Assembly (NCBI GenBank): GCA_017409875.1 | Contig: JAFQRW010000017.1 | Coordinates: 62,001 to 126,000, forward strand | Reading direction: 5' to 3' | Length of the DNA: 64,000 bases | Origin: Clostridia bacterium | GTDB lineage: Bacteria; Bacillota; Clostridia; RGIG6154 | Shown here: positions 1 through 64,000 of the stretch, in pieces | Layout of the letters: each line of letters opens with the position of its first letter | How positions within the stretch are numbered: position 1 is the stretch's first letter | The notes under the pieces: model-generated | Told to the model about the DNA's origin: nothing | Database searches by the model: none | Seen by the model: the letters and a program-made list of their open reading frames with translations, nothing else | Made by a program: the position numbers and the translations under genes

Positions 1-681
1 TGCAAAATCATAAAGCATTTCGCCGCTTTTTCCAAGAAGGAGTTTTAAGGCTTCTTTGTTTGAATTTGCAATGTCGCCTATTGTTTTTATTCCGACACCT
101 GCTAAAGCCTTAGTAGTGTTTCTTCCTACATACAAAAGGTCGCTTATGGGGAGCGGAAAAACAATACTTTTGAAATTTTCATGGTCAATTACAGTTGTGG
201 CATCAGGCTTTTTATAGTCGCTTCCAAGCTTTGCAAAAATTTTATTAAACGAAACACCCACAGATACTGTGATTCCAAGTTCGTTTTTTACATCTTCTCT
301 TATTTTGTCAGCTATTTGCTGCCCGTTCCCGAAAAGCCGCTCAGAACCTGTAACATCAAGCCAGCTTTCATCAATCCCAAATTTTTCTATACGGTCGGTA
401 TATCTTTCGTAAATTTGATTAACCTTTTTTGAATACATAAGATAAATGTCATGATGGGGAGGAACAACTATCAAATCAGGACATTTTGCTTTTGCCTGCC
501 ATATAGCCTCAGCGGTTTTAACATTAAAATTTTTTGCAAGCTCATTTTTTGCAAGGATGATGCCGTGCCTGTTTTCTATGTCACCGCCAACTGCCATAGG
601 AACACTTTTCAGCGCAGGATTAAGCATACATTCAACTGAAGCATAAAAAGAATTACAGTCGCAATGCAAAATTGTTCTCAT
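1..681 (-). CDS. dinB: DNA polymerase IV (Y family), 5' part
   Basis: Translesion DNA polymerase. The minus strand reads without a stop from an ATG at 681 to the window edge, giving the first 227 residues; the thumb end and little-finger domain lie outside. The N-terminus shows the Y-family pattern: HCD at residues 6-8 (catalytic Asp8), SFYASVE at 11-17 with the Phe steric gate at 12, and GIDES at 102-106 holding the other two metal-binding acids (Asp104, Glu105). GVSFNKIFAKLGSDYKKP is the typical palm/thumb stretch. A good ribosome site (AAGGAG, 7 bases upstream) fixes the start. It is divergent from the tRNA pair. No LexA-type box (GAACATATGTTC-like) was seen in its upstream region, so SOS control is not supported here. 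Confidence 0.95.
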   Translation of the reverse strand, partial: MRTILHCDCNSFYASVECMLNPALKSVPMAVGGDIENRHGIILAKNELAKNFNVKTAEAIWQAKAKCPDLIVVPPHHDIYLMYSKKVNQIYERYTDRIEKFGIDESWLDVTGSERLFGNGQQIADKIREDVKNELGITVSVGVSFNKIFAKLGSDYKKPDATTVIDHENFKSIVFPLPISDLLYVGRNTTKALAGVGIKTIGDIANSNKEALKLLLGKSGEMLYDFA

Positions 682-725
682 ATTTTTTCTCCTTGTGCGC
701 ATAATAAGGTATCGGTACACCTCAT

Positions 726-755
726 ATTATAAGGAAAATAAGTTTAAAAAGTCAA
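726..755 (-). promoter_or_regulatory. Promoter of dinB
   Basis: On the minus strand TTGACT (755-750) and TATAAT (731-726) are separated by 18 bases, about 45 bases upstream of the dinB start. It is a sigma-A type match found by eye; the start site is inferred. Confidence 0.6.
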
Positions 756-801
756 TGTTGTGTTGAAAAATAAAAAAACTAATATTTTTTGTAAAAAAGT
801 A

Positions 802-830
802 TTGACAATACTTCAAATATTTGGTATACT
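802..830 (+). promoter_or_regulatory. Promoter of the tRNA-Gln/tRNA-Lys pair
   Basis: A perfect TTGACA (802-807) and TATACT (825-830) with 17-base spacing lie 35 bases upstream of tRNA-Gln. This is a strong sigma-A promoter. Confidence 0.8.
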
Positions 831-864
831 ACTAAAGCTGTCAGTTGAAGACCACGATAAATAT

Positions 865-939
865 TGGGCTGTCGCCAAGGGGTAAGGCATCAGACTTTGA
901 CTCTGACATTCGTAGGTTCAAATCCTGCCAGCCCAGCCA
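865..939 (+). tRNA. tRNA-Gln (anticodon TTG)
   Basis: Cloverleaf folded by eye. The acceptor strand TGGGCTG (865-871) pairs with CAGCCCA (929-935), the anticodon is TTG in the loop ACTTTGACT, the T-loop is GGTTCAAATCC, and an encoded CCA closes the gene at 937-939. The Gln identity matters here because the organism carries gatCAB (19545-22681), which in many Firmicutes makes Gln-tRNA by amidating Glu-tRNA(Gln). Confidence 0.93.
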
Positions 940-969
940 TATTTTTCTTGTGGTTGGAAAATGACAAAT

Positions 970-1045
970 GGGCCATTAGCTCAGATGGCAGAGCACATGA
1001 CTTTTAATCATGGTGTCCGGAGTTCGATTCTCCGATGGCTCACCA
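970..1045 (+). tRNA. tRNA-Lys (anticodon TTT)
   Basis: The acceptor strand GGGCCAT (970-976) pairs with ATGGCTC (1035-1041) with one G-T wobble. The anticodon is TTT in the loop ACTTTTAAT, the T-arm is GGAGTTCGATTCTCC, and CCA is encoded at 1043-1045. It lies 30 bases after tRNA-Gln and is likely co-transcribed. Its last 17 bases and the next two are repeated exactly at 1233-1251. Confidence 0.93.
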
Positions 1046-1080
1046 ACAAAAAAAGAACTCTTTTAGAGTTCTTTTTTTGT
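1046..1080 (+). terminator. Terminator of the tRNA pair
   Basis: An A-tract and AGAACTC (1054-1060) pair with GAGTTCT and a T-tract (1066-1078) around a TTTTA loop, directly after the tRNA-Lys CCA. It is a classical intrinsic terminator. Confidence 0.85.
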
Positions 1081-1122
1081 TGTATACAATTAACGAGGAG
1101 AATCGAACTCTAAGAGAGCAGT

Positions 1123-1161
1123 CACCGTAAAAAAACAGTCCGGTGGACTGTTTTTTAGGTG
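1123..1161 (+). terminator. Hairpin with T-tract inside the tRNA-Lys insertion
   Basis: AAAAAACAGTCC (1130-1141) pairs perfectly with GGACTGTTTTTT (1145-1156) around a GGT loop, and CACC/GGTG can extend the base (1123-1126 with 1158-1161). It has the form of a bidirectional intrinsic terminator, though it may simply be part of the repeated element. Confidence 0.6.
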
Positions 1162-1252
1162 AGTGGTGTGCAGACGGGTACTGAAAGCTTTAGCTTTCGG
1201 TCGTCAAACAGTGCATATGCAAGGCAAATGCATCTCCGATGGCTCACCAACG

Positions 1253-1289
1253 GAAAACCGCTTAAGCAGTAAGCTTCAGGCGGTTTTTT
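1253..1289 (+). terminator. Terminator after the second tRNA-Lys 3' copy
   Basis: AAAACCGC pairs with GGCGGTTTT, with an inner AAGC/GCTT stem, and ends in a T-tract. It sits directly behind the duplicated CCA at 1247-1249, in the same relation as the first terminator to the real tRNA. Confidence 0.7.
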
Positions 1290-1359
1290 GTTTGCCTGAA
1301 AATATGGGTGTTTTTAAAAAATGCACAGTTTGAAATACATAATAGTTAGCTGTTATATG

Positions 1360-1388
1360 TTGAAATTATATAAAAAATGTGTTATAAT
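1360..1388 (+). promoter_or_regulatory. Promoter of the yitT-family gene
   Basis: TTGAAA (1360-1365) and TATAAT (1383-1388) have 17-base spacing. The -10 box is the first conserved part of the leader element repeated at 2680-2770. Confidence 0.6.
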
Positions 1389-1475
1389 TGACACATACAG
1401 AATTTTATGAAATAAAATTCCTAAGAGCTAACGCTCTTTTGTTCTCTTGCGAGCACAGTGGTAATTGACGTCGCC
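1383..1475 (+). repeat. Leader element, copy 1
   Basis: This stretch upstream of the yitT-family gene can be aligned along about 90 bases with 2680-2770. Shared blocks are TATAATTGA, CATACAGA, a small hairpin of TTTTAT/ATAAAA, GCTCTTTTGTT and GAGCACA. In this copy the arms are GAATTTTAT/ATAAAATTC, AGAGC/GCTCT and CTC/GAG. The 350 bases before the gene contain no other recognisable gene. It could be a structured 5' leader or a dispersed repeat; the function is unknown. Confidence 0.5.
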
Positions 1476-1518
1476 TTTAAAATTGCATTTGCAAGCAAAT
1501 GTTTTTGCTGTTTTAAAG
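1475..1518 (+). other. Nested hairpin in the yitT leader
   Basis: CTTTAAAA (1475-1482) pairs with TTTTAAAG (1511-1518), and inside it CATTTGC (1486-1492) pairs with GCAAATG (1495-1501) around an AA loop. This could form in the transcript between leader element 1 and the gene. No T-tract follows, so it is not an obvious terminator. Confidence 0.5.
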
Positions 1519-1640
1519 TACAAGACTACATCCCTGCTTTTTGTTTTTAACCAGATACTAACAATTACTAAAACCATTGACATCTAAACAACATATCAAT
1601 TATATGAAAGACGATAAATAATTAAATTAAGGAGATAAAA

Positions 1641-2477
1641 ATGTCCAAAAGAAAAAGCATTATAATGACAATCCTAGGAACGATGACAACAGGCCTTGCA
1701 ATCGGCGTGTTTTTGACACCGAATAAGATTGTAGGTGGTGGAGCATCTGGTATTTCAACCATACTGTTTCATACAATAGGACTCCAACCCGGTGTCAGTT
1801 TTTATATAATAAATATTATTCTTCTTGTTATGGGTTTAAAACTTCTGGGTAAGAAGTTTGTGGGAGAAACCCTTTTGGGTGGACTTTTATTGTCATTTTT
1901 TATACAAGTGTTCTCGGTGGTGCCGATATATACTGAAAATTTGATTCTCTCAACAATTTTTGGCGGTGTTTTGTACGGGCTGGGAATAGGACTTGCCTTT
2001 GCGGCTGGTGCTTCAACCGGTGGAACAGATATTTTGGGAAGAATAATTCAAATCAAACTTCCACATATCCCGATAGGTAAACTGCTTCTGGCGGTTGACG
2101 GAGTTATTATTGCTGTTTCTGCATTTATATTTCGTGACATCGAGCTTGTTTTATACGGCATAATCGCTTTGTTTATAACAAGTTATGCCATAGATTGGGT
2201 AATCGACAAGTTGAATGTATCAAGAATTGCATTCGTAATAACAGATTATGGTGAAGAAATTTCTAAAAAGCTTATTTCAACATCACCACGGGGTGTAACA
2301 CAAATTGATGTTTATGGAACATATACCAACACGGATAAAAAAATGCTTTTCTGTGCATTAAAGGAAAGCGAAGCGGAGGAGTTTCAAAAGAAAATTCTTG
2401 AAATCGACCCTAAGGCATTTATCGTATTTTCGGAGTCGCAGAGAATCAAAGGAAAAGGATTTTATCTATATAAATAA
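1641..2477 (+). CDS. YitT family membrane protein
   Basis: A 278-residue integral membrane protein of the YitT family (two DUF161-like membrane units followed by a soluble DUF2179 domain). Residues 1-200 are strongly hydrophobic with several predicted helices, with conserved glycine-rich motifs GGGASGIS near residue 32 and AAGASTGGTDILG near 121. The C-terminal 80 residues, containing RGVTQIDVYGTYT, are the soluble DUF2179 part, which closes on KGKGFYLYK. Family members are widespread in Firmicutes and their transported substrate is not established. The start ATG has AAGGAG seven bases upstream. The gene is monocistronic as far as can be seen, with its own promoter at 1360 and a long, structured leader. 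Confidence 0.9.
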   Translation: MSKRKSIIMTILGTMTTGLAIGVFLTPNKIVGGGASGISTILFHTIGLQPGVSFYIINIILLVMGLKLLGKKFVGETLLGGLLLSFFIQVFSVVPIYTENLILSTIFGGVLYGLGIGLAFAAGASTGGTDILGRIIQIKLPHIPIGKLLLAVDGVIIAVSAFIFRDIELVLYGIIALFITSYAIDWVIDKLNVSRIAFVITDYGEEISKKLISTSPRGVTQIDVYGTYTNTDKKMLFCALKESEAEEFQKKILEIDPKAFIVFSESQRIKGKGFYLYK

Positions 2478-2600
2478 TTGAGAAGAATTAAGGGTATTAT
2501 TGCAGAGTATTGGAATGGTGGACTGATATCAAAAGAAGAGGGAGATTATCAAAAACTGCTTGACCAGGGCTTTGAAGCAATAAAAAGTATACTTGATTAA
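2478..2600 (+). pseudogene. Possible 40-residue remnant of an unrecognised gene
   Basis: Directly after the yitT stop, one frame stays open from TTG 2478 to TAA 2600 and reads like real protein: IIAEYWNGGLISKEEGDYQK and then LLDQGFEAIKSILD. There is no ribosome site and the frame begins at the previous stop, so it looks like the 3' tail of a lost gene or a chance frame. The family is not recognised. Confidence 0.25.
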
Positions 2601-2679
2601 ACTTTAGGACTATAAATTCATGATAAAGACCATTGCCAATTTATTAAATTTGATTGGCACACAGATTATACAGTCTTTG

Positions 2680-2770
2680 TATAATTGATGCATACAGAGT
2701 TTTATTACATAAAATTAATAGCACAAGCTCTTTTGTTGTCATTTGAGCACAACATCAATAGGCGACGTTG
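2680..2770 (+). repeat. Leader element, copy 2
   Basis: Second copy of the element at 1383-1475, here upstream of the YgjV-like gene. It starts with a TATAAT (2680-2685) that may be a -10 box, although no good -35 box lies at the right distance. Hairpin arms differ in sequence but largely persist: AGTTTTAT/ATAAAATT and GTTGT/ACAAC. It ends about 40 bases before the gene, whereas copy 1 ends about 165 bases before its gene. Confidence 0.5.
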
Positions 2771-2806
2771 CTAATGGTTAGTATTTGTAGAGAAGAGGGA
2801 ATTTTT

Positions 2807-3328
2807 ATGAAAACACTTGCTTATCTTTTAAGCGCTTTAGGTTTAATAGCAATGATTTTAGCATCCTTAACTAAGGGAGAGAAAATGAAGAGAATTCTTT
2901 TTCTCGTTTTTTGCAGGAATGCTTTAGTAGCAACAAGTTATCTTTTGTACGGCAAGGGTATTAACGGGGCAGCAGCTTGTTATCTTGCCGCACTTCAGTC
3001 TATTATAAACTATACATTTGAATCGAAGGGGAAGGATGTTCCCAAATGGCTTATATGTATTTATGCAATAGCAATTATTGTACTTAACATCTGGGTTGCA
3101 GGTGGAGTGACTGCACTTGGACTACTTGTAATTGTTGCATCTTTTACTTTCTTGATGTGTATTGGTCAGAAAAATGGTGCGAAGTATCGCATTTGGGTGT
3201 CTGTTAATATTTCTTTATGGTGCCTGTATGATATTTTATCAGGTTCATATAGCGCACTTGTTTCGCACATTCCATTGCTTATCTTTAATTTTGCGGGAAT
3301 GTTTATTTACGATAGAAAAAAGAAATAA
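2807..3328 (+). CDS. Small membrane protein, probable YgjV family
   Basis: A protein of 173 residues with about five or six hydrophobic segments, starting MKTLAYLLSALGLIAMI. The layout resembles the Imp-YgjV family of inner-membrane proteins (short helices; a cytoplasmic basic loop near residue 25, KGEKMKR; and a charged end, DRKKK). Function in that family is unknown. The start is placed at ATG 2807 because AGAGGG lies six bases upstream; an in-frame ATG at 2768 has no such site. It is preceded by leader element copy 2, shared with the yitT-family gene. Membership of YgjV is a judgement from overall pattern, not from a search. Confidence 0.55.
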   Translation: MKTLAYLLSALGLIAMILASLTKGEKMKRILFLVFCRNALVATSYLLYGKGINGAAACYLAALQSIINYTFESKGKDVPKWLICIYAIAIIVLNIWVAGGVTALGLLVIVASFTFLMCIGQKNGAKYRIWVSVNISLWCLYDILSGSYSALVSHIPLLIFNFAGMFIYDRKKK

Positions 3329-3556
3329 AACAAGCACTATAAAATCCGGTGGGTAATTGTTGTTCTTTTTGAAATAATAAGTTTGTGGGTTTATGTAATT
3401 CTAATAGTGATTTTACAATTTCAAAAAGAGCTCGTACAACACTTTATATCGTTTTTGTAGTATATTTTCTCTCAGCTACGCATAATAAAAATAGCCGCAT
3501 GTCTGCATTTTCATTCCTATTTGAGCTGATGCTTTGGCGGCAGAATGGAGATTAAA
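3329..3556 (+). other. Intergenic region with an inverted repeat, upstream of polA
   Basis: No gene is seen. CTTTTTGAAAT (3365-3375) and ATTTCAAAAAG (3418-3428) are exact inverted repeats separated by 42 bases; outside them GTTGTT and ACAAC can also partly pair. No convincing sigma-A promoter for polA was found by eye, although one must lie here or upstream. Confidence 0.5.
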
Positions 3557-6115
3557 ATGAAAAAACTGCTGATTTTTGATGGAAACAGCATTGTAAATCG
3601 CGCATTTTATGCCATTAAGGCACTCACAAACTCAAAAGGATTTTATACTAACGGTATTCATGGATTTATGAATATCTTTTTGAAGTTTATTGAAGAAGAA
3701 AAGCCTGATTATGTATGTGTAGCGTTTGATGTAAGAGCAAAGACATTCAGACATAAAATGTATGATAAGTATAAGGCTCAGCGTAAAGGTATGCCGCAAG
3801 AGCTTGCCGATCAAATGCCATATTTAAAAGAAGTTTTAAAGGGCATGAATGTTAAAATGCTTGAAAAAGAAGGTTATGAGGCAGACGATATAATAGGAAC
3901 AGTTTCAAAAAAATGTTCTGATAATAAAATAGAGTGTGTTATTGTCAGCGGAGATAAAGACGATTTGCAACTTGCCTCAAAAACAACTTTGGTAAAGCTT
4001 ATTGTAACCCAAATGGGTAAAACCGAAACTACAACTTTTGATGACAGTGCCGTTTTTGAAAAATACGGCGTAACCCCTGATGAGTTTATTCACGTTAAAG
4101 CGCTTATGGGAGATACCTCTGACAATATTCCGGGAGTTTCAGGGATTGGCGAAAAAAGTGCATTTTCACTGATTAGTCAGTACAAATCTCTTGATAATCT
4201 CTATCGCCATTTAGATGAGTTAAAAGGTGCACAAAGAGAAAAAATTGAAAGCGGAAGAGATATGGCTTATCTTAGCTTTGACCTTGCCAGAATTGATGTT
4301 GATGTGCCAATGGATATTGATTTTGATGAAATGACTAAAAAAGAGTTTGATAACGATGCATTATACGAGCTCTTTACAGAGCTTGAGCTTAAAACATTGG
4401 CAGAAAGACTTGGCGTAAGCAACAAAAAAAGCAAGCAGTTAGATTGCCAGAAAATTGAAATGATGTCGGCTGATGTCATTGAAGAAAAAGTATCAGACAC
4501 TTTATACTATTTTATGGAGTATGATGATATTTTAAGAAGATTTTCTTTTTATGCTGATGGCAAAGTGTATTATGCAGAGTTCGTTACCGAGTTTGAGGTA
4601 ATGCTTTATGCTGATGTTTTAAAAAAAGTATTTGAAAATAAAAATATTAAAAAAGTTTCGCACGGAATAAAAGATGATATTGTATTTTTAAATAATAACT
4701 ACGGTATATGCTTTGAAGGTGAACTTTTTGACACGCAAATTGGCGCATATATTTTACAGCCTTCAAGAAACAGTTACGAGATACAAGCCCTGTCAGAAGA
4801 ATATCTTGGACTTGTTTTGACAGATTCCGGGCTTTTTCCCGCAGTTTTACCACAGCTTTGTGATAAAATTGATAAAGAGATTAATGCTAACAGTCAGCAA
4901 GAACTTTTATATGAAATAGAATTCCCTTTGGTAAATGTTTTAGCATCAATGGAAATAGAAGGATTTACCGTTGATAAAGAAAGTTTGGCAGAGTTTTCAA
5001 AGGTACTTTCTGAAAGAATTTCAGATTTGGAAAAAGGAATTTATGAGTCTGCCGGTGAGAAGTTTAATATTAATTCGCCAAAGCAGCTTGGCGTAATACT
5101 TTTTGAAAAATTAGGACTTCCGGTTGTCAAAAAAACAAAGACAGGCTATTCAACAAATGTTGAAGTGCTTGAAAAGTTAAAGTCAAGCCACGAGATTGTT
5201 GATATGATTATGGAGTATCGAACTTATGCAAAGCTTAAATCAACGTATGCTGACGGGCTTTACAGTGTTATTAATCCTAAAACCGGTAAGATTAATTCAA
5301 GTTTTAACCAGACAATTACAACAACAGGAAGAATAAGCAGTACCGAACCAAATCTTCAGAATATACCTGTAAGGCTTGAGCTTGGAAGACAGATAAGGAA
5401 AATGTTTGTTGCAAGCAAGGATTCGGTTTTGGTTGACGCCGACTATTCACAGATTGAGCTGAGAGTTTTGGCACATATTTCAGGCGATAAAACCATGATA
5501 GAAGCGTTTAAAAACAACGAAGATATCCACACAATTACTGCATCCGAAGTGTTTAAAGTTCCGCTTGATATGGTGACTTCTTCAATGCGATCTAAGGCAA
5601 AGGCAGTGAACTTTGGCATCGTTTATGGTATCGGAGAATTCAGCTTAGCGCAAGACATTAAAGTTTCAAGAAAAACTGCAAAAGAATATATTGACAGTTA
5701 TTTTGAAACCTATCCAGATATTAAAATATATTTAGATAAAGCGGTTGAATTTGCGAAAGAAACAGGGTATGTTAAAACTCTTTTAGGCAGAAGGAGATAT
5801 ATACCTGAAATTAAGTCATCAAACTTCAATTTTCGCTCGTTTGGTGAAAGGGTTGCAATGAATGCGCCCATACAAGGATATGCCGCCGATATTATAAAAA
5901 TCGCTATGGTAAAGGTTTATCAAAGACTTAAAAAAGAGGGCCTTAAGTCTAAACTTATTTTGCAGGTACATGACGAACTTATAATAGATGCCAAAAAGCA
6001 CGAAGTCGAAAATGTAAAGAAAATATTAAAAGAGGAAATGGAAAATGCAGTGCAGCTTAAGATTCCTCTTATTGTAGATATGAAGTCTGCAGAGAGTTGG
6101 TATGATACAAAATGA
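3557..6115 (+). CDS. polA: DNA polymerase I
   Basis: Gap-filling and repair polymerase, 852 residues. The N-terminal 290 residues are the 5'-nuclease domain (DGNSIVNRAFYA at the start, YEADDIIGT and VSGDKDDLQL with its acidic metal ligands, GVSGIGEKSA as the H3TH loop). The middle domain is a 3'-5' exonuclease fold without the catalytic DxE pattern, so proofreading is probably absent, as in Bacillus and Thermus enzymes. The polymerase carries motif A DYSQIELR (from residue 629), motif B RSKAKAVNFGIVYG (from 678) and motif C QVHDE (803-807). The start is ATG 3557, since GGAG at 3547-3550 overlaps the alternative ATG at 3545. The stop overlaps coaE by four bases, implying coupled translation. 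Confidence 0.97.
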   Translation: MKKLLIFDGNSIVNRAFYAIKALTNSKGFYTNGIHGFMNIFLKFIEEEKPDYVCVAFDVRAKTFRHKMYDKYKAQRKGMPQELADQMPYLKEVLKGMNVKMLEKEGYEADDIIGTVSKKCSDNKIECVIVSGDKDDLQLASKTTLVKLIVTQMGKTETTTFDDSAVFEKYGVTPDEFIHVKALMGDTSDNIPGVSGIGEKSAFSLISQYKSLDNLYRHLDELKGAQREKIESGRDMAYLSFDLARIDVDVPMDIDFDEMTKKEFDNDALYELFTELELKTLAERLGVSNKKSKQLDCQKIEMMSADVIEEKVSDTLYYFMEYDDILRRFSFYADGKVYYAEFVTEFEVMLYADVLKKVFENKNIKKVSHGIKDDIVFLNNNYGICFEGELFDTQIGAYILQPSRNSYEIQALSEEYLGLVLTDSGLFPAVLPQLCDKIDKEINANSQQELLYEIEFPLVNVLASMEIEGFTVDKESLAEFSKVLSERISDLEKGIYESAGEKFNINSPKQLGVILFEKLGLPVVKKTKTGYSTNVEVLEKLKSSHEIVDMIMEYRTYAKLKSTYADGLYSVINPKTGKINSSFNQTITTTGRISSTEPNLQNIPVRLELGRQIRKMFVASKDSVLVDADYSQIELRVLAHISGDKTMIEAFKNNEDIHTITASEVFKVPLDMVTSSMRSKAKAVNFGIVYGIGEFSLAQDIKVSRKTAKEYIDSYFETYPDIKIYLDKAVEFAKETGYVKTLLGRRRYIPEIKSSNFNFRSFGERVAMNAPIQGYAADIIKIAMVKVYQRLKKEGLKSKLILQVHDELIIDAKKHEVENVKKILKEEMENAVQLKIPLIVDMKSAESWYDTK

Positions 6116-6684
6116 TTATTGGAATTACAGGCGGAAGCGGCACGGGAAAAACAGCTGTTTCCCTATGCTTTGAAAAGCACGGATATTTTATTATTGATGC
6201 AGATAAAGTCGCTCACAAGGTGATGGACCGAAAAAGTCCCTGCTTAAAAGAGGTTATAGATTTTTTCGGACATGAGTATTTAAATCAGGGCGGGACTTTA
6301 AATCGTAAAAAACTGGGAGAAAAGGTTTTTAAAAACAAGGATTTACTTGAAAACCTTAATAAAATCACGCATAAGTATATAAAAAGAGAAATAGAATTTT
6401 TAGCACATAACAGTTCTGAAACTGTTATTGATGCTGCACTGCTTTTTGAAAGCGGCCTTGATAAGCTTTGTCAAAAAGTAGTATTTGTATCATGTCCTGA
6501 GGATATAAGAATTAAAAGAATTGTATCGCGTGACGGTGTAAGCAAAAAATATGCAACTTCAAGAATAAAGGCACAAAAAACTGATGAATTTTACAGACAA
6601 AGGTGCGATTATGAAATAGTTAATGACGGAGAACAAAATATTGCTTTAAAGGTAGAGGAGATTTTGGCTTGTTTAAAGGATTGA
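6112..6684 (+). CDS. coaE: Dephospho-CoA kinase
   Basis: Last step of coenzyme A synthesis: ATP phosphorylates dephospho-CoA on the ribose 3' hydroxyl. The 190-residue length is normal. The P-loop GGSGTGKT is at residues 7-14, IIDADKVAHKVM follows as the CoA-binding motif, and VIDAALLFESGLD is the conserved second motif. The ATG overlaps the polA stop (ATGA), and polA-coaE adjacency is common in Firmicutes. The 3' end overlaps the next gene by 16 bases. Confidence 0.95.
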   Translation: MIIGITGGSGTGKTAVSLCFEKHGYFIIDADKVAHKVMDRKSPCLKEVIDFFGHEYLNQGGTLNRKKLGEKVFKNKDLLENLNKITHKYIKREIEFLAHNSSETVIDAALLFESGLDKLCQKVVFVSCPEDIRIKRIVSRDGVSKKYATSRIKAQKTDEFYRQRCDYEIVNDGEQNIALKVEEILACLKD

Positions 6685-7265
6685 AAAAACTTTTAGGACT
6701 TATTGTTATAGTCTTTTTAATATATACGGCGTATCAAATATTTTTTTCATTTTTTCCTGTTAAATATCAGGATTATATTGAAATGTATGCAGAAGATAAC
6801 AATATTGAAAAAAATCTTGTTTATGGTATAATTAATGCAGAAAGCGGATTTGATACCAATGCAATTTCCCCAAAAGGCGCAGTTGGACTTATGCAGTTAA
6901 AAAAAGATACGGCTAAGTGGTGTGCACAAAAAATGGGTGAGCCGTTTGACGAAACCAAACTTATAGATGCTCAAACCAACATTAAAATAGGAACATGGTA
7001 TTTTGCCTATTTAAAAAATGAGCTTGGAACAGAAAATCTTGCAATTATTGCTTATAACGCGGGCATAACTCATGCGAAAGAGTGGTTAAAAGAAGGCATA
7101 ATTGATGATAATGTTTCAAATCCGGACAATATTCCTTTTGAAGAAACAAAAAAATACATAAGAAAAGTGAAAGTATATACGAAAATATATTCATTTATCG
7201 AAAAAATACAAGAAATACAGTCAGCTGTGAAAGAATTTACAGGAGGCAATTATGAAAAATTTTAG
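6669..7265 (+). CDS. Lytic transglycosylase, SLT domain, membrane anchored
   Basis: Cleaves peptidoglycan glycan strands without water, giving anhydro-muramic ends. The 198-residue protein has one N-terminal hydrophobic helix (about residues 8-30, uncleaved anchor likely) and then a Slt-type lysozyme-like domain: NAESGFD with the catalytic Glu58, SPKGAVGLMQL, and LAIIAYNAG with the usual Asn-Ala-Gly. The TTG start at 6669 is supported by GAGGAG eight bases upstream and lies inside coaE. It is the typical third gene of the polA-coaE-slt set. Confidence 0.9.
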   Translation: MFKGLKKLLGLIVIVFLIYTAYQIFFSFFPVKYQDYIEMYAEDNNIEKNLVYGIINAESGFDTNAISPKGAVGLMQLKKDTAKWCAQKMGEPFDETKLIDAQTNIKIGTWYFAYLKNELGTENLAIIAYNAGITHAKEWLKEGIIDDNVSNPDNIPFEETKKYIRKVKVYTKIYSFIEKIQEIQSAVKEFTGGNYEKF

Positions 7266-9354
7266 ATTTGAATCGGAATTAAAAAAAGATGGACAACACT
7301 TAGAAAAATTGATATGGGCAAAAAACAGTGAGGGCTTAAGTGAGTATTGCTTTTTCAGAAAAACATTCATGTGCGATAAACTGCCAAAAACTGCTGTTTT
7401 AAATATTTTTGTGCAGTCTAAATACCGACTTTATATTAACGGAGAGAGCGTATTAAGATTCGATGCAGGCATATCAGAAAACGGAGAAATGATTGAATTG
7501 GACGTTTTGCCGTTTTTAAAGCAGGGGAAAAATGTTATTGCTATCTTTGCGTGCTTTTATTCATATCCTGTTTCGAATATAGAGCTGAGACAAAAGGGCG
7601 TTATTTTTAATTTAAATCTTGATTATAGCGGAGCAAGACAGGAAAATGTTATCTCAGATACTTCTGTTAAAAGCAGAATTTGTGATGCATATTTAGCCGG
7701 TGCGCCTTCTCTGAATGATAACAAAAGCGAAATAGAACTTTTTGACAACAGTGTTTATAATAGCCAGTGGACTTTAGTTGATTTTGATGACTTTGAATGG
7801 GATTATTCTGAGGAAACAGACTTATGTGATACAAGGTATTTTGATATTCCCAAAAGCAACTATAGTGTGACAAGCGAACATATTTATTCTGCAAAAGCAA
7901 TAATTGCAGCAGGAACAGGCAACGATAAAAAAGGGTTAAGTCTTAAAGAAAACTTTTATCATGAAAACGCAAAATGTGAGCTTAACAAGCTTTATGTTAT
8001 GGGGGTAGAGTGCGAACTTCAGCCGATTGATAAAGGACAGTACAGCTATATCTTAGTGGATTTTGACAGATTGTGCAACGGTTATTTAAAAATGGATGTT
8101 GACGGTTATGGCGGCGATATTATTGACGTGATTTTTGCAAAAGAGCTAAAAGAATGTGTGCCTGTTATAAGCGGAGCGGCAAGATTTATTTTAAAAGCCG
8201 AAAATAACATATTGGAAACAAATTTTGATAAAAATGAGTTCAGATATGTTCTTTTAGTGTTCAGAAATCCTGTTCGCACCAATTATCTAAACGGCCTGTG
8301 GGTAATTGAAAATGAATATAATTTTGAAAACACTTCTGAGTTTTCATGTGATAATGAAAAACTTAATTTATGCTTTGAAGATTCTGCTTTAAGAATGAAG
8401 TCAGCATTTTCAAATCAAATTTTAAGTGATAATTTATTACAAAAGAGGACTTTAGCACTGTCGCAAGGATATTTAACAGGTGATGTGCTTCATTTTAAAA
8501 ATATGCTTTTGGATTTTGCATCAATGCAAATTAAAAGCGGACAGATAATAAATAAAAGATCAGGCAAAAGTTTTGACTTTTACGATGTTTTCTCGTTTGC
8601 ACTTGCCATTAAAGACTATTATGTGCTAAGCGGGGATAAAGAAACAACTGGCAAGCTGCTCGAAAATGCCATTGCGGCTTTTAAGTGGATTTCATGCTAT
8701 GAGCAAGACGGATTGTTAAAATCAGTGTTTAAAAGCGACAAATCAAAAACAGAAGAATTTTTGAATGCAATGTATATTTACGCCATTGATGCAATGGCTT
8801 TTGTTGCAGCTCAATGCGGTGACAGGCAGGCACACAGATTTTACGAAAGCAAGTCAAATAAACTCAAAAAGTTATATTCTTTAACATTTATTGAAGATGA
8901 AAATAGCTTTATTGAAGCTAACCAAGACATAATATATGATGCTTGCGCATTGTTAACTTTGATTGGACTGGAGGATTTAGCTGAGCAAGTCTTTTCACAT
9001 GAATTAGACAGCAGTGTAAAAATCACGATGCCGATAGAATTTATAAGAGCTGCCAAAAAATCTGACCGCATAACTGTAGCGTATCAGGCATTAAACGAGG
9101 ATATGATTGATTTTAGCGTAGTGCCGGTACTTGTTGCAGAAAATGTTTTGGGAATAGACCTTTTAAATAAAAAGGGAATAAAACTGAATCCGGACATAAT
9201 AAATTTCAGCCATATAAATGCAAATATATTTTCACCCAAAGGACTGCTTAGCATCGAAGAAATTGTTGAAGAGAATATACAGCCTGAAAGTACGGAAGAT
9301 GCAGTTGAGCAAGCTGATATAATAACTGAAAGGAATGAAGAAAATGCCGAATAG
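7252..9354 (+). CDS. GH78-like (alpha-L-rhamnosidase-fold) protein with degenerate active site
   Basis: A protein of 700 residues without signal peptide. The first 130 residues look like the N-terminal beta-sandwich of GH78 enzymes (FFRKTF, YRLYINGESV, GKNVIAIFA). The middle contains the alpha-barrel region, where GH78 enzymes carry a block of the form DCPxRE...GW.GD; here the matching stretch is SDNLLQKRTLALSQGYLTGD, in which CP and the acidic RE pair are missing. The C-terminal 30 residues are acidic and low in complexity (EEIVEENIQPESTEDAVEQA). It overlaps the previous gene by 14 bases and the next by 11, so it is in the polA operon. Assignment to GH78 is inferred from pattern; it may be a binding or regulatory protein rather than an enzyme. 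Confidence 0.55.
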   Translation: MKNFRFESELKKDGQHLEKLIWAKNSEGLSEYCFFRKTFMCDKLPKTAVLNIFVQSKYRLYINGESVLRFDAGISENGEMIELDVLPFLKQGKNVIAIFACFYSYPVSNIELRQKGVIFNLNLDYSGARQENVISDTSVKSRICDAYLAGAPSLNDNKSEIELFDNSVYNSQWTLVDFDDFEWDYSEETDLCDTRYFDIPKSNYSVTSEHIYSAKAIIAAGTGNDKKGLSLKENFYHENAKCELNKLYVMGVECELQPIDKGQYSYILVDFDRLCNGYLKMDVDGYGGDIIDVIFAKELKECVPVISGAARFILKAENNILETNFDKNEFRYVLLVFRNPVRTNYLNGLWVIENEYNFENTSEFSCDNEKLNLCFEDSALRMKSAFSNQILSDNLLQKRTLALSQGYLTGDVLHFKNMLLDFASMQIKSGQIINKRSGKSFDFYDVFSFALAIKDYYVLSGDKETTGKLLENAIAAFKWISCYEQDGLLKSVFKSDKSKTEEFLNAMYIYAIDAMAFVAAQCGDRQAHRFYESKSNKLKKLYSLTFIEDENSFIEANQDIIYDACALLTLIGLEDLAEQVFSHELDSSVKITMPIEFIRAAKKSDRITVAYQALNEDMIDFSVVPVLVAENVLGIDLLNKKGIKLNPDIINFSHINANIFSPKGLLSIEEIVEENIQPESTEDAVEQADIITERNEENAE

Positions 9355-10750
9355 TTTTGAAAACTTAGAAAAAGATTTGTTTTCAGATAACAAAAATGGT
9401 TATGAAAAAATAACAGAGGAAACAAAAAAAGATTTATTTTCTTTTTGCGAAGGATATAAAGATTTTTTGAACGAATGTAAAACAGAGCGTGAGTGTACAC
9501 TCTGGATAGAAAAAACTGCTGCAGCGGCAGGGTTTAAAAGCTTTAGTGAGTTTGAAAGCTTAAAACCGGGCGATAAGTTTTATGTAAAGAACACCGACAA
9601 GTCAATCTTTTTGGCAGTTATGGGCAAAAAGCCTGTTACAGATGGTACAAACATCATAGCAGCGCATATTGATTCTCCGCGACTGGATGCAAAGCCAAAT
9701 CCGCTTTTTGAAGATACAGGCGCTGCATATTTAAAGACGCATTATTACGGGGGCATTAAAAAGTATCAGTGGCTTACAATACCGCTTGCAATCCATGGTG
9801 TTGTTTATAAAGAAGACGGCCAGAAAGTTGATATTGTTATCGGCGAAAAGGAATCAGACCCTGTTTTTTGCATTTCTGACCTTTTGCCGCATTTAGGACA
9901 GACGCAGATGGAAAAAACTGCATCAAAATTTGTTGAAGGTGAAAAACTTAATGTTATTTTAGGCTCAATGCCGTTTGGAGACGAAAAGACAAATCAGAAA
10001 GCCAAGCTTTCAGTTATGAAAATTTTAAATGATATGTATGGCATAAAAGAGCAAGATTTTGTTCGTGCAGATATTGAAATTGTTCCTGCATTCAAGGCAA
10101 AAGATGTTGGACTTGACAGAAGCTTAATCGGAGCATACGGCCATGATGACAGAGTTTGTGCATATACTGCTTTTATGGCACTTATGACAGTAGACCTTCC
10201 TGAAAAAACTGTGATTTGCCATCTTGTGGACAAAGAAGAGACCGGTAGCAGCGATTCAACAGGTATGCAATCAACATTTTTAGAGAATATGATTGCAAGA
10301 ATGTGTGCAAAAACCATTGAAAATTATAACGACATCTGCTTAAGAGACGCACTTGAAAACAGCGAGTGTCTGTCTTCAGACGTTACAGCTGCTTATGACC
10401 CTAATTATGCAGACGTTTTTGAAAAAAACAATTCCGCTTATTTAAACGGCGGCGTAGCGCTTATGAAATATTCGGGTGCAAGAGGTAAATCAGGAACAAA
10501 TGAGGCAAGTGCAGAGTTTGTAACAAAAGTCACAGATATTTTCAAGAAAAATGACTGTGTATGGCAGATTGCCGAGCTTGGAAAAGTCGATGGCGGCGGC
10601 GGAGGAACGGTTGCACAATTTTTGGCAGTGCTCGGAATATCAGTTATTGACTGCGGAGTTCCGGTTATTTCTATGCACGCACCGTATGAAGTTGTTTCAA
10701 AGCTTGATGTGTATATGGCATATAAAGCATATAAGGGCTTTTATATATAA
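9344..10750 (+). CDS. M18 family aminopeptidase
   Basis: Zinc aminopeptidase that removes N-terminal residues from peptides, 468 residues. Metal-site motifs are visible: AAHIDSPRLD (His and Asp ligands), YGHDDRVCAY (bridging Asp), DKEETGS (Glu base and ligand) and ISMHAPYE near the C-terminus (His ligand). GGGGGTVAQFLA is the conserved glycine loop. ATG 9344 is preferred because AAAGGA lies nine bases upstream; ATG 9335 would touch that site. The gene starts inside the end of the rhamnosidase-like gene and is the last of the polA cluster. Confidence 0.9.
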   Translation: MPNSFENLEKDLFSDNKNGYEKITEETKKDLFSFCEGYKDFLNECKTERECTLWIEKTAAAAGFKSFSEFESLKPGDKFYVKNTDKSIFLAVMGKKPVTDGTNIIAAHIDSPRLDAKPNPLFEDTGAAYLKTHYYGGIKKYQWLTIPLAIHGVVYKEDGQKVDIVIGEKESDPVFCISDLLPHLGQTQMEKTASKFVEGEKLNVILGSMPFGDEKTNQKAKLSVMKILNDMYGIKEQDFVRADIEIVPAFKAKDVGLDRSLIGAYGHDDRVCAYTAFMALMTVDLPEKTVICHLVDKEETGSSDSTGMQSTFLENMIARMCAKTIENYNDICLRDALENSECLSSDVTAAYDPNYADVFEKNNSAYLNGGVALMKYSGARGKSGTNEASAEFVTKVTDIFKKNDCVWQIAELGKVDGGGGGTVAQFLAVLGISVIDCGVPVISMHAPYEVVSKLDVYMAYKAYKGFYI

Positions 10751-10757
10751 GTTAAAC

Positions 10758-10786
10758 TTGTAATTTTATAATTAATGTGTTATACT
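10758..10786 (+). promoter_or_regulatory. Promoter of the yybS-gdpP-rplI-dnaB operon
   Basis: TTGTAA (10758-10763) and TATACT (10781-10786) with 17-base spacing. A small perfect hairpin, CACTTTTT/AAAAAGTG (10796-10803 with 10807-10814), lies just after the expected transcription start. Confidence 0.65.
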
Positions 10787-10841
10787 GATTGTATGCACTT
10801 TTTGTCAAAAAGTGTAACTTAAGGTTAATTGAGGAATATTT

Positions 10842-11798
10842 ATGAGCAAAAGAATATTTTTTGCACCGCTTGTATGTTTATGCTTATATTGTATATTTGC
10901 GTTTTTAACATTCTCAGTACCGCTTTTTGGTATTTTGTGCCCTGTAGCAATTATGCTTTTTGGTGCATTTTCACTTTTAAGAAATTCAAAAATTGCCTTG
11001 GGGGCTGGAACTGTTGTAATAGCAGCGGTGACTTATATTATTAACAAAGATTTAGCATATTCGGTTGTGTATTCACTTGGATATGTTGCGGCAGGCTTTT
11101 TGCTTTGTTACACAATTTTAAAAAGAAAAAGCGGGGCTTATACTATCGTTTCGGTGCTTGTGTGCCTCTTGATTTCAGATTACGGTGCGGTTGCAATAAG
11201 TAACTTGGCAATGGGCAAGCCTGCATTTTCGTTTATTGATGAAATGTTTGAAACATTAAGGCCTGTTGTGTTAGATTCACTCGGGAAAAGTCTTCAGGAG
11301 ATAGGTGCCCAAAACATAGAAATCATTTTTGATCAATATGCTATGGCAATAAGAATGGTGCTTCCTGCAATGCTTATTATAATGAGTTTGTTTGAAACAA
11401 TTCTGCTTTGCTTTATTGTAAAAGTTATTGTAAATAAGGTAACAGGTGCAGTTGTTGTAGATTTGAGATTTTCTATGTTTAAAGCAGATGGAGTAACTGT
11501 TTTTGTGTTTCTTTTATCTGCAATTTTATCAATGTTTGCAGGTGACAGCGTAATCGCAGTTGTTTTCGGAAATATCTATATGATTTTAAACGTAGTATTA
11601 GTGCTTTGCGGAATGTCGCTGTTTGACTGGTATTTGAAAGATGTGCAAAAGGTTAAATTTGGTTTCAGATTATTGATATTTGCACTTGTCGGCGCATCAT
11701 TTTTAATACCGGTTCTGCCTTTGGTATTTTCGGTAGTAGCTTTACTTGATGCAAGAAGAAATTTCAGACTTATTGGGAAAAATGCTTCAGGTAAGTAA
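10842..11798 (+). CDS. DUF2232 (YybS-like) membrane protein
   Basis: An integral membrane protein of 318 residues with about eight hydrophobic segments, of the DUF2232/YybS type. It has no catalytic motif that I recognise. The assignment rests on hydropathy, size and its place directly before gdpP, rplI and dnaB, the same order as yybS-gdpP(yybT)-rplI-dnaC in Bacillus. GAGG sits nine bases before the ATG. YybS proteins have no settled function; constant linkage to gdpP suggests a role near the membrane in c-di-AMP or envelope physiology, which is inference. Confidence 0.8.
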   Translation: MSKRIFFAPLVCLCLYCIFAFLTFSVPLFGILCPVAIMLFGAFSLLRNSKIALGAGTVVIAAVTYIINKDLAYSVVYSLGYVAAGFLLCYTILKRKSGAYTIVSVLVCLLISDYGAVAISNLAMGKPAFSFIDEMFETLRPVVLDSLGKSLQEIGAQNIEIIFDQYAMAIRMVLPAMLIIMSLFETILLCFIVKVIVNKVTGAVVVDLRFSMFKADGVTVFVFLLSAILSMFAGDSVIAVVFGNIYMILNVVLVLCGMSLFDWYLKDVQKVKFGFRLLIFALVGASFLIPVLPLVFSVVALLDARRNFRLIGKNASGK

Positions 11799-11813
11799 TG
11801 TTGAGGTGATTAT

Positions 11814-13802
11814 TTGAAAAACAAAAGTTCTAATAATTTTATCAGTTTGGTTTTGTGCCTTACAGTTATGTATATCCTTGCGTTTATCACGTTATTTTTT
11901 AATGTTGTTTGGGGAATAACGCAGATACTTTGTGCGGGTATTCTTACTTTACTTTGCATTGCTATTGTAAAACAAAATCACGGACATTTTAAAAGCTATA
12001 TTGATAACATTACTTTTCATGCCGATACAGCAACAAGAGAAAGTATGATTTATGCTCCAATGCCTGTTGCTATTATAAAAAAAGACGGCAGAATTTTGTG
12101 GTATAATGAAAAATTTGACGCCGTTTTTGATGACAAGGAGCTTTTTGATGCCCACGTTGACGATGTTTTTGAAAAGGGAAATATAACTTCATATTTTGAA
12201 GGTGATGCATTTGGATTTGATGTGCAGGTTTGTGACAAATACTTCTATGTAACCGGAAATGGCATAAGGGCTGAAAAAAAGGATGCGGAAAATTCTTTTG
12301 TTGTAATGTATATGTTTGATATTACAGACAAAAAGGAAATTGCACAAGAATATGAAAATCAGCATTCGGTAGTTGCAATAGCGTGTGTAGATAATTATGA
12401 CGATATATTAATGAGCACTCCCGATACTTACAGAAGCTTGCTTTTAGCTGAACTTGATAAAAAAATATTTTCCTGGTTTGCTTCCTATGGCGCTATGGTT
12501 AAAAAATATGAGAGAGATAAGTATCTGATTATTTTCAGAAACGAGTTCTTTGCAGAAATAAAGCAACAAAAATTCTCTGTAATTGATGAGGTTAAAGAGA
12601 TAAAATGCGGAAATAAATTCGCTCCAACATTGAGTATTGGTATAGGTGTTGATTTTAATTCTCTTCAAACTGCTGATGATTATGCAAACTCTGCACTTAC
12701 GTTAGCGCTTGGTCGCGGCGGGGATCAGGTTATAATCAAAGACAGCGACAATGTGTCTTACTATGGGGGTAAAACACGTGAACATGAAAAAACAACAAAA
12801 GTTAAGGCAAGAGTTACGGCACTTGCTTTAAAAGAACTGTTGTCAGAGGCAAAAAATGTTGTAGTTATGGGACACGAGTATCCCGATATGGATTCTATAG
12901 GCGCAAGCGTTGGAATTTGTGCCTTTGCAAGAAGCCTTGATGTTAAAGCAAACTTTATATACGATTATTCTTCACAGCCAATTAATATGATGCTTGAAAG
13001 AATAAAAACGTCTGCAGAATTTGAAGAGATAGTTGTTAGTGAGGCAGAGGCAAGAGAATTAATTACGCCTGAAACTCTGATAGTTGTTGTAGATACACAC
13101 AGACCTGTATATACAGATTATCCTGAAATTTTAGAGTCAGAAAACAATGTGGTTTTAATTGACCACCACAGACGCGGAGCAGAGTTTATTTCAAACACAT
13201 GCCTGGTTTATCATGAACCTTATGCATCTTCTACGTGTGAACTTGTAACGGAGCTTTTGCAGTATGCAGGAAGCGAGTTGAAGCTTTCATCACAAGAGGC
13301 AGAGGCGCTTTTTGCCGGCATTATGCTTGATACAAAAGACTTTGCAATGAAGACCGGTGTCAGAACATTTGAAGCAGCTGCTTTTCTTAAGAGATGCGGT
13401 GTTGATATTGAAACAATAAGAAAGTTCTTCAGGAATGATTTTGAAAACTTCGTAAAAATTGCAAAGGTTGTTGCCGGGGCAGAAGTTGTTGGCGGAAATA
13501 TTGCTATTGCTGAGTGTAAGAAATCTGAAACGACCGATTCCAGAGCGATTGTTCCTCAGGCGGCAGACAGATTGCTTTCTATCAGTGGAATTGAAGCATC
13601 TTTTGTTATAATGGAGCTTGAAGACGAGACAATTATCAGCGGAAGATCAACCGGTGAAATAAATGTTCAGCTTATTTTAGAAAAAATAGGTGGCGGCGGT
13701 CACCTTACTATGGCAGGTGCTCAGCTTGAGCCATGCAGCTTTAACGAAGCAAAAATTAAGCTTATGAGCGTGATTGAATTATATTTAGCTGAACAAAAAT
13801 AG
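11814..13802 (+). CDS. gdpP: c-di-AMP phosphodiesterase GdpP
   Basis: Membrane phosphodiesterase that hydrolyses cyclic di-AMP, 662 residues. Two N-terminal transmembrane helices (about residues 10-55) are followed by a PAS-like region, a degenerate GGDEF-like domain (no intact GGDEF motif), and a DHH/DHHA1 catalytic unit with [20 protein letters not shown] and [11 protein letters not shown] carrying the metal ligands. The C-terminal DHHA1 motif is [12 protein letters not shown]. The TTG start at 11814 has GAGGTGAT immediately upstream at proper spacing. The domain order and neighbours match Bacillus GdpP (YybT). Confidence 0.93.
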
Positions 13803-13821
13803 TAAGAGGGGATGTAAGATC

Positions 13822-14265
13822 ATGAAGGTTATATTAATGCAAGATGTTAAGGGACAAGGAAAGAAAGGACAGACTGTTAGCGTTAGTGACGGTTATGCAA
13901 GAAACTTTCTTCTTCCTAAAGGCCTTGCAGTAGAGGCAACAAATTCGGCTATTAATGATATGAAAGGCAAAGACGAGGCGTTTGCATATAAAAAGCAAAC
14001 AGAGCTTAATGATGCTAAAGAGATGCAGGAAAAACTTAGCAAAATCAGCGTAAGTTTAAGTGCAAAAGCCGGCGCTAACGGCAAGCTTTTTGGCTCTGTG
14101 ACAAACAAAGATATTGCAGAAGCTTTACTTAGCCAGCATCACATTAAAATTGATAAAAGACGTTTTGATATGGAAGATATTAAACAAACCGGAACTTTTG
14201 AAGTATTGGTTAAGCTTTATCCGGATGTTACAGGTAAGCTTAAGGTAGTAGTTACCGAGTTATAA
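13822..14265 (+). CDS. rplI: Ribosomal protein bL9
   Basis: Large-subunit protein L9, 147 residues. It begins [17 protein letters not shown] and contains the conserved [16 protein letters not shown], then the long connecting helix rich in charged residues and a C-terminal rRNA-binding domain. It follows gdpP by 19 bases and precedes dnaB by 10, in the standard gdpP-rplI-dnaB order. Confidence 0.97.
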
Positions 14266-14275
14266 AGGAGTTTTT

Positions 14276-15613
14276 ATGGAAGAATATTTAGGCGCAAAAG
14301 TTCCTCCTTACAGTTTAGAGGCGGAACAGTCTGTTTTAGGGGCGATGTTAAACGACGAAGAAAGTGTTGCAGTTGCTCTTGAAAATTTGTCAGCCGATGA
14401 TTTTTATAGGGCTGAAAACAAAGAAGTATTCTCAGCAATGGTTTCACTTTTTGAGCAAAACAAGCCTATAGATGTTGTAACCGTTTGTGATATATTGTCG
14501 CAGAAACAGGTTTTGGACACTGTAGGCTCAAGTGAGTTTATCGCAAATCTTGCAATAAGTGTACAGACTACAGCAAATATTAAATATTATGTTGACATTA
14601 TAAAAGAAAAGGCACTTTTAAGAAATCTTATTGATGCTTCAAGTCAGATTTCAAGACTTAGCTATGAGGCAGCAGATAATCCTGATGCTATTGCACAGAT
14701 GGCTGAAAAACTGATTTTTGATGTTTTGCAAGGCAAAATGTCAAAATCATTCAGCAAAATGGGTGATGTCATTCAAAGAAATTTTGCAAGACTTGAAGAA
14801 TTGCAAGGCCTTAATTTGAGGATAACAGGCTTAGAAACCGGTTTTTCGCATTTAGATTATATTCTTTCAGGACTTCAAAAGGGAACACTTAATATTCTTG
14901 CTGCAAGACCGGGTGTAGGTAAAACAAGCCTTGCACTTAATATTGCAAAACACGTTGCAGTAAAAAACAAAATTCCTGTAGCTGTATTTAGCCTTGAAAT
15001 GTCAGAAGAAGAACTAACAAACAGAATAATATCTTCTCAGGCAATGGTTGATAGTGAAAAACTTAAAACAGGAAGACTTGACCCAAGCGATTGGGAAAGA
15101 TTAATGCAGGCAGCAGTTCCAATGTCAGAAGCACCGCTTTTCATTGATGATACGTCTATGATAAGCGTAACTGAAATTCGTTCAAAATGCAGAAGGCTTA
15201 AATTAGAACATGGATTAGGACTTATAATTGTCGACTACTTGCAGCTTATGCAAGGTAAGGGCAGAACAGAAAGCAGACAGCGAGAGGTTTCTGAAATGTC
15301 AAGATCACTTAAAATTCTTGCAAAAGAATTAGAAGTACCTGTGTTGACACTTAGCCAGCTTTCTCGTTCAATAGAAACAAGGGCTGATAAAACCCCAGTT
15401 CTTTCCGACCTTAGAGAATCAGGTGCTATCGAACAGGATGCCGACGTTGTTATGTTTTTACATAAGCCGGATCAGGAAGATCAGGAAGAAGCGCAGAATT
15501 CTTTAGTAGAATTAATTATTGCAAAACACAGAAGCGGTTCTACAGGAAGAGTAAAACTTATGTGGAGACCAAACAATACAACATTTGTCAGTGTTGATAA
15601 TACAAGGGAATAG
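14276..15613 (+). CDS. dnaB: Replicative DNA helicase DnaB
   Basis: Hexameric fork helicase, 445 residues (named dnaC in Bacillus). The N-terminal domain starts at PPYSLEAEQSVLGAML. The RecA-like C-terminal domain has Walker A ARPGVGKTS near residue 217, FSLEMSEEEL, the Walker B-like LGLIIVDYLQLMQG, LSQLSR and DLRESGAIEQDAD. It is full length with no intein. AAAGGAG lies seven bases before the ATG. Confidence 0.97.
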   Translation: MEEYLGAKVPPYSLEAEQSVLGAMLNDEESVAVALENLSADDFYRAENKEVFSAMVSLFEQNKPIDVVTVCDILSQKQVLDTVGSSEFIANLAISVQTTANIKYYVDIIKEKALLRNLIDASSQISRLSYEAADNPDAIAQMAEKLIFDVLQGKMSKSFSKMGDVIQRNFARLEELQGLNLRITGLETGFSHLDYILSGLQKGTLNILAARPGVGKTSLALNIAKHVAVKNKIPVAVFSLEMSEEELTNRIISSQAMVDSEKLKTGRLDPSDWERLMQAAVPMSEAPLFIDDTSMISVTEIRSKCRRLKLEHGLGLIIVDYLQLMQGKGRTESRQREVSEMSRSLKILAKELEVPVLTLSQLSRSIETRADKTPVLSDLRESGAIEQDADVVMFLHKPDQEDQEEAQNSLVELIIAKHRSGSTGRVKLMWRPNNTTFVSVDNTRE

Positions 15614-15621
15614 GATAATTT

Positions 15622-16956
15622 ATGTTAGATAAGGTTAAAAAGACTATATCGGATAATGATATGATAAGTGCCGAAGATAGAATTCTTGTAGCATTATCGG
15701 GAGGCTGCGATTCGGTATGTCTTTGCCTTGCTTTAAAAACGCTTGGTTTTGAATTCTCTGTTGCCCATTTAAATCACTCTATAAGAGAAGAAGCTTTAAG
15801 CGACCAACAGTTTTGTGAAAATTTTGCAAAAAAAATTGGTGTGGATATATATGTTAAAAAAGTTGATGTTCCAGCTTTAGCCAAAAAATACGGAATTGGT
15901 CTTGAACTTGCAGGCAGAAACGCAAGGTATGAATTCTTTGATGAGCTTTGCAATAAAAAAGGGTTCACGAAAATTGCCGTAGCGCATAATCTTGATGATA
16001 ACGCAGAAACAGTTTTGTTAAATCTGGTAAGAGGAACAGGGATTAAGGGCCTTTGCGGAATTCCAAAAGTCAGAGACAAGGTTATAAGACCTTTAATTGA
16101 TGTTGCAAGGCAAGAAATTGAAGAATTTGTTAACGAATATTCACAGAGCTTTGTAGTTGATAAAACTAATTTTTCTGAAGAATATTCAAGAAATAAAATC
16201 AGGGGAAGCATAATACCAAAGCTTTTACAAATCAATCCCAAGGCGCTTGAAAACATTTCAAAAGCAAGTGAAATTTTAACTCATGACGATTTTTATTTGG
16301 ATTGCGAAGCTGAAAAGTTTGTAATTTTAAATAACGGTTGTGCCTGTATAAAAAAAGAAGAATTTAAACAGCTTGATTATTCGATAAAAGCAAGGACGCT
16401 TTTAAAATTATATACGTATGCAGCCGGCACAAGCAAGGATTTTGAGAAAAAGCATATAGATTATATAATAGAAAATTTTGATAAAACAAACGGCGCAATA
16501 ATTCAGCTTTGTTTTGGGGTAGTGTGCCGCAGTGAGTATGATAAAATTATATTTGAAAAAAGCTCGGAGGAAACTTCGTACAGTTATATTTTACCATTAA
16601 ACGGGGAAGTATATATCGAAGAGGCGGGAGTGAAATTCACCTCAGCTATTGTGCCAAAAGACGAGGCCAAATACATTGACAACGCTCAGTTTTTCGACTT
16701 GTCGTGTATTGATAAAGAAATTGTTATAAGGTCAAGAAAACAAGGCGATAAAATAATTCCTTTTGGTAAAAATAATGAAGTTAAAGTTAAAGATATTTTG
16801 ATAAAAGATAAAATCCCTTTGAATAAAAGAAAAAATCTTCCGATAATTGAGTGCGGAGAGATTTTATGGATTTTTGGTGTCAGAAGAAGTGACTTATATA
16901 AGATTACTGATAAAACAGATAAAGTGTTAGCATTAAAAGGAGAGGTATTATGTTAA
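15622..16956 (+). CDS. tilS: tRNA(Ile)-lysidine synthase
   Basis: Attaches lysine to C34 of the CAT-anticodon tRNA-Ile so that it reads ATA codons; essential. The PP-loop SGGCDS is at residues 26-31, with AHLNHSIREEAL and AHNLDDNAETVLLNLVRGTG following as family motifs. The C-terminal half is divergent but ends with the expected TilS domain (VIRSRKQGDKI, KNLPII). It starts nine bases after dnaB and overlaps hpt by seven bases, the usual tilS-hpt pair before ftsH. Confidence 0.95.
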   Translation: MLDKVKKTISDNDMISAEDRILVALSGGCDSVCLCLALKTLGFEFSVAHLNHSIREEALSDQQFCENFAKKIGVDIYVKKVDVPALAKKYGIGLELAGRNARYEFFDELCNKKGFTKIAVAHNLDDNAETVLLNLVRGTGIKGLCGIPKVRDKVIRPLIDVARQEIEEFVNEYSQSFVVDKTNFSEEYSRNKIRGSIIPKLLQINPKALENISKASEILTHDDFYLDCEAEKFVILNNGCACIKKEEFKQLDYSIKARTLLKLYTYAAGTSKDFEKKHIDYIIENFDKTNGAIIQLCFGVVCRSEYDKIIFEKSSEETSYSYILPLNGEVYIEEAGVKFTSAIVPKDEAKYIDNAQFFDLSCIDKEIVIRSRKQGDKIIPFGKNNEVKVKDILIKDKIPLNKRKNLPIIECGEILWIFGVRRSDLYKITDKTDKVLALKGEVLC

Positions 16957-17492
16957 ATGACATTGAAAGAGTACTTATTTCAGAACAGGAAATCGCTGAA
17001 AAAGTAAAAGAATTAGGTCAAAAGATTACAAACGATTACAAGAACGAAAAATTGCTGATAATCACCATCTTAAAGGGTAGCGTAGTGTTTGCTGCAGATC
17101 TTTTAAGAGAGATTAAAATGCCGGTTGAGATTGATTTTATGTGTATTTCAAGCTATGGTAATGATTCTAAATCAAGCGGTGTTGTGAAAATTGTAAAAGA
17201 TTTAAATCAGCCTATTGAGGGAGTAAATGTTCTTGTTATTGAAGATATTTTAGATAGTGGGAATACTCTTTCGCATTTAACAGAACTTTTAAAGACGAGA
17301 AACCCAAAAAGCATTAAAATTGCTACACTTTTAGACAAACCTGACAGAAGAGTTGCTGAAGTTGAAGTTACATATAAAGGATTTACTATTCCAGATGAAT
17401 TCGTTGTTGGATATGGTCTTGATTATGGCGAAAAATACAGAAATATTCCTTTTGTAGGAGTTCTTAAAAGGGAAGTATACGAAAAAGAATGA
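16950..17492 (+). CDS. hpt: Hypoxanthine phosphoribosyltransferase
   Basis: Purine salvage enzyme, 180 residues, converting hypoxanthine or guanine and PRPP to IMP or GMP. The PRPP-binding motif VLVIEDILDSGNTL lies near residues 93-106, with ITILKGSVVFAADL and DEFVVGYGLDYGEKYR also conserved. A ribosome site (AGGAGAGG) lies within the end of tilS. In Firmicutes this gene sits between tilS and ftsH, as here. Confidence 0.95.
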   Translation: MLNDIERVLISEQEIAEKVKELGQKITNDYKNEKLLIITILKGSVVFAADLLREIKMPVEIDFMCISSYGNDSKSSGVVKIVKDLNQPIEGVNVLVIEDILDSGNTLSHLTELLKTRNPKSIKIATLLDKPDRRVAEVEVTYKGFTIPDEFVVGYGLDYGEKYRNIPFVGVLKREVYEKE

Positions 17493-17519
17493 AATCTTTA
17501 TGAAATTTAAGAATTTCAC

Positions 17520-17548
17520 TTGAAAATAAAACAGTTTTGTGATATTAT
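17520..17548 (+). promoter_or_regulatory. Promoter of ftsH
   Basis: TTGAAA (17520-17525) and TATTAT (17543-17548), spacing 17, between hpt and ftsH. ftsH may also be read through from tilS-hpt since no terminator was seen between them. Confidence 0.6.
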
Positions 17549-17581
17549 GTGAAAAATTATGATACAGGAGGATAGTACATC

Positions 17582-19390
17582 TTGAATAAAAATTTGAAAA
17601 GCATGGCGTTTTATGTTGCTTTATTTGCTGTAATTTTATTTTTGGTGTCATACTTTTATTCAGAACCTGCAACTGAAGTTAAAATATATTCTGACCTTGT
17701 AAAAGAAATTCAGGCAGGCAATTTGAAAAGCTTACAGATTACTGAAAACGTTGCAATAGCTACAAGAATTGACAATACGAGATTTGAGTCAAGCATTCCG
17801 TCTGTTGACATCCTATATAAAGATGTAGGAGATGCAATGAAAAAACAGATTGATGCAGGTACTCTTGATTATGAAACACCTGTTCCGGCAGAAGCTCCTT
17901 GGTGGACTTCAATGTTACCGGGGATAATTATCGTTGTTTTGTTTGTCCTTGCCTGGGTTTTCCTTATGAATGATAAAGGTGGCGGAGGAAGAGGCGCAAT
18001 GTCTTTCGGAAAAATCCGCGTCAAAATGGCAGGAGACAACGGCAAAAAAGTTGGTTTTGATGATGTTGCCGGTGAAGATGAAGAAAAAGAAGAACTCCAA
18101 GAAGTAGTTGCGTTTTTAAAAGACCCGGCTAAATTCCAGGAAATGGGAGCAAGAATTCCTAAAGGTGTTTTGCTTGTAGGCCCTCCGGGAACAGGTAAGA
18201 CTCTTTTGGCAAAAGCTGTTGCCGGTGAAGCTGGTGTGCCATTTTTCTCTATTAGCGGCTCAGATTTTGTGGAAATGTTTGTTGGTGTTGGTGCATCACG
18301 CGTAAGAGATTTGTTTGAACAGGCGAAGAAAAATTCACCCTGCATTGTTTTTATAGATGAAATTGATGCAGTTGGCAGACGCAGAGGAGCAGGCCTCGGC
18401 GGTGGTCACGACGAAAGAGAGCAAACTTTAAATCAGCTTTTAGTTGAGATGGACGGATTTGGTGTTTACGAAGGTATTATTATAATCGCAGCAACCAACA
18501 GACCTGATATTTTAGACCCCGCACTTTTAAGACCGGGACGTTTTGACAGACAGGTTGTTGTAGGCTACCCTGATGTTAAGGGCAGAGAAGAAATTTTAAA
18601 AGTTCATGCTAAAAACAAGCCTTTAGGAGAAGATGTAAAACTTGAAGTTGTTGCAAAAACAACTGCCGGGTTTACAGGTGCTGAGCTTGAAAATCTTATG
18701 AATGAGGCAGCTCTTTTAGCTGTTAAAAATGAGAGAAAAGCTATCTCTATGGCAGACCTTAACGAGGCTATGATTAAGGTTGTTGTCGGTCAGGAGAAAA
18801 AGTCCAGAAAAATCAGTGATAAAGAGAAAAAACTTACTGCTTACCACGAGGCAGGCCATGCAATAGTTACAAGACTTATGCCGGATCAGGATCCTGTTCA
18901 TCAGGTTTCAATTATACCTCGCGGAAGAGCGGGCGGATACACCATGCATTTACCTACGGAAGACAAAATGTATAATTCCAAAAAGGAAATGCAAAACAAC
19001 ATTGTTGTTCTTTTGGCAGGCAGAGTGGCAGAGAAACTTGTGCTTGATGATATCAGCACCGGAGCTTCAAATGACATTCAGCGTGCAACTTCTATTGCAA
19101 GGTCAATGGTTACAAAATATGGTATGAGTGACGCGCTTGGTACTGTGTTTTATGATTCTGAGCAGGAAGAAGTGTTTATTGGACGTGATATGGGGCACAC
19201 AAAAGCGTATTCAGAAGAAATTGCAGCACAAATTGATAATGAAATAAGAAATATCATTGATGATGGTTATAACCAGTGCACAAAACTTCTGGAAGAAAAT
19301 ATTGCAAAACTTCACGTGATTGCTCAGGCGCTTATTGAAAAAGAAAAGATTGACGGCGAGGAATTTGAACAACTTTTTTTGAGTATATAA
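17582..19390 (+). CDS. ftsH: ATP-dependent zinc metalloprotease FtsH
   Basis: Membrane AAA+ protease that degrades misfolded membrane proteins and regulators, 602 residues. Two transmembrane helices (about residues 7-25 and 104-124) enclose a short outside domain. The AAA module has Walker A GPPGTGKT, Walker [14 protein letters not shown] and the SRH region around [18 protein letters not shown]. The zinc site is HEAGH with a distal Asp. The TTG start at 17582 follows CAGGAGGA. It lacks the long C-terminal tail of some homologues. A strong terminator follows. Confidence 0.97.
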
Positions 19391-19393
19391 TTT

Positions 19394-19428
19394 AAAGAGT
19401 GCATTTTGTAAAAAATGCACTCTTTTTT
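19394..19428 (+). terminator. Terminator of ftsH
   Basis: AAAGAGTGCATTTT pairs with AAAATGCACTCTTT around a GTAA-type loop and runs into a T-tract. Confidence 0.9.
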
Positions 19429-19451
19429 ATCAAAAAAAGAAAGCTTTTTGT

Positions 19452-19479
19452 TGAAAAAAATGTTGGTTTGTGGTATGAT
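19452..19479 (+). promoter_or_regulatory. Promoter of the gatC-recA-smc-ftsY cluster
   Basis: TTGAAA (19452-19457) and TATGAT (19474-19479), spacing 16. It is the only clear promoter seen upstream of gatC, and no terminator was seen before ftsY ends at 31654. Confidence 0.55.
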
Positions 19480-19544
19480 TATAATAAGATAAATATTATG
19501 GGTTGTTATGTTTAAATGTACAAAAGGAAGGTGGGGCAAAGGCG

Positions 19545-19817
19545 ATGCTTAAAAAAGAAGAGTTGCTTCATATTGCCGACCTTTCAAAGCTTTATTTAAA
19601 TGAAAATGAGTGTAGTTTGTACCAAAATGACCTTGATGAAATCATTGAGTTTGCGTCCTTGGTATCTGATGCTGATGTAAATAACAGTAACAAGCCGTTA
19701 ACAAGTATTTCTGATTTAAGAGAGGATACTCAAAAAAATGAGTTTGGAAAATCAGAAATGATTTCTAACGCCTTAAGTAAAGATGGATTTATTGTTATTC
19801 CAAAGGTGGTAGAGTAA
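19545..19817 (+). CDS. gatC: Asp-tRNA(Asn)/Glu-tRNA(Gln) amidotransferase subunit C
   Basis: Small GatC subunit (90 residues) that holds GatA and GatB together. It begins MLKKEELLHIADLSKLYL, the usual GatC opening, and contains LREDTQKN. The ATG at 19545 is chosen because the protein aligns from this point and a purine-rich AAGGAAGGTGG lies upstream; an earlier in-frame start would add 14 unrelated residues. Its stop overlaps the gatA start by one base. Confidence 0.92.
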   Translation: MLKKEELLHIADLSKLYLNENECSLYQNDLDEIIEFASLVSDADVNNSNKPLTSISDLREDTQKNEFGKSEMISNALSKDGFIVIPKVVE

Positions 19818-21259
19818 TGAGACCACAATTTACAGTTTCAGAGCTTTTAAAAATATTGAAAAGTAAAAATGCCAGTAGTGTTGAGATTACGAAACACTAT
19901 CTTGACACAATCAAAAGGCTTGATGATAAAATTGCAAGTTTTATTACTGTTTGTGAGAGCCGCGCACTTAAAGCAGCTTCTTTGGCAGATGATAAAATTT
20001 CGCAAGGAGAGTTTAGCGGACTTTTAGGAATTCCTTATGCGGCAAAAGACAATTTATGCACCAAGGGAATAACAACAACTTGCGGCTCAAAAATGCTTGA
20101 AAATTTTATTCCGCCTTATAATGCGACAGTTATTGAAAAACTAAGCGGCTCTGTGCTGCTTGGAAAGCTTAATATGGATGAGTTTGGTATGGGTTCATCT
20201 ACTGAAAACTCTTATTTTAAAACTACAAAAAATCCACATAATTTATCTTGTGTTGCCGGCGGCTCAAGTGGAGGTGCGGCTGCTGCAGTTGCGGCAGGAC
20301 TTGTTCCTTTCGCTTTGGCAAGCGATACAGGTGGGTCAGTAAGGCAACCTGCTTCATTTTGTGGTTGTGTAGGAGTTAAGCCTACTTATGGAAGAGTTTC
20401 AAGATCAGGGCTTATATCTTATGCGTCATCGTTAGACCAGATTGGTGTTATTGCAAATAATGTCTCTGATGCAGCACTTGTTTTGAAAAACATTTCAGGT
20501 CAGGATGCTAAAGATTCTACAACAGTAAGCAAAGATTTTGCCTTTGAAATTAAAGGCAACATAAAAGGAATGAAAATTGGAATTCCGCAGGAGTATTTTA
20601 AGGGTGAAATCTGTGATGAGATTAAAGAAAAAGTTATAAAAAGTGTTAGGACTTTAGAAAGTCTTGGTGCAAAAGTTGAACAATGCACAGTAGCCAATGC
20701 GAAAAAAATACTTTCTGCATACTATATCATTGCTTGTGCTGAGGCGAGTTCAAACCTTGCAAGATATGATGGTATAAAATATGGATTTCGGGCAGATGGA
20801 GAAAAAATTGAAGATATTTATACAAAAACACGTACAGATGGATTTGGCAATGAAGCAAAAAGAAGAATAATGCTTGGAAGTTATGTTTTAAGTGCAGGAT
20901 TTAAAGACGAGTATTATAAAAAGGCGTGTAATGTAAGAAATTTAGTTACAGAATGCTTTGATAAATGCTTTGAAAAGTATGACGCTTTGATTACGCCTAC
21001 AACAACGCAAACTGCGTTTAAATGCTCAGAAAACAAGTCATCAAGTCAGATGTATATGTTAGATTTTTGCACAGTATCTGCAAATCTTGCGGGACTTCCT
21101 GCTATTTCAATCCCATGTGGATTAGATGTTGACAGAATGCCAATAGGACTTCAGATAATAACCAATAGATTTAACGAACAAACAATGTTTGATTTGGCGT
21201 ATGCTTTGCAGCAGGAATTAAAGCTTAACATAAAACCTGAAATAATAGGAGACGTTTAA
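19817..21259 (+). CDS. gatA: Asp-tRNA(Asn)/Glu-tRNA(Gln) amidotransferase subunit A
   Basis: Amidase subunit (480 residues) that frees ammonia from glutamine for transfer to the misacylated tRNA. The amidase signature is intact: catalytic Lys in PYAAKDNLC, the glycine-serine loop [14 protein letters not shown], and the nucleophile region [16 protein letters not shown] couples it to gatC. Together with gatB it supplies Gln-tRNA, consistent with the tRNA-Gln(TTG) at the left of the window. Confidence 0.97.
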
Positions 21260-22681
21260 GTGGATTATCAAACAGTTGTCGGTCTTGAAATTCATGCCGA
21301 ATTACTTACAAATTCAAAAATATTCTGCTCTTGTTCTACCACATTCGGCCGAGAGGCAAACACACAAGTTTGCCCTGTGTGTATGGGAATGCCGGGAAGT
21401 TTGCCGACACTTAACAAAAAGGCTGTAGAACTTGCTGTAAAGGCAGGTCTTGCTTTAAACTGCACTATATCTGACAATCTGAGTTTTGACAGGAAAAATT
21501 ACTTTTATCCTGATCTTCCTAAAGCATACCAGATTTCGCAGTTTAATAATCCGCTTTGTAAAGACGGATATATTAAGATAGATTATAACGGCAAACCAAA
21601 GAAAATAGGAATTGCTGATATTCATATAGAAGAAGATGCCGGAAAACTCGTGCATGCTGAAAATGGTCAAACTTTAATTGATTATAACAGATGCGGAGTG
21701 GGGCTTATTGAAATTGTAACAAAGCCTGATATAAATTTCGCAGAAGAAGCAAAACTTGTATTTGAAGAAATAAAGGATATATTAGAGTGCCTTAAGATTT
21801 CTGATTGCAAAATGCAGGAAGGTTCTTTAAGATGCGATGTCAATGTTTCTGTAATGCCTTTGGGCACGCAAACTTTAGGTGAGAGAACAGAGATAAAAAA
21901 TCTTAATTCATTTGGGGCAGTTGCAAGAGCAATAAAAAACGAAAGTCAAAGACAGATAGAGGTTATAAAAAGCGGTCAAAAAGTTATAAGACAGACCAGA
22001 AAATGGGATGATTTGACCGGTAAGAATACTCTTTTAAGAAATAAAGAAAATTCAGACGATTACAGATTTTTCCCTGAGCCTGATTTACCGACCATTAAAA
22101 TCGGGAAAAGTTTTATTGACAACATTAAAGAGTCAATTATTGAGCTTCCAAGAGATAAAAAAGTAAGGTTTATGAAAGATTATCTGCTTTCAGAGTTTGA
22201 TGCACATTTGATTTCAAGAGATTTAAATGTTTCAAATTGGTTTGAAAAAGCAGTATCGTATGGGGCTGATGTTAAAAGGATAAGCAGTTTTATTGTTACT
22301 GACATAAGAAGGCTTATGAAAGAAAAAAAGCTTGAAAAAATCCCTTTTGAACCTGAAAAACTTGTAAAGCTTGTCAGTATGATAAATGATGGTGTAATAA
22401 GTTTAACTGCATCAAAACAAATCATAGAAATTATGTTTGAAAGTACAGACGCTCCTGAAATAATTGCAAAAAAAAATAATCTTATTCAAGTCAGCGATGA
22501 AAATGAACTTGATTTGATAGCACAAGTCGTTTTGAATGAAAACAAAGAAGCAGTGGATGACTATAAAAAAGGCAAAGAAAAGGCAATCCTGTATTTAACG
22601 GGGCAGGTAATGAAAAAAACCAGAGGAAGTGCAAACCCAATCGTTATTAATAAATTATTAAGAGAAAAATTATCAAATTAA
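21260..22681 (+). CDS. gatB: Asp-tRNA(Asn)/Glu-tRNA(Gln) amidotransferase subunit B
   Basis: tRNA-binding kinase subunit (473 residues) that activates Glu-tRNA(Gln) or Asp-tRNA(Asn) with ATP. It starts with GTG directly after the gatA stop (AGGAG ten bases upstream). It shows the cradle-domain motifs VGLEIHAELLT, CPVCMGMPGSLP with zinc-type cysteines, DYNRCGVGLIEIVT, RCDVNVS and EIKNLNSF, then a C-terminal YqeY-like helical domain ending KTRGSANP. Confidence 0.97.
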   Translation: MDYQTVVGLEIHAELLTNSKIFCSCSTTFGREANTQVCPVCMGMPGSLPTLNKKAVELAVKAGLALNCTISDNLSFDRKNYFYPDLPKAYQISQFNNPLCKDGYIKIDYNGKPKKIGIADIHIEEDAGKLVHAENGQTLIDYNRCGVGLIEIVTKPDINFAEEAKLVFEEIKDILECLKISDCKMQEGSLRCDVNVSVMPLGTQTLGERTEIKNLNSFGAVARAIKNESQRQIEVIKSGQKVIRQTRKWDDLTGKNTLLRNKENSDDYRFFPEPDLPTIKIGKSFIDNIKESIIELPRDKKVRFMKDYLLSEFDAHLISRDLNVSNWFEKAVSYGADVKRISSFIVTDIRRLMKEKKLEKIPFEPEKLVKLVSMINDGVISLTASKQIIEIMFESTDAPEIIAKKNNLIQVSDENELDLIAQVVLNENKEAVDDYKKGKEKAILYLTGQVMKKTRGSANPIVINKLLREKLSN

Positions 22682-22699
22682 TATAAGAGGTGTATAAAT

Positions 22700-23728
22700 A
22701 TGTCAACAGAAAAACAAAAAGCATTGGATATAGCGCTTAAAAACATTGAAAAGCAGTATGGCAAAGGTGCAGTTATGAAGCTTGGTGAAAATACGCATTT
22801 TAATGTTGATGCTATTTCTACGGGCATACTAAGCATTGATGCTGCTCTTGGTATAGGTGGACTTCCAAGGGGCAGAATTATTGAGATTTACGGACCTGAA
22901 TCATCAGGTAAAACTACTGTGTCTTTAAGTATTATTGCATCAGCACAGAAAAATGGCGGCGAAGTAGCGTTCATTGATGCTGAGCACGCTTTAGACCCAC
23001 AATACGCAAAAACTTTGGGTGTTGATATTGATAATCTTTTAGTTTCACAGCCTGATACAGGTGAGGATGCGCTTGAAATTACAGAGGCTTTAGTAAGAAG
23101 CGGAGCTATAGATGTTATTGTTATTGACTCTGTTGCAGCGCTCGTTCCAAAGTCTGAAATCGAAGGTGTAATGGGGGATTCCCACGTAGGTTTACACGCA
23201 AGACTTATGTCACAGGCACTCAGAAAGCTTGCAGGTATTATTAACAAATCAAATACCGTTGCAATTTTTATCAATCAGCTTCGTGAAAAAGTTGGTGTTA
23301 TTTACGGCAATCCCGAGGTTACAACCGGCGGACGTGCACTTAAGTTTTATTCATCTGTAAGGATGGAAGTAAGAAAAGCAGAGGCTATTAAGTCAGGCTC
23401 TGAGGTCGTAGGTGCAAGAACTAAAGTTAAAGTTGTTAAAAATAAAGTTGCACCCCCATTTAAAGAAGCTTATTTTGACTTAATGTTTGGTGAAGGCATT
23501 TCAAAAGAGGGCGGAATTATCGACTTTGCTGTTGATATGGATATTATAACAAAAGCAGGTGCGTGGTTCTCTTATGGCGAAACAAGAATGGGCCAGGGAA
23601 GAGATGCCGCTAAGCAGTTCTTAACCGAAAATCCGGATATTTATGCTGAGATTGAGGGAAAGGTAAGAGCAGCACTTATGGAAGGCAAAGAAGCAAAACC
23701 ACAAAGCAATTCAGAAGAAAATGAATAG
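22700..23728 (+). CDS. recA: Recombinase RecA
   Basis: Homologous recombination and SOS coprotease, 342 residues, intact and without intein. Walker [10 protein letters not shown], the Walker B stretch [10 protein letters not shown], the L2 loop [20 protein letters not shown] and the C-terminal [12 protein letters not shown] are present. AGAGGTG lies nine bases before the ATG. The gene follows gatB by 18 bases with no promoter or LexA-like box between them, so expression is probably from the gat promoter or from one too weak to see. It overlaps recX by eight bases. Confidence 0.98.
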
Positions 23729-24332
23729 TATTATTACTGACATCAAGCCGCAGGTTAACTCAACTTCACGTTTTTCGGTGTTCATTGACGGTGAATTTGC
23801 GTTTGGAATAAGTGATTTTGACCTTTTTAATTTGCGCCTTTGTAAAGGTGACGAAATAACAGAGGAAAAAATGGCTGAAATTGAGAACGTAATCGATATT
23901 GATAAGTGTAAGAATTATGCCATTGATTTAGTGTCACGCAAAATGTACTCTGAAAAAGAAATCCGTGCAAAAATGAAACAAAAAGAGTTTTCGCAAACTG
24001 CAATCGACAGTGTTGTGGACATTTTAAAAGAGTATGGATATATTAACGACGAGGCATATGCTGCCATTTACTGCGAGCATTATATGAAAAAATACGGTGT
24101 TAAAAAACTTGAGTTTGAACTAAAAAACAAAGGTATAGCACCTGAAATAATCGAAAATGCAGTAGCGGGAGTAAAAAACGATGACACTTTGGAAGAACTT
24201 ATAAAAAAACGTGTTGCAGGAAAAGAGCTTGATGTAAAAGAATATTCAAAAACTGTCAGATATTTTCTTTCAAAAGGCTTTGAATACGATAAAATTGCAA
24301 GTATTCTTAATAAGATGAGAGACGAGTTTTGA
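23721..24332 (+). CDS. recX: Regulatory protein RecX
   Basis: RecA filament modulator, 203 residues, made of tandem three-helix repeats. Motifs include [20 protein letters not shown] and [10 protein letters not shown], and the basic C-terminal repeat [18 protein letters not shown]. The overlap with the recA end (ATGAATAG) couples the two, as in most Firmicutes. Confidence 0.9.
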
Positions 24333-24345
24333 AAGGGGTGTTTTT

Positions 24346-25668
24346 TTGGAAAAAGTATCTGTTATCTCGCTTGGTTGTGCAAAAAATCTTACTGATGCCG
24401 AAGTTATGCTTTCTCGTCTTGAAAAAGGCGGATATGAAATTACATATAACGAAAGAGAAGCAGACATTATTATCGTAAATACCTGTGCATTTATAGACAG
24501 TGCAAAACAGGAGTCTATTGATACGGTGTTAGATGTTGCTGATCTTAAAAAAGACGCAAAGCTAAAGCTTTTAATTGTAGCGGGTTGCATGGGACAGCGT
24601 TTTAGTCAGGAAGTTTTAGATGAACTTCCCGAGGTTGACGGAGTTTGTGGTACGGGCGATTTTGATGACATTGTAAATGTTATTAAAAAGGTGAAAGACA
24701 AAAGAGGTGCGTATTTAAAAGGTACTGAATATGCCTGTCTTGATACTACAGACAGAATTTTAGCAACACCTCCATATACGGCATATCTTAAAATTGCTGA
24801 AGGATGTTCAAATCATTGTACATATTGTGTAATTCCTAAAATCAGAGGTAAGTATAAAAGCCGTGATATGGAAAGCATTTTATCAGAAGCAGAGCTTTTG
24901 GTACAAAACGGAGTAAAAGAACTTGTTTTAATTGCTCAGGATACTTCGTGTTACGGTAAGGACTTATATGGTAAAAATAGCCTTACAGTTCTTTTAAGAA
25001 AGCTTTCGGAAATTAAAAATCTTGAGTGGATTAGAGTCCACTACCTCTATCCCGAAGGTGTTACAGACGAACTTATTGAAGAGTTTAAGACAAACGATAA
25101 GCTTGTGAAATACTTTGATATACCTGTTCAGCACATATCTGATAATATTTTAAAGAAAATGGCAAGAAGAACAGATTCAGGTCAGATTAAAACGCTACTT
25201 GAAAAAATAAGAACCAAAGTAAGCGGTGCGGTCATAAGAACATCTTTAATTGTTGGTTTTCCCGGGGAAACAGATGAAGATTTTTATAAGCTTTATGATT
25301 TCTTAAAAGAATATAAGCTTGACCGTGTAGGTGTGTTTGCTTATTCCAGGGAAGACACAACACCGGCAGCCGGTTTTGAAAATCAGGTTGATGAACAAAC
25401 AAAGCTTGACAGAAAGAGCAGACTTGAAGAGCTTTTAATGGAAATTACCGAGCAAAAAAATCAGCAGAAAATCGGTAAAACCGTTAAAGTTTTGGTTGAA
25501 GGAAAAGATAAAGTATTAAAAATGTACTACGGAAGAACTTATGCCGATTCAATAGATGTTGACCCAAAGGTGTTTTTTAAGTCTGATGAGCCTGTAAAAG
25601 AAGGCGAATTTATACAAGTGAAGTATACCGACTATATTGATTGTGATATGATTGGTGAGATTTTGTAA
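24346..25668 (+). CDS. rimO: Ribosomal protein uS12 methylthiotransferase RimO
   Basis: Radical SAM enzyme that methylthiolates Asp88 of S12, 440 residues. The N-terminal UPF0004 domain has three cysteines (GCAKN, NTCAF, AGCMGQ) for the auxiliary cluster. The radical SAM motif is CSNHCTYC, followed by VIPKIRGKYKSR, and a TRAM domain closes the protein (KTVKVLVEGKD). The TTG start follows AAAGGGGTG. IPVQHISDNIL and RTSLIVGFPGET identify RimO rather than MiaB. Confidence 0.95.
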   Translation: MEKVSVISLGCAKNLTDAEVMLSRLEKGGYEITYNEREADIIIVNTCAFIDSAKQESIDTVLDVADLKKDAKLKLLIVAGCMGQRFSQEVLDELPEVDGVCGTGDFDDIVNVIKKVKDKRGAYLKGTEYACLDTTDRILATPPYTAYLKIAEGCSNHCTYCVIPKIRGKYKSRDMESILSEAELLVQNGVKELVLIAQDTSCYGKDLYGKNSLTVLLRKLSEIKNLEWIRVHYLYPEGVTDELIEEFKTNDKLVKYFDIPVQHISDNILKKMARRTDSGQIKTLLEKIRTKVSGAVIRTSLIVGFPGETDEDFYKLYDFLKEYKLDRVGVFAYSREDTTPAAGFENQVDEQTKLDRKSRLEELLMEITEQKNQQKIGKTVKVLVEGKDKVLKMYYGRTYADSIDVDPKVFFKSDEPVKEGEFIQVKYTDYIDCDMIGEIL

Positions 25669-25682
25669 AAAGGAGTGTTATT

Positions 25683-26201
25683 ATGACAATTTCAAACAAG
25701 CTTACAATTCTAAGAATTATTATGGTGCCTATTTTTGTTGTACTTATGATGATGCACCTTTACATTGAAGCGGCAGTTGTTTTTGTAATTGCATCTGCTA
25801 CAGACTGGCTTGACGGGTACTTGGCAAGAAAAAGAAATGAAATTACAAATTTCGGTAAATTTGCAGACCCTATCGCTGATAAAATTCTTGTGGTTTCAGC
25901 ACTTGCCTGCCTGATGGAAATAGGAATTATTCCTGCATGGGCAATAATAATTGTGATTGCAAGGGAATTTATAGTTTCAGGACTTCGTATGTCAGCAGCT
26001 TCACAAAACGTTGTTATTGCAGCTGATGGCTTTGGAAAAATCAAAACTGTTACACAAATGGTTTCAATAACAATGCTTCTTCTTGGGCTTTGGGGAATTT
26101 GGGCAACAATTGCATATATTTTATTTTATATAAGTGTTGTTTTGACATTCTTATCAGGAGTAAGCTATATTATAAAGTATAAAGATGTTTTAATGAAATA
26201 A
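25683..26201 (+). CDS. pgsA: CDP-diacylglycerol-glycerol-3-phosphate 3-phosphatidyltransferase
   Basis: Makes phosphatidylglycerol phosphate, the first committed step to phosphatidylglycerol. The 172-residue membrane enzyme carries the CDP-alcohol phosphotransferase motif D-x2-DG-x2-AR-x8-G-x3-D, seen as DWLDGYLARKRNEITNFGKFAD. About five hydrophobic helices. AAGGAG lies seven bases before the ATG, and the rimO-pgsA order is common in Firmicutes. Confidence 0.93.
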   Translation: MTISNKLTILRIIMVPIFVVLMMMHLYIEAAVVFVIASATDWLDGYLARKRNEITNFGKFADPIADKILVVSALACLMEIGIIPAWAIIIVIAREFIVSGLRMSAASQNVVIAADGFGKIKTVTQMVSITMLLLGLWGIWATIAYILFYISVVLTFLSGVSYIIKYKDVLMK

Positions 26202-26214
26202 GGGAGAAAATATT

Positions 26215-26442
26215 ATGATTTATGAAAGAATTAAAGAAGTATTAATTAAGCACGCAGGTGTTGAAAGTGACAAGATTACAATGGAGGCTCGTTTTGTTGA
26301 AGACCTTAATATCGACTCGCTTGATTTAGTAGATTTAATTATCATGCTTGAAGAAGAGTATAACATTGAATTTGATGAAGACGCAGCAGACCATATTAAA
26401 ACTATTGCTGACGTTGTGGATTATATTAATAAAAATGCATAA
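26215..26442 (+). CDS. acpP: Acyl carrier protein
   Basis: Carrier of growing fatty acyl chains, 75 residues, very acidic. The phosphopantetheine attachment serine is in DSLDLVDLI near residue 38. Start supported by GGGAGA upstream. acpP-rnc-smc-ftsY is the typical Firmicutes order, and here the fatty-acid genes plsX/fabD are absent from the neighbourhood. Confidence 0.95.
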   Translation: MIYERIKEVLIKHAGVESDKITMEARFVEDLNIDSLDLVDLIIMLEEEYNIEFDEDAADHIKTIADVVDYINKNA

Positions 26443-26475
26443 TAATACTATAAGATGAAAAATTGAGGACTTGAT

Positions 26476-27165
26476 ATGTTTAACTGCACGGAATTGGAAA
26501 AAAGTATAAATTATATATTTAAAGACAAATCATTTGTTTTTAATGCTATGTGTCACAGCTCATATTCCAATGAACATAAAGACGCTGTTTCTAATGAAAG
26601 ATTAGAGTTTTTAGGCGACTCAATACTTGATATGATAGTCTCAGAACGTCTTTATGATATCCATAAAGATGTTGATGAAGGCGTGCTTTCTAAAATGAGA
26701 GCAGCAATCGTAAGAGAGGAAAGCTTAGCTTTTTTAGCAAAAGGAATAAATCTTAACAAGTATATTTTATTGGGACAAAGCGAGCGTATGGCACAAGGTA
26801 ATGAAAGAGCATCAGTTCTTTCTGACTGTTTTGAGGCTTTAGTTGCTGCCATTTTTAAAGATGGTGGTTTCAGTGCGGCTAAAAGTTGGCTTGATAATAT
26901 AATCAAACAGGAAATGTATGAAAAACCTGAGCTTTTATACTGCGACTTTAAAACGGTTTTGCAGGAGCATTTGCAAAAAGAACATAAAAATGTAAGATAC
27001 GTTATTGTAAAAGAAAGTGGTCCTGACCACGAAAAAAATTACGAGGTTGAGGCTTTAGTTAACGGAAAGTGTGTAGGCAGAGGGAAAAACAAAACCAAAA
27101 AGCAGGCAGAACAGGATGCTGCTAAAGACGCACTTGAAAAATATGAGGTGGAAGTTTGTTTTTAA
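26476..27165 (+). CDS. rnc: Ribonuclease III
   Basis: Double-strand RNA endonuclease for rRNA and mRNA processing, 229 residues. The signature ERLEFLGDSILDMIVSERLY (residues 43-62) holds catalytic acids, and DCFEALVAAIF holds the second acidic pair. A dsRNA-binding domain fills residues about 155-225 (KTVLQEHLQ, GRGKNKTKKQAEQDAAKDAL). The 3' end overlaps smc by ten bases. Confidence 0.96.
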   Translation: MFNCTELEKSINYIFKDKSFVFNAMCHSSYSNEHKDAVSNERLEFLGDSILDMIVSERLYDIHKDVDEGVLSKMRAAIVREESLAFLAKGINLNKYILLGQSERMAQGNERASVLSDCFEALVAAIFKDGGFSAAKSWLDNIIKQEMYEKPELLYCDFKTVLQEHLQKEHKNVRYVIVKESGPDHEKNYEVEALVNGKCVGRGKNKTKKQAEQDAAKDALEKYEVEVCF

Positions 27166-30100
27166 AATATCTGGAAGTATGCGGTTTTAAATCTTTTCCT
27201 GAAAGAGTTAAAATCGAGTTTAACAAAGGAATAACAGGTATCGTAGGACCTAACGGAAGCGGAAAGAGTAATATTTCCGATGCTATACGTTGGGTTATGG
27301 GCGAACAAAGCATTAAAAGCTTGCGTGGCGGTAAAATGGAAGATGTTATCTTTTCAGGAACTGTAGAACGCAAGCCTGTTGGCTTTGCTGAAGTTTCGTT
27401 GTGCTTTGATAATTCTGAAAAAGTTTTTAAAATTGAATACGACGAGGTTTTGATTACAAGAAGATATTTTCGTTCAGGTGAAAGCGAGTATTACATAAAT
27501 AAGACTTCATGCCGTCTGCGTGATATCCATGAACTGTTGATGGATACCGGTATGGGAAGAGATGGATATTCTGTGGTAGGGCAAGGCAAAATTGACGAGA
27601 TAATTTCTGCAAAGCCTGAAGACAGACGCGTTATTTTTGAAGAGGCTGCGGGTATTTCTAAATTCAAGTACAGAAAACAAGAATCAGAAAAGAAAATGCA
27701 GCAGACTGAGGAAAATTTAGTAAGACTGTTAGACCTTATTTCTGAAATTGAAACGAGGATTGAGCCTTTAAAAGAACAATCCGAAAAAGCTAAAGAATTT
27801 TTGCGTTTAAGAGATGAGCTAAAAGGCATTGAAATAAATCTTTTGGTTAATTCTATTGACAGATTGAAGTCACAACTTGAAAAGTCTCAGCAAGATTTAA
27901 AAACAAATGGTGATGATATCAATGTCACAAATCAAAGAATTGCCGAATATGAAAAGCAAAGCGAGGAATTTAAAGTATCCTCAGAAGAAAAAGAATTAAC
28001 GCAGCAAGAGAGCCTAAAAAGACTCTATGAAATTAAAAATGAGATTGCTGCGCTTGAAAACAATATAATTGTACTTGAAAACAGCAGAAGTTTTTCCAAC
28101 GAAAACAGGACAAGACTTGAAAATGATATTAATGAGCTTTCAGGGGAAAATGATGAGCTTATCAAACAAACTGATATTAAAAACTCCGAACTTAAAGCAT
28201 TAAAGCTTAAATCGGAGTCTTTAGAGCTTGAAAAAAAAGCTTTGGATGAAAATTACAACAAGCTTGAAAATCAAGTTGGGGAAGATGCAACTTTTATAGA
28301 AAAGTATAATGCTGATATTGTGTCTGCGTATCAGAGCTTGTCAGAAGTCAATCTTTTGCTTGCCTCAAAGAAGAGTGAAATTAATTTGCTTGAGAGCAAA
28401 GTTGTTGATTTTAACGACGATATAGAGCTAAAACGTGAAGATGCTGAAATATACAGTAAAAAAGCAGATAGTGAAAAAAGAGTTTTGGAGCAACTTAAAA
28501 ACGATAAAAAATCACTTGAAAGCACTATTGACTTAAAGCAGAATGAAATTGATGAGTGTAACAAAAATTTAACTCATCTTAATAATATTTTAAATGACGT
28601 TACTTTAAGCTTAAATAAAGTAGTTTCCGAAAAGAAAATGCTTGAGGATTTAGAGCGTGATATGGAAGGATACGCCCACAGTGTAAAAGCCGTTATTAAA
28701 GAACATAGCACAGGCAAACTTTCACACATTAAGATTTACGGAACTTTATCAAAGCTTTTAAAAGTTCCTGCAGAATATGCTGTAGCTATTGAAACTGCAC
28801 TCGGCAATAATCTTCAAAACATCGTAACAGAAGATGAAGAAGATGCAAAGAGGGCTATTGAGTATTTAAAAGAAACAAAAGGCGGCAGGGCAACATTTGT
28901 GCCTGTTAAAGCTGTTAAAGGTAAAAAACTCGATGATTCTGAATTTAAGAAATTAAACGGGTATATTGGTCTTGCATGCGACCTTGTAAATTTTGATGAA
29001 AAATTTGAAAAGGTAGTACATGACCAGCTTGGAAGAATTATTGTAATTGACAGTATTGATAATGCTATCAGCTTTGCAAGAAATACAGGAGCTAAGTATA
29101 AACTTGTAACTATCCAGGGCGAGGTGTTTAACACAGGCGGCTCAATTACAGGTGGTAGTGTTAACAAAAACATCAGCTTTTTATCAAGGGGCGCAAAAAT
29201 TTCTGATTTAGCTGAAAAAATTAAAGAACAATCTAAAAGACATGAAAAGCTTTCTTTGGATAAGGCAAATGCAGAACAAGTTATTGAACTTAAAAATACG
29301 GAAAAACATGACTTGCAAACAAAGCTTTCAGTAATCAATAACGAGATTTATAAATCAGAATATAATTATGAAAACTATTTAAAGACGGCATCGCTTTACA
29401 ATGAGGAAATTCTTAAGGCAAATCAGGAACTAAAAACAAGTAGGGAGCTTATCAAACAATATAAAGCTAAGTGTGAGGAGTATGAAAACTCACAAAAAGG
29501 CATAAATGACACAATTTTAGAGTTAAAATCAAAAATCGAAAACATTCAGGAGCAAAATACTGAAAATTCCGATAAGGTAAGAAGACTTAGTTCTGAGATT
29601 ATGCGTCTTACAATAGAGATAAGCGAAACCGAAAATGACATTTCGCTTGCCTCGCAGGAAATTCTTACGTTTGAGCTTAAAATTAAAGCAAACAATGAAG
29701 AAATTCAAAAGAAACAGGCTGAAATTGATGGTTCAGGCGGTAAAGACAGCGAAATAGATGAAAAAATCCTTGCTATCAGGCAGGAAATTGAGAATAAAAA
29801 TGTTGAAATCACTCAAACCGAGCAACAAATTGAACAAATCAAAATTGAGAGAAACGACATATCTCTTAAGCTTACAAATATTTCGGGGCAAATAAAATCA
29901 CTTAATGAAAACCTGGTATTTTTGGCAAAAGAGCAGACAAGAATTGAAGAGAAAATCAATAAGCAAAACTCAGATATTGATGGAATTAACCAAAGACTTT
30001 GGGACGACTATGAGCTTACATATATTTCTGCATCTGAGCATAAAACAGAGATTGAAAATTTCTCTGAGACACAGAAAAAGGTTAATTCAATTAAAAGCTC

Positions 30101-30737
30101 AATAAAAGCACTCGGCAATGTTAATGTGGGCGCTATTGATGAGTATGCTCAGACCAAAGAAAGATATGATTTCTTAACTGCTCAGCGTGATGACCTTATT
30201 AATGCAAAAGAAACCTTAAAAGGGGTTATCACTGATATTGAAAATCTCATGACAAAGCAGTTTAAGTCGCAACTTGAAATCATAAACAAAACATTTTCAA
30301 AAGTGTTTAAAGAGCTCTTTATGGGTGGCACGGCAGAACTTGTTTTAACAGATGAACAAAATGTACTGTCTGCAGGAGTTGAAATACACGCACAACCACC
30401 TGGCAAAAAGCTTCAGAATATGACGTTGTTTTCAGGCGGCGAGAAAGCAATTATAGCTATTGCACTTTTGTTCTCTTTATTAGAGGTACGTCCTTCGCCT
30501 GTTTGTGTATTTGACGAAATAGAAGCTGCACTTGATGACGTAAATGTTTTGAGGTTTGCTGAATATTTGAAAAAAATGTGCTTGCGTTCACAGTTTGCTA
30601 TTATCACACACAGACGAGGTACAATGGAAGTATGTGATACTTTGTATGGCGTTACGATGCAGCAAAAAGGAGTTTCAAAACTTCTTAAACTTAATATTGA
30701 CGAAGTTGAAGAAAATGTATTAAAAAATGTTAATTAG
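27156..30737 (+). CDS. smc: Chromosome segregation protein SMC
   Basis: Condensin ATPase, 1193 residues. N-terminal Walker A GPNGSGKSN near residue 32, QIGxx-like QGKIDEIISAKPE, a first coiled coil to about residue 500, a hinge around 500-670 (GYIGLACDLV, NTGGSITGGS), a second coiled coil, then the ABC signature LFSGGEKAIIAIALLFSLL and Walker B VCVFDEIEAALDD. The TTG start at 27156 follows GAGGTGG and overlaps rnc. No frameshift is seen across 3.6 kb. Confidence 0.97.
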   Translation: MFLKYLEVCGFKSFPERVKIEFNKGITGIVGPNGSGKSNISDAIRWVMGEQSIKSLRGGKMEDVIFSGTVERKPVGFAEVSLCFDNSEKVFKIEYDEVLITRRYFRSGESEYYINKTSCRLRDIHELLMDTGMGRDGYSVVGQGKIDEIISAKPEDRRVIFEEAAGISKFKYRKQESEKKMQQTEENLVRLLDLISEIETRIEPLKEQSEKAKEFLRLRDELKGIEINLLVNSIDRLKSQLEKSQQDLKTNGDDINVTNQRIAEYEKQSEEFKVSSEEKELTQQESLKRLYEIKNEIAALENNIIVLENSRSFSNENRTRLENDINELSGENDELIKQTDIKNSELKALKLKSESLELEKKALDENYNKLENQVGEDATFIEKYNADIVSAYQSLSEVNLLLASKKSEINLLESKVVDFNDDIELKREDAEIYSKKADSEKRVLEQLKNDKKSLESTIDLKQNEIDECNKNLTHLNNILNDVTLSLNKVVSEKKMLEDLERDMEGYAHSVKAVIKEHSTGKLSHIKIYGTLSKLLKVPAEYAVAIETALGNNLQNIVTEDEEDAKRAIEYLKETKGGRATFVPVKAVKGKKLDDSEFKKLNGYIGLACDLVNFDEKFEKVVHDQLGRIIVIDSIDNAISFARNTGAKYKLVTIQGEVFNTGGSITGGSVNKNISFLSRGAKISDLAEKIKEQSKRHEKLSLDKANAEQVIELKNTEKHDLQTKLSVINNEIYKSEYNYENYLKTASLYNEEILKANQELKTSRELIKQYKAKCEEYENSQKGINDTILELKSKIENIQEQNTENSDKVRRLSSEIMRLTIEISETENDISLASQEILTFELKIKANNEEIQKKQAEIDGSGGKDSEIDEKILAIRQEIENKNVEITQTEQQIEQIKIERNDISLKLTNISGQIKSLNENLVFLAKEQTRIEEKINKQNSDIDGINQRLWDDYELTYISASEHKTEIENFSETQKKVNSIKSSIKALGNVNVGAIDEYAQTKERYDFLTAQRDDLINAKETLKGVITDIENLMTKQFKSQLEIINKTFSKVFKELFMGGTAELVLTDEQNVLSAGVEIHAQPPGKKLQNMTLFSGGEKAIIAIALLFSLLEVRPSPVCVFDEIEAALDDVNVLRFAEYLKKMCLRSQFAIITHRRGTMEVCDTLYGVTMQQKGVSKLLKLNIDEVEENVLKNVN

Positions 30738-30745
30738 GAGATAAT

Positions 30746-31654
30746 ATGGGATTTTTCGACAGATTAAAATCAGGACTAAAAAAAACAAAAGAGGGCTTTT
30801 CAGACAGGGTTAATACCTTGTTTTCTGCTTTTACAAAAATTGATGAGGAGCTTTTTGAGGAATTGGAAGAACTGCTTATCATGGCGGATGTAGGTTTTGA
30901 AACTACTGAAAGAATATTAGATGGTTTAAGAGCAAATGTTAAGAAAAAGGGGATTACAGACCCAAATCTTGTAAAACATGAGCTTTCTGATGTAATTTGT
31001 GACATATTAGATGAAAATGACAACAGTATGCGTATTGATACAAAACCATCAGTTATCGTTGTCGTCGGGGTTAACGGGGTAGGAAAAACTACAACTATCG
31101 GCAAAATGGCGACATATTACACCGGTATCGGCAAAAAAGTTTTATTGGCAGCCGGAGATACGTTCAGGGCAGCAGCTGCAGAACAGCTTGATATCTGGGC
31201 AAAGCGTGCTGAATGTGAGATAATAAAGCATAACGAGGGAGCGGACCCGGGTGCAGTTATATTTGATGCAGTAAGTGCTGCTAAAAACCGGGGTGCAGAC
31301 CTTGTTATATGCGATACCGCAGGAAGACTTCACACAAAGAAAAATCTTATGGAAGAACTTGCTAAAATTATAAGAATTATTGACAGAGAATTGCCGGGAG
31401 CAGATAAAGAAATTCTTCTTGTTTTAGATGCAACCACAGGTCAAAATGCAGTCCAGCAGGCAAAATTGTTTGACCAGAGCACCGGACTTACAGGACTTGT
31501 GCTTACAAAGCTTGACGGCACTGCAAAAGGTGGGGTTGTAATAAGTCTTTGCAACAGTCAGAAAATCCCTGTAAAATTTATAGGTGTAGGAGAGCAAAAA
31601 GATGACCTTCAGCCGTTTGTAAGCCAAGATTTTGTAGCGGCATTGTTTGAATAA
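30746..31654 (+). CDS. ftsY: Signal recognition particle receptor FtsY
   Basis: SRP receptor GTPase that docks Ffh-ribosome complexes to the membrane, 302 residues. The short NG form lacks the long acidic N-terminal region of Escherichia coli FtsY. The G domain has [15 protein letters not shown] (G1), [11 protein letters not shown] (I-box), [13 protein letters not shown] (G3), [10 protein letters not shown] (G4) and [12 protein letters not shown]. It lies eight bases after smc. Confidence 0.97.
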
Positions 31655-31671
31655 ATTTTAGCATAAAAGGA

Positions 31672-34431
31672 GTGATTGTCACGAATAACAATAATTTTTA
31701 CGAAACTCAAAGTAAAAGAAAAGCTGTTAAGACCTTGCTTGCAGTAATTTTTGCCGCAATCTTGTCAGTTTGCTGCTTTGTGGGCTTTAAAATTTTAATT
31801 GGCTATTATGAAGTAAGGGAAATAGGAGAGAATTTTGTAAGTTCGTATTTTAAAGATATTTTTGCTGAACTTATAGTTATAGCTTCCGTTGGCCTGATTT
31901 CTTTTTTGATTGCTGGTATAAATACATTTGTTGCAAAAAACAAGCTTGCTAAAATTGGCATAAACAATGAATTTACAGGCAAAAAGTTAAAAGGTTTCCT
32001 ACTTATTTTGGTTGCATCTTTGGCGTTTGCCGTTGTAACACAAGGGGATATGCATAAAGAATTGCTTCTTGCTTCAAACAGTGTTTCTTTTAATGTTTTA
32101 GATCCGATTTTTTATATGGATATTTCATATTACGTGTTCAGCCGCCCATTTATAATGTCAGTATTGGGGAATCTTTCACTTTTGATTGTATTTACAACTG
32201 TTTATGTGTTTGTACTGTATTGCTCGCAGTATTTAAAATTCGGCGAGCGCACTTTTGTGGATATGGCAAAAGAAAAAGGCATTGTAAGCCATATTGCATT
32301 TAATATTATCCTTCTTATGCTTATCGGTGCGTTTACAACAATTTTGCGTGCGCAGGATGTGTTAACAGCAGAATTTGCTGGTCTTACAGGCGGAGGATTT
32401 ACAGATGTAAATATTGTTTTGAACTATCACAGAACCGTTCCTGTTTTGATAGTAGTTGTGATGATACTTACTGTTGTGTTCTTAAAGAAAAATAAATTAA
32501 AGCATGCTCTTATTTGTGTTGCGTCTTATATAATTCTTTCGGTGCTTGTTAATTTTGTTGCTTTGGGAGTGGATGTCTTTTACGTATCACCCAATGAAAT
32601 CGCAGTAGAATCAAAATATATTCAGTATAATATGGACTACACCAAAAAGGCTTACGGATTGGATAATGTTATAGAAACTGAGTATGCAGTAAATACTTCT
32701 GCTACAAAAGAAAGTGTTCTTTCAAACGGCGATACTATCGAAAATATCAGAGTTATTGACTTTGCTGCAGCTCTTACTGCGACTAATCAGCTTCAGGGAT
32801 TAAGAAACTATTACGAGTTTAAGGATTTAGATGTTGGAGTTTACAATATTGACGGAAAAGAAAAAGCTGTTGCATTGGGCGCAAGAGAAATTCAAAAAGA
32901 AAATCTTGATAAATCAGCGAAAAATTATATTAATGAAAAATTCAGATATACTCATGGATATGGTGCAGTAATGATGTCTTTTAATCAGGTTACTCCGCAG
33001 GGTGAACCATACTATTATATTAAAGACATCAAACAGCCCAATTCAGGAAGTATACCTAAGATAAATCAACCCAGAGTGTATTTTGGACAACTTGACAATG
33101 ACGAGGTAATTGTTAACACAAAGACAAGAGAAATTGATTATTCAGAAGGCGAAATCGATAACGAATTTGACTATGATGGTGATGCCGGTATAAAGCTAAC
33201 CCCTTTAAACAGAGCATTGTTTGCGCTTAAAACCGGTGATTTCAGAATGATTATTGCAAATCAGATAACATCAGAAAGCAGACTTTTAATTAATACAAAT
33301 GTTTTGGACAGAGTTGAAAAAGTTGCACCATTTTTAAGTTTAAATCCTGACCCACAGCTTATCATTGATGATGACGGTAGTATGAAATGGGTGATTGACG
33401 GTTTTACGAAAACAGATAAATATCCATACGCTCAGATGACCGGCGAATATAACTATATAAGGAACTCTGTTAAAGCAGTGGTAGATGCGTATACCGGTAA
33501 AGTTAAAATTTATATTATTGATAAAACTGACCCTATTATTATGGCGTATAAGAGTATTTATCCTTACCTTTTTGCAGCAGAAGATATACCAGAGAGTATT
33601 ATGAGTAAAAGCGTATACCCTGAAACATTGTTTAATGTTCAGTGTAAAATTTATGCACAGTATCATACTCAAAGACCTGAGACCTTTTATAATAAAAACG
33701 ATCTTTATACCATTGCAAACGAAAAGTATGAGGATGAAATCAGACCGGTAAGTGCATACTATAATTTAATTCAGCTTGATGAATATAATAAAAATGGCTC
33801 AGAACTTGTACTTATGCTTCCATATACACTTTATAACAGAGAAAATATGGTGTCTTGGATTGCTGTAGGCAACAAGGGCGATAACTATGGCAAGTTTGTG
33901 TCTTATAAGTTCCCACAGAATATTAATATTTACGGACCACTTCAGATTGAAAATTTGATTGACAACGACCCTGAAATTTCAAAAGAGCTTACCTTATGGA
34001 ATTCGGGCGGCTCAAAAGTTATAAGAGGCAATTTGATGGTTATACCTGTAAACGGAACAATTCTTTATATAGAACCCGTTTATTTAACATCGGATAACCA
34101 GGCATCAATTCCTGCAGTAAAAAGAGTTATTGCAGCTTGCGGAAACAAGATTGTAATGGAAGAAACTATACAAAAAGCGCTGGCTAAACTTTTTGAAACA
34201 ACCATTAATATTGAAATCTCTGATGAAAATTATGTGCCTGAGGATATCGGTGATTCTGAAGATGAGATACCTTACGTAACAGATGAAACAATTCAAAAGA
34301 TTATTGAATCTTATGAAAAGTTAGAACAGTCAGCTTCTTCATCAGACTGGAAGAATTTTGGTGAATCTATGAACGAAATGAAAGAAGCAGTTTCAGAGCT
34401 TAAAGGAAAAAATGCACAAAATGAAGAATAG
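31672..34431 (+). CDS. UPF0182 family membrane protein
   Basis: A protein of about 919 residues. The first 300 residues contain about seven transmembrane helices; the rest is a large, probably external domain (YAQMTGEYNYIRNSVKAVVDAY, GEPYYYIKD) ending in an acidic, coiled tail. This matches UPF0182 in size and layout; its function is unknown. The start is uncertain: the open frame begins at GTG 31672, but that codon overlaps the ribosome site AAAAGGAG (31665-31672). An ACG at 31681 is at normal spacing and begins TNNNNFYE, so an ATG-to-ACG change or use of ATT 31675 are alternatives. It may be co-transcribed with ftsY, 17 bases upstream. Confidence 0.85.
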   Translation: MIVTNNNNFYETQSKRKAVKTLLAVIFAAILSVCCFVGFKILIGYYEVREIGENFVSSYFKDIFAELIVIASVGLISFLIAGINTFVAKNKLAKIGINNEFTGKKLKGFLLILVASLAFAVVTQGDMHKELLLASNSVSFNVLDPIFYMDISYYVFSRPFIMSVLGNLSLLIVFTTVYVFVLYCSQYLKFGERTFVDMAKEKGIVSHIAFNIILLMLIGAFTTILRAQDVLTAEFAGLTGGGFTDVNIVLNYHRTVPVLIVVVMILTVVFLKKNKLKHALICVASYIILSVLVNFVALGVDVFYVSPNEIAVESKYIQYNMDYTKKAYGLDNVIETEYAVNTSATKESVLSNGDTIENIRVIDFAAALTATNQLQGLRNYYEFKDLDVGVYNIDGKEKAVALGAREIQKENLDKSAKNYINEKFRYTHGYGAVMMSFNQVTPQGEPYYYIKDIKQPNSGSIPKINQPRVYFGQLDNDEVIVNTKTREIDYSEGEIDNEFDYDGDAGIKLTPLNRALFALKTGDFRMIIANQITSESRLLINTNVLDRVEKVAPFLSLNPDPQLIIDDDGSMKWVIDGFTKTDKYPYAQMTGEYNYIRNSVKAVVDAYTGKVKIYIIDKTDPIIMAYKSIYPYLFAAEDIPESIMSKSVYPETLFNVQCKIYAQYHTQRPETFYNKNDLYTIANEKYEDEIRPVSAYYNLIQLDEYNKNGSELVLMLPYTLYNRENMVSWIAVGNKGDNYGKFVSYKFPQNINIYGPLQIENLIDNDPEISKELTLWNSGGSKVIRGNLMVIPVNGTILYIEPVYLTSDNQASIPAVKRVIAACGNKIVMEETIQKALAKLFETTINIEISDENYVPEDIGDSEDEIPYVTDETIQKIIESYEKLEQSASSSDWKNFGESMNEMKEAVSELKGKNAQNEE

Positions 34432-34434
34432 GTG

Positions 34435-34463
34435 TTGACAAAAAGTAAATAGTAGTGTATAAT
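34435..34463 (+). promoter_or_regulatory. Promoter of the ylxM-ffh-rpsP-trmD cluster
   Basis: Consensus TTGACA (34435-34440) and TATAAT (34458-34463) with 17-base spacing; the best sigma-A match in the window. Confidence 0.85.
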
Positions 34464-34491
34464 AGCTGTAAAGTTAATTGCTTTACAGCTA
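34463..34491 (+). promoter_or_regulatory. 11-bp inverted repeat at the ylxM transcription start
   Basis: TAGCTGTAAAG (34463-34473) and CTTTACAGCTA (34481-34491) are perfect inverted repeats separated by seven bases. The left arm starts at the last base of the -10 box and covers the expected start of transcription, so it is placed like an operator. As RNA only part of the left arm would be transcribed. No known regulator is assigned. Confidence 0.5.
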
Positions 34492-34519
34492 TAAATTTCT
34501 GCAATAAGAGGTTTTTAAT

Positions 34520-34858
34520 ATGCAGGATATTATGAAATTATCAATTCTATTTGACTACTATGGCGGTGTCTTAACAGATAAACAGGCTGATGTCTGCGAT
34601 ATGTATTTCAATCAGAATTTGTCACTTGGCGAAATTTCTGAGATTATGGGAATTACACGTCAGGGAGTCAGAGACAGCTTGAAAAAATCTGAAAAAATCT
34701 TGCTGTTCCATGAAGAAAAGCTTGGAATATATAAAAAAGATTTAAACGTAGCAAGTCTTATTAATAAAATAGACACTCTTTTGGACGAGTCTGATATTAA
34801 TCCAGACTATATGAAAAAAATCAAAAAAATTACGGACGAGATTAAAAATCTTATTTAA
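34520..34858 (+). CDS. ylxM: UPF0122 protein YlxM, SRP-associated
   Basis: A helix-turn-helix protein of 112 residues of the YlxM family, always found before ffh and reported to work with the SRP. It shows the sigma-70 region 4-like stretch LTDKQADVCDMYFNQNLSLG then EISEIMGITRQGVRDSLKK. AGAGG lies nine bases before the ATG. It has its own consensus promoter and a start-site palindrome, so self-regulation is possible but unproven. Confidence 0.93.
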   Translation: MQDIMKLSILFDYYGGVLTDKQADVCDMYFNQNLSLGEISEIMGITRQGVRDSLKKSEKILLFHEEKLGIYKKDLNVASLINKIDTLLDESDINPDYMKKIKKITDEIKNLI

Positions 34859-34869
34859 AGGAGTATAAT

Positions 34870-36201
34870 ATGGCTTTTGACAGCTTGACTGAAAAACTCG
34901 GTGAAGTATTTAAAAAGTTAAGAGGTAAGGGCAAGGTATCTGAAAGTGATGTTAAAGAAGCTATGAGGCTTGTAAAACTTGCACTTTTAGAGGCTGATGT
35001 TAATTTTAAGGTTGTTAAGGATTTTATCGCAAAGGCAACCGAAAAGGCGATAGGTAGCGAGGTTTTGGAAAGCTTAACACCTGCTCAGCAGGTAATTAAG
35101 ATTGTTAATGAGCAGCTTACTGAGCTTATGGGTAAGGAGGCTTACAAGCCTGTTATTTCACCCAAACCGCCTACGGTTTATATGCTTATGGGCCTTCAGG
35201 GTGCAGGTAAAACGACAACTTGTGCTAAAGTTGCAAAATACTTCATTAAGCAAGGCAAAAAGCCGCTTTTGGTGGCATGTGATATATACAGACCTGCTGC
35301 TATTAAACAGCTTCAGGTTGTAGGTCAGCAGGTAGGGGCAGACGTTTTTACTTTAGATGAACAAAAACCTGCCCAAATTTCCAAACAAGCTTTGGATTAT
35401 GCAATAAAAAATAACTATGATATGGTTATAATTGATACTGCGGGACGACTTCATATTGATGAAGAGCTTATGCAGGAACTTATGGATATCAAAGCGGAAG
35501 TTAACCCAACACAGGTGTTTTTGACGCTTGATTCAATGACAGGACAGGATGCAGTAAACGTTGCAAAATCTTTTGATGAGCAAATTGGCATTGATGCTGC
35601 AATTCTTACAAAATTAGATGGCGACACCAGGGGCGGTGCAGCCCTTTCAATCAGAGCAGTAGTAGGAAAGCCTATCGTATTCTGCGGTATGGGTGAAAAG
35701 CTTGATAATTTAGAACTTTTTCATCCTGACAGAATGGCATCAAGAATTTTGGGAATGGGCGATGTCCTTACGCTGATTGACAAAGCTCAGGAAGCTTTTG
35801 ATGAAAAAAAAGCAAGAGAGCTTGAACAAAAAATCAGACAACAAACATTCGATTTGAATGACTTTTTAGACCAGATGCAGCAAATGAAAAATATGGGCTC
35901 TATGGAACAGATACTTTCTATGATGCCTGGTATGAATCAAAAAGCACTCAAAGGTGTTAATGTTGATGAAAAACAGCTTGCTCGTACTGAGGCAATAATC
36001 AAGTCAATGACAATGAAAGAACGCCAAAGACCTGATATTATAAATTTCAGCAGAAGGAAAAGAATTGCGGCAGGAAGCGGAACTTCACTTACACAAGTAA
36101 ATGCGCTGTTAAAGCAGTTTGACCAGATGCAAAAAATGATGAAACAGTTTTCAAATCCTAAGAATTTAAAGAAATTCAAAGGATTAAAACTCCCTTTTTA
36201 G
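34870..36201 (+). CDS. ffh: Signal recognition particle protein Ffh
   Basis: SRP54 GTPase that binds signal peptides and SRP RNA, 443 residues. N domain 1-90, G domain with GLQGAGKTTT (G1), DIYRPAAIKQL, DTAGRLHIDEEL and TKLDGDTRGGAAL, then the methionine-rich M domain (QMQQMKNMGSMEQILSMMPG, RKRIAAGSGTS). AAGGAG sits seven bases before the ATG. Partner of FtsY at 30746. Confidence 0.97.
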   Translation: MAFDSLTEKLGEVFKKLRGKGKVSESDVKEAMRLVKLALLEADVNFKVVKDFIAKATEKAIGSEVLESLTPAQQVIKIVNEQLTELMGKEAYKPVISPKPPTVYMLMGLQGAGKTTTCAKVAKYFIKQGKKPLLVACDIYRPAAIKQLQVVGQQVGADVFTLDEQKPAQISKQALDYAIKNNYDMVIIDTAGRLHIDEELMQELMDIKAEVNPTQVFLTLDSMTGQDAVNVAKSFDEQIGIDAAILTKLDGDTRGGAALSIRAVVGKPIVFCGMGEKLDNLELFHPDRMASRILGMGDVLTLIDKAQEAFDEKKARELEQKIRQQTFDLNDFLDQMQQMKNMGSMEQILSMMPGMNQKALKGVNVDEKQLARTEAIIKSMTMKERQRPDIINFSRRKRIAAGSGTSLTQVNALLKQFDQMQKMMKQFSNPKNLKKFKGLKLPF

Positions 36202-36232
36202 GGATTATATAAAATTTTAGGAGGAAATAAAA

Positions 36233-36478
36233 ATGGCAGTTAAAATCAGATTAAGAAGAATGGGTTCAAAGAAAGCACCTTTCTACAGAGTTGTAGTTGC
36301 AGATTCAAGATATCCCAGAGATGGCAGATTTATTGAAGAAATTGGCACATACAATCCTTTAAAAGACCCTGCTGAAATTAACATCAACAAGGAAAGTGCT
36401 GCAAAATGGATTGCTAACGGTGCTCAGCCTACTGATACTGTTAAGGCTATGCTCAAAAAAATTGACGTTATAAAATAA
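36233..36478 (+). CDS. rpsP: Ribosomal protein bS16
   Basis: Small-subunit protein S16, 81 residues, starting [20 protein letters not shown], followed by [22 protein letters not shown]. An AGGAGG site lies eight bases before the ATG. Position between ffh and khpA-rimM-trmD is standard. Confidence 0.98.
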
Positions 36479-36513
36479 TTGAGCGTAAAGTTAGTATCAG
36501 AAAGGAAATGACT

Positions 36514-36747
36514 ATGCAGGAATTACTTATTGAAATCGCAAAATCACTTGTTGATAATCCTGATGAAGTAAAGGTTGAAACTGTTGAAAAAGAAAATTTA
36601 ACAGTTTTGCGTCTTTCTGTTGCAAAGGATGATATGGGCAAAGTGATTGGAAAAAGAGGAAAGATTGCACAGGCTATTAGAACAGTAATTAAGGCGGCTT
36701 CTATTGCATCAAACAGCGATAGAAAAGTTGCTGTTGATATTGTTTGA
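36514..36747 (+). CDS. khpA: KH-domain RNA-binding protein KhpA
   Basis: Small RNA-binding protein, 77 residues, one KH domain with the GxxG loop in VIGKRGKIAQAIR. In other Firmicutes KhpA pairs with KhpB (Jag/EloR) and affects cell elongation and RNA metabolism. ATG 36514 is preferred because AAAGGA (36501-36506) is seven bases upstream and the protein then begins MQELLIEIAKSLVDNPDEV as in homologues; ATG 36508 would sit almost on that site. Confidence 0.93.
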   Translation: MQELLIEIAKSLVDNPDEVKVETVEKENLTVLRLSVAKDDMGKVIGKRGKIAQAIRTVIKAASIASNSDRKVAVDIV

Positions 36748-36749
36748 TT

Positions 36750-37244
36750 ATGCATACGTTACTACAAGCCGGAAAAATCTGTAACACTCACGGGGTAAAA
36801 GGATTTGTGAAAATCATACCGTGGACAGACTTCCCCGAAGTTTTTGAAAACTTTTCGCACATTTTTGTCGAGGAAAAGAAATACAATATTGAAAAGGTGT
36901 CCTATAAGAAAGCAAGTGTTTTATTAAAGCTTTCCGGAGTGGATACTGTTTCTGATGCAGAAAAGCTGAAAGACAAAACTGTATATTGTACAAAAGATGA
37001 ACTGGGAGATTTGCCGCAAGATACTTATTTTGTGGCAGACCTCCTTGGTTGTTTTGTATACGATAATGAAAAGCTCATCGGCAAGCTGAAAGATATTATT
37101 TCAACAGGCAGCGCCGATGTTTATGAAATTGAAGACGAGAGCAGGAAATGTATTTATCTTCCTGCCATAAAAGAGAATATTTTAAGCATCGATATCAATG
37201 AGAAAAAGATTATGGTTTCAATTCCGGAGGGACTTTTGGAATGA
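36750..37244 (+). CDS. rimM: Ribosome maturation factor RimM
   Basis: 16S rRNA/30S maturation factor, 164 residues, with an N-terminal RimM barrel (AGKICNTHGVKGFVKIIPWTD) and a C-terminal PRC barrel (VYDNEKLIGKLKDI, YLPAIKENI). The start is ATG 36750, just after the khpA stop; a TTG at 36744 overlapping that stop is an alternative. No ribosome site is visible, so translation is probably coupled to khpA. The end overlaps trmD by four bases (ATGA). Confidence 0.93.
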   Translation: MHTLLQAGKICNTHGVKGFVKIIPWTDFPEVFENFSHIFVEEKKYNIEKVSYKKASVLLKLSGVDTVSDAEKLKDKTVYCTKDELGDLPQDTYFVADLLGCFVYDNEKLIGKLKDIISTGSADVYEIEDESRKCIYLPAIKENILSIDINEKKIMVSIPEGLLE

Positions 37245-38782
37245 AATTTGATATTTTAACACTTTTCCCTGAAATGATTAACGGCTTTTTAAGTGAAAGT
37301 ATTTTAGGAAGAGCTGTAAAAAACGGGGTTATTGATATTAAATGCACAAATATACGCGATTTTGCAAACGATAAGCATAATCGTGTTGATGATTACCCTT
37401 TTGGCGGGGGACTTGGTATGGTTATGCGTCCTCAGCCTGTTTTTGATACATACAATTATGTAACAAAAGACTGCAAAAATAAACCGTATACCGTTTATAT
37501 GTCACCAAAGGGAAAGGTGTTTAATCAGGAAGTTGCAAAAAATATGGCGACAAAAGACCATATTGTTATTATTTGCGGGCATTACGAGGGTGTTGACCAA
37601 AGAGTTATTGATGAAATTTGCGATGAAGAGATTTCTATTGGAGATTACGTTTTAACAGGTGGAGAGATTGCCGCGTGTGTTGTTTGTGATTCGGTTGCAA
37701 GGCTTGTGCCGGGAGTTTTATCTGAAAATAGTTCATTTGAACTTGAATCACATTATAACGGTCTGTTAGAACAACCGCAGTATACAAGACCCAGAGAGTT
37801 TAATGGAATTAATGTACCTGAAGTTTTACTGTCAGGACACAGTAAAAATATTTCTGAGTGGGAACATGAAAAATCTGTTGAAATAACCATGAAAATGCGT
37901 CCTGACCTTTGTGAAAAAAATGGGATTTGCGTTATAAAAAAGCCAAGCCCTAAAACTGATGCCAAAATCTTAGTGCTGGGTTTAGGCGATGCTGATGTTT
38001 TGAAAAAAATACAGACTGTAAAAATGCATTGCATAAAAAATGGTCTTAAAAATATAGATTTTAAGTATAAGGCTGATATTGATACAGTAAATTTTGATGA
38101 TTATGACGGTTTGTTTGCAGTTGCATGTTCTGAATATCAAGATTTTGAAATAAATACTCACATTCCTAAAATGATGTGCGGATATCAGAGCGATACTTTA
38201 AAAATTGCTGAAGTTTTTAGTTTCACACAAAAAAATGGTTTTGAAGTAACAGAAAATGTATTTTTAAGCGCATCTGAAATTGTTCAGGAGATATATGATT
38301 TTTCTGTTGCGTGTACTTTTAAAAATGCCGAAAATAAAAATTCTAAAAGCCTGATTAAACATATTTCAGGAGAAAATAGCAACAAGCTTTCAATAAAAAG
38401 CGGTATACCGCACGATTTATATGAAAATAACAGAGGAAAATTTCAAGGCTTTGAAAAGCAAGATTTAATGTTTGTTCAAACAGATTTTGATGCTAAAATC
38501 ACTGATGTTACTCTGGCAGCAACAAAGGATAGTAAAGTTTTTTTAGCTCAGGGAACACTTTTTAAAGTAAAGTCAAAAGCTTATGGAAATACTTATGTTT
38601 TGGCAGCAAAAGGACTTGGAAAGTTTTATCGATATGCTATTTTGGAAAATGACATTTCAGAGTTTGATGTTGTAACTGGATTTTTTGCAAAAAGGGCATT
38701 TAAAGTGGCAAAACTGCTTGATAATGAGGTTATTTGTTGTAGCGAAAAAACCTTTTACAAAGAAGAAAACCTTTTTAAATAG
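37241..38782 (+). CDS. trmD: tRNA (guanine-37-N1)-methyltransferase with a large C-terminal extension
   Basis: Methylates G37 next to the anticodon. Residues 1-228 are a complete TrmD: FDILTLFPEMI, PFGGGLGMVM, MSPKGKVFNQ, CGHYEGVDQR, IGDYVLTGGE and LLEQPQYTRP, including the SPOUT knot. Typical TrmD ends near residue 230-250, but this protein continues to 513. Residues about 240-330 could form a Rossmann-like or response-regulator-like fold (AKILVLGLGDADV, DDYDGLFAVACSE); the last 150 residues match nothing I recognise. The frame is uninterrupted and codon use looks like that of the neighbours. The overlap with rimM and the recJ start ten bases downstream show it is one operon gene, not two. 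Confidence 0.93.
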   Translation: MKFDILTLFPEMINGFLSESILGRAVKNGVIDIKCTNIRDFANDKHNRVDDYPFGGGLGMVMRPQPVFDTYNYVTKDCKNKPYTVYMSPKGKVFNQEVAKNMATKDHIVIICGHYEGVDQRVIDEICDEEISIGDYVLTGGEIAACVVCDSVARLVPGVLSENSSFELESHYNGLLEQPQYTRPREFNGINVPEVLLSGHSKNISEWEHEKSVEITMKMRPDLCEKNGICVIKKPSPKTDAKILVLGLGDADVLKKIQTVKMHCIKNGLKNIDFKYKADIDTVNFDDYDGLFAVACSEYQDFEINTHIPKMMCGYQSDTLKIAEVFSFTQKNGFEVTENVFLSASEIVQEIYDFSVACTFKNAENKNSKSLIKHISGENSNKLSIKSGIPHDLYENNRGKFQGFEKQDLMFVQTDFDAKITDVTLAATKDSKVFLAQGTLFKVKSKAYGNTYVLAAKGLGKFYRYAILENDISEFDVVTGFFAKRAFKVAKLLDNEVICCSEKTFYKEENLFK

Positions 38783-38791
38783 GAGTAAAAT

Positions 38792-40480
38792 ATGTCTGAC
38801 GCAAAGTGGATTGTTTCTCCTGTCCCGGACAAGGAGGCTATTGAAAAAGTAGCGAAAAAAAACAATGTAAGCCGTTTAATTGCGGCTATTTTGTGCGTGC
38901 GCGGTTTTACTTTTAGCGAGGCGGAAGATTATATTAATACTGATGCTCAGCGCTTGTTAGATCCATTTTTGCTTAAAGATATGGAAAAAGCAGTAAAGAG
39001 GATTAACACTGCGATTTCAGATAATGAGAAAATTGCAGTTTACGGAGATTATGATGTAGATGGTGTTACTGCTACAACTTTGATGTTAAGCTGTCTTAAA
39101 GAACTTGGAGCAGATGCTTCATTTTACATACCAAGTCGAGATAAAGAAGGGTACGGAATAAATAAAGAGTCTGTTGAGATGATAGCTTCTCATGGAGTTA
39201 GTCTTATCATTACGGTTGACTGCGGAATTACTGCTATTGATGAGTGTGAATATGCAAAAAGTCTTGGGGTTGATTTGATTATCACTGACCACCATGAATG
39301 CACTGATAAAGTGCCGGATGCAGTAGCTACTATTAATGCTAAACAGCATGACTGCAAATATCCGTTTAAGGATTTAGCAGGTGTAGGTGTTGCTTTTAAA
39401 TTGGCACAGGCGCTTCTTGGTGAGAAGTATAGTAATGAAGAAATTTTAGATAAATATTCACAGTTTGTGACAATAGGATCAATCGCTGATATAGTACCGG
39501 TTTTAGGTGAAAACAGAATAATCTGTAAGCACGGACTCAAAAAGCTTTCAGAAACCAAAACGCCTGGGATAAATGCACTTTTTAATGTTTCGGGTGTTGA
39601 AAAAAGTGAAATAGATTCTTTTAAGATTGGATTTGCCATTGCTCCGAGAATTAACGCAGCAGGCAGAATTGGCGGTGCAGATAAAGCCGTTGAGCTGTTT
39701 TTAACCAAAGATATCAATGTTGCCGATAAAATTGCAAAAGAGCTTGATGACAGCAATACTATCCGTCAGAAAATTGAAGCTGAAATTTTCAAAGAGGCGG
39801 AAGACCAGCTTTTAAGTAAGTTCAGCGATAATAAAATTGCAGTTTTATCTGATACAAAGTGGCATCACGGTGTGGTGGGAATTGTATCTTCAAGACTTGC
39901 AAAAAAGTATATGAGACCTTGTATTTTAATTTCTGAAGGCCCGGATGGTAATTATAAAGGCTCAGGAAGAAGTATAGAAGGATTTTCACTATATAGTGCG
40001 TTGGATGCTTCTAAGGACACGCTTATATCTTTCGGGGGCCACGAGCTTGCAGCAGGTATTGTGATTGCAAGGGATAAAATTGATGATTTCAGAAATAAGA
40101 TTAATAAATATGCAGAAAATAATTTTAATGAAGAATTGACATGCCGTAAATTTGTGGCAGATTTAGAACTCAGAGAAAGACATCTTAATATAGATGTTGC
40201 CAAAGAGCTTAGTGTTCTGCAGCCGTTTGGAACCAACAACAATCAGCCTGTGTTTTATATTGAAAAACTTCTGGTTTTAAAAGTAAACAGAATAGGTTCA
40301 GCAAAGCAACATTTAAGATTGACTTTAAAAAAAGGTAATGTCATTATAGATGCAATCGCATTTGGATTTGGTGAGTATAATGTGTCTTTTAATGATACGA
40401 TTAATGTGATGTGTAATCTTGATATTAATACATTTAGAAATATTAAGACAGTCCAACTTAAGATTTTAGATATTAAATAG
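38792..40480 (+). CDS. recJ: Single-strand DNA exonuclease RecJ
   Basis: 5'-3' exonuclease of recombination and mismatch repair, 562 residues, DHH superfamily. Motifs: VYGDYDVDGVTATTLM, TVDCGITAIDE, DLIITDHHE, GVGVAFKLAQAL, then the DHHA1 region with SFGGHELAAGI and a C-terminal OB fold. AGGAG sits eight bases before the ATG. Here recJ directly precedes relA. Confidence 0.94.
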   Translation: MSDAKWIVSPVPDKEAIEKVAKKNNVSRLIAAILCVRGFTFSEAEDYINTDAQRLLDPFLLKDMEKAVKRINTAISDNEKIAVYGDYDVDGVTATTLMLSCLKELGADASFYIPSRDKEGYGINKESVEMIASHGVSLIITVDCGITAIDECEYAKSLGVDLIITDHHECTDKVPDAVATINAKQHDCKYPFKDLAGVGVAFKLAQALLGEKYSNEEILDKYSQFVTIGSIADIVPVLGENRIICKHGLKKLSETKTPGINALFNVSGVEKSEIDSFKIGFAIAPRINAAGRIGGADKAVELFLTKDINVADKIAKELDDSNTIRQKIEAEIFKEAEDQLLSKFSDNKIAVLSDTKWHHGVVGIVSSRLAKKYMRPCILISEGPDGNYKGSGRSIEGFSLYSALDASKDTLISFGGHELAAGIVIARDKIDDFRNKINKYAENNFNEELTCRKFVADLELRERHLNIDVAKELSVLQPFGTNNNQPVFYIEKLLVLKVNRIGSAKQHLRLTLKKGNVIIDAIAFGFGEYNVSFNDTINVMCNLDINTFRNIKTVQLKILDIK

Positions 40481-40491
40481 GGGGTGATTTA

Positions 40492-42663
40492 ATGAGCCAG
40501 GACTATCAGAAACTACTTGAAAAAATTAAAAAATATAATCCTAATGTTGATGAAAATCTTTTAAAAGGTGCGTATGACTACGCCCGTGAGGCTCATGGAA
40601 ATCAACTTCGAAAATCAGGAGAATTGTTTTTCAGCCATCCGTATGAGGTTGCAAATATTTTAGCTGAACTTGAAATGGATTGTGAGTCTATTGCTGCAGG
40701 ATTGCTGCACGATGTAATTGAAGATACTGAGCATAGCCAGCGTGAAATAAGAGAGAAATTCGGCGAAGATGTTGCTATGCTTGTTGAAGGTGTTACAAAG
40801 CTTGAGAAAATTCCGTTTACAAGCAAAGAACAACAACAAATTGAGAATTTAAGAAAAATGTTTCTTGCTATGGCAAGCGATGTAAGAGTTATAATTATAA
40901 AGCTTGCTGACAGACTTCATAATATGAGAACTTTAAAAAGTATGTCTGATGAAAAGCAGCGCGAGAAGGCAAAAGAAACATTAGATGTATTTGCTCCTCT
41001 TGCACACCGTCTTGGTATTTCAAGAATAAAGTGGGAACTTGAAGATCTGGCACTCAGGTACTTAGACCCAATCGCTTATTATGAGATTGTAGAAAGCATA
41101 AGTCAGAAGAAAAATGAACGTGACCAGTATATTTCAGACGTTATTTCTTCGGTTACCGATAAAATAAAAGAGCTTGGAATAACAGCTCAGGTTATGGGAA
41201 GAGCAAAGCATTTTTACAGTATTTTCAGAAAAATGTATGCCCAAAACAAAGGTATTGATGAAATATATGACCTCTTTGCAGTCAGGGTTATTGTAAATTC
41301 CATAGCAGAATGCTATGCTGTTTTAGGGCTTGTGCACGAATCATACAAGCCAATTCCCGGCAGATTCAAAGACTATATTGCAATGCCGAAGCCCAATATG
41401 TATCAATCGCTTCATACTACCGTAATCGGACCAAACGGAAGTCCGTTTGAAATACAGATAAGAACATGGGATATGCATCGTACAGCGGAGTATGGTATTG
41501 CTGCTCACTGGAAGTATAAGGAAGGAAATTTTGCCGATGGCAAATTAGACGATAAACTTGAATGGATCAGGAAAATGCTTGATGTCCAGAATGATTTGGG
41601 CACAGGTGATACTGAAGAGTTTATGAAGACATTAAAAATCGATTTGTTTTCTGATGAGGTTTTTGTATTTACTCCACACGGTGATGTTATAAATCTGCCT
41701 GCAGGGTCATGCCCGATAGATTTTGCATACGCAATACACAGCGAAGTCGGAAATAAAATGATTGGTGCAAAAATCAACGGGAAAATCACAACTATTGACC
41801 AATTGCTCCAGACAGGCGATATTGTTGAGGTGCTTACTACCCCAACATCACGTGGACCGAGTATGGATTGGCTTAAAATTGTAAAAACATCTCAGGCAAG
41901 AAACAAAATAAATCAATGGTTTAAGGCTCATAACAGGGATGCAAACATCATAAAAGGCAAAGAAGTCGTGGATAAGGAAATGCGAAAAGCTGAAATTCCT
42001 AATCTTAACGAGTACAAAGAAAAGTTTGCAGACCTTGCCATGAAGAAGTTTAACATTAAAACTGTTGACGATATGTATGCAGCCATTGGTTTTGAAGGTC
42101 CGATAGGTATTAAAATTTTCAAAAAGCTTCAGGATGAAATTAAGAAAATGACAATTTCGGGAAGCGAAACAAAGCCAAAAATTACTGGAAGCAGTTCTTA
42201 TTCAAAACATTCATCTAACGGTATTATCGTTAAAGGAATAGAAAACTGTCTGATAAGACTTTCAAAATGTTGCAATCCGGTTCCGGGGGATGAAATTGTA
42301 GGATATATAACAAGAGGAAGAGGTGTGTCTGTTCACAGGAAAGACTGTGTTAATGTGACTAATGCTACAGAAGAAGAAAAAAACCGACTTATTGAAGTTA
42401 AGTGGGACGAAACCTTTAATAGCGCTTTTTCATCACATTTGGTAATTACTGCAATTAACAGAAATAATCTTTTGCTTGAAGTGTCGGCAGAACTTTCAAA
42501 CATTCATGTTCCATTAAGCGGAATTAATGCAAGAGTTTTAAAAGACGGGCTTTGTGTAATGGATCTAACCGTTGACGTAATTAACGGACAGCAACTTGAC
42601 GCTGTTATAAAAAAACTAATGAATATATCAGGAGTTTTTGAGGTAAAAAGAACAAATAAATAG
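40492..42663 (+). CDS. relA: Bifunctional (p)ppGpp synthetase/hydrolase
   Basis: Stringent response enzyme (RSH family), 723 residues. HD hydrolase domain with [12 protein letters not shown] and [15 protein letters not shown], so hydrolysis is likely active; synthetase domain with [13 protein letters not shown] and [21 protein letters not shown] in sequence; then TGS ([14 protein letters not shown]), a helical zinc-finger-like part ([20 protein letters not shown]) and a C-terminal ACT domain. GGGGGTGA precedes the ATG. Although annotated relA by convention, it is of the dual Rel type. Confidence 0.95.
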
Positions 42664-42680
42664 TAAAAGGGGTTGTAAAA

Positions 42681-44021
42681 ATGAAGTTTGATTACAAAAA
42701 AGCAGATTTTGCATTATCAGAAAAAGAAATGCAGGAAATGAAAGAAAAAGTTGAAAAGGCTCATAAAACACTTCATGAAAAAACAGGTGAAGGAAACGAC
42801 TTTTTAGGTTGGCTTGATTTGCCTGAAAACTACGATAAACAGGAATTTGAAAGGGTAAAAAAGGCAGCTGAAAAAATAAAAGAAAACAGCGATGTTTTAA
42901 TAGTTATAGGAATTGGCGGTTCATATCTTGGTGCAAAAGCAGGACTTTCAATGCTTACACATACTTTTTATGATGCACTTGAAAAGGACAAAAGAAAAAC
43001 ACCGTCAGTATTGTTTGCGGGCAACTCTATAAGCTCAACATATCTTTGTGATTTAATTGAGCATCTGGGTGATAAAGATTTTTCCGTTAACGTTATCTCA
43101 AAATCAGGAACAACTACAGAACCTGCTATTGCATTCAGAGTTTTCAAAGAGCTTTTGGAAAATAAATATGGAAAAGACGGTGCAAAAGAAAGAATTTTTG
43201 CCACAACAGACGGCAAAAGAGGAGCGCTTAAACAGCTTTGTGATGCTGAAGGCTATGAAACATTTGTAATTCCAGATGATGTAGGCGGAAGATTTTCAGT
43301 TTTAACCCCTGTTGGACTTTTGCCTTTAGCTGTTGGGGGTGCTGATATTGATAAAATAATGGAAGGCGCTCAAAAAGCAAGAAACGATTTTAAAGAGTGT
43401 GACCTTGATAAGAATATTTGCTATCAGTATGCGGCTGCCAGAAATGTTCTTTATGAAAAAGGTTATACAACCGAAATAATGGTTAATTATGAACCGAGTA
43501 TGCATTATTTTTCAGAATGGTGGAAACAGCTTTACGGTGAAAGTGAAGGCAAAGACAATAAGGGTATTTTCCCGGCATCAGTTGAATTTTCAACAGACCT
43601 TCATTCACTTGGACAATACATTCAGGACGGCAGAAGAAACCTTTTTGAAACAGTTATCAATATAGAAGAAACCAAAAAGTCATTTGTTATCAAAGAGGAC
43701 AAAGATAATATTGACGGTCTTAATTTCTTAGCAGGAAAAACTCTTGACTATGTTAATAAAAAAGCGTTTGAGGGCACACTGCTTGCGCATACTGACGGAA
43801 AAGCACCTAATTTTGTAATTAGTGTTCCAAAAGCAGATGACGAAAACTTTGGTTATTTGGTTTATTTCTTTGAAAAAGCGTGTGCAATCAGCGGATATAT
43901 CTTGGGCGTTAATCCTTTTAACCAGCCCGGTGTTGAGGCATATAAAAAGAATATGTTTGCACTTTTGGGTAAGCCCGGATATGAGGATATGAAAAAAGAA
44001 TTGGAGAATAGATTAAAATAA
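42681..44021 (+). CDS. pgi: Glucose-6-phosphate isomerase
   Basis: Interconverts glucose-6-phosphate and fructose-6-phosphate, 446 residues, the short bacterial form. Conserved stretches are [63 protein letters not shown], the [14 protein letters not shown] region and [18 protein letters not shown] lies eight bases before the ATG. It provides fructose-6-phosphate, the product also made by nagB at 50127. Confidence 0.96.
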
Positions 44022-44032
44022 TTAAAAACCAC

Positions 44033-44061
44033 TTGAAAAAATTCCTGTTTTATAGTATTAT
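44033..44061 (+). promoter_or_regulatory. Promoter of the P-loop protein gene
   Basis: TTGAAA (44033-44038) and TATTAT (44056-44061), spacing 17, upstream of the GTG start at 44098. Confidence 0.6.
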
Positions 44062-44097
44062 ATATATAGAAAGTTTTATCTTAAGGAGGAATGTATT

Positions 44098-44514
44098 GTG
44101 ATTAACGTAATTATCGGTGCAAAAGGTAGCGGAAAAACCAAGTACATGGTTGACCATGTAAACATGGCTGTTAAAGATGAACCCGGAACTTTGGTGTTTG
44201 TCAGCAAGGATAACAGACTTATGTATGATTTAAAGTCCGCTGTTCGTTACATCAATACTGAAGAATTCGCTGTAGATGATTATAGCGTATTATATGGTTT
44301 TTTAGGCGGCATTATATCAAACAACTATGATGTTTCTCATATTTTTATTGATAGCATCTGGAAGGTTGTTAATAGCCAGGAAGAGGGTTTTGAGAAATTC
44401 TTAGAGAGAATAGCAGCTCTCGGAGAAAAACTTAATATTAACTTCACAATTACCATATCTGCTGACAAACAGAGTGCGCCTGCATATCTTTCAAAGTATT
44501 TGGTAGAAATTTAA
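44098..44514 (+). CDS. Small P-loop ATPase-like protein of unknown function
   Basis: A protein of 138 residues. Walker A GAKGSGKT lies at residues 7-14 and a Walker B-like HIFIDS at 81-86. The tail NFTITISADKQSAPAYLSKY resembles a sensor strand. There is no helicase, kinase or transporter domain, and no membrane segment. Proteins of this size and opening occur in many Clostridia next to metabolic genes, but I know of no assigned role. GTG start with GGAGG nine bases upstream, own promoter and terminator, so it is a single-gene unit. Confidence 0.75.
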   Translation: MINVIIGAKGSGKTKYMVDHVNMAVKDEPGTLVFVSKDNRLMYDLKSAVRYINTEEFAVDDYSVLYGFLGGIISNNYDVSHIFIDSIWKVVNSQEEGFEKFLERIAALGEKLNINFTITISADKQSAPAYLSKYLVEI

Positions 44515-44526
44515 GTAAATATAACT

Positions 44527-44564
44527 TGCCCCCAGCGATTAGATAATCGGTAGGGGCAGTTTTT
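44527..44564 (+). terminator. Terminator after the P-loop gene
   Basis: TGCCCC pairs with GGGGCA, with an inner GATTA/TAATC stem, followed by a T-tract. It lies just before the PRPP synthetase gene. Confidence 0.75.
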
Positions 44565-44597
44565 GTGTCATTATATAGTTTTAAAGGGTGGAAAGTT

Positions 44598-45749
44598 ATG
44601 AATCAGAGTTCTAAGGTTATATTTGAGGAAAATTCAAGAGTTGCACCTCTTGGTGTTATTGCTATGGAAAGTGCAACTGTACTGGGAGATAAAATTAATA
44701 ATTATCTTATCAGATGGGCAAAAGAAGGCGGCACAGAGTACGACACATTTTTGGTTGAAGCTGATTGCCCAAGATTTTCGTCAGGCGATGCAAAAGGAAT
44801 TATTAAAGAATCGGTAAGAGGTAAGGATTTATTCATTATTGTGGATGTTTGCAATTACAGTTGCAAATATACAATGTTTGGTAACGAAAATTCAATGTCT
44901 CCTGATGATCACTATCAGGATTTAAAAAGAATGATACAGGCTGCCAGCGGTAAGGCTCATAGAATTAATGTGATTATGCCATCGCTTTACGGAGGCAGAC
45001 AGCATAAAAGAAGTTACCGTGAGTCGCTTGACTGTGCAGTGGCACTTCAAGAGCTTGAAAATATGGGCGTTTCAAATATAGTAGCATTTGATGCTCATGA
45101 CCCCAGAGTTCATAACGCGGTTCCACTTATGGGTTTTGATAACCTTATGCCGTCATATCAGGTATTAAAAACAATGTTTAAAACCATTGATAATTTCAGA
45201 CCTGTTAAAGACAGCTTTATGATAATAAGCCCTGATGAAGGTGCTATTAACAGAAATATGTATTATGCATCAGTGCTTGGTGTTGACCTTGGAATGTTTT
45301 ATAAGCGCCGTGATTATTCAAGAGTTGTAAACGGAAGAAACCCTATTGTTGCTCATGAATACCTTGGTAATTCTGTTGAAGGTAAAGATGTATTTATCGC
45401 AGATGATATTATCTCATCAGGAGAATCAATGCTTGATATTGCATACGAGCTTAAAAAGAGAAAAGCAAACAGAATTTATGCTTATGCAACATACGCTATA
45501 TTTACAAACGGTCTTGAAACTTTTGATAAAGCAGTTGCAGAAGGCATGATTGACGGTGTGTTTGGCACAAACCTTACATACATCAAGCCAGAACTTAAAG
45601 ACAGACCATGGTTCCACGAAGTTGATGTTTCAAAATACATTGCATACTTTATTTCCGCACTCAATCACGATGTTTCGACTTCACTTATTATGGACCCACA
45701 CGAAAAAATCAAACAGCTTTTAGAAAAACACAAGGACAAGCTTGTATAA
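44598..45749 (+). CDS. Ribose-phosphate pyrophosphokinase family protein
   Basis: Probably makes PRPP from ribose-5-phosphate and ATP, the substrate of hpt. The protein has 383 residues, about 70 longer than standard Prs. MPSLYGGRQHKRSYRESLDC, FDAHDPRVHNAV and ISPDEGAINR correspond to the Prs ATP-binding, flag-loop and ribose-phosphate regions, and the PRPP loop is DVFIADDIISSGESM. Long Prs-like proteins of this type are common in Clostridia, often beside a second standard copy. The start is ATG 44598 (GGGTGG upstream); the longer frame from 44565 runs into the terminator. Confidence 0.85.
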   Translation: MNQSSKVIFEENSRVAPLGVIAMESATVLGDKINNYLIRWAKEGGTEYDTFLVEADCPRFSSGDAKGIIKESVRGKDLFIIVDVCNYSCKYTMFGNENSMSPDDHYQDLKRMIQAASGKAHRINVIMPSLYGGRQHKRSYRESLDCAVALQELENMGVSNIVAFDAHDPRVHNAVPLMGFDNLMPSYQVLKTMFKTIDNFRPVKDSFMIISPDEGAINRNMYYASVLGVDLGMFYKRRDYSRVVNGRNPIVAHEYLGNSVEGKDVFIADDIISSGESMLDIAYELKKRKANRIYAYATYAIFTNGLETFDKAVAEGMIDGVFGTNLTYIKPELKDRPWFHEVDVSKYIAYFISALNHDVSTSLIMDPHEKIKQLLEKHKDKLV

Positions 45750-45753
45750 AAAA

Positions 45754-45791
45754 TTAAAAGAACATAATTCATTCGAATTATGTTCTTTTAA
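45754..45791 (+). terminator. Terminator after the PRPP synthetase gene
   Basis: A perfect 17-bp stem, TTAAAAGAACATAATTC with its reverse complement, around an ATTC loop. The downstream arm ends CTTTTAA, a short T-tract. Confidence 0.8.
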
Positions 45792-45853
45792 TATGGAACT
45801 TTTAGGAAATTTTTCTGTCTAATATATAACAAATCAAAAAGGGGATGGACTTT

Positions 45854-47857
45854 ATGAGAAAAACATTGGCGATTATTTTATGTTTAAGTATGATATTTTC
45901 TGCCATTTCGTGTTTTGCTGCTGTTGATAGCGGATATAAAACAGTTTTGGAAACTGTAAAGTCAAGAATACCGGATACTGATAAATTTGATGATTTCAGC
46001 GCAAACCAAAGCATTAACAACGGCATTAAAACATACAGCTTTTCGTGGCATAACAGTGATACTGATGAAATGCTTGGGATTGAAGTTTTAGAAAACGGAA
46101 TTATAACAAGGCTTAATTTTTCATCAAAAGCTGATGTTGTTAACGAAAAAGCTATGTCTGACATTTCAAGAGATGAAGCACTTAAAAAGGCAATATCTGC
46201 TTTTGAAAAAATCAACCCTGATATTAAGGACAAAGTAGTAATAGAACATAGCACGGAAAACAAAAAATTATGGGAAACAAGACAGAACTTTTTGATTTCA
46301 AGAATAGAAAATGGTGTTAAGGTAGCTGGGGATACAGGATATATAGAAATGGATATAAATGCAGATAATATCCTGTGGTTTTACATAAAGTGGAGCAATT
46401 ATGATGAGTTTGAAGCTTTAAAAAATTCCATTTCTCTTGAAGATGCAAAGAAAATTTATTCTGAAAAACTGGGCATAGAACTTGTTTACAAAACAAAGTT
46501 TGAAAAAGGGGAAAAAGTACCATACTTAGTTTACACACCAAAAGAGAATATAAATATGTATGTCGCCTTTGACGGAAGCATTATAAAATGCAATCCGTAT
46601 GCAGACTATCGTACAGGCGGTGGCGGTGCAACAAAAAATATGGCAATGATGCAAGATTCTGCAGCAGAGTTTTCAAAGGCAGAGCTTGCTGAATTTGAAA
46701 AGCTTGATGGTATGCTCTCACAAGAAAGAGTAGAAGAAATTGTTTTAAGTCAAGACATTTTTGCCATAAAAGGATTTAAGCTTGAACAGATTTCTCTAAC
46801 TCGTGATTACTATGAAAAAGACAAGTATATTTACAGTTTAAGATATAAGTCGGATAAATTAACAGCAAGTGTTTCGGTTGATGCTTTGACAGGTGAAATT
46901 TTAAGCTTTTCAAAGTATTCTAATAGCGAAAGTGAATTAAAAGTTTCAGAGAATGATGCTCAAAACACTTTAAAACAGTCGGTTATAGCATTATGTAAAA
47001 ATAATTTTGAAGAATACAGGCTTGTAAAAAGTGATGGCTGTGCAGTAGAATATCACAGAATTGTAAACGGAATAAGATTCCCGGGCGACAGCATAACTGC
47101 TTCTGTTAATGAATTTACAGGCGAGCTTGAAAGCTATTCAAAAACTTATTCAAATGTTGATTTCCCGTCAAAAGAAAATGTGATTTCACCAAATATGATA
47201 TTAAAATCCGCCTTTGAAATGTTTTCGTATAATTTAAAGTATGTTCCGTCTTATAACGAAAAAAGCGGAAAAACCGATATAAAGCTTGTGTTCGCTTTTG
47301 AAAATGACAGTTTTGACATAGATCCGTTTACTGGTGAAAACTATTTAAAAGGTGACAGTGTAATAGAATATGAAGATATCGAAAATCACTATGCAAAAGA
47401 GTATATAAAAGAACTTGCAGCTTACGGAATAGGCTTGGGTAACAAAACATTCCTGCCTGATAAAGAAATTACGCAAAAAGAGTATATTTCACTTTTGGTT
47501 AAGGTGTTTTATAGGTATTTTACAGTGTATTCAGACCTTGATGAAGAAATTGAGGAAAACTACCGTATAGCAGTTAGAGAGGGAATAATTAAGCAAGAAG
47601 AAATTAATTACGATGCTTTGGTTGCAAGAGAAAATGCAGCAAAATATTTGGCTTGCGCTTTGGGGTATAAAGATATCGCAAAAGCTGAAAGCATTTTTAA
47701 CTGTCCGTTTGTTGACGTAACAAAAAATAAGGGAAATATAACAATACTATACGGTTTAAATATTGTAAACGGCGACGAAAATGGCAATTTTAACCCTTAT
47801 GAAAATATTTCGCGTGCCGATACAATGATAATGCTATATAAATGTTTATCAAAATAA
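45854..47857 (+). CDS. Exported protein with YcdB/PepSY-like repeats and C-terminal SLH domains
   Basis: A protein of 667 residues. An N-terminal signal peptide (MRKTLAIILCLSMIFSAISC, cleavage likely near FAA) is followed by repeating modules of about 100 residues resembling YcdB/PepSY units (ISRDEALKKAISAFEK, VDALTGEILSFSKY, VNEFTGELESYSKT). Residues about 500-667 hold two S-layer homology-like repeats (YAKEYIKELAAYGIGLG..LPDKEITQKEY; FNPYENISRADTMIMLYK), which would tether it to the cell wall. The start is ATG 45854 because AAGGGG lies nine bases upstream. The related Bacillus yhcN/YcdB proteins are of unclear function; a sporulation or wall role is inference. Confidence 0.75.
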   Translation: MRKTLAIILCLSMIFSAISCFAAVDSGYKTVLETVKSRIPDTDKFDDFSANQSINNGIKTYSFSWHNSDTDEMLGIEVLENGIITRLNFSSKADVVNEKAMSDISRDEALKKAISAFEKINPDIKDKVVIEHSTENKKLWETRQNFLISRIENGVKVAGDTGYIEMDINADNILWFYIKWSNYDEFEALKNSISLEDAKKIYSEKLGIELVYKTKFEKGEKVPYLVYTPKENINMYVAFDGSIIKCNPYADYRTGGGGATKNMAMMQDSAAEFSKAELAEFEKLDGMLSQERVEEIVLSQDIFAIKGFKLEQISLTRDYYEKDKYIYSLRYKSDKLTASVSVDALTGEILSFSKYSNSESELKVSENDAQNTLKQSVIALCKNNFEEYRLVKSDGCAVEYHRIVNGIRFPGDSITASVNEFTGELESYSKTYSNVDFPSKENVISPNMILKSAFEMFSYNLKYVPSYNEKSGKTDIKLVFAFENDSFDIDPFTGENYLKGDSVIEYEDIENHYAKEYIKELAAYGIGLGNKTFLPDKEITQKEYISLLVKVFYRYFTVYSDLDEEIEENYRIAVREGIIKQEEINYDALVARENAAKYLACALGYKDIAKAESIFNCPFVDVTKNKGNITILYGLNIVNGDENGNFNPYENISRADTMIMLYKCLSK

Positions 47858-47859
47858 GA

Positions 47860-47897
47860 ACCCGACCCGACAACGAAATCAAAGATTGCGGTCGGGT
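47860..47897 (+). other. GC-rich hairpin after the SLH protein gene
   Basis: ACCCGACC (47860-47867) pairs with GGTCGGGT (47890-47897) around a 22-base loop, two bases after the stop. There is no T-tract directly behind it; the strong terminator follows 24 bases later. Confidence 0.45.
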
Positions 47898-47920
47898 ACC
47901 CCGGAACCTTGTTGTTTTTA

Positions 47921-47959
47921 TAATAAAAAAAGAGATGTTTTACATCTCTTTTTTTATTA
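47921..47959. terminator. Bidirectional terminator between convergent genes
   Basis: TAATAAAAAAAGAGATGT pairs over 18 bp with ACATCTCTTTTTTTATTA around a TTT loop. The T-tract on each strand serves the SLH gene and the minus-strand phosphoesterase gene, whose last codons it overlaps. Confidence 0.85.
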
Positions 47960-49074
47960 AATCAAGCAAATCAGTTGGATCTACGTATTCGTGATAAAGA
48001 TCTTTTACACCGTTTGAATCAATTTTTATAACTGTTCCGCCATTTAATGGTAGAAGAAAACCGCAACCGGGACCGGTTTTAAGCGAAAAGGCAAGTCGTA
48101 CACCTTTATATTTAATTACAAAATTGTTGCAGTGAGAATGTCCTGCGATTACAGTTTTAGTGGTGCCGCCTTCCAAAATGGCATCAAACACGCCGTCGTC
48201 TGCCCCATAGCAACTAACCGCCCTATATACTGCAGGGAAAGGTTCGTGCATTACACCAAAAGAGTCTTTGTAACCGTCATTCCAGCAATCACCCTTATAG
48301 CTGTCTTCAACAGAAATGTCGGTCCACTTTAAACCATCTTTAAAAGCTGCTTTAAAAGCATGAACATATCCATAAATAGGCACATGAATGAAAAGTGAAG
48401 TATCATTACAGCCTAAAGTTTTTAACATTTCAACTTGTTCTGAGTACCATTTTATCTGCTTTGTGGGCATTTTGGTATTCATTCATTTAGTTTGACTTTC
48501 TGTATAGCCTCGTTTTTCAAAAGCTTCAATCTGTGCGCGGTGTGTTGGCATAAGTTCAGCAACATCTTTTTCAATCATTGTCTGCTCAGTGTCTTCGTGT
48601 GGAAGATAGAAAAGAACATCATGGGTATCCATCATAATAAGACCTTCAACAAGCTTTCCTTCTTCTTCAATGCCGATTACAATTTCCGCTTCCTAATTCA
48701 CGGGGACCGGCTTCAAATATAAAGTTCTTAGATCTGGAAAGAATGTTCACCATTTCGTCAATCGGTCCTAAATCAACCTGATTATCGTGATTGCCCCATA
48801 CAACAGTCCATGGAATTTCAAATCTGTTAAAGTATTCTACATATTTTTCATATGAGCGCATATCGTAGGGATATGCAAGGTCGCCTGTGATTGTGATAAG
48901 GTCAGGCTTTACCCTTTCAATCAAATTATCAACGGTATATTCAAATATTTTGTGAACGTTGGCAACGTGAGGCTCTGCATCTTCTTTTAAACCCCAGTTC
49001 GCCTCAGTAAGCTGCGGATCAGAAAGATTAAGAATAACAAAGTCTTTATCTTTGCTTTTGGCAAGCTTTATCAT
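47940..49074 (-). pseudogene. Broken calcineurin-like metallophosphoesterase gene
   Basis: On the minus strand the first part (49074 to about 48690) has the metallophosphoesterase motifs LSDPQL, ITGDLAYP and VWGNHDNQ. The frame is lost near 48686: GPRELGSGN is followed by a nonsense tail, whereas shifting frame by two missing bases (or one extra) gives EIVIGIEEEGKLVEGLIMMDTHD. That frame then meets an in-frame TGA at 48485-48483 just before MNTKMPTKQIKWY. The last part (48482 to 47940) has the remaining motifs HVPIYGY and AGHSHCNNF. So the gene has one frameshift and one stop. It could be a recent pseudogene, or two sequence errors. Start ATG 49074 has AGAGGTG upstream. Confidence 0.8.
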
Positions 49075-49105
49075 AATTCGCACCTCTTTTTATTAGTTTT
49101 AGTAA

Positions 49106-49134
49106 ATTATAGCAAAACGCTGGTTTTGTTTCAA
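49106..49134 (-). promoter_or_regulatory. Promoter of the phosphoesterase pseudogene
   Basis: On the minus strand TTGAAA (49134-49129) and TATAAT (49111-49106), spacing 17. The promoter is well kept although the gene is broken. Confidence 0.7.
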
Positions 49135-49176
49135 GTATTTCATAAAAATAAAACATTAATATTTTTAAATTTTATA

Positions 49177-49205
49177 TTGAAAAAATATGTAAATTTTGCT
49201 ATAAT
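49177..49205 (+). promoter_or_regulatory. Promoter of the nucleotidyltransferase-nagB pair
   Basis: TTGAAA (49177-49182) and TATAAT (49200-49205), spacing 17, 30 bases before the start codon. Confidence 0.75.
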
Positions 49206-49235
49206 TAAATAAATTAATTTTTGAAAGGTGATATT

Positions 49236-50120
49236 ATGAACAAAAGTGCAACTTTGGTTGTTATGGCAGCCGGAATGGGTAGTAGATTTCAAGGATTAAA
49301 GCAAATAGAACCTGTTGGACCAAATGGCGAAATTTTGCTTGATTTTTCTGTATTTGATGCAAAAAGAGCCGGATTTGATAAGGTTGTTTTTGTTATAAAA
49401 AAAGAAATTGAAAAAGATTTTAAAGAAGTAATCGGAAAAAGAATTGAAAAAATGATTGATGTTGACTATGTTTATCAGGATGTAAATGACGTTCCAAAGG
49501 GCGTTCAAATTCCTGCAGAAAGGTCAAAACCTTGGGGAACTGCGCATGCAGTACTTACCGCTAAAAAAGCAGTTAATACACCATTTGCAGTTATTAATGC
49601 TGATGACTATTATGGTATCAGTGCATATAAAAAGATTTATGACTGCATCACAAAAGATGAAACAGAAATTTGCATGGTAGGATTTAAGCTTTGTAATACA
49701 CTCACTGAAAACGGAACTGTTTCAAGAGGTGCATGTGTAGTGGAAAACGGAGCTCTTAAAACAATAACTGAACTTACAAAAATTAACGGTGACTGTGAGT
49801 ACACTGAAGATGATGGAGCTACATGGAACAAATTGCCGGAAGATACTATTGTTTCAATGAATATGTGGGGATTTAAGCCGTCAATATTTAATGAAATGGA
49901 AGAAGGCTTGGTGCGTTTCTTTAATGACAATAAAGATAATCTTTTGAAAGCTGAGTATTTTCTCCCGAGTGTAGTTGATTATAAAATCAAAAACGGCACT
50001 AAAGTTGATGTTATGACCACTGACGACAGATGGTATGGTATGACATATAAAGAAGATAAAAAATCTGTAAGCGATGCTATTGCTGCATTAGTAAATAATG
50101 GTATGTATGAAAGGATGTAA
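49236..50120 (+). CDS. Nucleotidyltransferase family protein
   Basis: Probable NDP-sugar pyrophosphorylase-type enzyme, 294 residues. The nucleotide-binding signature MAAGMGSRFQGLKQIEPVG is at residues 9-27 and INADDYYG carries the metal-binding acids. It lacks the left-handed beta-helix of GlmU. The sugar substrate cannot be read from the sequence. ATG 49236 is chosen since AAAGGTG lies at normal distance. nagB follows seven bases after the stop, so amino-sugar metabolism is a reasonable guess. Confidence 0.7.
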   Translation: MNKSATLVVMAAGMGSRFQGLKQIEPVGPNGEILLDFSVFDAKRAGFDKVVFVIKKEIEKDFKEVIGKRIEKMIDVDYVYQDVNDVPKGVQIPAERSKPWGTAHAVLTAKKAVNTPFAVINADDYYGISAYKKIYDCITKDETEICMVGFKLCNTLTENGTVSRGACVVENGALKTITELTKINGDCEYTEDDGATWNKLPEDTIVSMNMWGFKPSIFNEMEEGLVRFFNDNKDNLLKAEYFLPSVVDYKIKNGTKVDVMTTDDRWYGMTYKEDKKSVSDAIAALVNNGMYERM

Positions 50121-50126
50121 GTTAAA

Positions 50127-50834
50127 ATGAAAAAAATTATTTGTAAGAATTATGATGAAATGTCAAAAGCTGCGGCAAAAATTGTTGAAGCACAAGTTGT
50201 ATTAAAGCCTGACTGTATTTTAGGTCTTGCTACGGGTTCATCACCTGTTGGAATGTATCAGGAACTTATAAAAAGTGGAACAGATTTTTCAAAAGTAACT
50301 ACTTTTAATCTTGATGAATACTATCCTATTGCAAAAGATAATGACCAAAGCTACGACTACTTTATGAGAAAGAACCTTTTTGACCACATCACAGTTAAAG
50401 AACATAATATTCCAAATGGAATGGCTGAAAATCCTGAAGAAGAATGCGCACGTTATGATGCTGCCATTGAAGCTGCAGGTGGAATTGATTTGCAGGTTTT
50501 GGGAATCGGTGTTAATGGGCATATTGGCTTTAATGAACCGGCTGCAGAACTTCCAGCAAACACAAATAAGGTTACTTTGACAGAATCAACTATCGAAGCA
50601 AACTCGAGATTTTTTGAATCAAAAGATCAGGTTCCTACCGCTGCACTTACTTTGGGTATTGGCGGAATTATGAAAGCAAAAAGAATTGTTGTTTTAGTAA
50701 GCGGCAAGAATAAGGCACCTATTGTAAGAGAGTTGTTTAAAGGAAATGTCACAACCAACATTCCGGTTAGCCTTTTGCAGCTTCATCCTGATGCTACAAT
50801 AGTTATGGATGAAGATGCAGCAAGTATGCTTTGA
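50127..50834 (+). CDS. nagB: Glucosamine-6-phosphate deaminase
   Basis: Converts glucosamine-6-phosphate to fructose-6-phosphate and ammonia, 235 residues. Conserved motifs GLATGSSPVGMY, TFNLDEYYPI, GIGVNGHIGFNEPA (catalytic Asp/His region) and TLGIGGIMKAK are present. It is slightly shorter than the E. coli enzyme (266) because the allosteric C-terminal tail is missing, as in Bacillus. It is the second gene of the operon and ends in a terminator. Confidence 0.95.
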   Translation: MKKIICKNYDEMSKAAAKIVEAQVVLKPDCILGLATGSSPVGMYQELIKSGTDFSKVTTFNLDEYYPIAKDNDQSYDYFMRKNLFDHITVKEHNIPNGMAENPEEECARYDAAIEAAGGIDLQVLGIGVNGHIGFNEPAAELPANTNKVTLTESTIEANSRFFESKDQVPTAALTLGIGGIMKAKRIVVLVSGKNKAPIVRELFKGNVTTNIPVSLLQLHPDATIVMDEDAASML

Positions 50835-50840
50835 TTATAA

Positions 50841-50871
50841 AATACAGCCTTGTTTGAGGCTGTATTTTTTT
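50841..50871 (+). terminator. Terminator after nagB
   Basis: AATACAGCCT and AGGCTGTATT form a 10-bp stem with a TGTTTG loop and a T-tract. Confidence 0.9.
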
Positions 50872-50897
50872 ACACTAAACATTTATCAAAATAAATA

Positions 50898-50925
50898 TTG
50901 ACAATTATAAATATTAGTGTATAAT
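50898..50925 (+). promoter_or_regulatory. Promoter of the arsR-iscS-iscU operon
   Basis: TTGACA (50898-50903) and TATAAT (50920-50925), spacing 16. TAAATATT-type AT-rich symmetry lies between the boxes but no clear operator palindrome was found. Confidence 0.75.
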
Positions 50926-50956
50926 GTTATGTGTAAATTACATTTAGGAGGATGTT

Positions 50957-51250
50957 ATGAATACATCACTTTCTGAAGTTTTTAAAGTTTTGTCAGACGA
51001 TAACAGACTAAAAATAGTACTGATAGTTGCAAAAGGCAAGATGTGTGCAAATGAGATTTTGGGAGAAATAGGAATATCTCAGCCCACTTTGTCACACCAT
51101 ATGAAAGTGCTTACAGATGCAGGACTTGTTTCGGCAACAAAGGTAGGCACACAGGTTTATTATGAGTTAAATCATAATAAGGTAAGCTGTCTTTGCCATT
51201 TTGTCAGAGAAATAAGCGGGAAAAAACCCTGCAGTTTGGAGGAAAAATAA
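50957..51250 (+). CDS. ArsR family transcriptional regulator
   Basis: A winged-helix regulator of 97 residues: FKVLSDDNRLKIVLIVAKG then GISQPTLSHHMKVLTDAGLV as recognition helix, and a beta-wing VGTQVYYEL. Four cysteines lie at residues 30, 78, 80 and 92, the middle pair as CLC in a C-terminal helix. They could bind a metal or Fe-S cluster or sense redox, which is inference. The stop is adjacent to iscS, so it probably controls this iron-sulfur operon, in place of the usual Rrf2-type IscR. Confidence 0.9.
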   Translation: MNTSLSEVFKVLSDDNRLKIVLIVAKGKMCANEILGEIGISQPTLSHHMKVLTDAGLVSATKVGTQVYYELNHNKVSCLCHFVREISGKKPCSLEEK

Positions 51251-52438
51251 ATGTCGTGTAAAAGTGTATATTTTGACCATGGTGCAACTACATTTACAAG
51301 ACCTGAAGTTTTAGCAGAAATGCTTCCTTACTTCGGACAAATGTATGGCAATCCGTCAAGTATATATAAATTAGCAAAATCAAGTAAATATGCCATAGAT
51401 AACGCAAGAAGCACTATTGCTGAGCTTATAAATGCCGACAGTAAAGAAATTTATTTTACAGGCAGTGGCTCTGAGGGAGATAATTGGGCGTTAAAAGGTG
51501 TTATGTATGCCTCAACAAAAGGAAATCATATTATAACAACTTCTATAGAACATCATGCGATTTTACACACCTGCAAGTATCTTGAAAAAGAAGGCTATAA
51601 GGTAACATATCTTCCTGTAGATGAGTACGGAAGAGTTAATCCCAAAGATGTTGAAGCTGCTATTACAGATAAGACAGTTTTGATTTCTGTAATGTTTGCA
51701 AATAACGAAATTGGTACAATTCAGCCCATTAAAGAAATAGGTGAAATTGCAAGAAGACACGGTGTTTATTTCCACACTGATGCTGTTCAGGCAGCAGGAC
51801 ATATACCTATTGATGTTGAGGATATGAATATTGACATTCTTACAATGTCTGCACACAAGTTTAACGGTCCTAAGGGTGTGGGAGCATTATACATCAAAAA
51901 AGGTGTTAAGATGTATAATCTTATTGAAGGTGGTTCTCAGGAGAGAAAGAGACGTGCAGGAACAGAAAACGTACCCGGCATTGTCGGAATGGCAAAAGCA
52001 CTCAAAATGTCTTGCGAACATATGGAAGAGGTTAATAAAAACTTAATACGTATGCGTGACAGAATTATTAAAGAAGTAACAGAGAACATTCCTTATGTTA
52101 AGTTAAACGGGCATCCTACTCAAAGACTCCCAGGAAATGTTAATTTGTCATTTAAGTATATTGAGGGAGAAAGTTTACTGTTGTTTTTGGATATCAATAA
52201 TATTTGTGCTTCATCAGGATCTGCGTGTACTTCAGGTTCGCTTGATCCTTCACATGTGCTTTTGGCAATCGGTCTTCCTCATGGGATTGCACACGGCTCA
52301 CTAAGACTTTCACTTGGCTATGAAAACACTGATGATGATATTGATTATTTATTCACTGTGTTGCCAGGCATAGTTGACAGATTAAGGCAGATGTCGCCAC
52401 TTTATGAGGAAGTTTTAAAAGGAGATAAAGGAGAATAA
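51251..52438 (+). CDS. iscS: Cysteine desulfurase
   Basis: PLP enzyme that takes sulfur from cysteine for Fe-S cluster assembly and tRNA thiolation, 395 residues. Motifs: YFDHGATT, IEHHAILHTC, HTDAVQAAGHIPIDV, SAHKFNGPKGVGALY (PLP lysine), RRAGTENVPGI, and the catalytic cysteine loop SSGSACTSGSLDPSHVL. This long loop is of the NifS/IscS group I type. GGAGG precedes the ATG; iscU follows after two bases. Confidence 0.95.
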   Translation: MSCKSVYFDHGATTFTRPEVLAEMLPYFGQMYGNPSSIYKLAKSSKYAIDNARSTIAELINADSKEIYFTGSGSEGDNWALKGVMYASTKGNHIITTSIEHHAILHTCKYLEKEGYKVTYLPVDEYGRVNPKDVEAAITDKTVLISVMFANNEIGTIQPIKEIGEIARRHGVYFHTDAVQAAGHIPIDVEDMNIDILTMSAHKFNGPKGVGALYIKKGVKMYNLIEGGSQERKRRAGTENVPGIVGMAKALKMSCEHMEEVNKNLIRMRDRIIKEVTENIPYVKLNGHPTQRLPGNVNLSFKYIEGESLLLFLDINNICASSGSACTSGSLDPSHVLLAIGLPHGIAHGSLRLSLGYENTDDDIDYLFTVLPGIVDRLRQMSPLYEEVLKGDKGE

Positions 52439-52440
52439 TT

Positions 52441-52893
52441 ATGGAATACACACAAAAAGTTTTAGACCATTTTACAAACCCGCGCAATGTAGGCGAAATT
52501 GAAGATGCTAACGGAGTGGGCGAGGTAGGAAATGCCAAATGCGGTGATATAATGAAAATGTATCTTAAAATAAGCGATGACGATATTATTACTGATGTTA
52601 AATTTAAGACATACGGTTGCGGCGCAGCTATTGCAACAAGTTCGGTTGCAACAGAAATGATTAAAGGAAAAAGTGTTGATGAGGCATTAAGACTTAAAAA
52701 CAGTGAGGTTGTTGAGGAGTTAGGAGGACTTCCGAGTGCAAAAATACATTGCAGTGTTTTGGCAGAAGAAGCTATAAAAAAAGCAATCGGAGATTATTAC
52801 ACAAGAAAAGGTATTTTTGTTGAAGAACAAAAATGCTGTTGCTGTGAAAACGATGGGGCATGCAAATGTCACCAGGAACCTGAAGAAGAGTAA
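52441..52893 (+). CDS. iscU: Fe-S cluster scaffold IscU with Cys-rich tail
   Basis: Scaffold for cluster assembly, 150 residues. Cluster ligands are Cys34 with Asp36 (NAKCGD), Cys60 (YGCGAAIATSS) and Cys104 (IHCSVLAEEAI). The family core ends near residue 125; this protein adds a tail with four consecutive cysteines (132-135), Cys141, Cys143 and His144, ending in acidic residues. Such tails could bind metal; the role is unknown. It is transcribed with iscS and ends in a terminator at 52903-52940. Confidence 0.93.
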   Translation: MEYTQKVLDHFTNPRNVGEIEDANGVGEVGNAKCGDIMKMYLKISDDDIITDVKFKTYGCGAAIATSSVATEMIKGKSVDEALRLKNSEVVEELGGLPSAKIHCSVLAEEAIKKAIGDYYTRKGIFVEEQKCCCCENDGACKCHQEPEEE

Positions 52894-52902
52894 GAGTGTT
52901 TC

Positions 52903-52940
52903 AAAATAATGGCTGGTATTTTGCCCGCCATTATTTTTAT
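52903..52940 (+). terminator. Terminator after iscU
   Basis: AAAATAATGGC pairs with GCCATTATTTT around a 13-base loop and ends in T's. Confidence 0.85.
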
Positions 52941-52985
52941 GCTGCAACAATTTTCAAATACACATAATAGTGGAATAAATTTGTA

Positions 52986-53014
52986 TTGAAACTTTTTTTA
53001 TAGTATGATACAAT
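52986..53014 (+). promoter_or_regulatory. Promoter of the flavodiiron-rubredoxin operon
   Basis: TTGAAA (52986-52991) and TACAAT (53009-53014), spacing 17, 29 bases before the start codon. Confidence 0.6.
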
Positions 53015-53042
53015 TATATAGAATTTGTTGAGGTGATTTATT

Positions 53043-54200
53043 ATGAAGATAACAAATGATATAAAATATATTGGAGTAAATGATCATAAAATTGACTTGT
53101 TTGAGGGACAATATGTTGTACCAAATGGTATGTCATATAATTCTTATGTGATTTTGGATGAAAAAATTGCAGTTTTAGATACGGTTGACGCAAAGTTTAC
53201 TGACCAGTGGCTGAGAAATATCAGCTTTGTACTTGACGGCAAAAAGCCTGACTATTTAATAGTTCAGCATATGGAACCCGATCATTCGGCAAATATTGCA
53301 ATTTTTGCTGAAAAATTTCCTGAAGCTAAAATTGTAGCATCTGCAAAAGCTTTTGTAATGATGAAAAACTTTTTTGGGACTGATTTTTCTCAAAAGCAGA
53401 TTGTAGTAGGAGAGGGAGATAATCTTTTGCTTGGAAAGCACAATCTTACTTTTGTAACTGCTCCGATGGTTCATTGGCCTGAAGTTATTGTGACTTATGA
53501 TAGTTATGATAAAGTGTTGTTTTCAGCAGACGGTTTTGGAAAATTTGGAGCACTTGATGTAGAAGAAGACTGGGCATGTGAAGCAAGACGTTACTATATC
53601 GGAATTGTTGGCAAATATGGCGCTCAAGTTCAGGCGTTGCTTAAAAAGGCAAAAAGCCTTGATATTGGCACTATTTGTCCACTGCATGGACCTGTGCTTA
53701 ATGAAAATCTGGGGTACTATATTGGACTGTATGATACCTGGTCAAGTTATGAACCGGAAGAAGACGGTGTTGTAATTGCATACACATCGGTTTACGGCAA
53801 CACTAAAAAGGCAGTAGAAAATCTTTCACAAAAACTAAGACAAAAAGGATGCCCGAAAGTTATAGTTAATGATTTGGCAAGGTGTGATATGGCAGAAGCT
53901 GTTGAAGATTCCTTTAAGCTTTCAAAAACTGTATTTGCAACCACAACATATAATGCAGATATTTTTCCGTTTATGCGAGAATTTTTGTTGAATTTAACAG
54001 AGCGTAATTTTCAAAACAGAACGGTAGCATTTATTGAAAATGGCAGTTGGGCACCTGTTGCAACCAAAGTTATGAAAGAAATACTTGAAAAAAGCAAAAA
54101 TCTTAAGATTTTAGACACACAGGTAAAGATTATGTCTGCGTTAAATGATGAAAATGAAAAACAGCTTGATTTGCTTGCAAATGAGCTGTGCGAAAAATAA
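53043..54200 (+). CDS. Flavodiiron protein (FprA family)
   Basis: Reduces oxygen to water (or NO to N2O) with electrons from rubredoxin, protecting an anaerobe. 385 residues: an N-terminal lactamase-like diiron domain with [10 protein letters not shown] (H-x-E-x-D-H ligands), APMVHWPEV and LHGPVLNEN, then a flavodoxin domain from about 255 ([22 protein letters not shown]). The next gene is rubredoxin, its normal electron donor. GAGGTGA lies before the ATG. Confidence 0.95.
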
Positions 54201-54213
54201 GGGAGGTAATATT

Positions 54214-54375
54214 ATGAAAAAATATGTTTGCGATGCCTGCGGATGGGTATATGACGAAGAACTTGGCGCACCTGATATGGGGGTTGCACCTGGCACAAAG
54301 TTTGAGGATTTACCGGACGATTTTGAATGTCCTTTATGCTCTGTGGGAAAAGATATGTTTTCTGTAAGCGAATAA
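54214..54375 (+). CDS. Rubredoxin
   Basis: Small one-iron electron carrier, 53 residues, with the two CxxC pairs [12 protein letters not shown] and [17 protein letters not shown] lies nine bases before the ATG; the longer in-frame reading from 54145 would overlap the flavodiiron gene. It gives electrons to the upstream flavodiiron protein. Confidence 0.97.
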
Positions 54376-54414
54376 AAAAATCCCGCATTGAGATTACTCT
54401 GAATGCGGGATTTA
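54376..54414 (+). terminator. Terminator after rubredoxin
   Basis: AAATCCCGCATT pairs with AATGCGGGATTT in a 12-bp stem; the T-tract is short. It lies directly before the ZIP transporter gene, so termination may be partial. Confidence 0.7.
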
Positions 54415-54433
54415 TACATAAAAGGAGTATGTT

Positions 54434-55186
54434 ATGAACTTAGTATTATTAACCGCTGCGGGTGTTGGCGGTGCAACTGTTTTTGGGGCGCTGATAGGTT
54501 TTATATTTAAAAAATTATCTCATAAGTTTTCAGACATTGTTCTTTCATTTGCAGCCGGCGTAATGCTTGCAGCTGCAATTTTAGGACTTGTTATGCCCTC
54601 ACTTGAATATGGCGGAAAGTTTGGAATTGTTATTACAGTTGCAGGAATATTTGCAGGAGCACTGTGCTTAAATCTTATTGACAAATTAGTGCCTCACTTG
54701 CATAAGCTGGTAGGAGGCGATTCAGAGCAACATAACAACGCAAACCTAAGTAAAGTATTGCTGTTTGTTACAGCTATTGCAATTCATAATTTGCCTGAAG
54801 GAATAGCTGCAGGTGTTGGCTTTGGTTCGGGCAATATATCTCAGGCACTTATAATTGCAGGAGGTATTGCTCTTCAGAACATTCCTGAAGGAATGGTAAT
54901 AATAGGGCCAATGCTAGCTGCCGGCGTAACCCAAAAGAAAACTTTTATTTGTGCTATGCTGACAGGTTTTGTTGAAGTTTTAGGAACACTTTTAGGATAC
55001 TTTGCAGTAAGTATGGCATCTGCTATATTACCCTTTGCACTTGCGTTTGCGGGCGGTACAATGCTTTATGTCATAAGTGATGAAATGATTCCCGAAACGC
55101 ACGCTCACGGAAGCCAAAGAAGTGCAACTTATGCTCTTTTGATTGGATTTTGTATTATGCTTATAACCGACGTAGTATTGGGATAA
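54434..55186 (+). CDS. ZIP family metal transporter
   Basis: Imports divalent metals such as zinc or iron, 250 residues, about eight transmembrane helices. Metal-binding motifs in helices 4 and 5 are present: AIHNLPEGIAAGVGFG and ALQNIPEGMV. A short histidine-rich loop (HLHKLVGGDSEQHNN) joins helices 3 and 4, as usual. AAGGAG lies seven bases upstream. Iron import would fit the Fe-S and flavodiiron genes nearby, which is inference. Confidence 0.93.
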   Translation: MNLVLLTAAGVGGATVFGALIGFIFKKLSHKFSDIVLSFAAGVMLAAAILGLVMPSLEYGGKFGIVITVAGIFAGALCLNLIDKLVPHLHKLVGGDSEQHNNANLSKVLLFVTAIAIHNLPEGIAAGVGFGSGNISQALIIAGGIALQNIPEGMVIIGPMLAAGVTQKKTFICAMLTGFVEVLGTLLGYFAVSMASAILPFALAFAGGTMLYVISDEMIPETHAHGSQRSATYALLIGFCIMLITDVVLG

Positions 55187-55187
55187 A

Positions 55188-56069
55188 TTATTTGTTTTGC
55201 TCGATTAGCTTTAAAAAAGCCTGTGCAGCTAAAGAAAGAGGAGTATCCTTTAAATAAGCGTATCCTATACTGCGGGACGGAAGCGGTGGACAAAGCTTCA
55301 TTTCACGGATTTTCCCCTGATTAATACTTTCTTTTGAAAACTCCTGTATTACGCAGGAAACACCAAGATGAATAGATGCAAAACGTATCAGTAAATCATG
55401 TGCCGCAAATTCAATTTGCGGCTTTAATTCTATATTCTTTTTTTTGAAGCATTCGTTTAAATAACGACGGGAAGATGAATTGTTTTCAAGCAGTATCAGA
55501 GGCTCATTTGCTATTTCATCCCAAGTGTAGCTTTCTTTCATATCATATTCAGGACCACAAACAAAAGTGTCATGTATTTCAAAACAAGGTTTAATGCATA
55601 ATTCGTCATCTTCTACAGGAAGATTAACAAATGCAAGCTCTGCTTTACCTTCCTTTACAAGTTTTAGCATCTGGTATGAATATGAATTTGCCATCTCAAT
55701 GCGGATGTTAGTATAAGTTTCGTGAAACTGTTCAAGATAAGGAAGCAGATAGTGACTGGTAATAGTGTCGCCGGCGGCAATTAACAGTGAGCCGCTTTCT
55801 AAATGATGCAGCCTTGCAAGCAAAGTTTCGCCTTGTTCTATTGATTGGATTGCACTTTCAATCTTTTGAAACAAAACAAGCCCCTCTTTTGTAAGCGAAA
55901 CTCCGCGCTTTGAACGTATGAATAATTGTGTGCTTAAATCATGTTCAAGCTGCCTTATACATTGGGAAATGGCTGACTGAGAAATGTATAAATTCTGTGC
56001 TGCAGCTGAAAATGAAGATTGACGGGCTGTTTCGTAAAAAATCCGATAGTAATCAAGTTTTGTTTTCAT
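55188..56069 (-). CDS. LysR family transcriptional regulator
   Basis: 293 residues. N-terminal helix-turn-helix FSAAAQNLYISQSAISQCIR, then FIRSKRGVSLTKEG and a LysR substrate-binding domain (LLIAAGDTITSHYLLP, ELAFVNLPVEDDELC). GGAG lies eight bases before the ATG (minus strand). The gene is divergent from the CofE-like gene, as expected for a LysR regulator of its neighbour. The stop lies two bases from the end of the ZIP gene, without a terminator between them. Confidence 0.92.
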   Translation of the reverse strand: MKTKLDYYRIFYETARQSSFSAAAQNLYISQSAISQCIRQLEHDLSTQLFIRSKRGVSLTKEGLVLFQKIESAIQSIEQGETLLARLHHLESGSLLIAAGDTITSHYLLPYLEQFHETYTNIRIEMANSYSYQMLKLVKEGKAELAFVNLPVEDDELCIKPCFEIHDTFVCGPEYDMKESYTWDEIANEPLILLENNSSSRRYLNECFKKKNIELKPQIEFAAHDLLIRFASIHLGVSCVIQEFSKESINQGKIREMKLCPPLPSRSIGYAYLKDTPLSLAAQAFLKLIEQNK

Positions 56070-56079
56070 ATAAGCACTC

Positions 56080-56096
56080 CTTATAACTGTTGTAAG
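56080..56096. promoter_or_regulatory. 17-bp palindrome, candidate LysR operator
   Basis: CTTATAAC (56080-56087), T, GTTGTAAG (56089-56096) pair at seven of eight positions. It lies in the divergent region between the LysR gene and the CofE-like gene. LysR proteins bind T-N11-A palindromes; this position and form fit, but binding is inferred. Confidence 0.45.
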
Positions 56097-56106
56097 TATT
56101 ATCTGC

Positions 56107-56135
56107 TTTACTAATGGTTATAGATGTATTATAAT
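56107..56135 (+). promoter_or_regulatory. Promoter of the CofE-like gene
   Basis: TTTACT (56107-56112) and TATAAT (56130-56135), spacing 17. The -35 box is weak, as is common for activator-dependent promoters; the LysR candidate site is just upstream. Confidence 0.5.
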
Positions 56136-56175
56136 AGGAGTTGTGATGAATGTCAAGAAGTAGGAGGAGATATTT

Positions 56176-57366
56176 ATGGAAAGAAAAACAGGTACAATTT
56201 CAAGAGGTATCCGTTGTCCTATTATACGTGAAGGCGATGATATTGCAACTATTGTTGTTAATAGTGTTATAGAGGCTGCTGAGGTGGAAAAATTTGAGCT
56301 TAGGGACCGTGATGTTGTTGCTGTAACAGAATCTGTTGTTGCACGTGCGCAAGGAAACTATGCGTCTGTTGATGCCATTGCGCAAGACGTTAAAAATAAA
56401 CTTGGTGGGGGCACAATAGGTGTTATTTTCCCGATTTTAAGCCGTAATCGTTTTGCAGTTTGCTTACGAGGAATAGCAAAAGGAGCGAAAAAAATCGTTT
56501 TAATGCTTAACTATCCAAGTGACGAAGTTGGCAATGCTTTGGTATCATTAGATCAACTTGATGAAGCCGGAATTAATCCTTATTCCGATGTTTTGAGTGA
56601 AGAAAAATATCGTGAACTTTTTGGAGAAAATTTACATCCGTTTACCGGAGTTGATTATGTTAAATATTATGGTGATCTGATACGTTCATGCGGTGCAGAA
56701 GCAGAAATTATACTTGCTAACGACCCACGTGTTATATTAAATTATACAGATTGCGTATTAAACTGTGATATTCACAGCCGCGAGCGCACAAAACGTATTT
56801 TAAAAGCTGCCGGAGCAAAATGCGTTGTGGGATTGGATAACATACTTAATGAGCCTGTAAACAACAGCGGCTTTAACGAAAAATATGGCTTACTTGGCTC
56901 AAATAAATCTACTGAAGATACTGTAAAGCTTTTCCCTCAGGATTGTTTTGCATTGGTAGAAAATATTCAAAAACAATTTTTAAAGCGTTGCTCAAAGCAC
57001 ATTGAGGTTATGGTTTATGGCGATGGTGCTTTCAGAGATCCGGTAGGAAAAATTTGGGAATTAGCAGACCCTGTTGTTTCACCTGCCTATACAAAAGGGC
57101 TCGAGGGTACTCCTAACGAACTAAAACTAAAATATCTGGCAGACAATGATTTTGCTGATCTTAAGGGTGATAAACTTAAAAAAGCTATAGAATCAGCTAT
57201 TAAACAAAAAGGTCAGGATTTGGTTGGTAATATGGCATCTCAAGGAACAACACCACGCAGACTTACAGACTTAATCGGTTCACTTTGTGATTTGACAAGC
57301 GGTTCAGGCGACAAAGGAACACCGGTAATACTTGTTCAGGGATATTTTGATAATTTAACTGATTAA
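56176..57366 (+). CDS. CofE-like protein (F420-0:L-glutamate ligase superfamily)
   Basis: A protein of 396 residues, of the F420_ligase family. CofE attaches glutamate to coenzyme F420-0 with GTP. Shared features are CPIIREGDDIATIVVNSV, DRDVVAVTESVVARAQGNY, YTDCVLNCDI-type acidic stretch and VMVYGDGAFRDPVGKIWELADP. It is longer than archaeal CofE (about 250). Coenzyme F420 is not known in gut-type Clostridia and no other F420 gene is in the window, so it may act on another glutamyl substrate. GGAGG precedes the ATG. Confidence 0.8.
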   Translation: MERKTGTISRGIRCPIIREGDDIATIVVNSVIEAAEVEKFELRDRDVVAVTESVVARAQGNYASVDAIAQDVKNKLGGGTIGVIFPILSRNRFAVCLRGIAKGAKKIVLMLNYPSDEVGNALVSLDQLDEAGINPYSDVLSEEKYRELFGENLHPFTGVDYVKYYGDLIRSCGAEAEIILANDPRVILNYTDCVLNCDIHSRERTKRILKAAGAKCVVGLDNILNEPVNNSGFNEKYGLLGSNKSTEDTVKLFPQDCFALVENIQKQFLKRCSKHIEVMVYGDGAFRDPVGKIWELADPVVSPAYTKGLEGTPNELKLKYLADNDFADLKGDKLKKAIESAIKQKGQDLVGNMASQGTTPRRLTDLIGSLCDLTSGSGDKGTPVILVQGYFDNLTD

Positions 57367-57369
57367 TTT

Positions 57370-57403
57370 AAAACAGGCATTCTGTTGAATGCCTGTTTTT
57401 TTT
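57370..57403. terminator. Terminator between convergent genes
   Basis: AAAACAGGCATTC pairs with GAATGCCTGTTTT around a TGTT loop, followed by T's. The DUF1836 gene on the other strand ends inside it. Confidence 0.9.
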
Positions 57404-57962
57404 AACTTTCTTTTGTATTACAAAAAATTTCGCTCATCATTTTAAAAATATTTGCAGAGCTTGCAAGCTGCATCACAAGGTCGTTTAATCTTTCAGGATT
57501 ATCGCCCTCACTTTCAATAAGCAAATTTGCAACATTTGAAATGTTTTCTGAAACATATTGATATGATTTTATTTGGTTTAAAACAAATGCTGTATATATT
57601 TTTTTAACATTTTCTTCACTAATATCTAAAGGTATAATATTCTGGATAGTTGAAATGCTAAGGGTTTGTTTTAAAACGCAAACAATAATTAAATATGCCA
57701 GATGTATTCTTGAATACCGCTTTTTTTCCGGGGAGGGAATAATTTTCAATTTAACATAATTATTAATCATTGACTGCGTTATACCTTTTTCATTATCTGC
57801 AGCTTCTGTATACAGATTAAGATAGTTATTGAGTAGCTTTATAACCTGGTCCATATATAAATCGAATACAGGAAGCTCATCCCATTCAGGAAGTTTAAAC
57901 TGGGAAATTCTTTGGTTCCAGTACAGAAACATATTTTTAAAGTTTTCTTTATTATATATCAT
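57402..57962 (-). CDS. DUF1836 protein, MerR-like
   Basis: 186 residues. The middle part GITQSMINNYVKLKIIPSPEKKRYSRIHLAYL reads like a MerR-type helix-turn-helix and dimer region, the hallmark of DUF1836; no ligand domain is seen. GAGGTGG lies before the ATG. The gene is divergent from an acyl-CoA synthetase gene and the two promoters flank a palindrome at 58008-58019, suggesting that it regulates both itself and its neighbour. Function is not established. Confidence 0.8.
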   Translation of the reverse strand: MIYNKENFKNMFLYWNQRISQFKLPEWDELPVFDLYMDQVIKLLNNYLNLYTEAADNEKGITQSMINNYVKLKIIPSPEKKRYSRIHLAYLIIVCVLKQTLSISTIQNIIPLDISEENVKKIYTAFVLNQIKSYQYVSENISNVANLLIESEGDNPERLNDLVMQLASSANIFKMMSEIFCNTKES

Positions 57963-57982
57963 TTATTAGCCACCTCTTAGAT

Positions 57983-58011
57983 ATAATAACATAAATTTTA
58001 AATTTTTTCAA
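57983..58011 (-). promoter_or_regulatory. Promoter of the DUF1836 gene
   Basis: On the minus strand TTGAAA (58011-58006) and TATTAT (57988-57983), spacing 17. Its -35 box overlaps the palindrome at 58008-58019. Confidence 0.65.
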
Positions 58012-58024
58012 GTACTTGACAAAA
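58003..58024. promoter_or_regulatory. Palindromic operator candidate between divergent promoters
   Basis: TCAAGTACTTGA (58008-58019) is a perfect 12-bp palindrome; extended to 58003-58024 ten of eleven pairs match. It overlaps the -35 boxes of both divergent promoters (58006-58011 and 58016-58021), so a bound protein would block both. Confidence 0.55.
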
Positions 58025-58044
58025 TAATGAAAACGTGATAACAT
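58016..58044 (+). promoter_or_regulatory. Promoter of the acyl-CoA synthetase gene
   Basis: TTGACA (58016-58021) and TAACAT (58039-58044), spacing 17. Confidence 0.6.
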
Positions 58045-58088
58045 AGTATTAAATACTACATAATATTTTTTTAAACACGAGGTGTAAT

Positions 58089-59681
58089 ATGGAAAAATAT
58101 ATTTGTTATAATAATCTGGCGGAAATGATTGAAAAAAGTGCCGAAAAATTCGGTGGCAAAATAGCTTTTTCGCTTAAAGAAAAAAATGTTTCTTACAATG
58201 ATTTGCTTAGCGATGTTAAGGCGGTGTCAAGACTTTTTTCGTCACGAGGATATGTTGGTAAAAGAATTGCACTTATAGGAAAAAACTGTTATGAGTGGAT
58301 GCTTGTACATTTAGCAACTATGTATACAGGAAGCGTTTTAGTTCCGCTTGACAAAGGTCTTAAAGATTATGAAATCCAAAGCCAGATTTCAAGAAGTAAA
58401 GCTGATGTTTTGTTCGTTGCAGGTAAAATGGAGCTACCTGAAATGGATATTAATATTGAAAGTGCCTCAAATGAACTTTTGCTTGAAGCCAAAGCATTAC
58501 CTCAAGCAGAAAATGAAAAATATGATATTGACAATAACAAAATGAGTATGTTGTTATTTACGTCAGGCACAACTGATAATTCTAAAGCTGTAATGCTGTC
58601 ACAGTATAATATTACTTCTAATATTTATGCCTTGTCATACCATGAGCATTTTACGAGTGATGATGTAAGTTTGATTATTCTTCCTCTTCATCATACGTTC
58701 GGGATGGTGGGATTATTGCTTTTTTTAAGTCTTGGTATGAATAACGCATTTTGTGACGGACTTAAAATTACAAAATCTATTGATGAACATAAGGCTACAA
58801 TTTTAGTAGGTGTTCCTTTGATTGCAGATGCAATTTACAAAACCGCAACAAGAAAAATTAACGAAATGGGAATGGAAAACCTTATAAACACACTTATAAA
58901 AGTAAGCCGTGTTCTTTTAAAACTTAGAATTGATTTAAGAAAACTGTTTTTTGGAAAGATTACAAAACAAATCGGGCAGTCTTTAAGACTTATTATAATG
59001 GGCGGAGCAGCACTTAACCCGGATGTTGAACAGTGGTTTCATGACATTGGATTTTTTACAGTGCAGGGCTACGGCTTAACAGAGTGTTCACCGGTTTTGT
59101 GTGCGGAAAATCCTGAAAATATGAGGCTTGGTTCTGTTGGTGTAGCAATGCCGGGAATTGATATTAGAATTGATAATCCTGATGAAACAGGCATCGGCGA
59201 AATAATAGCAAAAGGCGATAATATTATGCTTGGTTATTATGAAAACCAAGAACTTACAGATGAGGTTTTAAAAGGCGGATATTTCCATACAGGTGATTTA
59301 GGCTATATTGATGAAGACGGGTTCATCTGGATAACAGGACGTAAGAAGAATATGATAGCGCTTAAAAACGGGAAAAATGTTTTCCCTGAAGAACTCGAAG
59401 AACTGATTTATAAATATGACTTTATTAAAGAATGTATGGTTTATGGCGAAAATGACGGTGATAAAGATTTAATATCTGCATATATTGTTTGCGATAAGGA
59501 TAAATTTCCTGGTAAAACTGATGAGCAAATAAAAGAAATTGTTGATAAAACTATTAAAGAAATAAATAGTAAACTTATTTCTTATAAGCAAATAAGAAAT
59601 GTTATCGTTTCAGATAAACCTTTGGAAAGAACATCAACATTTAAAATTAAAAGAAACCAAAAACCAAATAATAACTTGTAA
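58089..59681 (+). CDS. AMP-dependent acyl-CoA synthetase (long-chain type)
   Basis: Activates a carboxylic acid, probably a fatty acid, to its AMP and then CoA ester; 530 residues. Motifs: the adenylate loop LLFTSGTTDNSKAVMLSQYN (an Asp-Asn-Ser where most enzymes have Gly-x-Pro), GYGLTECSPVL, YFHTGDLGYIDEDGFIWITGR, KNVFPEELEELI, and the catalytic lysine in RTSTFKIKRNQK. No transmembrane segment. It is divergently paired with DUF1836 and could be regulated by it. The acid is not readable from the sequence. Confidence 0.88.
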   Translation: MEKYICYNNLAEMIEKSAEKFGGKIAFSLKEKNVSYNDLLSDVKAVSRLFSSRGYVGKRIALIGKNCYEWMLVHLATMYTGSVLVPLDKGLKDYEIQSQISRSKADVLFVAGKMELPEMDINIESASNELLLEAKALPQAENEKYDIDNNKMSMLLFTSGTTDNSKAVMLSQYNITSNIYALSYHEHFTSDDVSLIILPLHHTFGMVGLLLFLSLGMNNAFCDGLKITKSIDEHKATILVGVPLIADAIYKTATRKINEMGMENLINTLIKVSRVLLKLRIDLRKLFFGKITKQIGQSLRLIIMGGAALNPDVEQWFHDIGFFTVQGYGLTECSPVLCAENPENMRLGSVGVAMPGIDIRIDNPDETGIGEIIAKGDNIMLGYYENQELTDEVLKGGYFHTGDLGYIDEDGFIWITGRKKNMIALKNGKNVFPEELEELIYKYDFIKECMVYGENDGDKDLISAYIVCDKDKFPGKTDEQIKEIVDKTIKEINSKLISYKQIRNVIVSDKPLERTSTFKIKRNQKPNNNL

Positions 59682-59686
59682 AATTT

Positions 59687-59725
59687 TCCTGAATGTGATA
59701 TGCTATTTGTGTATTACATTCAGGA
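59687..59725 (+). promoter_or_regulatory. Hairpin overlapping the ribosome site of the NSS transporter gene
   Basis: TCCTGAATGT (59687-59696) pairs perfectly with ACATTCAGGA (59716-59725) around a 19-base loop. The right arm contains most of the AGGAGG ribosome site (59722-59727), so the hairpin would hide it. It could instead act as a weak terminator for the acyl-CoA synthetase gene, though no T-tract follows directly. Confidence 0.5.
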
Positions 59726-59732
59726 GGTTTTT

Positions 59733-61103
59733 ATGCAAAGAGAGAATTTTGGTTCAAGATTAGGCTTTATCTTGATATCGGCAGGTTGTGCGATTGGACT
59801 TGGAAATGTTTGGAGATTTCCATATATAGTCGGCAAGTACGGCGGAGCAGCATTTATTGTAATCTACTTAGCGTTTTTGATAATTTTCGGGCTCCCGATT
59901 ATGACAATGGAATTTTCAGTTGGAAGAGCAAGCAGAAAAAGCATTGCAGAATCTTTTAAAGAGTTAGAGCCAAGCGGCACAAAATGGCATTGGTATTCAA
60001 AGCTTGGAGTTGCGGGTAACTATCTTTTAATGATGTTTTATACAACTGTTACAGGTTGGATGTTTGCATATTTCTTCAAGATGATTAAAGGTGATTTTGT
60101 AAATCAGACATCCCAGCAGATTTTTGACCAGTTTGGTGCGCTTACCTCAAATCCTTACATTGTTATAGGTTTTATGGTTTTAACGGTGGTATTGGGATTT
60201 TCAATTTGTTCTTTAGGCTTAAAAAAAGGCGTTGAAAGCATTACTAAAGTAATGATGCTTGCACTCTTGGCAATTATTGTTGTTTTAGCAGTGCGTGCTG
60301 TTACACTACCTGGTGCAGGTGAGGGCGTTAAGTATTATATTGTGCCAGATTTTGAGCGCATGTCGGAATTTGGGATTGGTGAAATTTTGTTTGCAGCATT
60401 AGGACAAGCATTTTTTACACTATCTATTGGTATGGGGTCAATGGCAATATTCGGCAGTTATATTTCAAAAGACAAAAGACTGCTTGGCGAATCAATGACT
60501 ATTGCAGCACTTGATACATTTGTAGCACTCGTAGCTGGTTTGATAATTATTCCATCATGCTTTGCATATAATGTAAACCCTGCTGCAGGCCCGGGACTCG
60601 TATTTCAGACACTTCCGAACATTTTTGCAGAAATGCCTGGCGGACGCATTTGGGGAGCGCTGTTTTTCCTATTCATGATTTTTGCAGCACTTTCTACAAT
60701 AGTCGCGGTTTTTGAAAACATTATATCTTTTGGAATGGATTCAAAAGGATGGAGCAGAAAAAAAGCTTGTGTTATTAATCTTGTGTTGGTAATTATTCTT
60801 TCGCTTCCGTGTGCATTGGGATTTAATGTATGGGCAGATTTTGCACCTCTTGGTGAAGGGACTGTTGTATTAGACCTTGAAGATTTTATTGTGAGCAATA
60901 ATATATTGCCGATTGGTTCTTTGGTGTATGTTTTGTTCTGCTGTTTGAATAAAAAAGGTTGGGGTTGGGACAACTTTATTCAGGAGGCAAATACAGGAAG
61001 CGGAATTAAGTTTCCAAATATGTTGAAAATTTATTGCAAATACATTTTGCCTGTGATTTTGGTTATACTGTTAGTTGCAGGATATATTACTTTTTTTAAT
61101 TAA
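59733..61103 (+). CDS. Sodium-dependent NSS family transporter
   Basis: Sodium:neurotransmitter symporter-type protein, 456 residues, with about 11 or 12 hydrophobic helices. The opening NFGSRLGFILISAGCAIG, LGNVWRFPYIVGKYGGAAF is the classical NSS helix 1 with unwound sodium/substrate site. Bacterial relatives carry amino acids such as leucine or tryptophan; the substrate here is unknown. AGGAGG precedes ATG 59733; the earlier in-frame codons from 59700 fall within the hairpin. Confidence 0.93.
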   Translation: MQRENFGSRLGFILISAGCAIGLGNVWRFPYIVGKYGGAAFIVIYLAFLIIFGLPIMTMEFSVGRASRKSIAESFKELEPSGTKWHWYSKLGVAGNYLLMMFYTTVTGWMFAYFFKMIKGDFVNQTSQQIFDQFGALTSNPYIVIGFMVLTVVLGFSICSLGLKKGVESITKVMMLALLAIIVVLAVRAVTLPGAGEGVKYYIVPDFERMSEFGIGEILFAALGQAFFTLSIGMGSMAIFGSYISKDKRLLGESMTIAALDTFVALVAGLIIIPSCFAYNVNPAAGPGLVFQTLPNIFAEMPGGRIWGALFFLFMIFAALSTIVAVFENIISFGMDSKGWSRKKACVINLVLVIILSLPCALGFNVWADFAPLGEGTVVLDLEDFIVSNNILPIGSLVYVLFCCLNKKGWGWDNFIQEANTGSGIKFPNMLKIYCKYILPVILVILLVAGYITFFN

Positions 61104-61120
61104 AAAGGGGAGCTTAGTTT

Positions 61121-61726
61121 ATGGGTTTAGATATCAAAGCTTTATTTAATTTGGGATACGGTCTTTATGTAGTATCTTCTAATGATGGTAACAAAGATAA
61201 CGGTGCAATAGTAAATACCGTTATGCAGCTTACCGACAGTCCCGCAAGAGTGGCTGTGTGCATTAACAAAAATAACTATACACATGATACAGTTAAAAAC
61301 AGCGGTATAATGAATATTAATGTCCTTACTGAAAGCGCTCCGTTTTCGTTATTTCAGAATTTTGGTTTTAAAAGCGGAAAAACTGAAGATAAGTTTGCAG
61401 GAATTGAAAGCTTTCGTTCAGAAAACGGACTTTTGGTGCTTACTGATTACATTAATTCTTTTATTTCTTTAAAGGTAGAACAATATATTGATGTTTCAAC
61501 TCACGGTATGTTTATATGCACTGTTGAAGATGCAAGAACAATGTACGATACCCCTACAATGACTTATTCATATTATCATAAAAATGTAAAACCAAAGCCT
61601 GACGATAAGCCTAAAAAAGGATATATATGCAAGATGTGCGGATATGTATATGAGGGTGAGCCTCTTCCGGATGATTTTGTGTGTCCGCTTTGTAAGCATG
61701 GCGCAAGTGATTTTGAAAAACTTTAA
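61121..61726 (+). CDS. Flavin reductase-rubredoxin fusion (high-molecular-weight rubredoxin type)
   Basis: 201 residues. Residues 1-150 are a flavin reductase/FMN-binding domain (LYVVSSNDGNKDNGAIVNTVMQ, SGIMNINVLTES), residues 166-201 a rubredoxin with YICKMCGYVYEG and FVCPLCKHG. In acetogens such proteins (Hrb) pass electrons from NADH to flavodiiron proteins, so it probably works with the flavodiiron protein at 53043. GGGGAG precedes the ATG. Confidence 0.92.
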   Translation: MGLDIKALFNLGYGLYVVSSNDGNKDNGAIVNTVMQLTDSPARVAVCINKNNYTHDTVKNSGIMNINVLTESAPFSLFQNFGFKSGKTEDKFAGIESFRSENGLLVLTDYINSFISLKVEQYIDVSTHGMFICTVEDARTMYDTPTMTYSYYHKNVKPKPDDKPKKGYICKMCGYVYEGEPLPDDFVCPLCKHGASDFEKL

Positions 61727-61730
61727 TATT

Positions 61731-61763
61731 AAAAAACCGAAGCAATTTTTGCTTCGGTTTTTT
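61731..61763 (+). terminator. Terminator after the flavin reductase-rubredoxin gene
   Basis: AAAAAACCGAAGCAA pairs with TTGCTTCGGTTTTTT around a TTT loop. Confidence 0.92.
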
Positions 61764-61827
61764 AATATTTTAACAAAAAAGTTGAAATAATAGTACTAAT
61801 GATTTTATTAGTAAAGGAAGTCTTTTT

Positions 61828-62262
61828 ATGAAAATGACAAAAAAACAGTATCAGCAATATGCAGAAAGTAAAGCTGACAAATCTAAACTGTGGCTTGATA
61901 TGTTCAATGCATTCTGGATTGGCGGGCTGATATGTATGATAGGGCAATTTTTTTTAAATACGTATATGAATTTAAACTTTGATAAAGAAATTGCAGGTAC
62001 GCTTACAAGTATCACACTTGTTTTCGCCAGTGCACTTTTAACAGGGCTAAATGTGTATGATAACATAGCAAAAAAAGCGGGTGCAGGTACGCTTGTTCCG
62101 ATAACGGGTTTTGCAAATGCTGTAGTGTCACCTGCAATGGAGTTTAAAAATGAAGGGTATGTAATGGGGGTTGCAGCCAATATTTTTAAAATTGCAGGTC
62201 CGGTTATAACTTATGGTATTATTGCATCAGTTTTATCGGGGATAATTTACCTGTTTTTATAA
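61828..62262 (+). CDS. spoVAC: Stage V sporulation protein AC
   Basis: Membrane channel component for dipicolinic acid uptake into the forespore, 144 residues, with about four hydrophobic helices. The N-terminal TKKQYQQYAESKADKSKLW and the GAGTLVPITGFANAVVSPAMEFKNEG stretch are typical. AAAGGAAG lies before the ATG. It starts the spoVAC-spoVAD-spoVAE operon. A sigma-G promoter is expected in forespores, but no convincing match was found by eye. Confidence 0.95.
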   Translation: MKMTKKQYQQYAESKADKSKLWLDMFNAFWIGGLICMIGQFFLNTYMNLNFDKEIAGTLTSITLVFASALLTGLNVYDNIAKKAGAGTLVPITGFANAVVSPAMEFKNEGYVMGVAANIFKIAGPVITYGIIASVLSGIIYLFL

Positions 62263-62272
62263 GGAGATATTT

Positions 62273-63280
62273 ATGAACAGAATTGGAAAGCAAACCATTG
62301 TGTTAAAAAATTTGCCTAAAATTATTCAAACAGCTTCGGTTGTAGGACAAAAAGAGCAAGACGGCAAATTAGGTGGAACGTTTGATTATGTAATTGACGA
62401 TGGAAGATTTGGAGAAAAATCATGGGAAAAAGCAGAAAGTAAGATGCAAAAAAAGGCAGTTGAAATACTCCTTAAAAAAGCTGACAAAAAAAACGAGGAA
62501 ATTGATTTTATTGCAGGTGGCGACCTTTTAAATCAATGTATGGGAACAAGCTTTGGACTGGCAGATTTCAATATTCCGTTTTTTGGACTTTACGGTGCTT
62601 GCTCTACTATGGCAGAAAGTCTTTGCATAGCTGCAATGACAGTAGACGGTGGATACTCAAAAAATACTATCGCTGTAACATCAAGTCATTTTTGTTCAAG
62701 CGAAAGACAGTTTCGTTTTCCGCTTGAGTACGGAGGCCAACGCACCCCAACATCGCAATGGACGGTAACAGGCTCTGGTGCAGCACTTGTGTCAGATGAA
62801 GATGGTCAAATAGCAATAACACATATTACACCCGGAAAAATTGTTGATATGGGAATTAAAGATGCTAATAATATGGGTGCAGCGATGGCACCTGCTGCCA
62901 TAGATACAATTTCAACACATTTTAAAGACAGAAATATCGACAAGGATTATTATGACCTTGTAGTGACGGGTGACTTAGGGAAACTTGGGCATGCAATAAC
63001 AAAAGAGCAACTGGCAAAAGAAGGACTTGATTTTAAAAATAAATATATTGATTGTGGCATGGAAATATTTGATTTAGAGTCACAGGATGTGCATGCAGGC
63101 GGTTCAGGATGCGGATGCTGTGCATCAGTTTTTGCAGGGCATATCTACAGCTTGCTGAAAAAAGGCGAAATCAATCGCGTTCTAATTACTGCAACAGGAG
63201 CACTTATGAGCACTACAAGCTCATTTCAGGGAGAAAGCATACCGGGCATAGCTCATGCAGTTGCAATAGAAAGGGTGTAG
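62273..63280 (+). CDS. spoVAD: Stage V sporulation protein AD
   Basis: Dipicolinic acid-binding component with a thiolase-like fold, 335 residues. Characteristic stretches: GKQTIVLKNLPKIIQTASVVG, GGDLLNQCMGTSFG, FGLYGACSTMAESL, SSHFCSSERQFRFPLEYGGQ, GSGCGCCASV. The family lacks thiolase activity. AAGGAG lies eight bases before the ATG. Confidence 0.97.
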   Translation: MNRIGKQTIVLKNLPKIIQTASVVGQKEQDGKLGGTFDYVIDDGRFGEKSWEKAESKMQKKAVEILLKKADKKNEEIDFIAGGDLLNQCMGTSFGLADFNIPFFGLYGACSTMAESLCIAAMTVDGGYSKNTIAVTSSHFCSSERQFRFPLEYGGQRTPTSQWTVTGSGAALVSDEDGQIAITHITPGKIVDMGIKDANNMGAAMAPAAIDTISTHFKDRNIDKDYYDLVVTGDLGKLGHAITKEQLAKEGLDFKNKYIDCGMEIFDLESQDVHAGGSGCGCCASVFAGHIYSLLKKGEINRVLITATGALMSTTSSFQGESIPGIAHAVAIERV

Positions 63281-63283
63281 CAA

Positions 63284-63637
63284 ATGGATTATATAAAGGC
63301 GTTTGTTGTAGGTGGAATACTTTGTGCTATCGGACAGATTTTGATTGACAAAACCAAACTGACTCCTGCAAGAATTCTGGTAATATATGTAGTAAGCGGG
63401 GTAGTTTTAGGAACCATTGGTGTTTATGAGAGAATTGTTGACTTTGCAGGAGCAGGTGCAACAGTGCCGCTTACAGGATTTGGATATCTTTTGTCTAAAG
63501 GAGTTATGGAGGCAGTTTCAAAAGACGGGTTTGTGGGAATTTTCACAGGAGGTATGACTGCAACGGCAGGAGGAATAACGGCAGCAATACTTTTTGGATA
63601 TTTGGCTGCACTGTTTTCTAAATCGTCTGAAAAGTAA
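63284..63637 (+). CDS. spoVAE: Stage V sporulation protein AE
   Basis: Small membrane component of the SpoVA channel, 117 residues, hydrophobic. AFVVGGILCAIGQILIDKTK and TVPLTGFGYLLSKGVMEAV match SpoVAE. It starts four bases after spoVAD. The minimal C-D-E set without spoVAA, AB and AF is common in Clostridia. Confidence 0.95.
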   Translation: MDYIKAFVVGGILCAIGQILIDKTKLTPARILVIYVVSGVVLGTIGVYERIVDFAGAGATVPLTGFGYLLSKGVMEAVSKDGFVGIFTGGMTATAGGITAAILFGYLAALFSKSSEK

Positions 63638-63663
63638 AAAATGCGGACATACGTCTGCGTTTT
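63636..63663 (+). terminator. Terminator after spoVAE
   Basis: AAAATGCGGAC and GTCTGCGTTTT pair (one T-G wobble) around a four-base loop, right after the stop. Confidence 0.8.
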
Positions 63664-63686
63664 ACATATCATAAAATAAATTTTTA

Positions 63687-63715
63687 TTGCAATGTGATTT
63701 GCAAAATGGTATAAT
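63687..63715 (+). promoter_or_regulatory. Promoter of the DUF1653 gene
   Basis: TTGCAA (63687-63692) and TATAAT (63710-63715), spacing 17. Confidence 0.7.
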
Positions 63716-63738
63716 ATTCTTAAAGGGGATAGAAAAAA

Positions 63739-63942
63739 ATGAAGCTCGGCAGATATCGTCATTATAAGGGAAATGAATATGAAGTAATCGGGGTTGCAAA
63801 TCACAGTGAAACGCTTGAAAAAATGGTGGTTTATCGTGCTTTGTACGGCGAAGGCGAAATATGGGTAAGACCTCTTAGTATGTGGAATGATGTAATACAT
63901 ATTGATGGAAAAATTGTTAAAAGATTTGAATTTATGGAATAA
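63739..63942 (+). CDS. DUF1653 protein
   Basis: Small soluble protein, 67 residues, of the DUF1653 family: LGRYRHYKGNEYEVIGVANHSE, MVVYRALYGEGEIWVRPLSMW. The family is common in bacteria, and its function is unknown. AAAGGGG lies before the ATG and it has its own promoter. Confidence 0.92.
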   Translation: MKLGRYRHYKGNEYEVIGVANHSETLEKMVVYRALYGEGEIWVRPLSMWNDVIHIDGKIVKRFEFME

Positions 63943-63955
63943 ATAAACATATAAT
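63926..63955 (+). promoter_or_regulatory. Promoter of the last gene in the window
   Basis: TTGAAT (63926-63931) and TATAAT (63950-63955), spacing 18, with the -35 box inside the end of the DUF1653 gene. Confidence 0.55.
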
Positions 63956-63975
63956 ATTCTAAAGGAGCGGTAATT

Positions 63976-64000
63976 ATGGCTATTATTAAAGTAACTAATC
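63976..64000 (+). CDS. 5' end of a gene, possibly thioredoxin
   Basis: Only eight codons remain: MAIIKVTN, with AAAGGAG nine bases upstream and a promoter at 63926. This opening resembles thioredoxin starts in Firmicutes, but eight residues cannot establish it. Confidence 0.45.

Follow-up and report, generated by a model that had tools for sequence, protein, structure and literature searches.

Two related leaders in the window

Within the window, which is the whole 64,000-nt stretch of Clostridia bacterium DNA that was analysed, a yitT-family gene and a ygjV-like gene each follow a structured sequence whose first bases are TATAAT (Table 1). The two copies align as direct repeats of 37 nt (86%) and 36 nt (78%) at 1383-1457 and 2680-2751. 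A covariance model built from seven copies of the source genome, with both window copies belonging to its training set, returned copy 1 with an E-value of 1e-18 and copy 2 with 1.3e-13, while the third-best match within the window was a sub-hairpin only (E 0.27). Repeat alignment and covariance model thus confirm that the look-alike stretches pointed out in an earlier note on this DNA are real and belong to one family. The copies extend a little beyond the roughly 90 bases given there, with copy 1 running on into a degenerate tail hairpin to about position 1518. This hairpin was read from the sequence and set beside the intact tails of three other copies of the same genome (C10, C7 and C10r), which extend into GGCGTCG(C/T)AAAAATGCCCTT(G/T)CAAGCAAGCATTTTTACTC with minor variations. 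The assignment of both downstream genes to membrane-protein families was borne out by Pfam.

Table 1 Coordinates of the two window copies, their parts and the adjoining genes.
Feature	Position	Strand	Basis or remark
-35 box TTGAAA	1360..1365	+	17 nt upstream of the copy 1 -10 box; from sequence
Left boundary of copy 1, -10 box TATAAT	1383..1388	+	from sequence
Copy 1 cloverleaf	1383..1472	+	covariance model, 94.4 bits (training copy); structure counts
Copy 1 stems	P1 1386-1395/1457-1466, P2 1399-1421, P3 1423-1438, P4 1441-1456	+	
Degenerate tail hairpin, copy 1	1475..1518	+	CTTTAAAA...TTTTAAAG around GCATTTGCAAGCAAATG
yitT-family gene, downstream of copy 1	1641..2477	+	PF02588, E 2.8e-57; also PF10035
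Left boundary of copy 2, -10 box TATAAT	2680..2685	+	lacks a -35 box 17 nt upstream
Copy 2 cloverleaf (tail hairpin missing)	2680..2766	+	covariance model, 71.4 bits (training copy)
Copy 2 P1	2683-2692/2751-2760	+	structure counts
ygjV-like gene, downstream of copy 2	2807..3328	+	PF10688, E 1e-12

The source genome (1.46 Mb, 23 contigs, the window being positions 62001-126000 of contig 16) holds eight copies according to the covariance model, seven of which were used to build it, and blastn with copy 1 located own copies on contigs 7, 8, 10 and 16. TATAAT opens all eight. Judged by eye, a TTG lies 17 nt before it in six of the eight full copies and in the partial copy C7:132422; it is missing in copy 2 and in own copy C7:77207. 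Other own copies precede a beta-lactamase-like gene and a tRNA-Ser gene, so that the link to YitT is not specific.

Elsewhere in the window, the 3' end of a tRNA-Lys gene at 1029-1053 is directly repeated (25 nt, 92%) 204 nt downstream at 1233-1257, and an inverted copy of GAGTTCGATTCTCC lies between the repeats at 1097-1110. This arrangement resembles a scar left by an integration event at the tRNA gene.

A covarying cloverleaf with a bulged tail

The seven own copies fold into a four-way junction made up of P1, in which AATTGACACA or variants of it pair with TGTGTCAATT, followed by P2, P3 and P4. In a MAFFT alignment of these copies (A3), 91.3% of the pair cells pair and 16 of the 32 pairs have changed on both sides, which was matched by none of 500 shuffles, and shifting the partners destroys the pairing signal. 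In P1 of copy 2, for instance, ATTGATG/CATCAAT compensates the TTGACAC/GTGTCAA of other copies. The hairpin arms that had been noticed to differ while still pairing are therefore genuine parts of this junction. A larger alignment (A4) of 43 model matches (38 distinct), for which 42 sources were chosen by hand as members of the window subfamily and fitted to the model, gives pair counts that for this reason lean towards structure: 95.8% of the cells pair, 24 of 32 pairs carry double changes (shuffles 0/500) and seven of the ten P1 pairs covary. The left TATAAT is invariant in all 43 of these aligned copies. Across the wider family, among units with a left TATAAT-like box, a left-end helix of at least 5 bp around exactly three hairpins was present in 88 of 113 vs 45 of 2260 dinucleotide shuffles. 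Behind the cloverleaf, intact copies carry a bulged hairpin with a conserved loop, CCCTTGCAAGCAAG; a bulge of 2 nt separates its basal stem from a short upper one.

Distribution of the family across Clostridia

A scan of species genomes with the tail hairpin (AAATGYCCTTNCAAGCAARCATTT) returned at least 117 stretches, and those among the matches listed were Clostridia or related Bacillota by title, mostly metagenome-assembled genomes (MAGs) from animal guts. In an even draw of 291 genomes of the class, the tail motif (18-nt core, at most one mismatch) occurred in 28, at least two of which (L189 and L201) are unlike the element, while the reversed control occurred in none; with one to five tail matches per genome, copy number is low. 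One weak model match in genome G029 (L068, E 0.05) was left out of the family. A TATAAT-like box stands at the left of 113 of 138 distinct tail copies and is lacking in the other 25. Viral contigs gave one match, L188, which shares its locus with L102 and L207, and searches of phage and plasmid collections for the element gave no match. Relatives are thus spread across Clostridia in addition to the own-genome copies. The intergenic repeat family that the earlier note had offered as one option is correct, and the covarying stems that it proposed to look for are present.

The unit is bordered by promoter boxes

The left end of each unit lies within an extended -10 box (TGNTATAAT). The TG of such a box is correctly placed in 93 of 113 copies, and a TTG 16-18 nt upstream was found in 67 of 113 copies, compared with 195 of the 994 TATAAT hexamers that these loci contain in total. 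Downstream of the tail hairpin, TGN and a -10-like hexamer occur again. In the window subfamily this near right box is degenerate (TAAAAT or TAGAAT), and a second exact TATAAT follows 40-52 nt past the tail in 20 of 32 copies (control 11/255). Partial or whole further units stand in tandem in some loci (L086, L095, L139, L175 and others). A TATAAT-type box flanks both sides, which might reflect a target-site duplication, although the identity of left and right also follows from tandem units. Unit size is about 115-130 bp in the main group, and the tandem period in the window subfamily is 161 bp (L172).

Units of about 115-161 bp and the empty sites described below make the element short, non-coding and mobile, as is expected of a miniature inverted-repeat transposable element (MITE). 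Terminal inverted repeats were not found: the right end consists of the hairpin and TGG/-10, and the left end has its P1 pairing partner in the interior of the unit. The possibility that the 5' strand of P1 is host target sequence was rejected, because TATAATTGACACAT is common to many copies at different loci and because empty sites differ from it in the bases after TATAAT. At six loci (L066, L083, L132, L173, L208 and L212), different hairpins (GATTTCATCGAAGATGAAATC, GAATTCAACGAAGTTGAATTC and others) stand directly after the far TATAAT, as if another repeat family shared that box.

Filled and empty sites

In genus g88, a filled locus at a minD-like gene was compared with sister genomes by blastn, where its two flanks proved contiguous with a 12-nt overlap. 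Among 16 genomes, this promoter is filled in two (G288 and G294), where the unit lies immediately 3' of TATGGTATAAT, and empty in 12, which have one TGNTATAAT and no unit. The remaining two (G297 and G296) are ambiguous: other short sequence occupies the site, and that of G297 resembles a relic of a unit's left end. The parA-like promoter, matched in 14 of the 16 genomes, is filled in two, empty in 11 and occupied by another insert in one. Here G106 carries two units and G297 one unit and part of a second; the units of the two genomes differ in sequence and both begin right after the same TATAAT. That one -10 box holds two different units speaks for separate insertions and against a long series of exact losses. 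The -35 and -10 boxes to the left are host sequence, already present in the empty sites.

For the window loci no empty site was found, there being no same-genus relatives among the genomes compared, and for the window subfamily no exact empty site was found in the G257, G064 or G275 genus; at the breakpoint in the G275 genus lies unrelated DNA. The window copies presumably arose by the same insertion route as those at the minD-like and parA-like genes.

At a shared site, L098 on the one hand and G294 (L254) and L110 on the other have P2 loops that are each other's exact reverse complement (TTGCAGAGCAA and TTGCTCTGCAA), which amounts to a hairpin inversion, and the second, partial unit at the parA-like site of G297 is likewise nearly inverted. 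At the parA-like promoter of G288 (L308), the -10 box and the gene are separated by about 150 nt of unrelated inserted DNA that contains short palindromes.

Downstream genes and orientation

Neighbouring genes were classed with a simple custom ORF caller for 94 copies with enough flank, 12 of which fell within an ORF and were left out. Among the remaining 82 intergenic copies the next gene is co-directional with the element in 73 and not so in nine; the gene upstream of those 73 is co-directional in 39 cases and divergent in 34. The copies are therefore not scattered at random relative to gene starts, the outcome that the earlier note had named as refuting its reading; insertion into promoters explains their position. 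The functions of these genes show no common theme: 63 downstream proteins matched 85 Pfam families, the commonest of which (ParA-like) was found in three. These 63 come from 70 distinct proteins, seven ORFs having been dropped by eye as dubious, shadow-like, very long or duplicate. The association with membrane-protein genes suggested by the two window copies thus does not extend to the family.

A few copies stand before the same gene in distant genomes. On contig 8 an own copy, separated from the gene by a short ORF, precedes a YitT gene 65% identical to the one behind L180, and L081 precedes an MFS-like gene 72% identical to that behind the own partial copy. Both repeated insertion and old retention are possible at these sites.

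Nature of the element

The copies form a family with covarying stems and tandem units, exact empty sites are present at two promoters, and the units point towards downstream genes of unrelated function. The best explanation is that the window stretches very probably represent two copies, since diverged, of a small structured insertion element of Clostridia, which is non-autonomous and has -10 boxes as its target. Counting against this reading are copy 2, which has neither tail nor -35 box, the low copy number per genome, the 25 tail copies that lack a left box, the failure to find a transposase (Y1 in g88) or an empty site for the window loci and their subfamily, and the copies before the same YitT and MFS genes in distant genomes.

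The earlier note had also considered an undescribed riboswitch or an operator. A cis-regulatory RNA, for instance an attenuator or a riboswitch-like leader, that has its own promoter and was spread through duplication would account for the covarying stems, for the position before co-directional genes with a promoter at fixed distance, and for the presence before orthologous YitT and MFS genes elsewhere. It is nevertheless improbable: the downstream genes are unrelated, the element is missing from most orthologous promoters, copies occur in tandem, and the adjacent -10 box would leave the 5' strand of P1 untranscribed. Rfam offers no match either, with no match to the copies in the window at gathering scores and none of ten matches at E<=5 in eight other loci lying at the element. 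A riboswitch or operator of membrane proteins in particular was rejected, given the gene functions and the empty sites. An attC-like cassette site recombined by a tyrosine integrase would likewise be folded, covarying and found in tandem with direct repeats at its ends. The ends of attC sites carry the R' and R'' core sites GTTRRRY and RYYYAAC; such motifs stand at both ends in none of 113 copies, and six loci that were read contain no clear gene cassettes between units, which makes this reading very improbable.

Perhaps, the insertion element was later kept in places as a useful promoter or leader module, an extension that is conceivable but that we consider rather doubtful. Copies retained at the same site with compensatory or inverted arms (L098/L110/L200 and L088/L158/L194) and the repeated occupation of the same promoters, as at the parA-like gene, would fit such domestication, and the shared YitT and MFS sites together with the same-site copies that retain pairing arms could reflect a function in place. 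The decayed remnant at the minD-like site (G297, possibly G296) speaks against it, as do the degenerate own copies, which point to decay.

A possible route of insertion

An insertion element of this kind would enter at extended -10 promoter boxes and, once in place, would be flanked by the host -35 and -10 immediately on the left and by a further -10-like box on the right. By targeting -10 boxes, its copies become the 5' leaders of whichever gene the promoter served. The 5' strand of P1 shares bases with the -10 box and with the six nucleotides that follow. With standard start spacing, RNA made from this promoter would therefore not include the strand. Read-through RNA from an upstream gene is disfavoured as the reason for P1, since divergent contexts keep P1 equally well: the figures are 24 of 27 junctions (mean 10.0 bp) with a divergent upstream gene and 27 of 33 (10.5 bp) with a co-directional one. 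The overlap with the -10 box and this equal retention suggest that P1 acts in DNA, most simply as a folded single strand.

In 95 of 105 scored copies the last bases of the P1 3' strand are ATT, the complement of AAT in the box, and through pairing this conserved ATT may contribute to recognition of the TATAAT target. Among the copies that lack TATAAT, those in L148, L149 and L184 have AATC at their left, and L149 and L184 have GATT in the 3' strand (P1'). A single-strand (HUH-type) enzyme supplied in trans might move the element. A Y1 transposase (Y1_Tnp, PF01797) was rejected as the mover in the one genus tested, as it does not track the element there: in draft genomes of g88 it occurs in one of five carriers and three of 11 non-carriers, though a foreign enzyme, or one missing from the assemblies, could still act. 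In its boldest form, which is speculative and on present evidence unlikely, the element would be promoter-hunting single-stranded DNA, whose cloverleaf exposes the P1' ATT as a guide that pairs with the unwound non-template -10 strand, so that it inserts in the transcription bubble and rebuilds an extended -10 box behind it. Transcription bubbles of active promoters would then be the insertion targets, and other subfamilies could use other guides, with an AATC target and GATT guide in L148/L149/L184 and a reversed target in L084/L117/L140/L160.

Comparison with known elements

In the open-licence PMC literature, including the parts of PMC3733652, PMC2864571, PMC3049150 and PMC10969869 that were covered, no description of the element was found. 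According to the available part of PMC6006769, a short guide at the foot of a hairpin pairs with the target beside the element end in IS200/IS605 elements. These and REP-type elements have a subterminal hairpin with a small bulge near the end, no terminal inverted repeats and a short internal stretch complementary to the target (parts of PMC6006769). The present element appears similar in these respects, its tail hairpin resembling theirs. Unlike IS200/IS605, however, the target here is the whole extended -10 box, the cloverleaf covaries, and no Y1 transposase tracks the element in g88. The REP tags GTAG and CGTC are not universal here either, the tail feet being GTCG in 34 and TTCG in 30 of 113 copies.

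The element resembles pneumococcal BOX, RUP and SPRITE as short, interspersed, structured and likely parasitic repeats (parts of PMC3049150), but those are enriched between convergent genes, whereas the present element lies before co-directional genes and on -10 boxes. Correia elements and MITEs with promoters are, in the portion of PMC10969869 covered, also short mobile upstream repeats that bring or alter promoters; unlike them, the element described here has no terminal inverted repeats, and the -35 and -10 boxes on its left belong to the host. It differs from BOX/RUP and from Correia-type MITEs in targeting the -10 box and in having a covarying stem into which part of the target is incorporated.

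We would thus be dealing with a mobile element that is widespread in uncultured gut Clostridia, apparently has no name so far, and has settled more than once in core promoters, those of parA-like and minD-like genes among them. It would be unusual among mobile DNA in targeting the -10 element itself and would readily supply new 5' leaders. The case also serves as a warning that covariation and a position before genes are insufficient to call a riboswitch, as both stem from an insertion element here.

Several further sequences came to light beside the family. In L104, L142 and L182 the same tail loop stands behind a single long hairpin, with no cloverleaf and no TATAAT; contigs of this type are from Lachnospiraceae, Blautia and others by title and carry a related short element. 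On the minus strand of L103 (about 6262-6285), a tail hairpin lies within the T-arm of an apparent tRNA-Leu, which is split by it and in which ARAGORN detects no tRNA; L174 and L115 may be similar. Gut-1 RNA (RF01706) is listed in part of PMC2864571 as known from human gut metagenomes only, and L076 (2109-2187, minus strand), from a Clostridia MAG, gave a near-threshold match to it (46 bits vs 50).

Follow-up and report, generated by a model that had tools for sequence, protein, structure and literature searches.

A trmD gene in a family of Clostridia with a C-terminal tail that is probably a vestigial, non-catalytic L-fucose isomerase-like protein

In L-fucose isomerase (FucI), the N1 domain takes part in hexamer assembly and in recognizing the substrate. 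The metal ligands, Glu337, Asp361, and His528, lie in the N2 and C domains, and each pocket combines N2 and C from one subunit with N1 from a second (PMC6894278). For TrmD, the tRNA (guanosine(37)-N1)-methyltransferase, a fusion with a COG4752 SPOUT domain at the TrmD C-terminus has been published (PMC1829167). No published TrmD-fucose isomerase fusion was found in the open-access literature, as judged by title and abstract. Domain fusions to TrmD and to SPOUT enzymes are already known, and TrmD with an apparently decayed fucose-isomerase tail is a new domain architecture.

The window, i.e., the whole stretch of 64,000 nucleotides that was analyzed, comes from a Clostridia bacterium whose source assembly is 1.46 Mb in length and 98% complete. 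It holds a single stop-free open frame (37241-38782, + strand, 513 aa) that encodes a complete TrmD followed by about 285 further residues. The features of the fused gene are as follows.

37241 to 37924, + strand: TrmD, tRNA (guanosine(37)-N1)-methyltransferase domain, residues 1-228 (NF000648, PF01746, TrmD tree)
37925 to 37954, + strand: probable linker, residues 229-238, leading to the isomerase-like start (from the global alignment)
37955 to 38323, + strand: most likely an N1-like alpha/beta domain, residues 239-361, weak in the window protein alone (global profile score, sister-genus tails, low-confidence model)
38324 to 38341, + strand: junction with N2 missing, residues 362-367 (profile positions ~172-303 are left unmatched between the aligned N1-like and C-like parts)
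38342 to 38779, + strand: degenerate L-fucose isomerase C-terminal-like domain, residues 368-513, with the active-site loop and metal ligands lost (hmmsearch, hhalign, phmmer)
38780 to 38782, + strand: TAG stop codon ending the fused gene (recJ begins at 38792)

The TrmD part matches the curated model NF000648 over residues 1-223 (309 bits, cut-off 220, 1.1e-92) and Pfam PF01746 at 6e-60, with homology spanning residues 1-226, the whole length of the family, and both knot motifs, GHYEGVDQR and GDYVLTGGE, can be read in the translation. The earlier note on this DNA had placed a complete TrmD in the first 228 residues, and these full-length matches bear it out. The gene is like TrmD (NF000648 / PF01746 / COG0336) in its full-model match and its operon place after rpsP-KH-rimM, and unlike ordinary TrmD in its C-terminal tail: the normal TrmDs of the class that were read stop about 5-50 residues past the 'RPDL' motif, whereas the fused one runs on for about 285. 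Predicted from what is established for the family, the TrmD part is expected to form m1G37 as usual. The genes after trmD are recJ, rel, and pgi both in the window (38792-44021) and in the related genome G003, and rplS of the window's genome lies elsewhere (G000:C22:2439); the compared loci of genus g2 (L060-L062) keep the usual trmD-rplS-lepB-ylqF-rnhB order. Just upstream of ylxM-ffh, a gene for a large UPF0182-like membrane protein (named by eye) occupies window positions 31672-34431 and is the same neighbor in G003 and G001.

At the tail's own base composition, 280 stop-free codons would arise by chance with a probability of ~5e-12; its codon usage scores 0.26 log-units per codon against 0.24 +/- 0.04 for the neighboring genes, and the five other frames of the region score far lower. 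No convincing Shine-Dalgarno sequence was seen by eye in the 20 bases upstream of any in-frame ATG, GTG, or TTG that could give the tail an internal start, and no known RNA families were found in or near the fused gene.

The order is represented by six genomes in all, from one family, and TrmD is in the data for three of the other five. All three of these TrmDs carry tails, in frames of 377 aa (G004), 375 aa (G001), and 471 aa (G003), as expected of a true fusion, which the earlier note had claimed. In a survey of the class, 373 of the 391 genomes drawn had a match, and among the approximately 150 matches listed, the same tail was not found outside the family. The L-fucose isomerase-like proteins to which the tail is compared below are separately encoded in many other Clostridia. 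In the tree of the TrmD domain, the four tailed TrmDs form one clade (support 94/84) with G003 outermost and the window protein sister to genus g2, i.e., G001 and G004 (88/66). Because the four tailed TrmDs form one clade, a single gain of the tail in the family ancestor would be the simplest account. TrmD identity between genera is ~59-65%, and the tails are hardly alignable, with a best between-genus Z of 3.7 and almost no conserved residues; the tails of genus g2 comprise the N1-like part only, with the C-part absent. By these comparisons, the tail diverges much faster than TrmD, yet it is open and codon-typical.

Searched alone, the tail (residues 233-513) gave no significant match to Pfam, NCBIfam, or PDB sequences, and no match to PF02952 up to E 10. 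Its best matches in 60 relatives were isomerase-like ORFs of about 495-510 aa. One of these, L005, matches PF02952 (Fucose_iso_C) at 6.5e-25, unlike the tail, which is below detection by that model; L005 reaches 77 bits against the sulfoquinovose isomerase model (cut-off 700), a distant relation only. A profile built from 24 isomerase-like proteins aligned to residues 368-513 in two collinear pieces, profile positions 304-345 and 394-493, at 38.4-39.8 bits (hmmsearch). Comparison of the C-part with the isomerase-like proteins using hhalign gave P 9e-8, and phmmer, run on 39 sequences, matched it to L005 at 3.3e-13. Conversely, a search of the window's own genome with the isomerase-like profile hit the fused tail and nothing else (E 0.028). 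The motifs 'VPYDIYES' and 'SRVYG...FY' of the C-part are common to the window protein and G003. These sequence comparisons identify residues 368-513 as the C-terminal domain of an L-fucose isomerase-like protein. The earlier note had described an unrecognized end; family libraries do fail to match it, but its origin is now recognized (38 bits, P 9e-8).

Other searches concerned the wider family. A PF02952 search of the window's own genome returned only a separate 602-aa gene, a true L-fucose isomerase adjoining transketolase- and sugar-kinase-like genes. The L-fucose isomerase-like family (L002-L017, L087-L096; ~495 aa) is widespread in Clostridia and has a near-invariant MGFHCGNT motif; neither a PDB chain, searched by profile, nor a close curated model was found for it. 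Neither the tail nor the isomerase-like protein had relatives in scans of viral contigs. Pfam matches to Omega-toxin, MoCF, and similar families (E 0.02-1) were at chance level, under the cut-offs, and were rejected.

The middle part was compared with the N1 domain of the isomerase-like proteins. A global alignment sets residue 239 opposite 'PEVKL', the start of those proteins, and in global profile alignment, residues 239-361 of the window protein outscored 233 of the 234 window-derived decoys and all but one of 200 shuffles. The middle part of G001 scored above all decoys and shuffles, and that of G003, which is much diverged, gave a weak N1 match (18 of 234 decoys as good). The G001 and G004 tails aligned with 127 columns of the isomerase-like profile (positions 5-171), covering all of N1 and nothing else, with a score of 30.0 against 18.5 for the best shuffle (0 of 100 as good). 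Taken by itself, the window protein (residues 226-368) had no significant local hhalign match to the profile: 12 of 100 shuffles did as well, and its weak match lay at the collinear place, the helix closing N1. Single-sequence structure models of the whole protein and of the middle part reached pLDDT 32 and 38, too poor to confirm either fold; in the low-confidence middle-part model, there is a strand-helix-strand-strand arrangement and a final helix, which is compatible with N1 and no proof of it. Residues 239-361 are most likely the N1 domain of an L-fucose isomerase-like protein, in keeping with the earlier suggestion of a possibly Rossmann-like part insofar as the middle looks alpha/beta. 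In the window protein itself, this homology is borderline, a weaker case than the fusion, its distribution, the C-domain homology, and the loss of catalytic residues.

The tail is like the L-fucose isomerase-like proteins (COG2407-type, PF02952, ~495 aa) in its C-terminal domain and in having an N1-like domain in the right order, and it differs from them in what has been lost as well as in being fused to TrmD. The N2 domain (~130 residues in the isomerase-like proteins) is absent, and with it the region of Glu337. The LLDINN stretch that holds Asp361 reads KLSIKS, with Ser at the Asp361 position, the MGFHCGNT loop and the next ~50 residues are mostly deleted, and the PHH motif at the His528 position is replaced by a stretch with no His. 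Across the isomerase-like set, D319, H349, H451, and H452 (L005 numbering) are invariant. With N2 and all three metal ligands lost, activity of the tail as an isomerase of the L-fucose type is excluded on sequence grounds. Since the window protein and G003 both lack N2, we infer that its loss most likely preceded the split of the family and that the C-part was lost later in genus g2.

Additional TrmD frames of more than 320 aa were noted among the class matches listed. A 641-aa ORF (L063 in G019) has TrmD fused in frame with a complete class-V aminotransferase that is cysteine desulfurase-like (PF00266, 2.2e-71), and a 618-aa ORF (L065 in G027) joins TrmD, with a low-complexity insert within the TrmD part, to a tyrosine phosphatase domain (PF13350, 1.3e-54). 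Two more, L064 (G039) and L086 (G094), have tails that, judged by eye, resemble GNAT-like acetyltransferases; Pfam gave no match for the G039 tail. The window TrmD is like these and the COG4752 SPOUT fusion in carrying a second domain in frame at the C-terminus of a complete TrmD, and differs in that its partner appears to be a decayed enzyme.

Taken over all the sequence evidence, the fused gene probably encodes a TrmD carrying a vestigial, non-catalytic L-fucose isomerase-like protein as its C-terminal tail. That two genes were joined through a sequencing or assembly error, the objection foreseen in the earlier note, has a negligible probability: the source assembly is fragmented (23 contigs), but codon usage is unbroken into the tail, and the reading is rejected because the extended frames of the three relatives come from separate assemblies. 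It is improbable, too, that only the C-part is a fucose-isomerase remnant and that residues 239-361 are an unrelated alpha/beta domain joined separately. The insignificant local comparison of the window's middle part and the g2 tails, which have this part only, would fit such a composite origin, whereas the end-to-end N1 match of the g2 middle part, the decoy ranking of the window's own, and an order and spacing as in the isomerase argue against it.

Other roles for the tail have also to be weighed. It is doubtful that it is a functional ligand-binding or regulatory domain that retains the sugar-isomerase scaffold, binds a sugar or some other metabolite, and tunes TrmD activity to carbon supply. 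The N1+C form has been kept open with normal codon usage in at least two genera, and there is precedent, in that catalytically dead enzyme domains can act as sensors, but the tails share almost no conserved residues and genus g2 dispenses with the C-part entirely. N2 and the conserved pocket loops are also gone, and the FucI pocket needs N2, C, and N1 (PMC6894278). An RNA- or ribosome-binding accessory domain for tRNA recognition or quality control appears very unlikely, even though many SPOUT methyltransferases bear RNA-binding domains (PMC1829167) and the window protein's C-part has a basic pI of 9.1. The tail is homologous to a sugar isomerase and to no RNA-binding family (none was matched in Pfam or NCBIfam), its N1-like part is slightly acidic (17 K/R against 20 D/E), and whole-tail pI values of 8.1, 4.9, 8.6, and 9.2 among relatives indicate that net charge is unconserved. 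The earlier note's proposal that the tail acts in tRNA quality control, binds RNA, or regulates the SRP-ribosome operon is unsupported in light of the sugar-enzyme origin, the slightly acidic N1-like part, and the unconserved charge.

For the vestigial isomerase as the preferred explanation, we infer the order of events and the role of the tail as follows. In the family ancestor, the trmD frame would have been joined to a downstream isomerase-like gene near the start of that gene; no intact TrmD-isomerase fusion was found. The isomerase part would then have lost N2 and the active site, leaving the N1-like and C-like parts, with a further reduction to the N1-like part in genus g2. The tail would now be a fast-evolving, non-catalytic appendage on an active-looking TrmD. 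It would most likely be either a structural appendage, perhaps for self-association or stabilization of the protein (N1 contributes to the hexamer in true isomerases), or a nearly passive passenger under weak constraint. There is a small chance that the former isomerase is a working regulatory or oligomerization module of TrmD specific to this family.

With this identification, annotators can name a tail that family libraries do not see. Were the tail such a module, a sugar-enzyme scaffold would be tuning the enzyme that guards the reading frame, and any regulation of TrmD by it would connect sugar metabolism with reading-frame maintenance in an unexpected way. On a small scale, the fused gene would show an essential, very conserved tRNA enzyme gaining a metabolic enzyme by fusion, with the activity then lost and the frame kept open.
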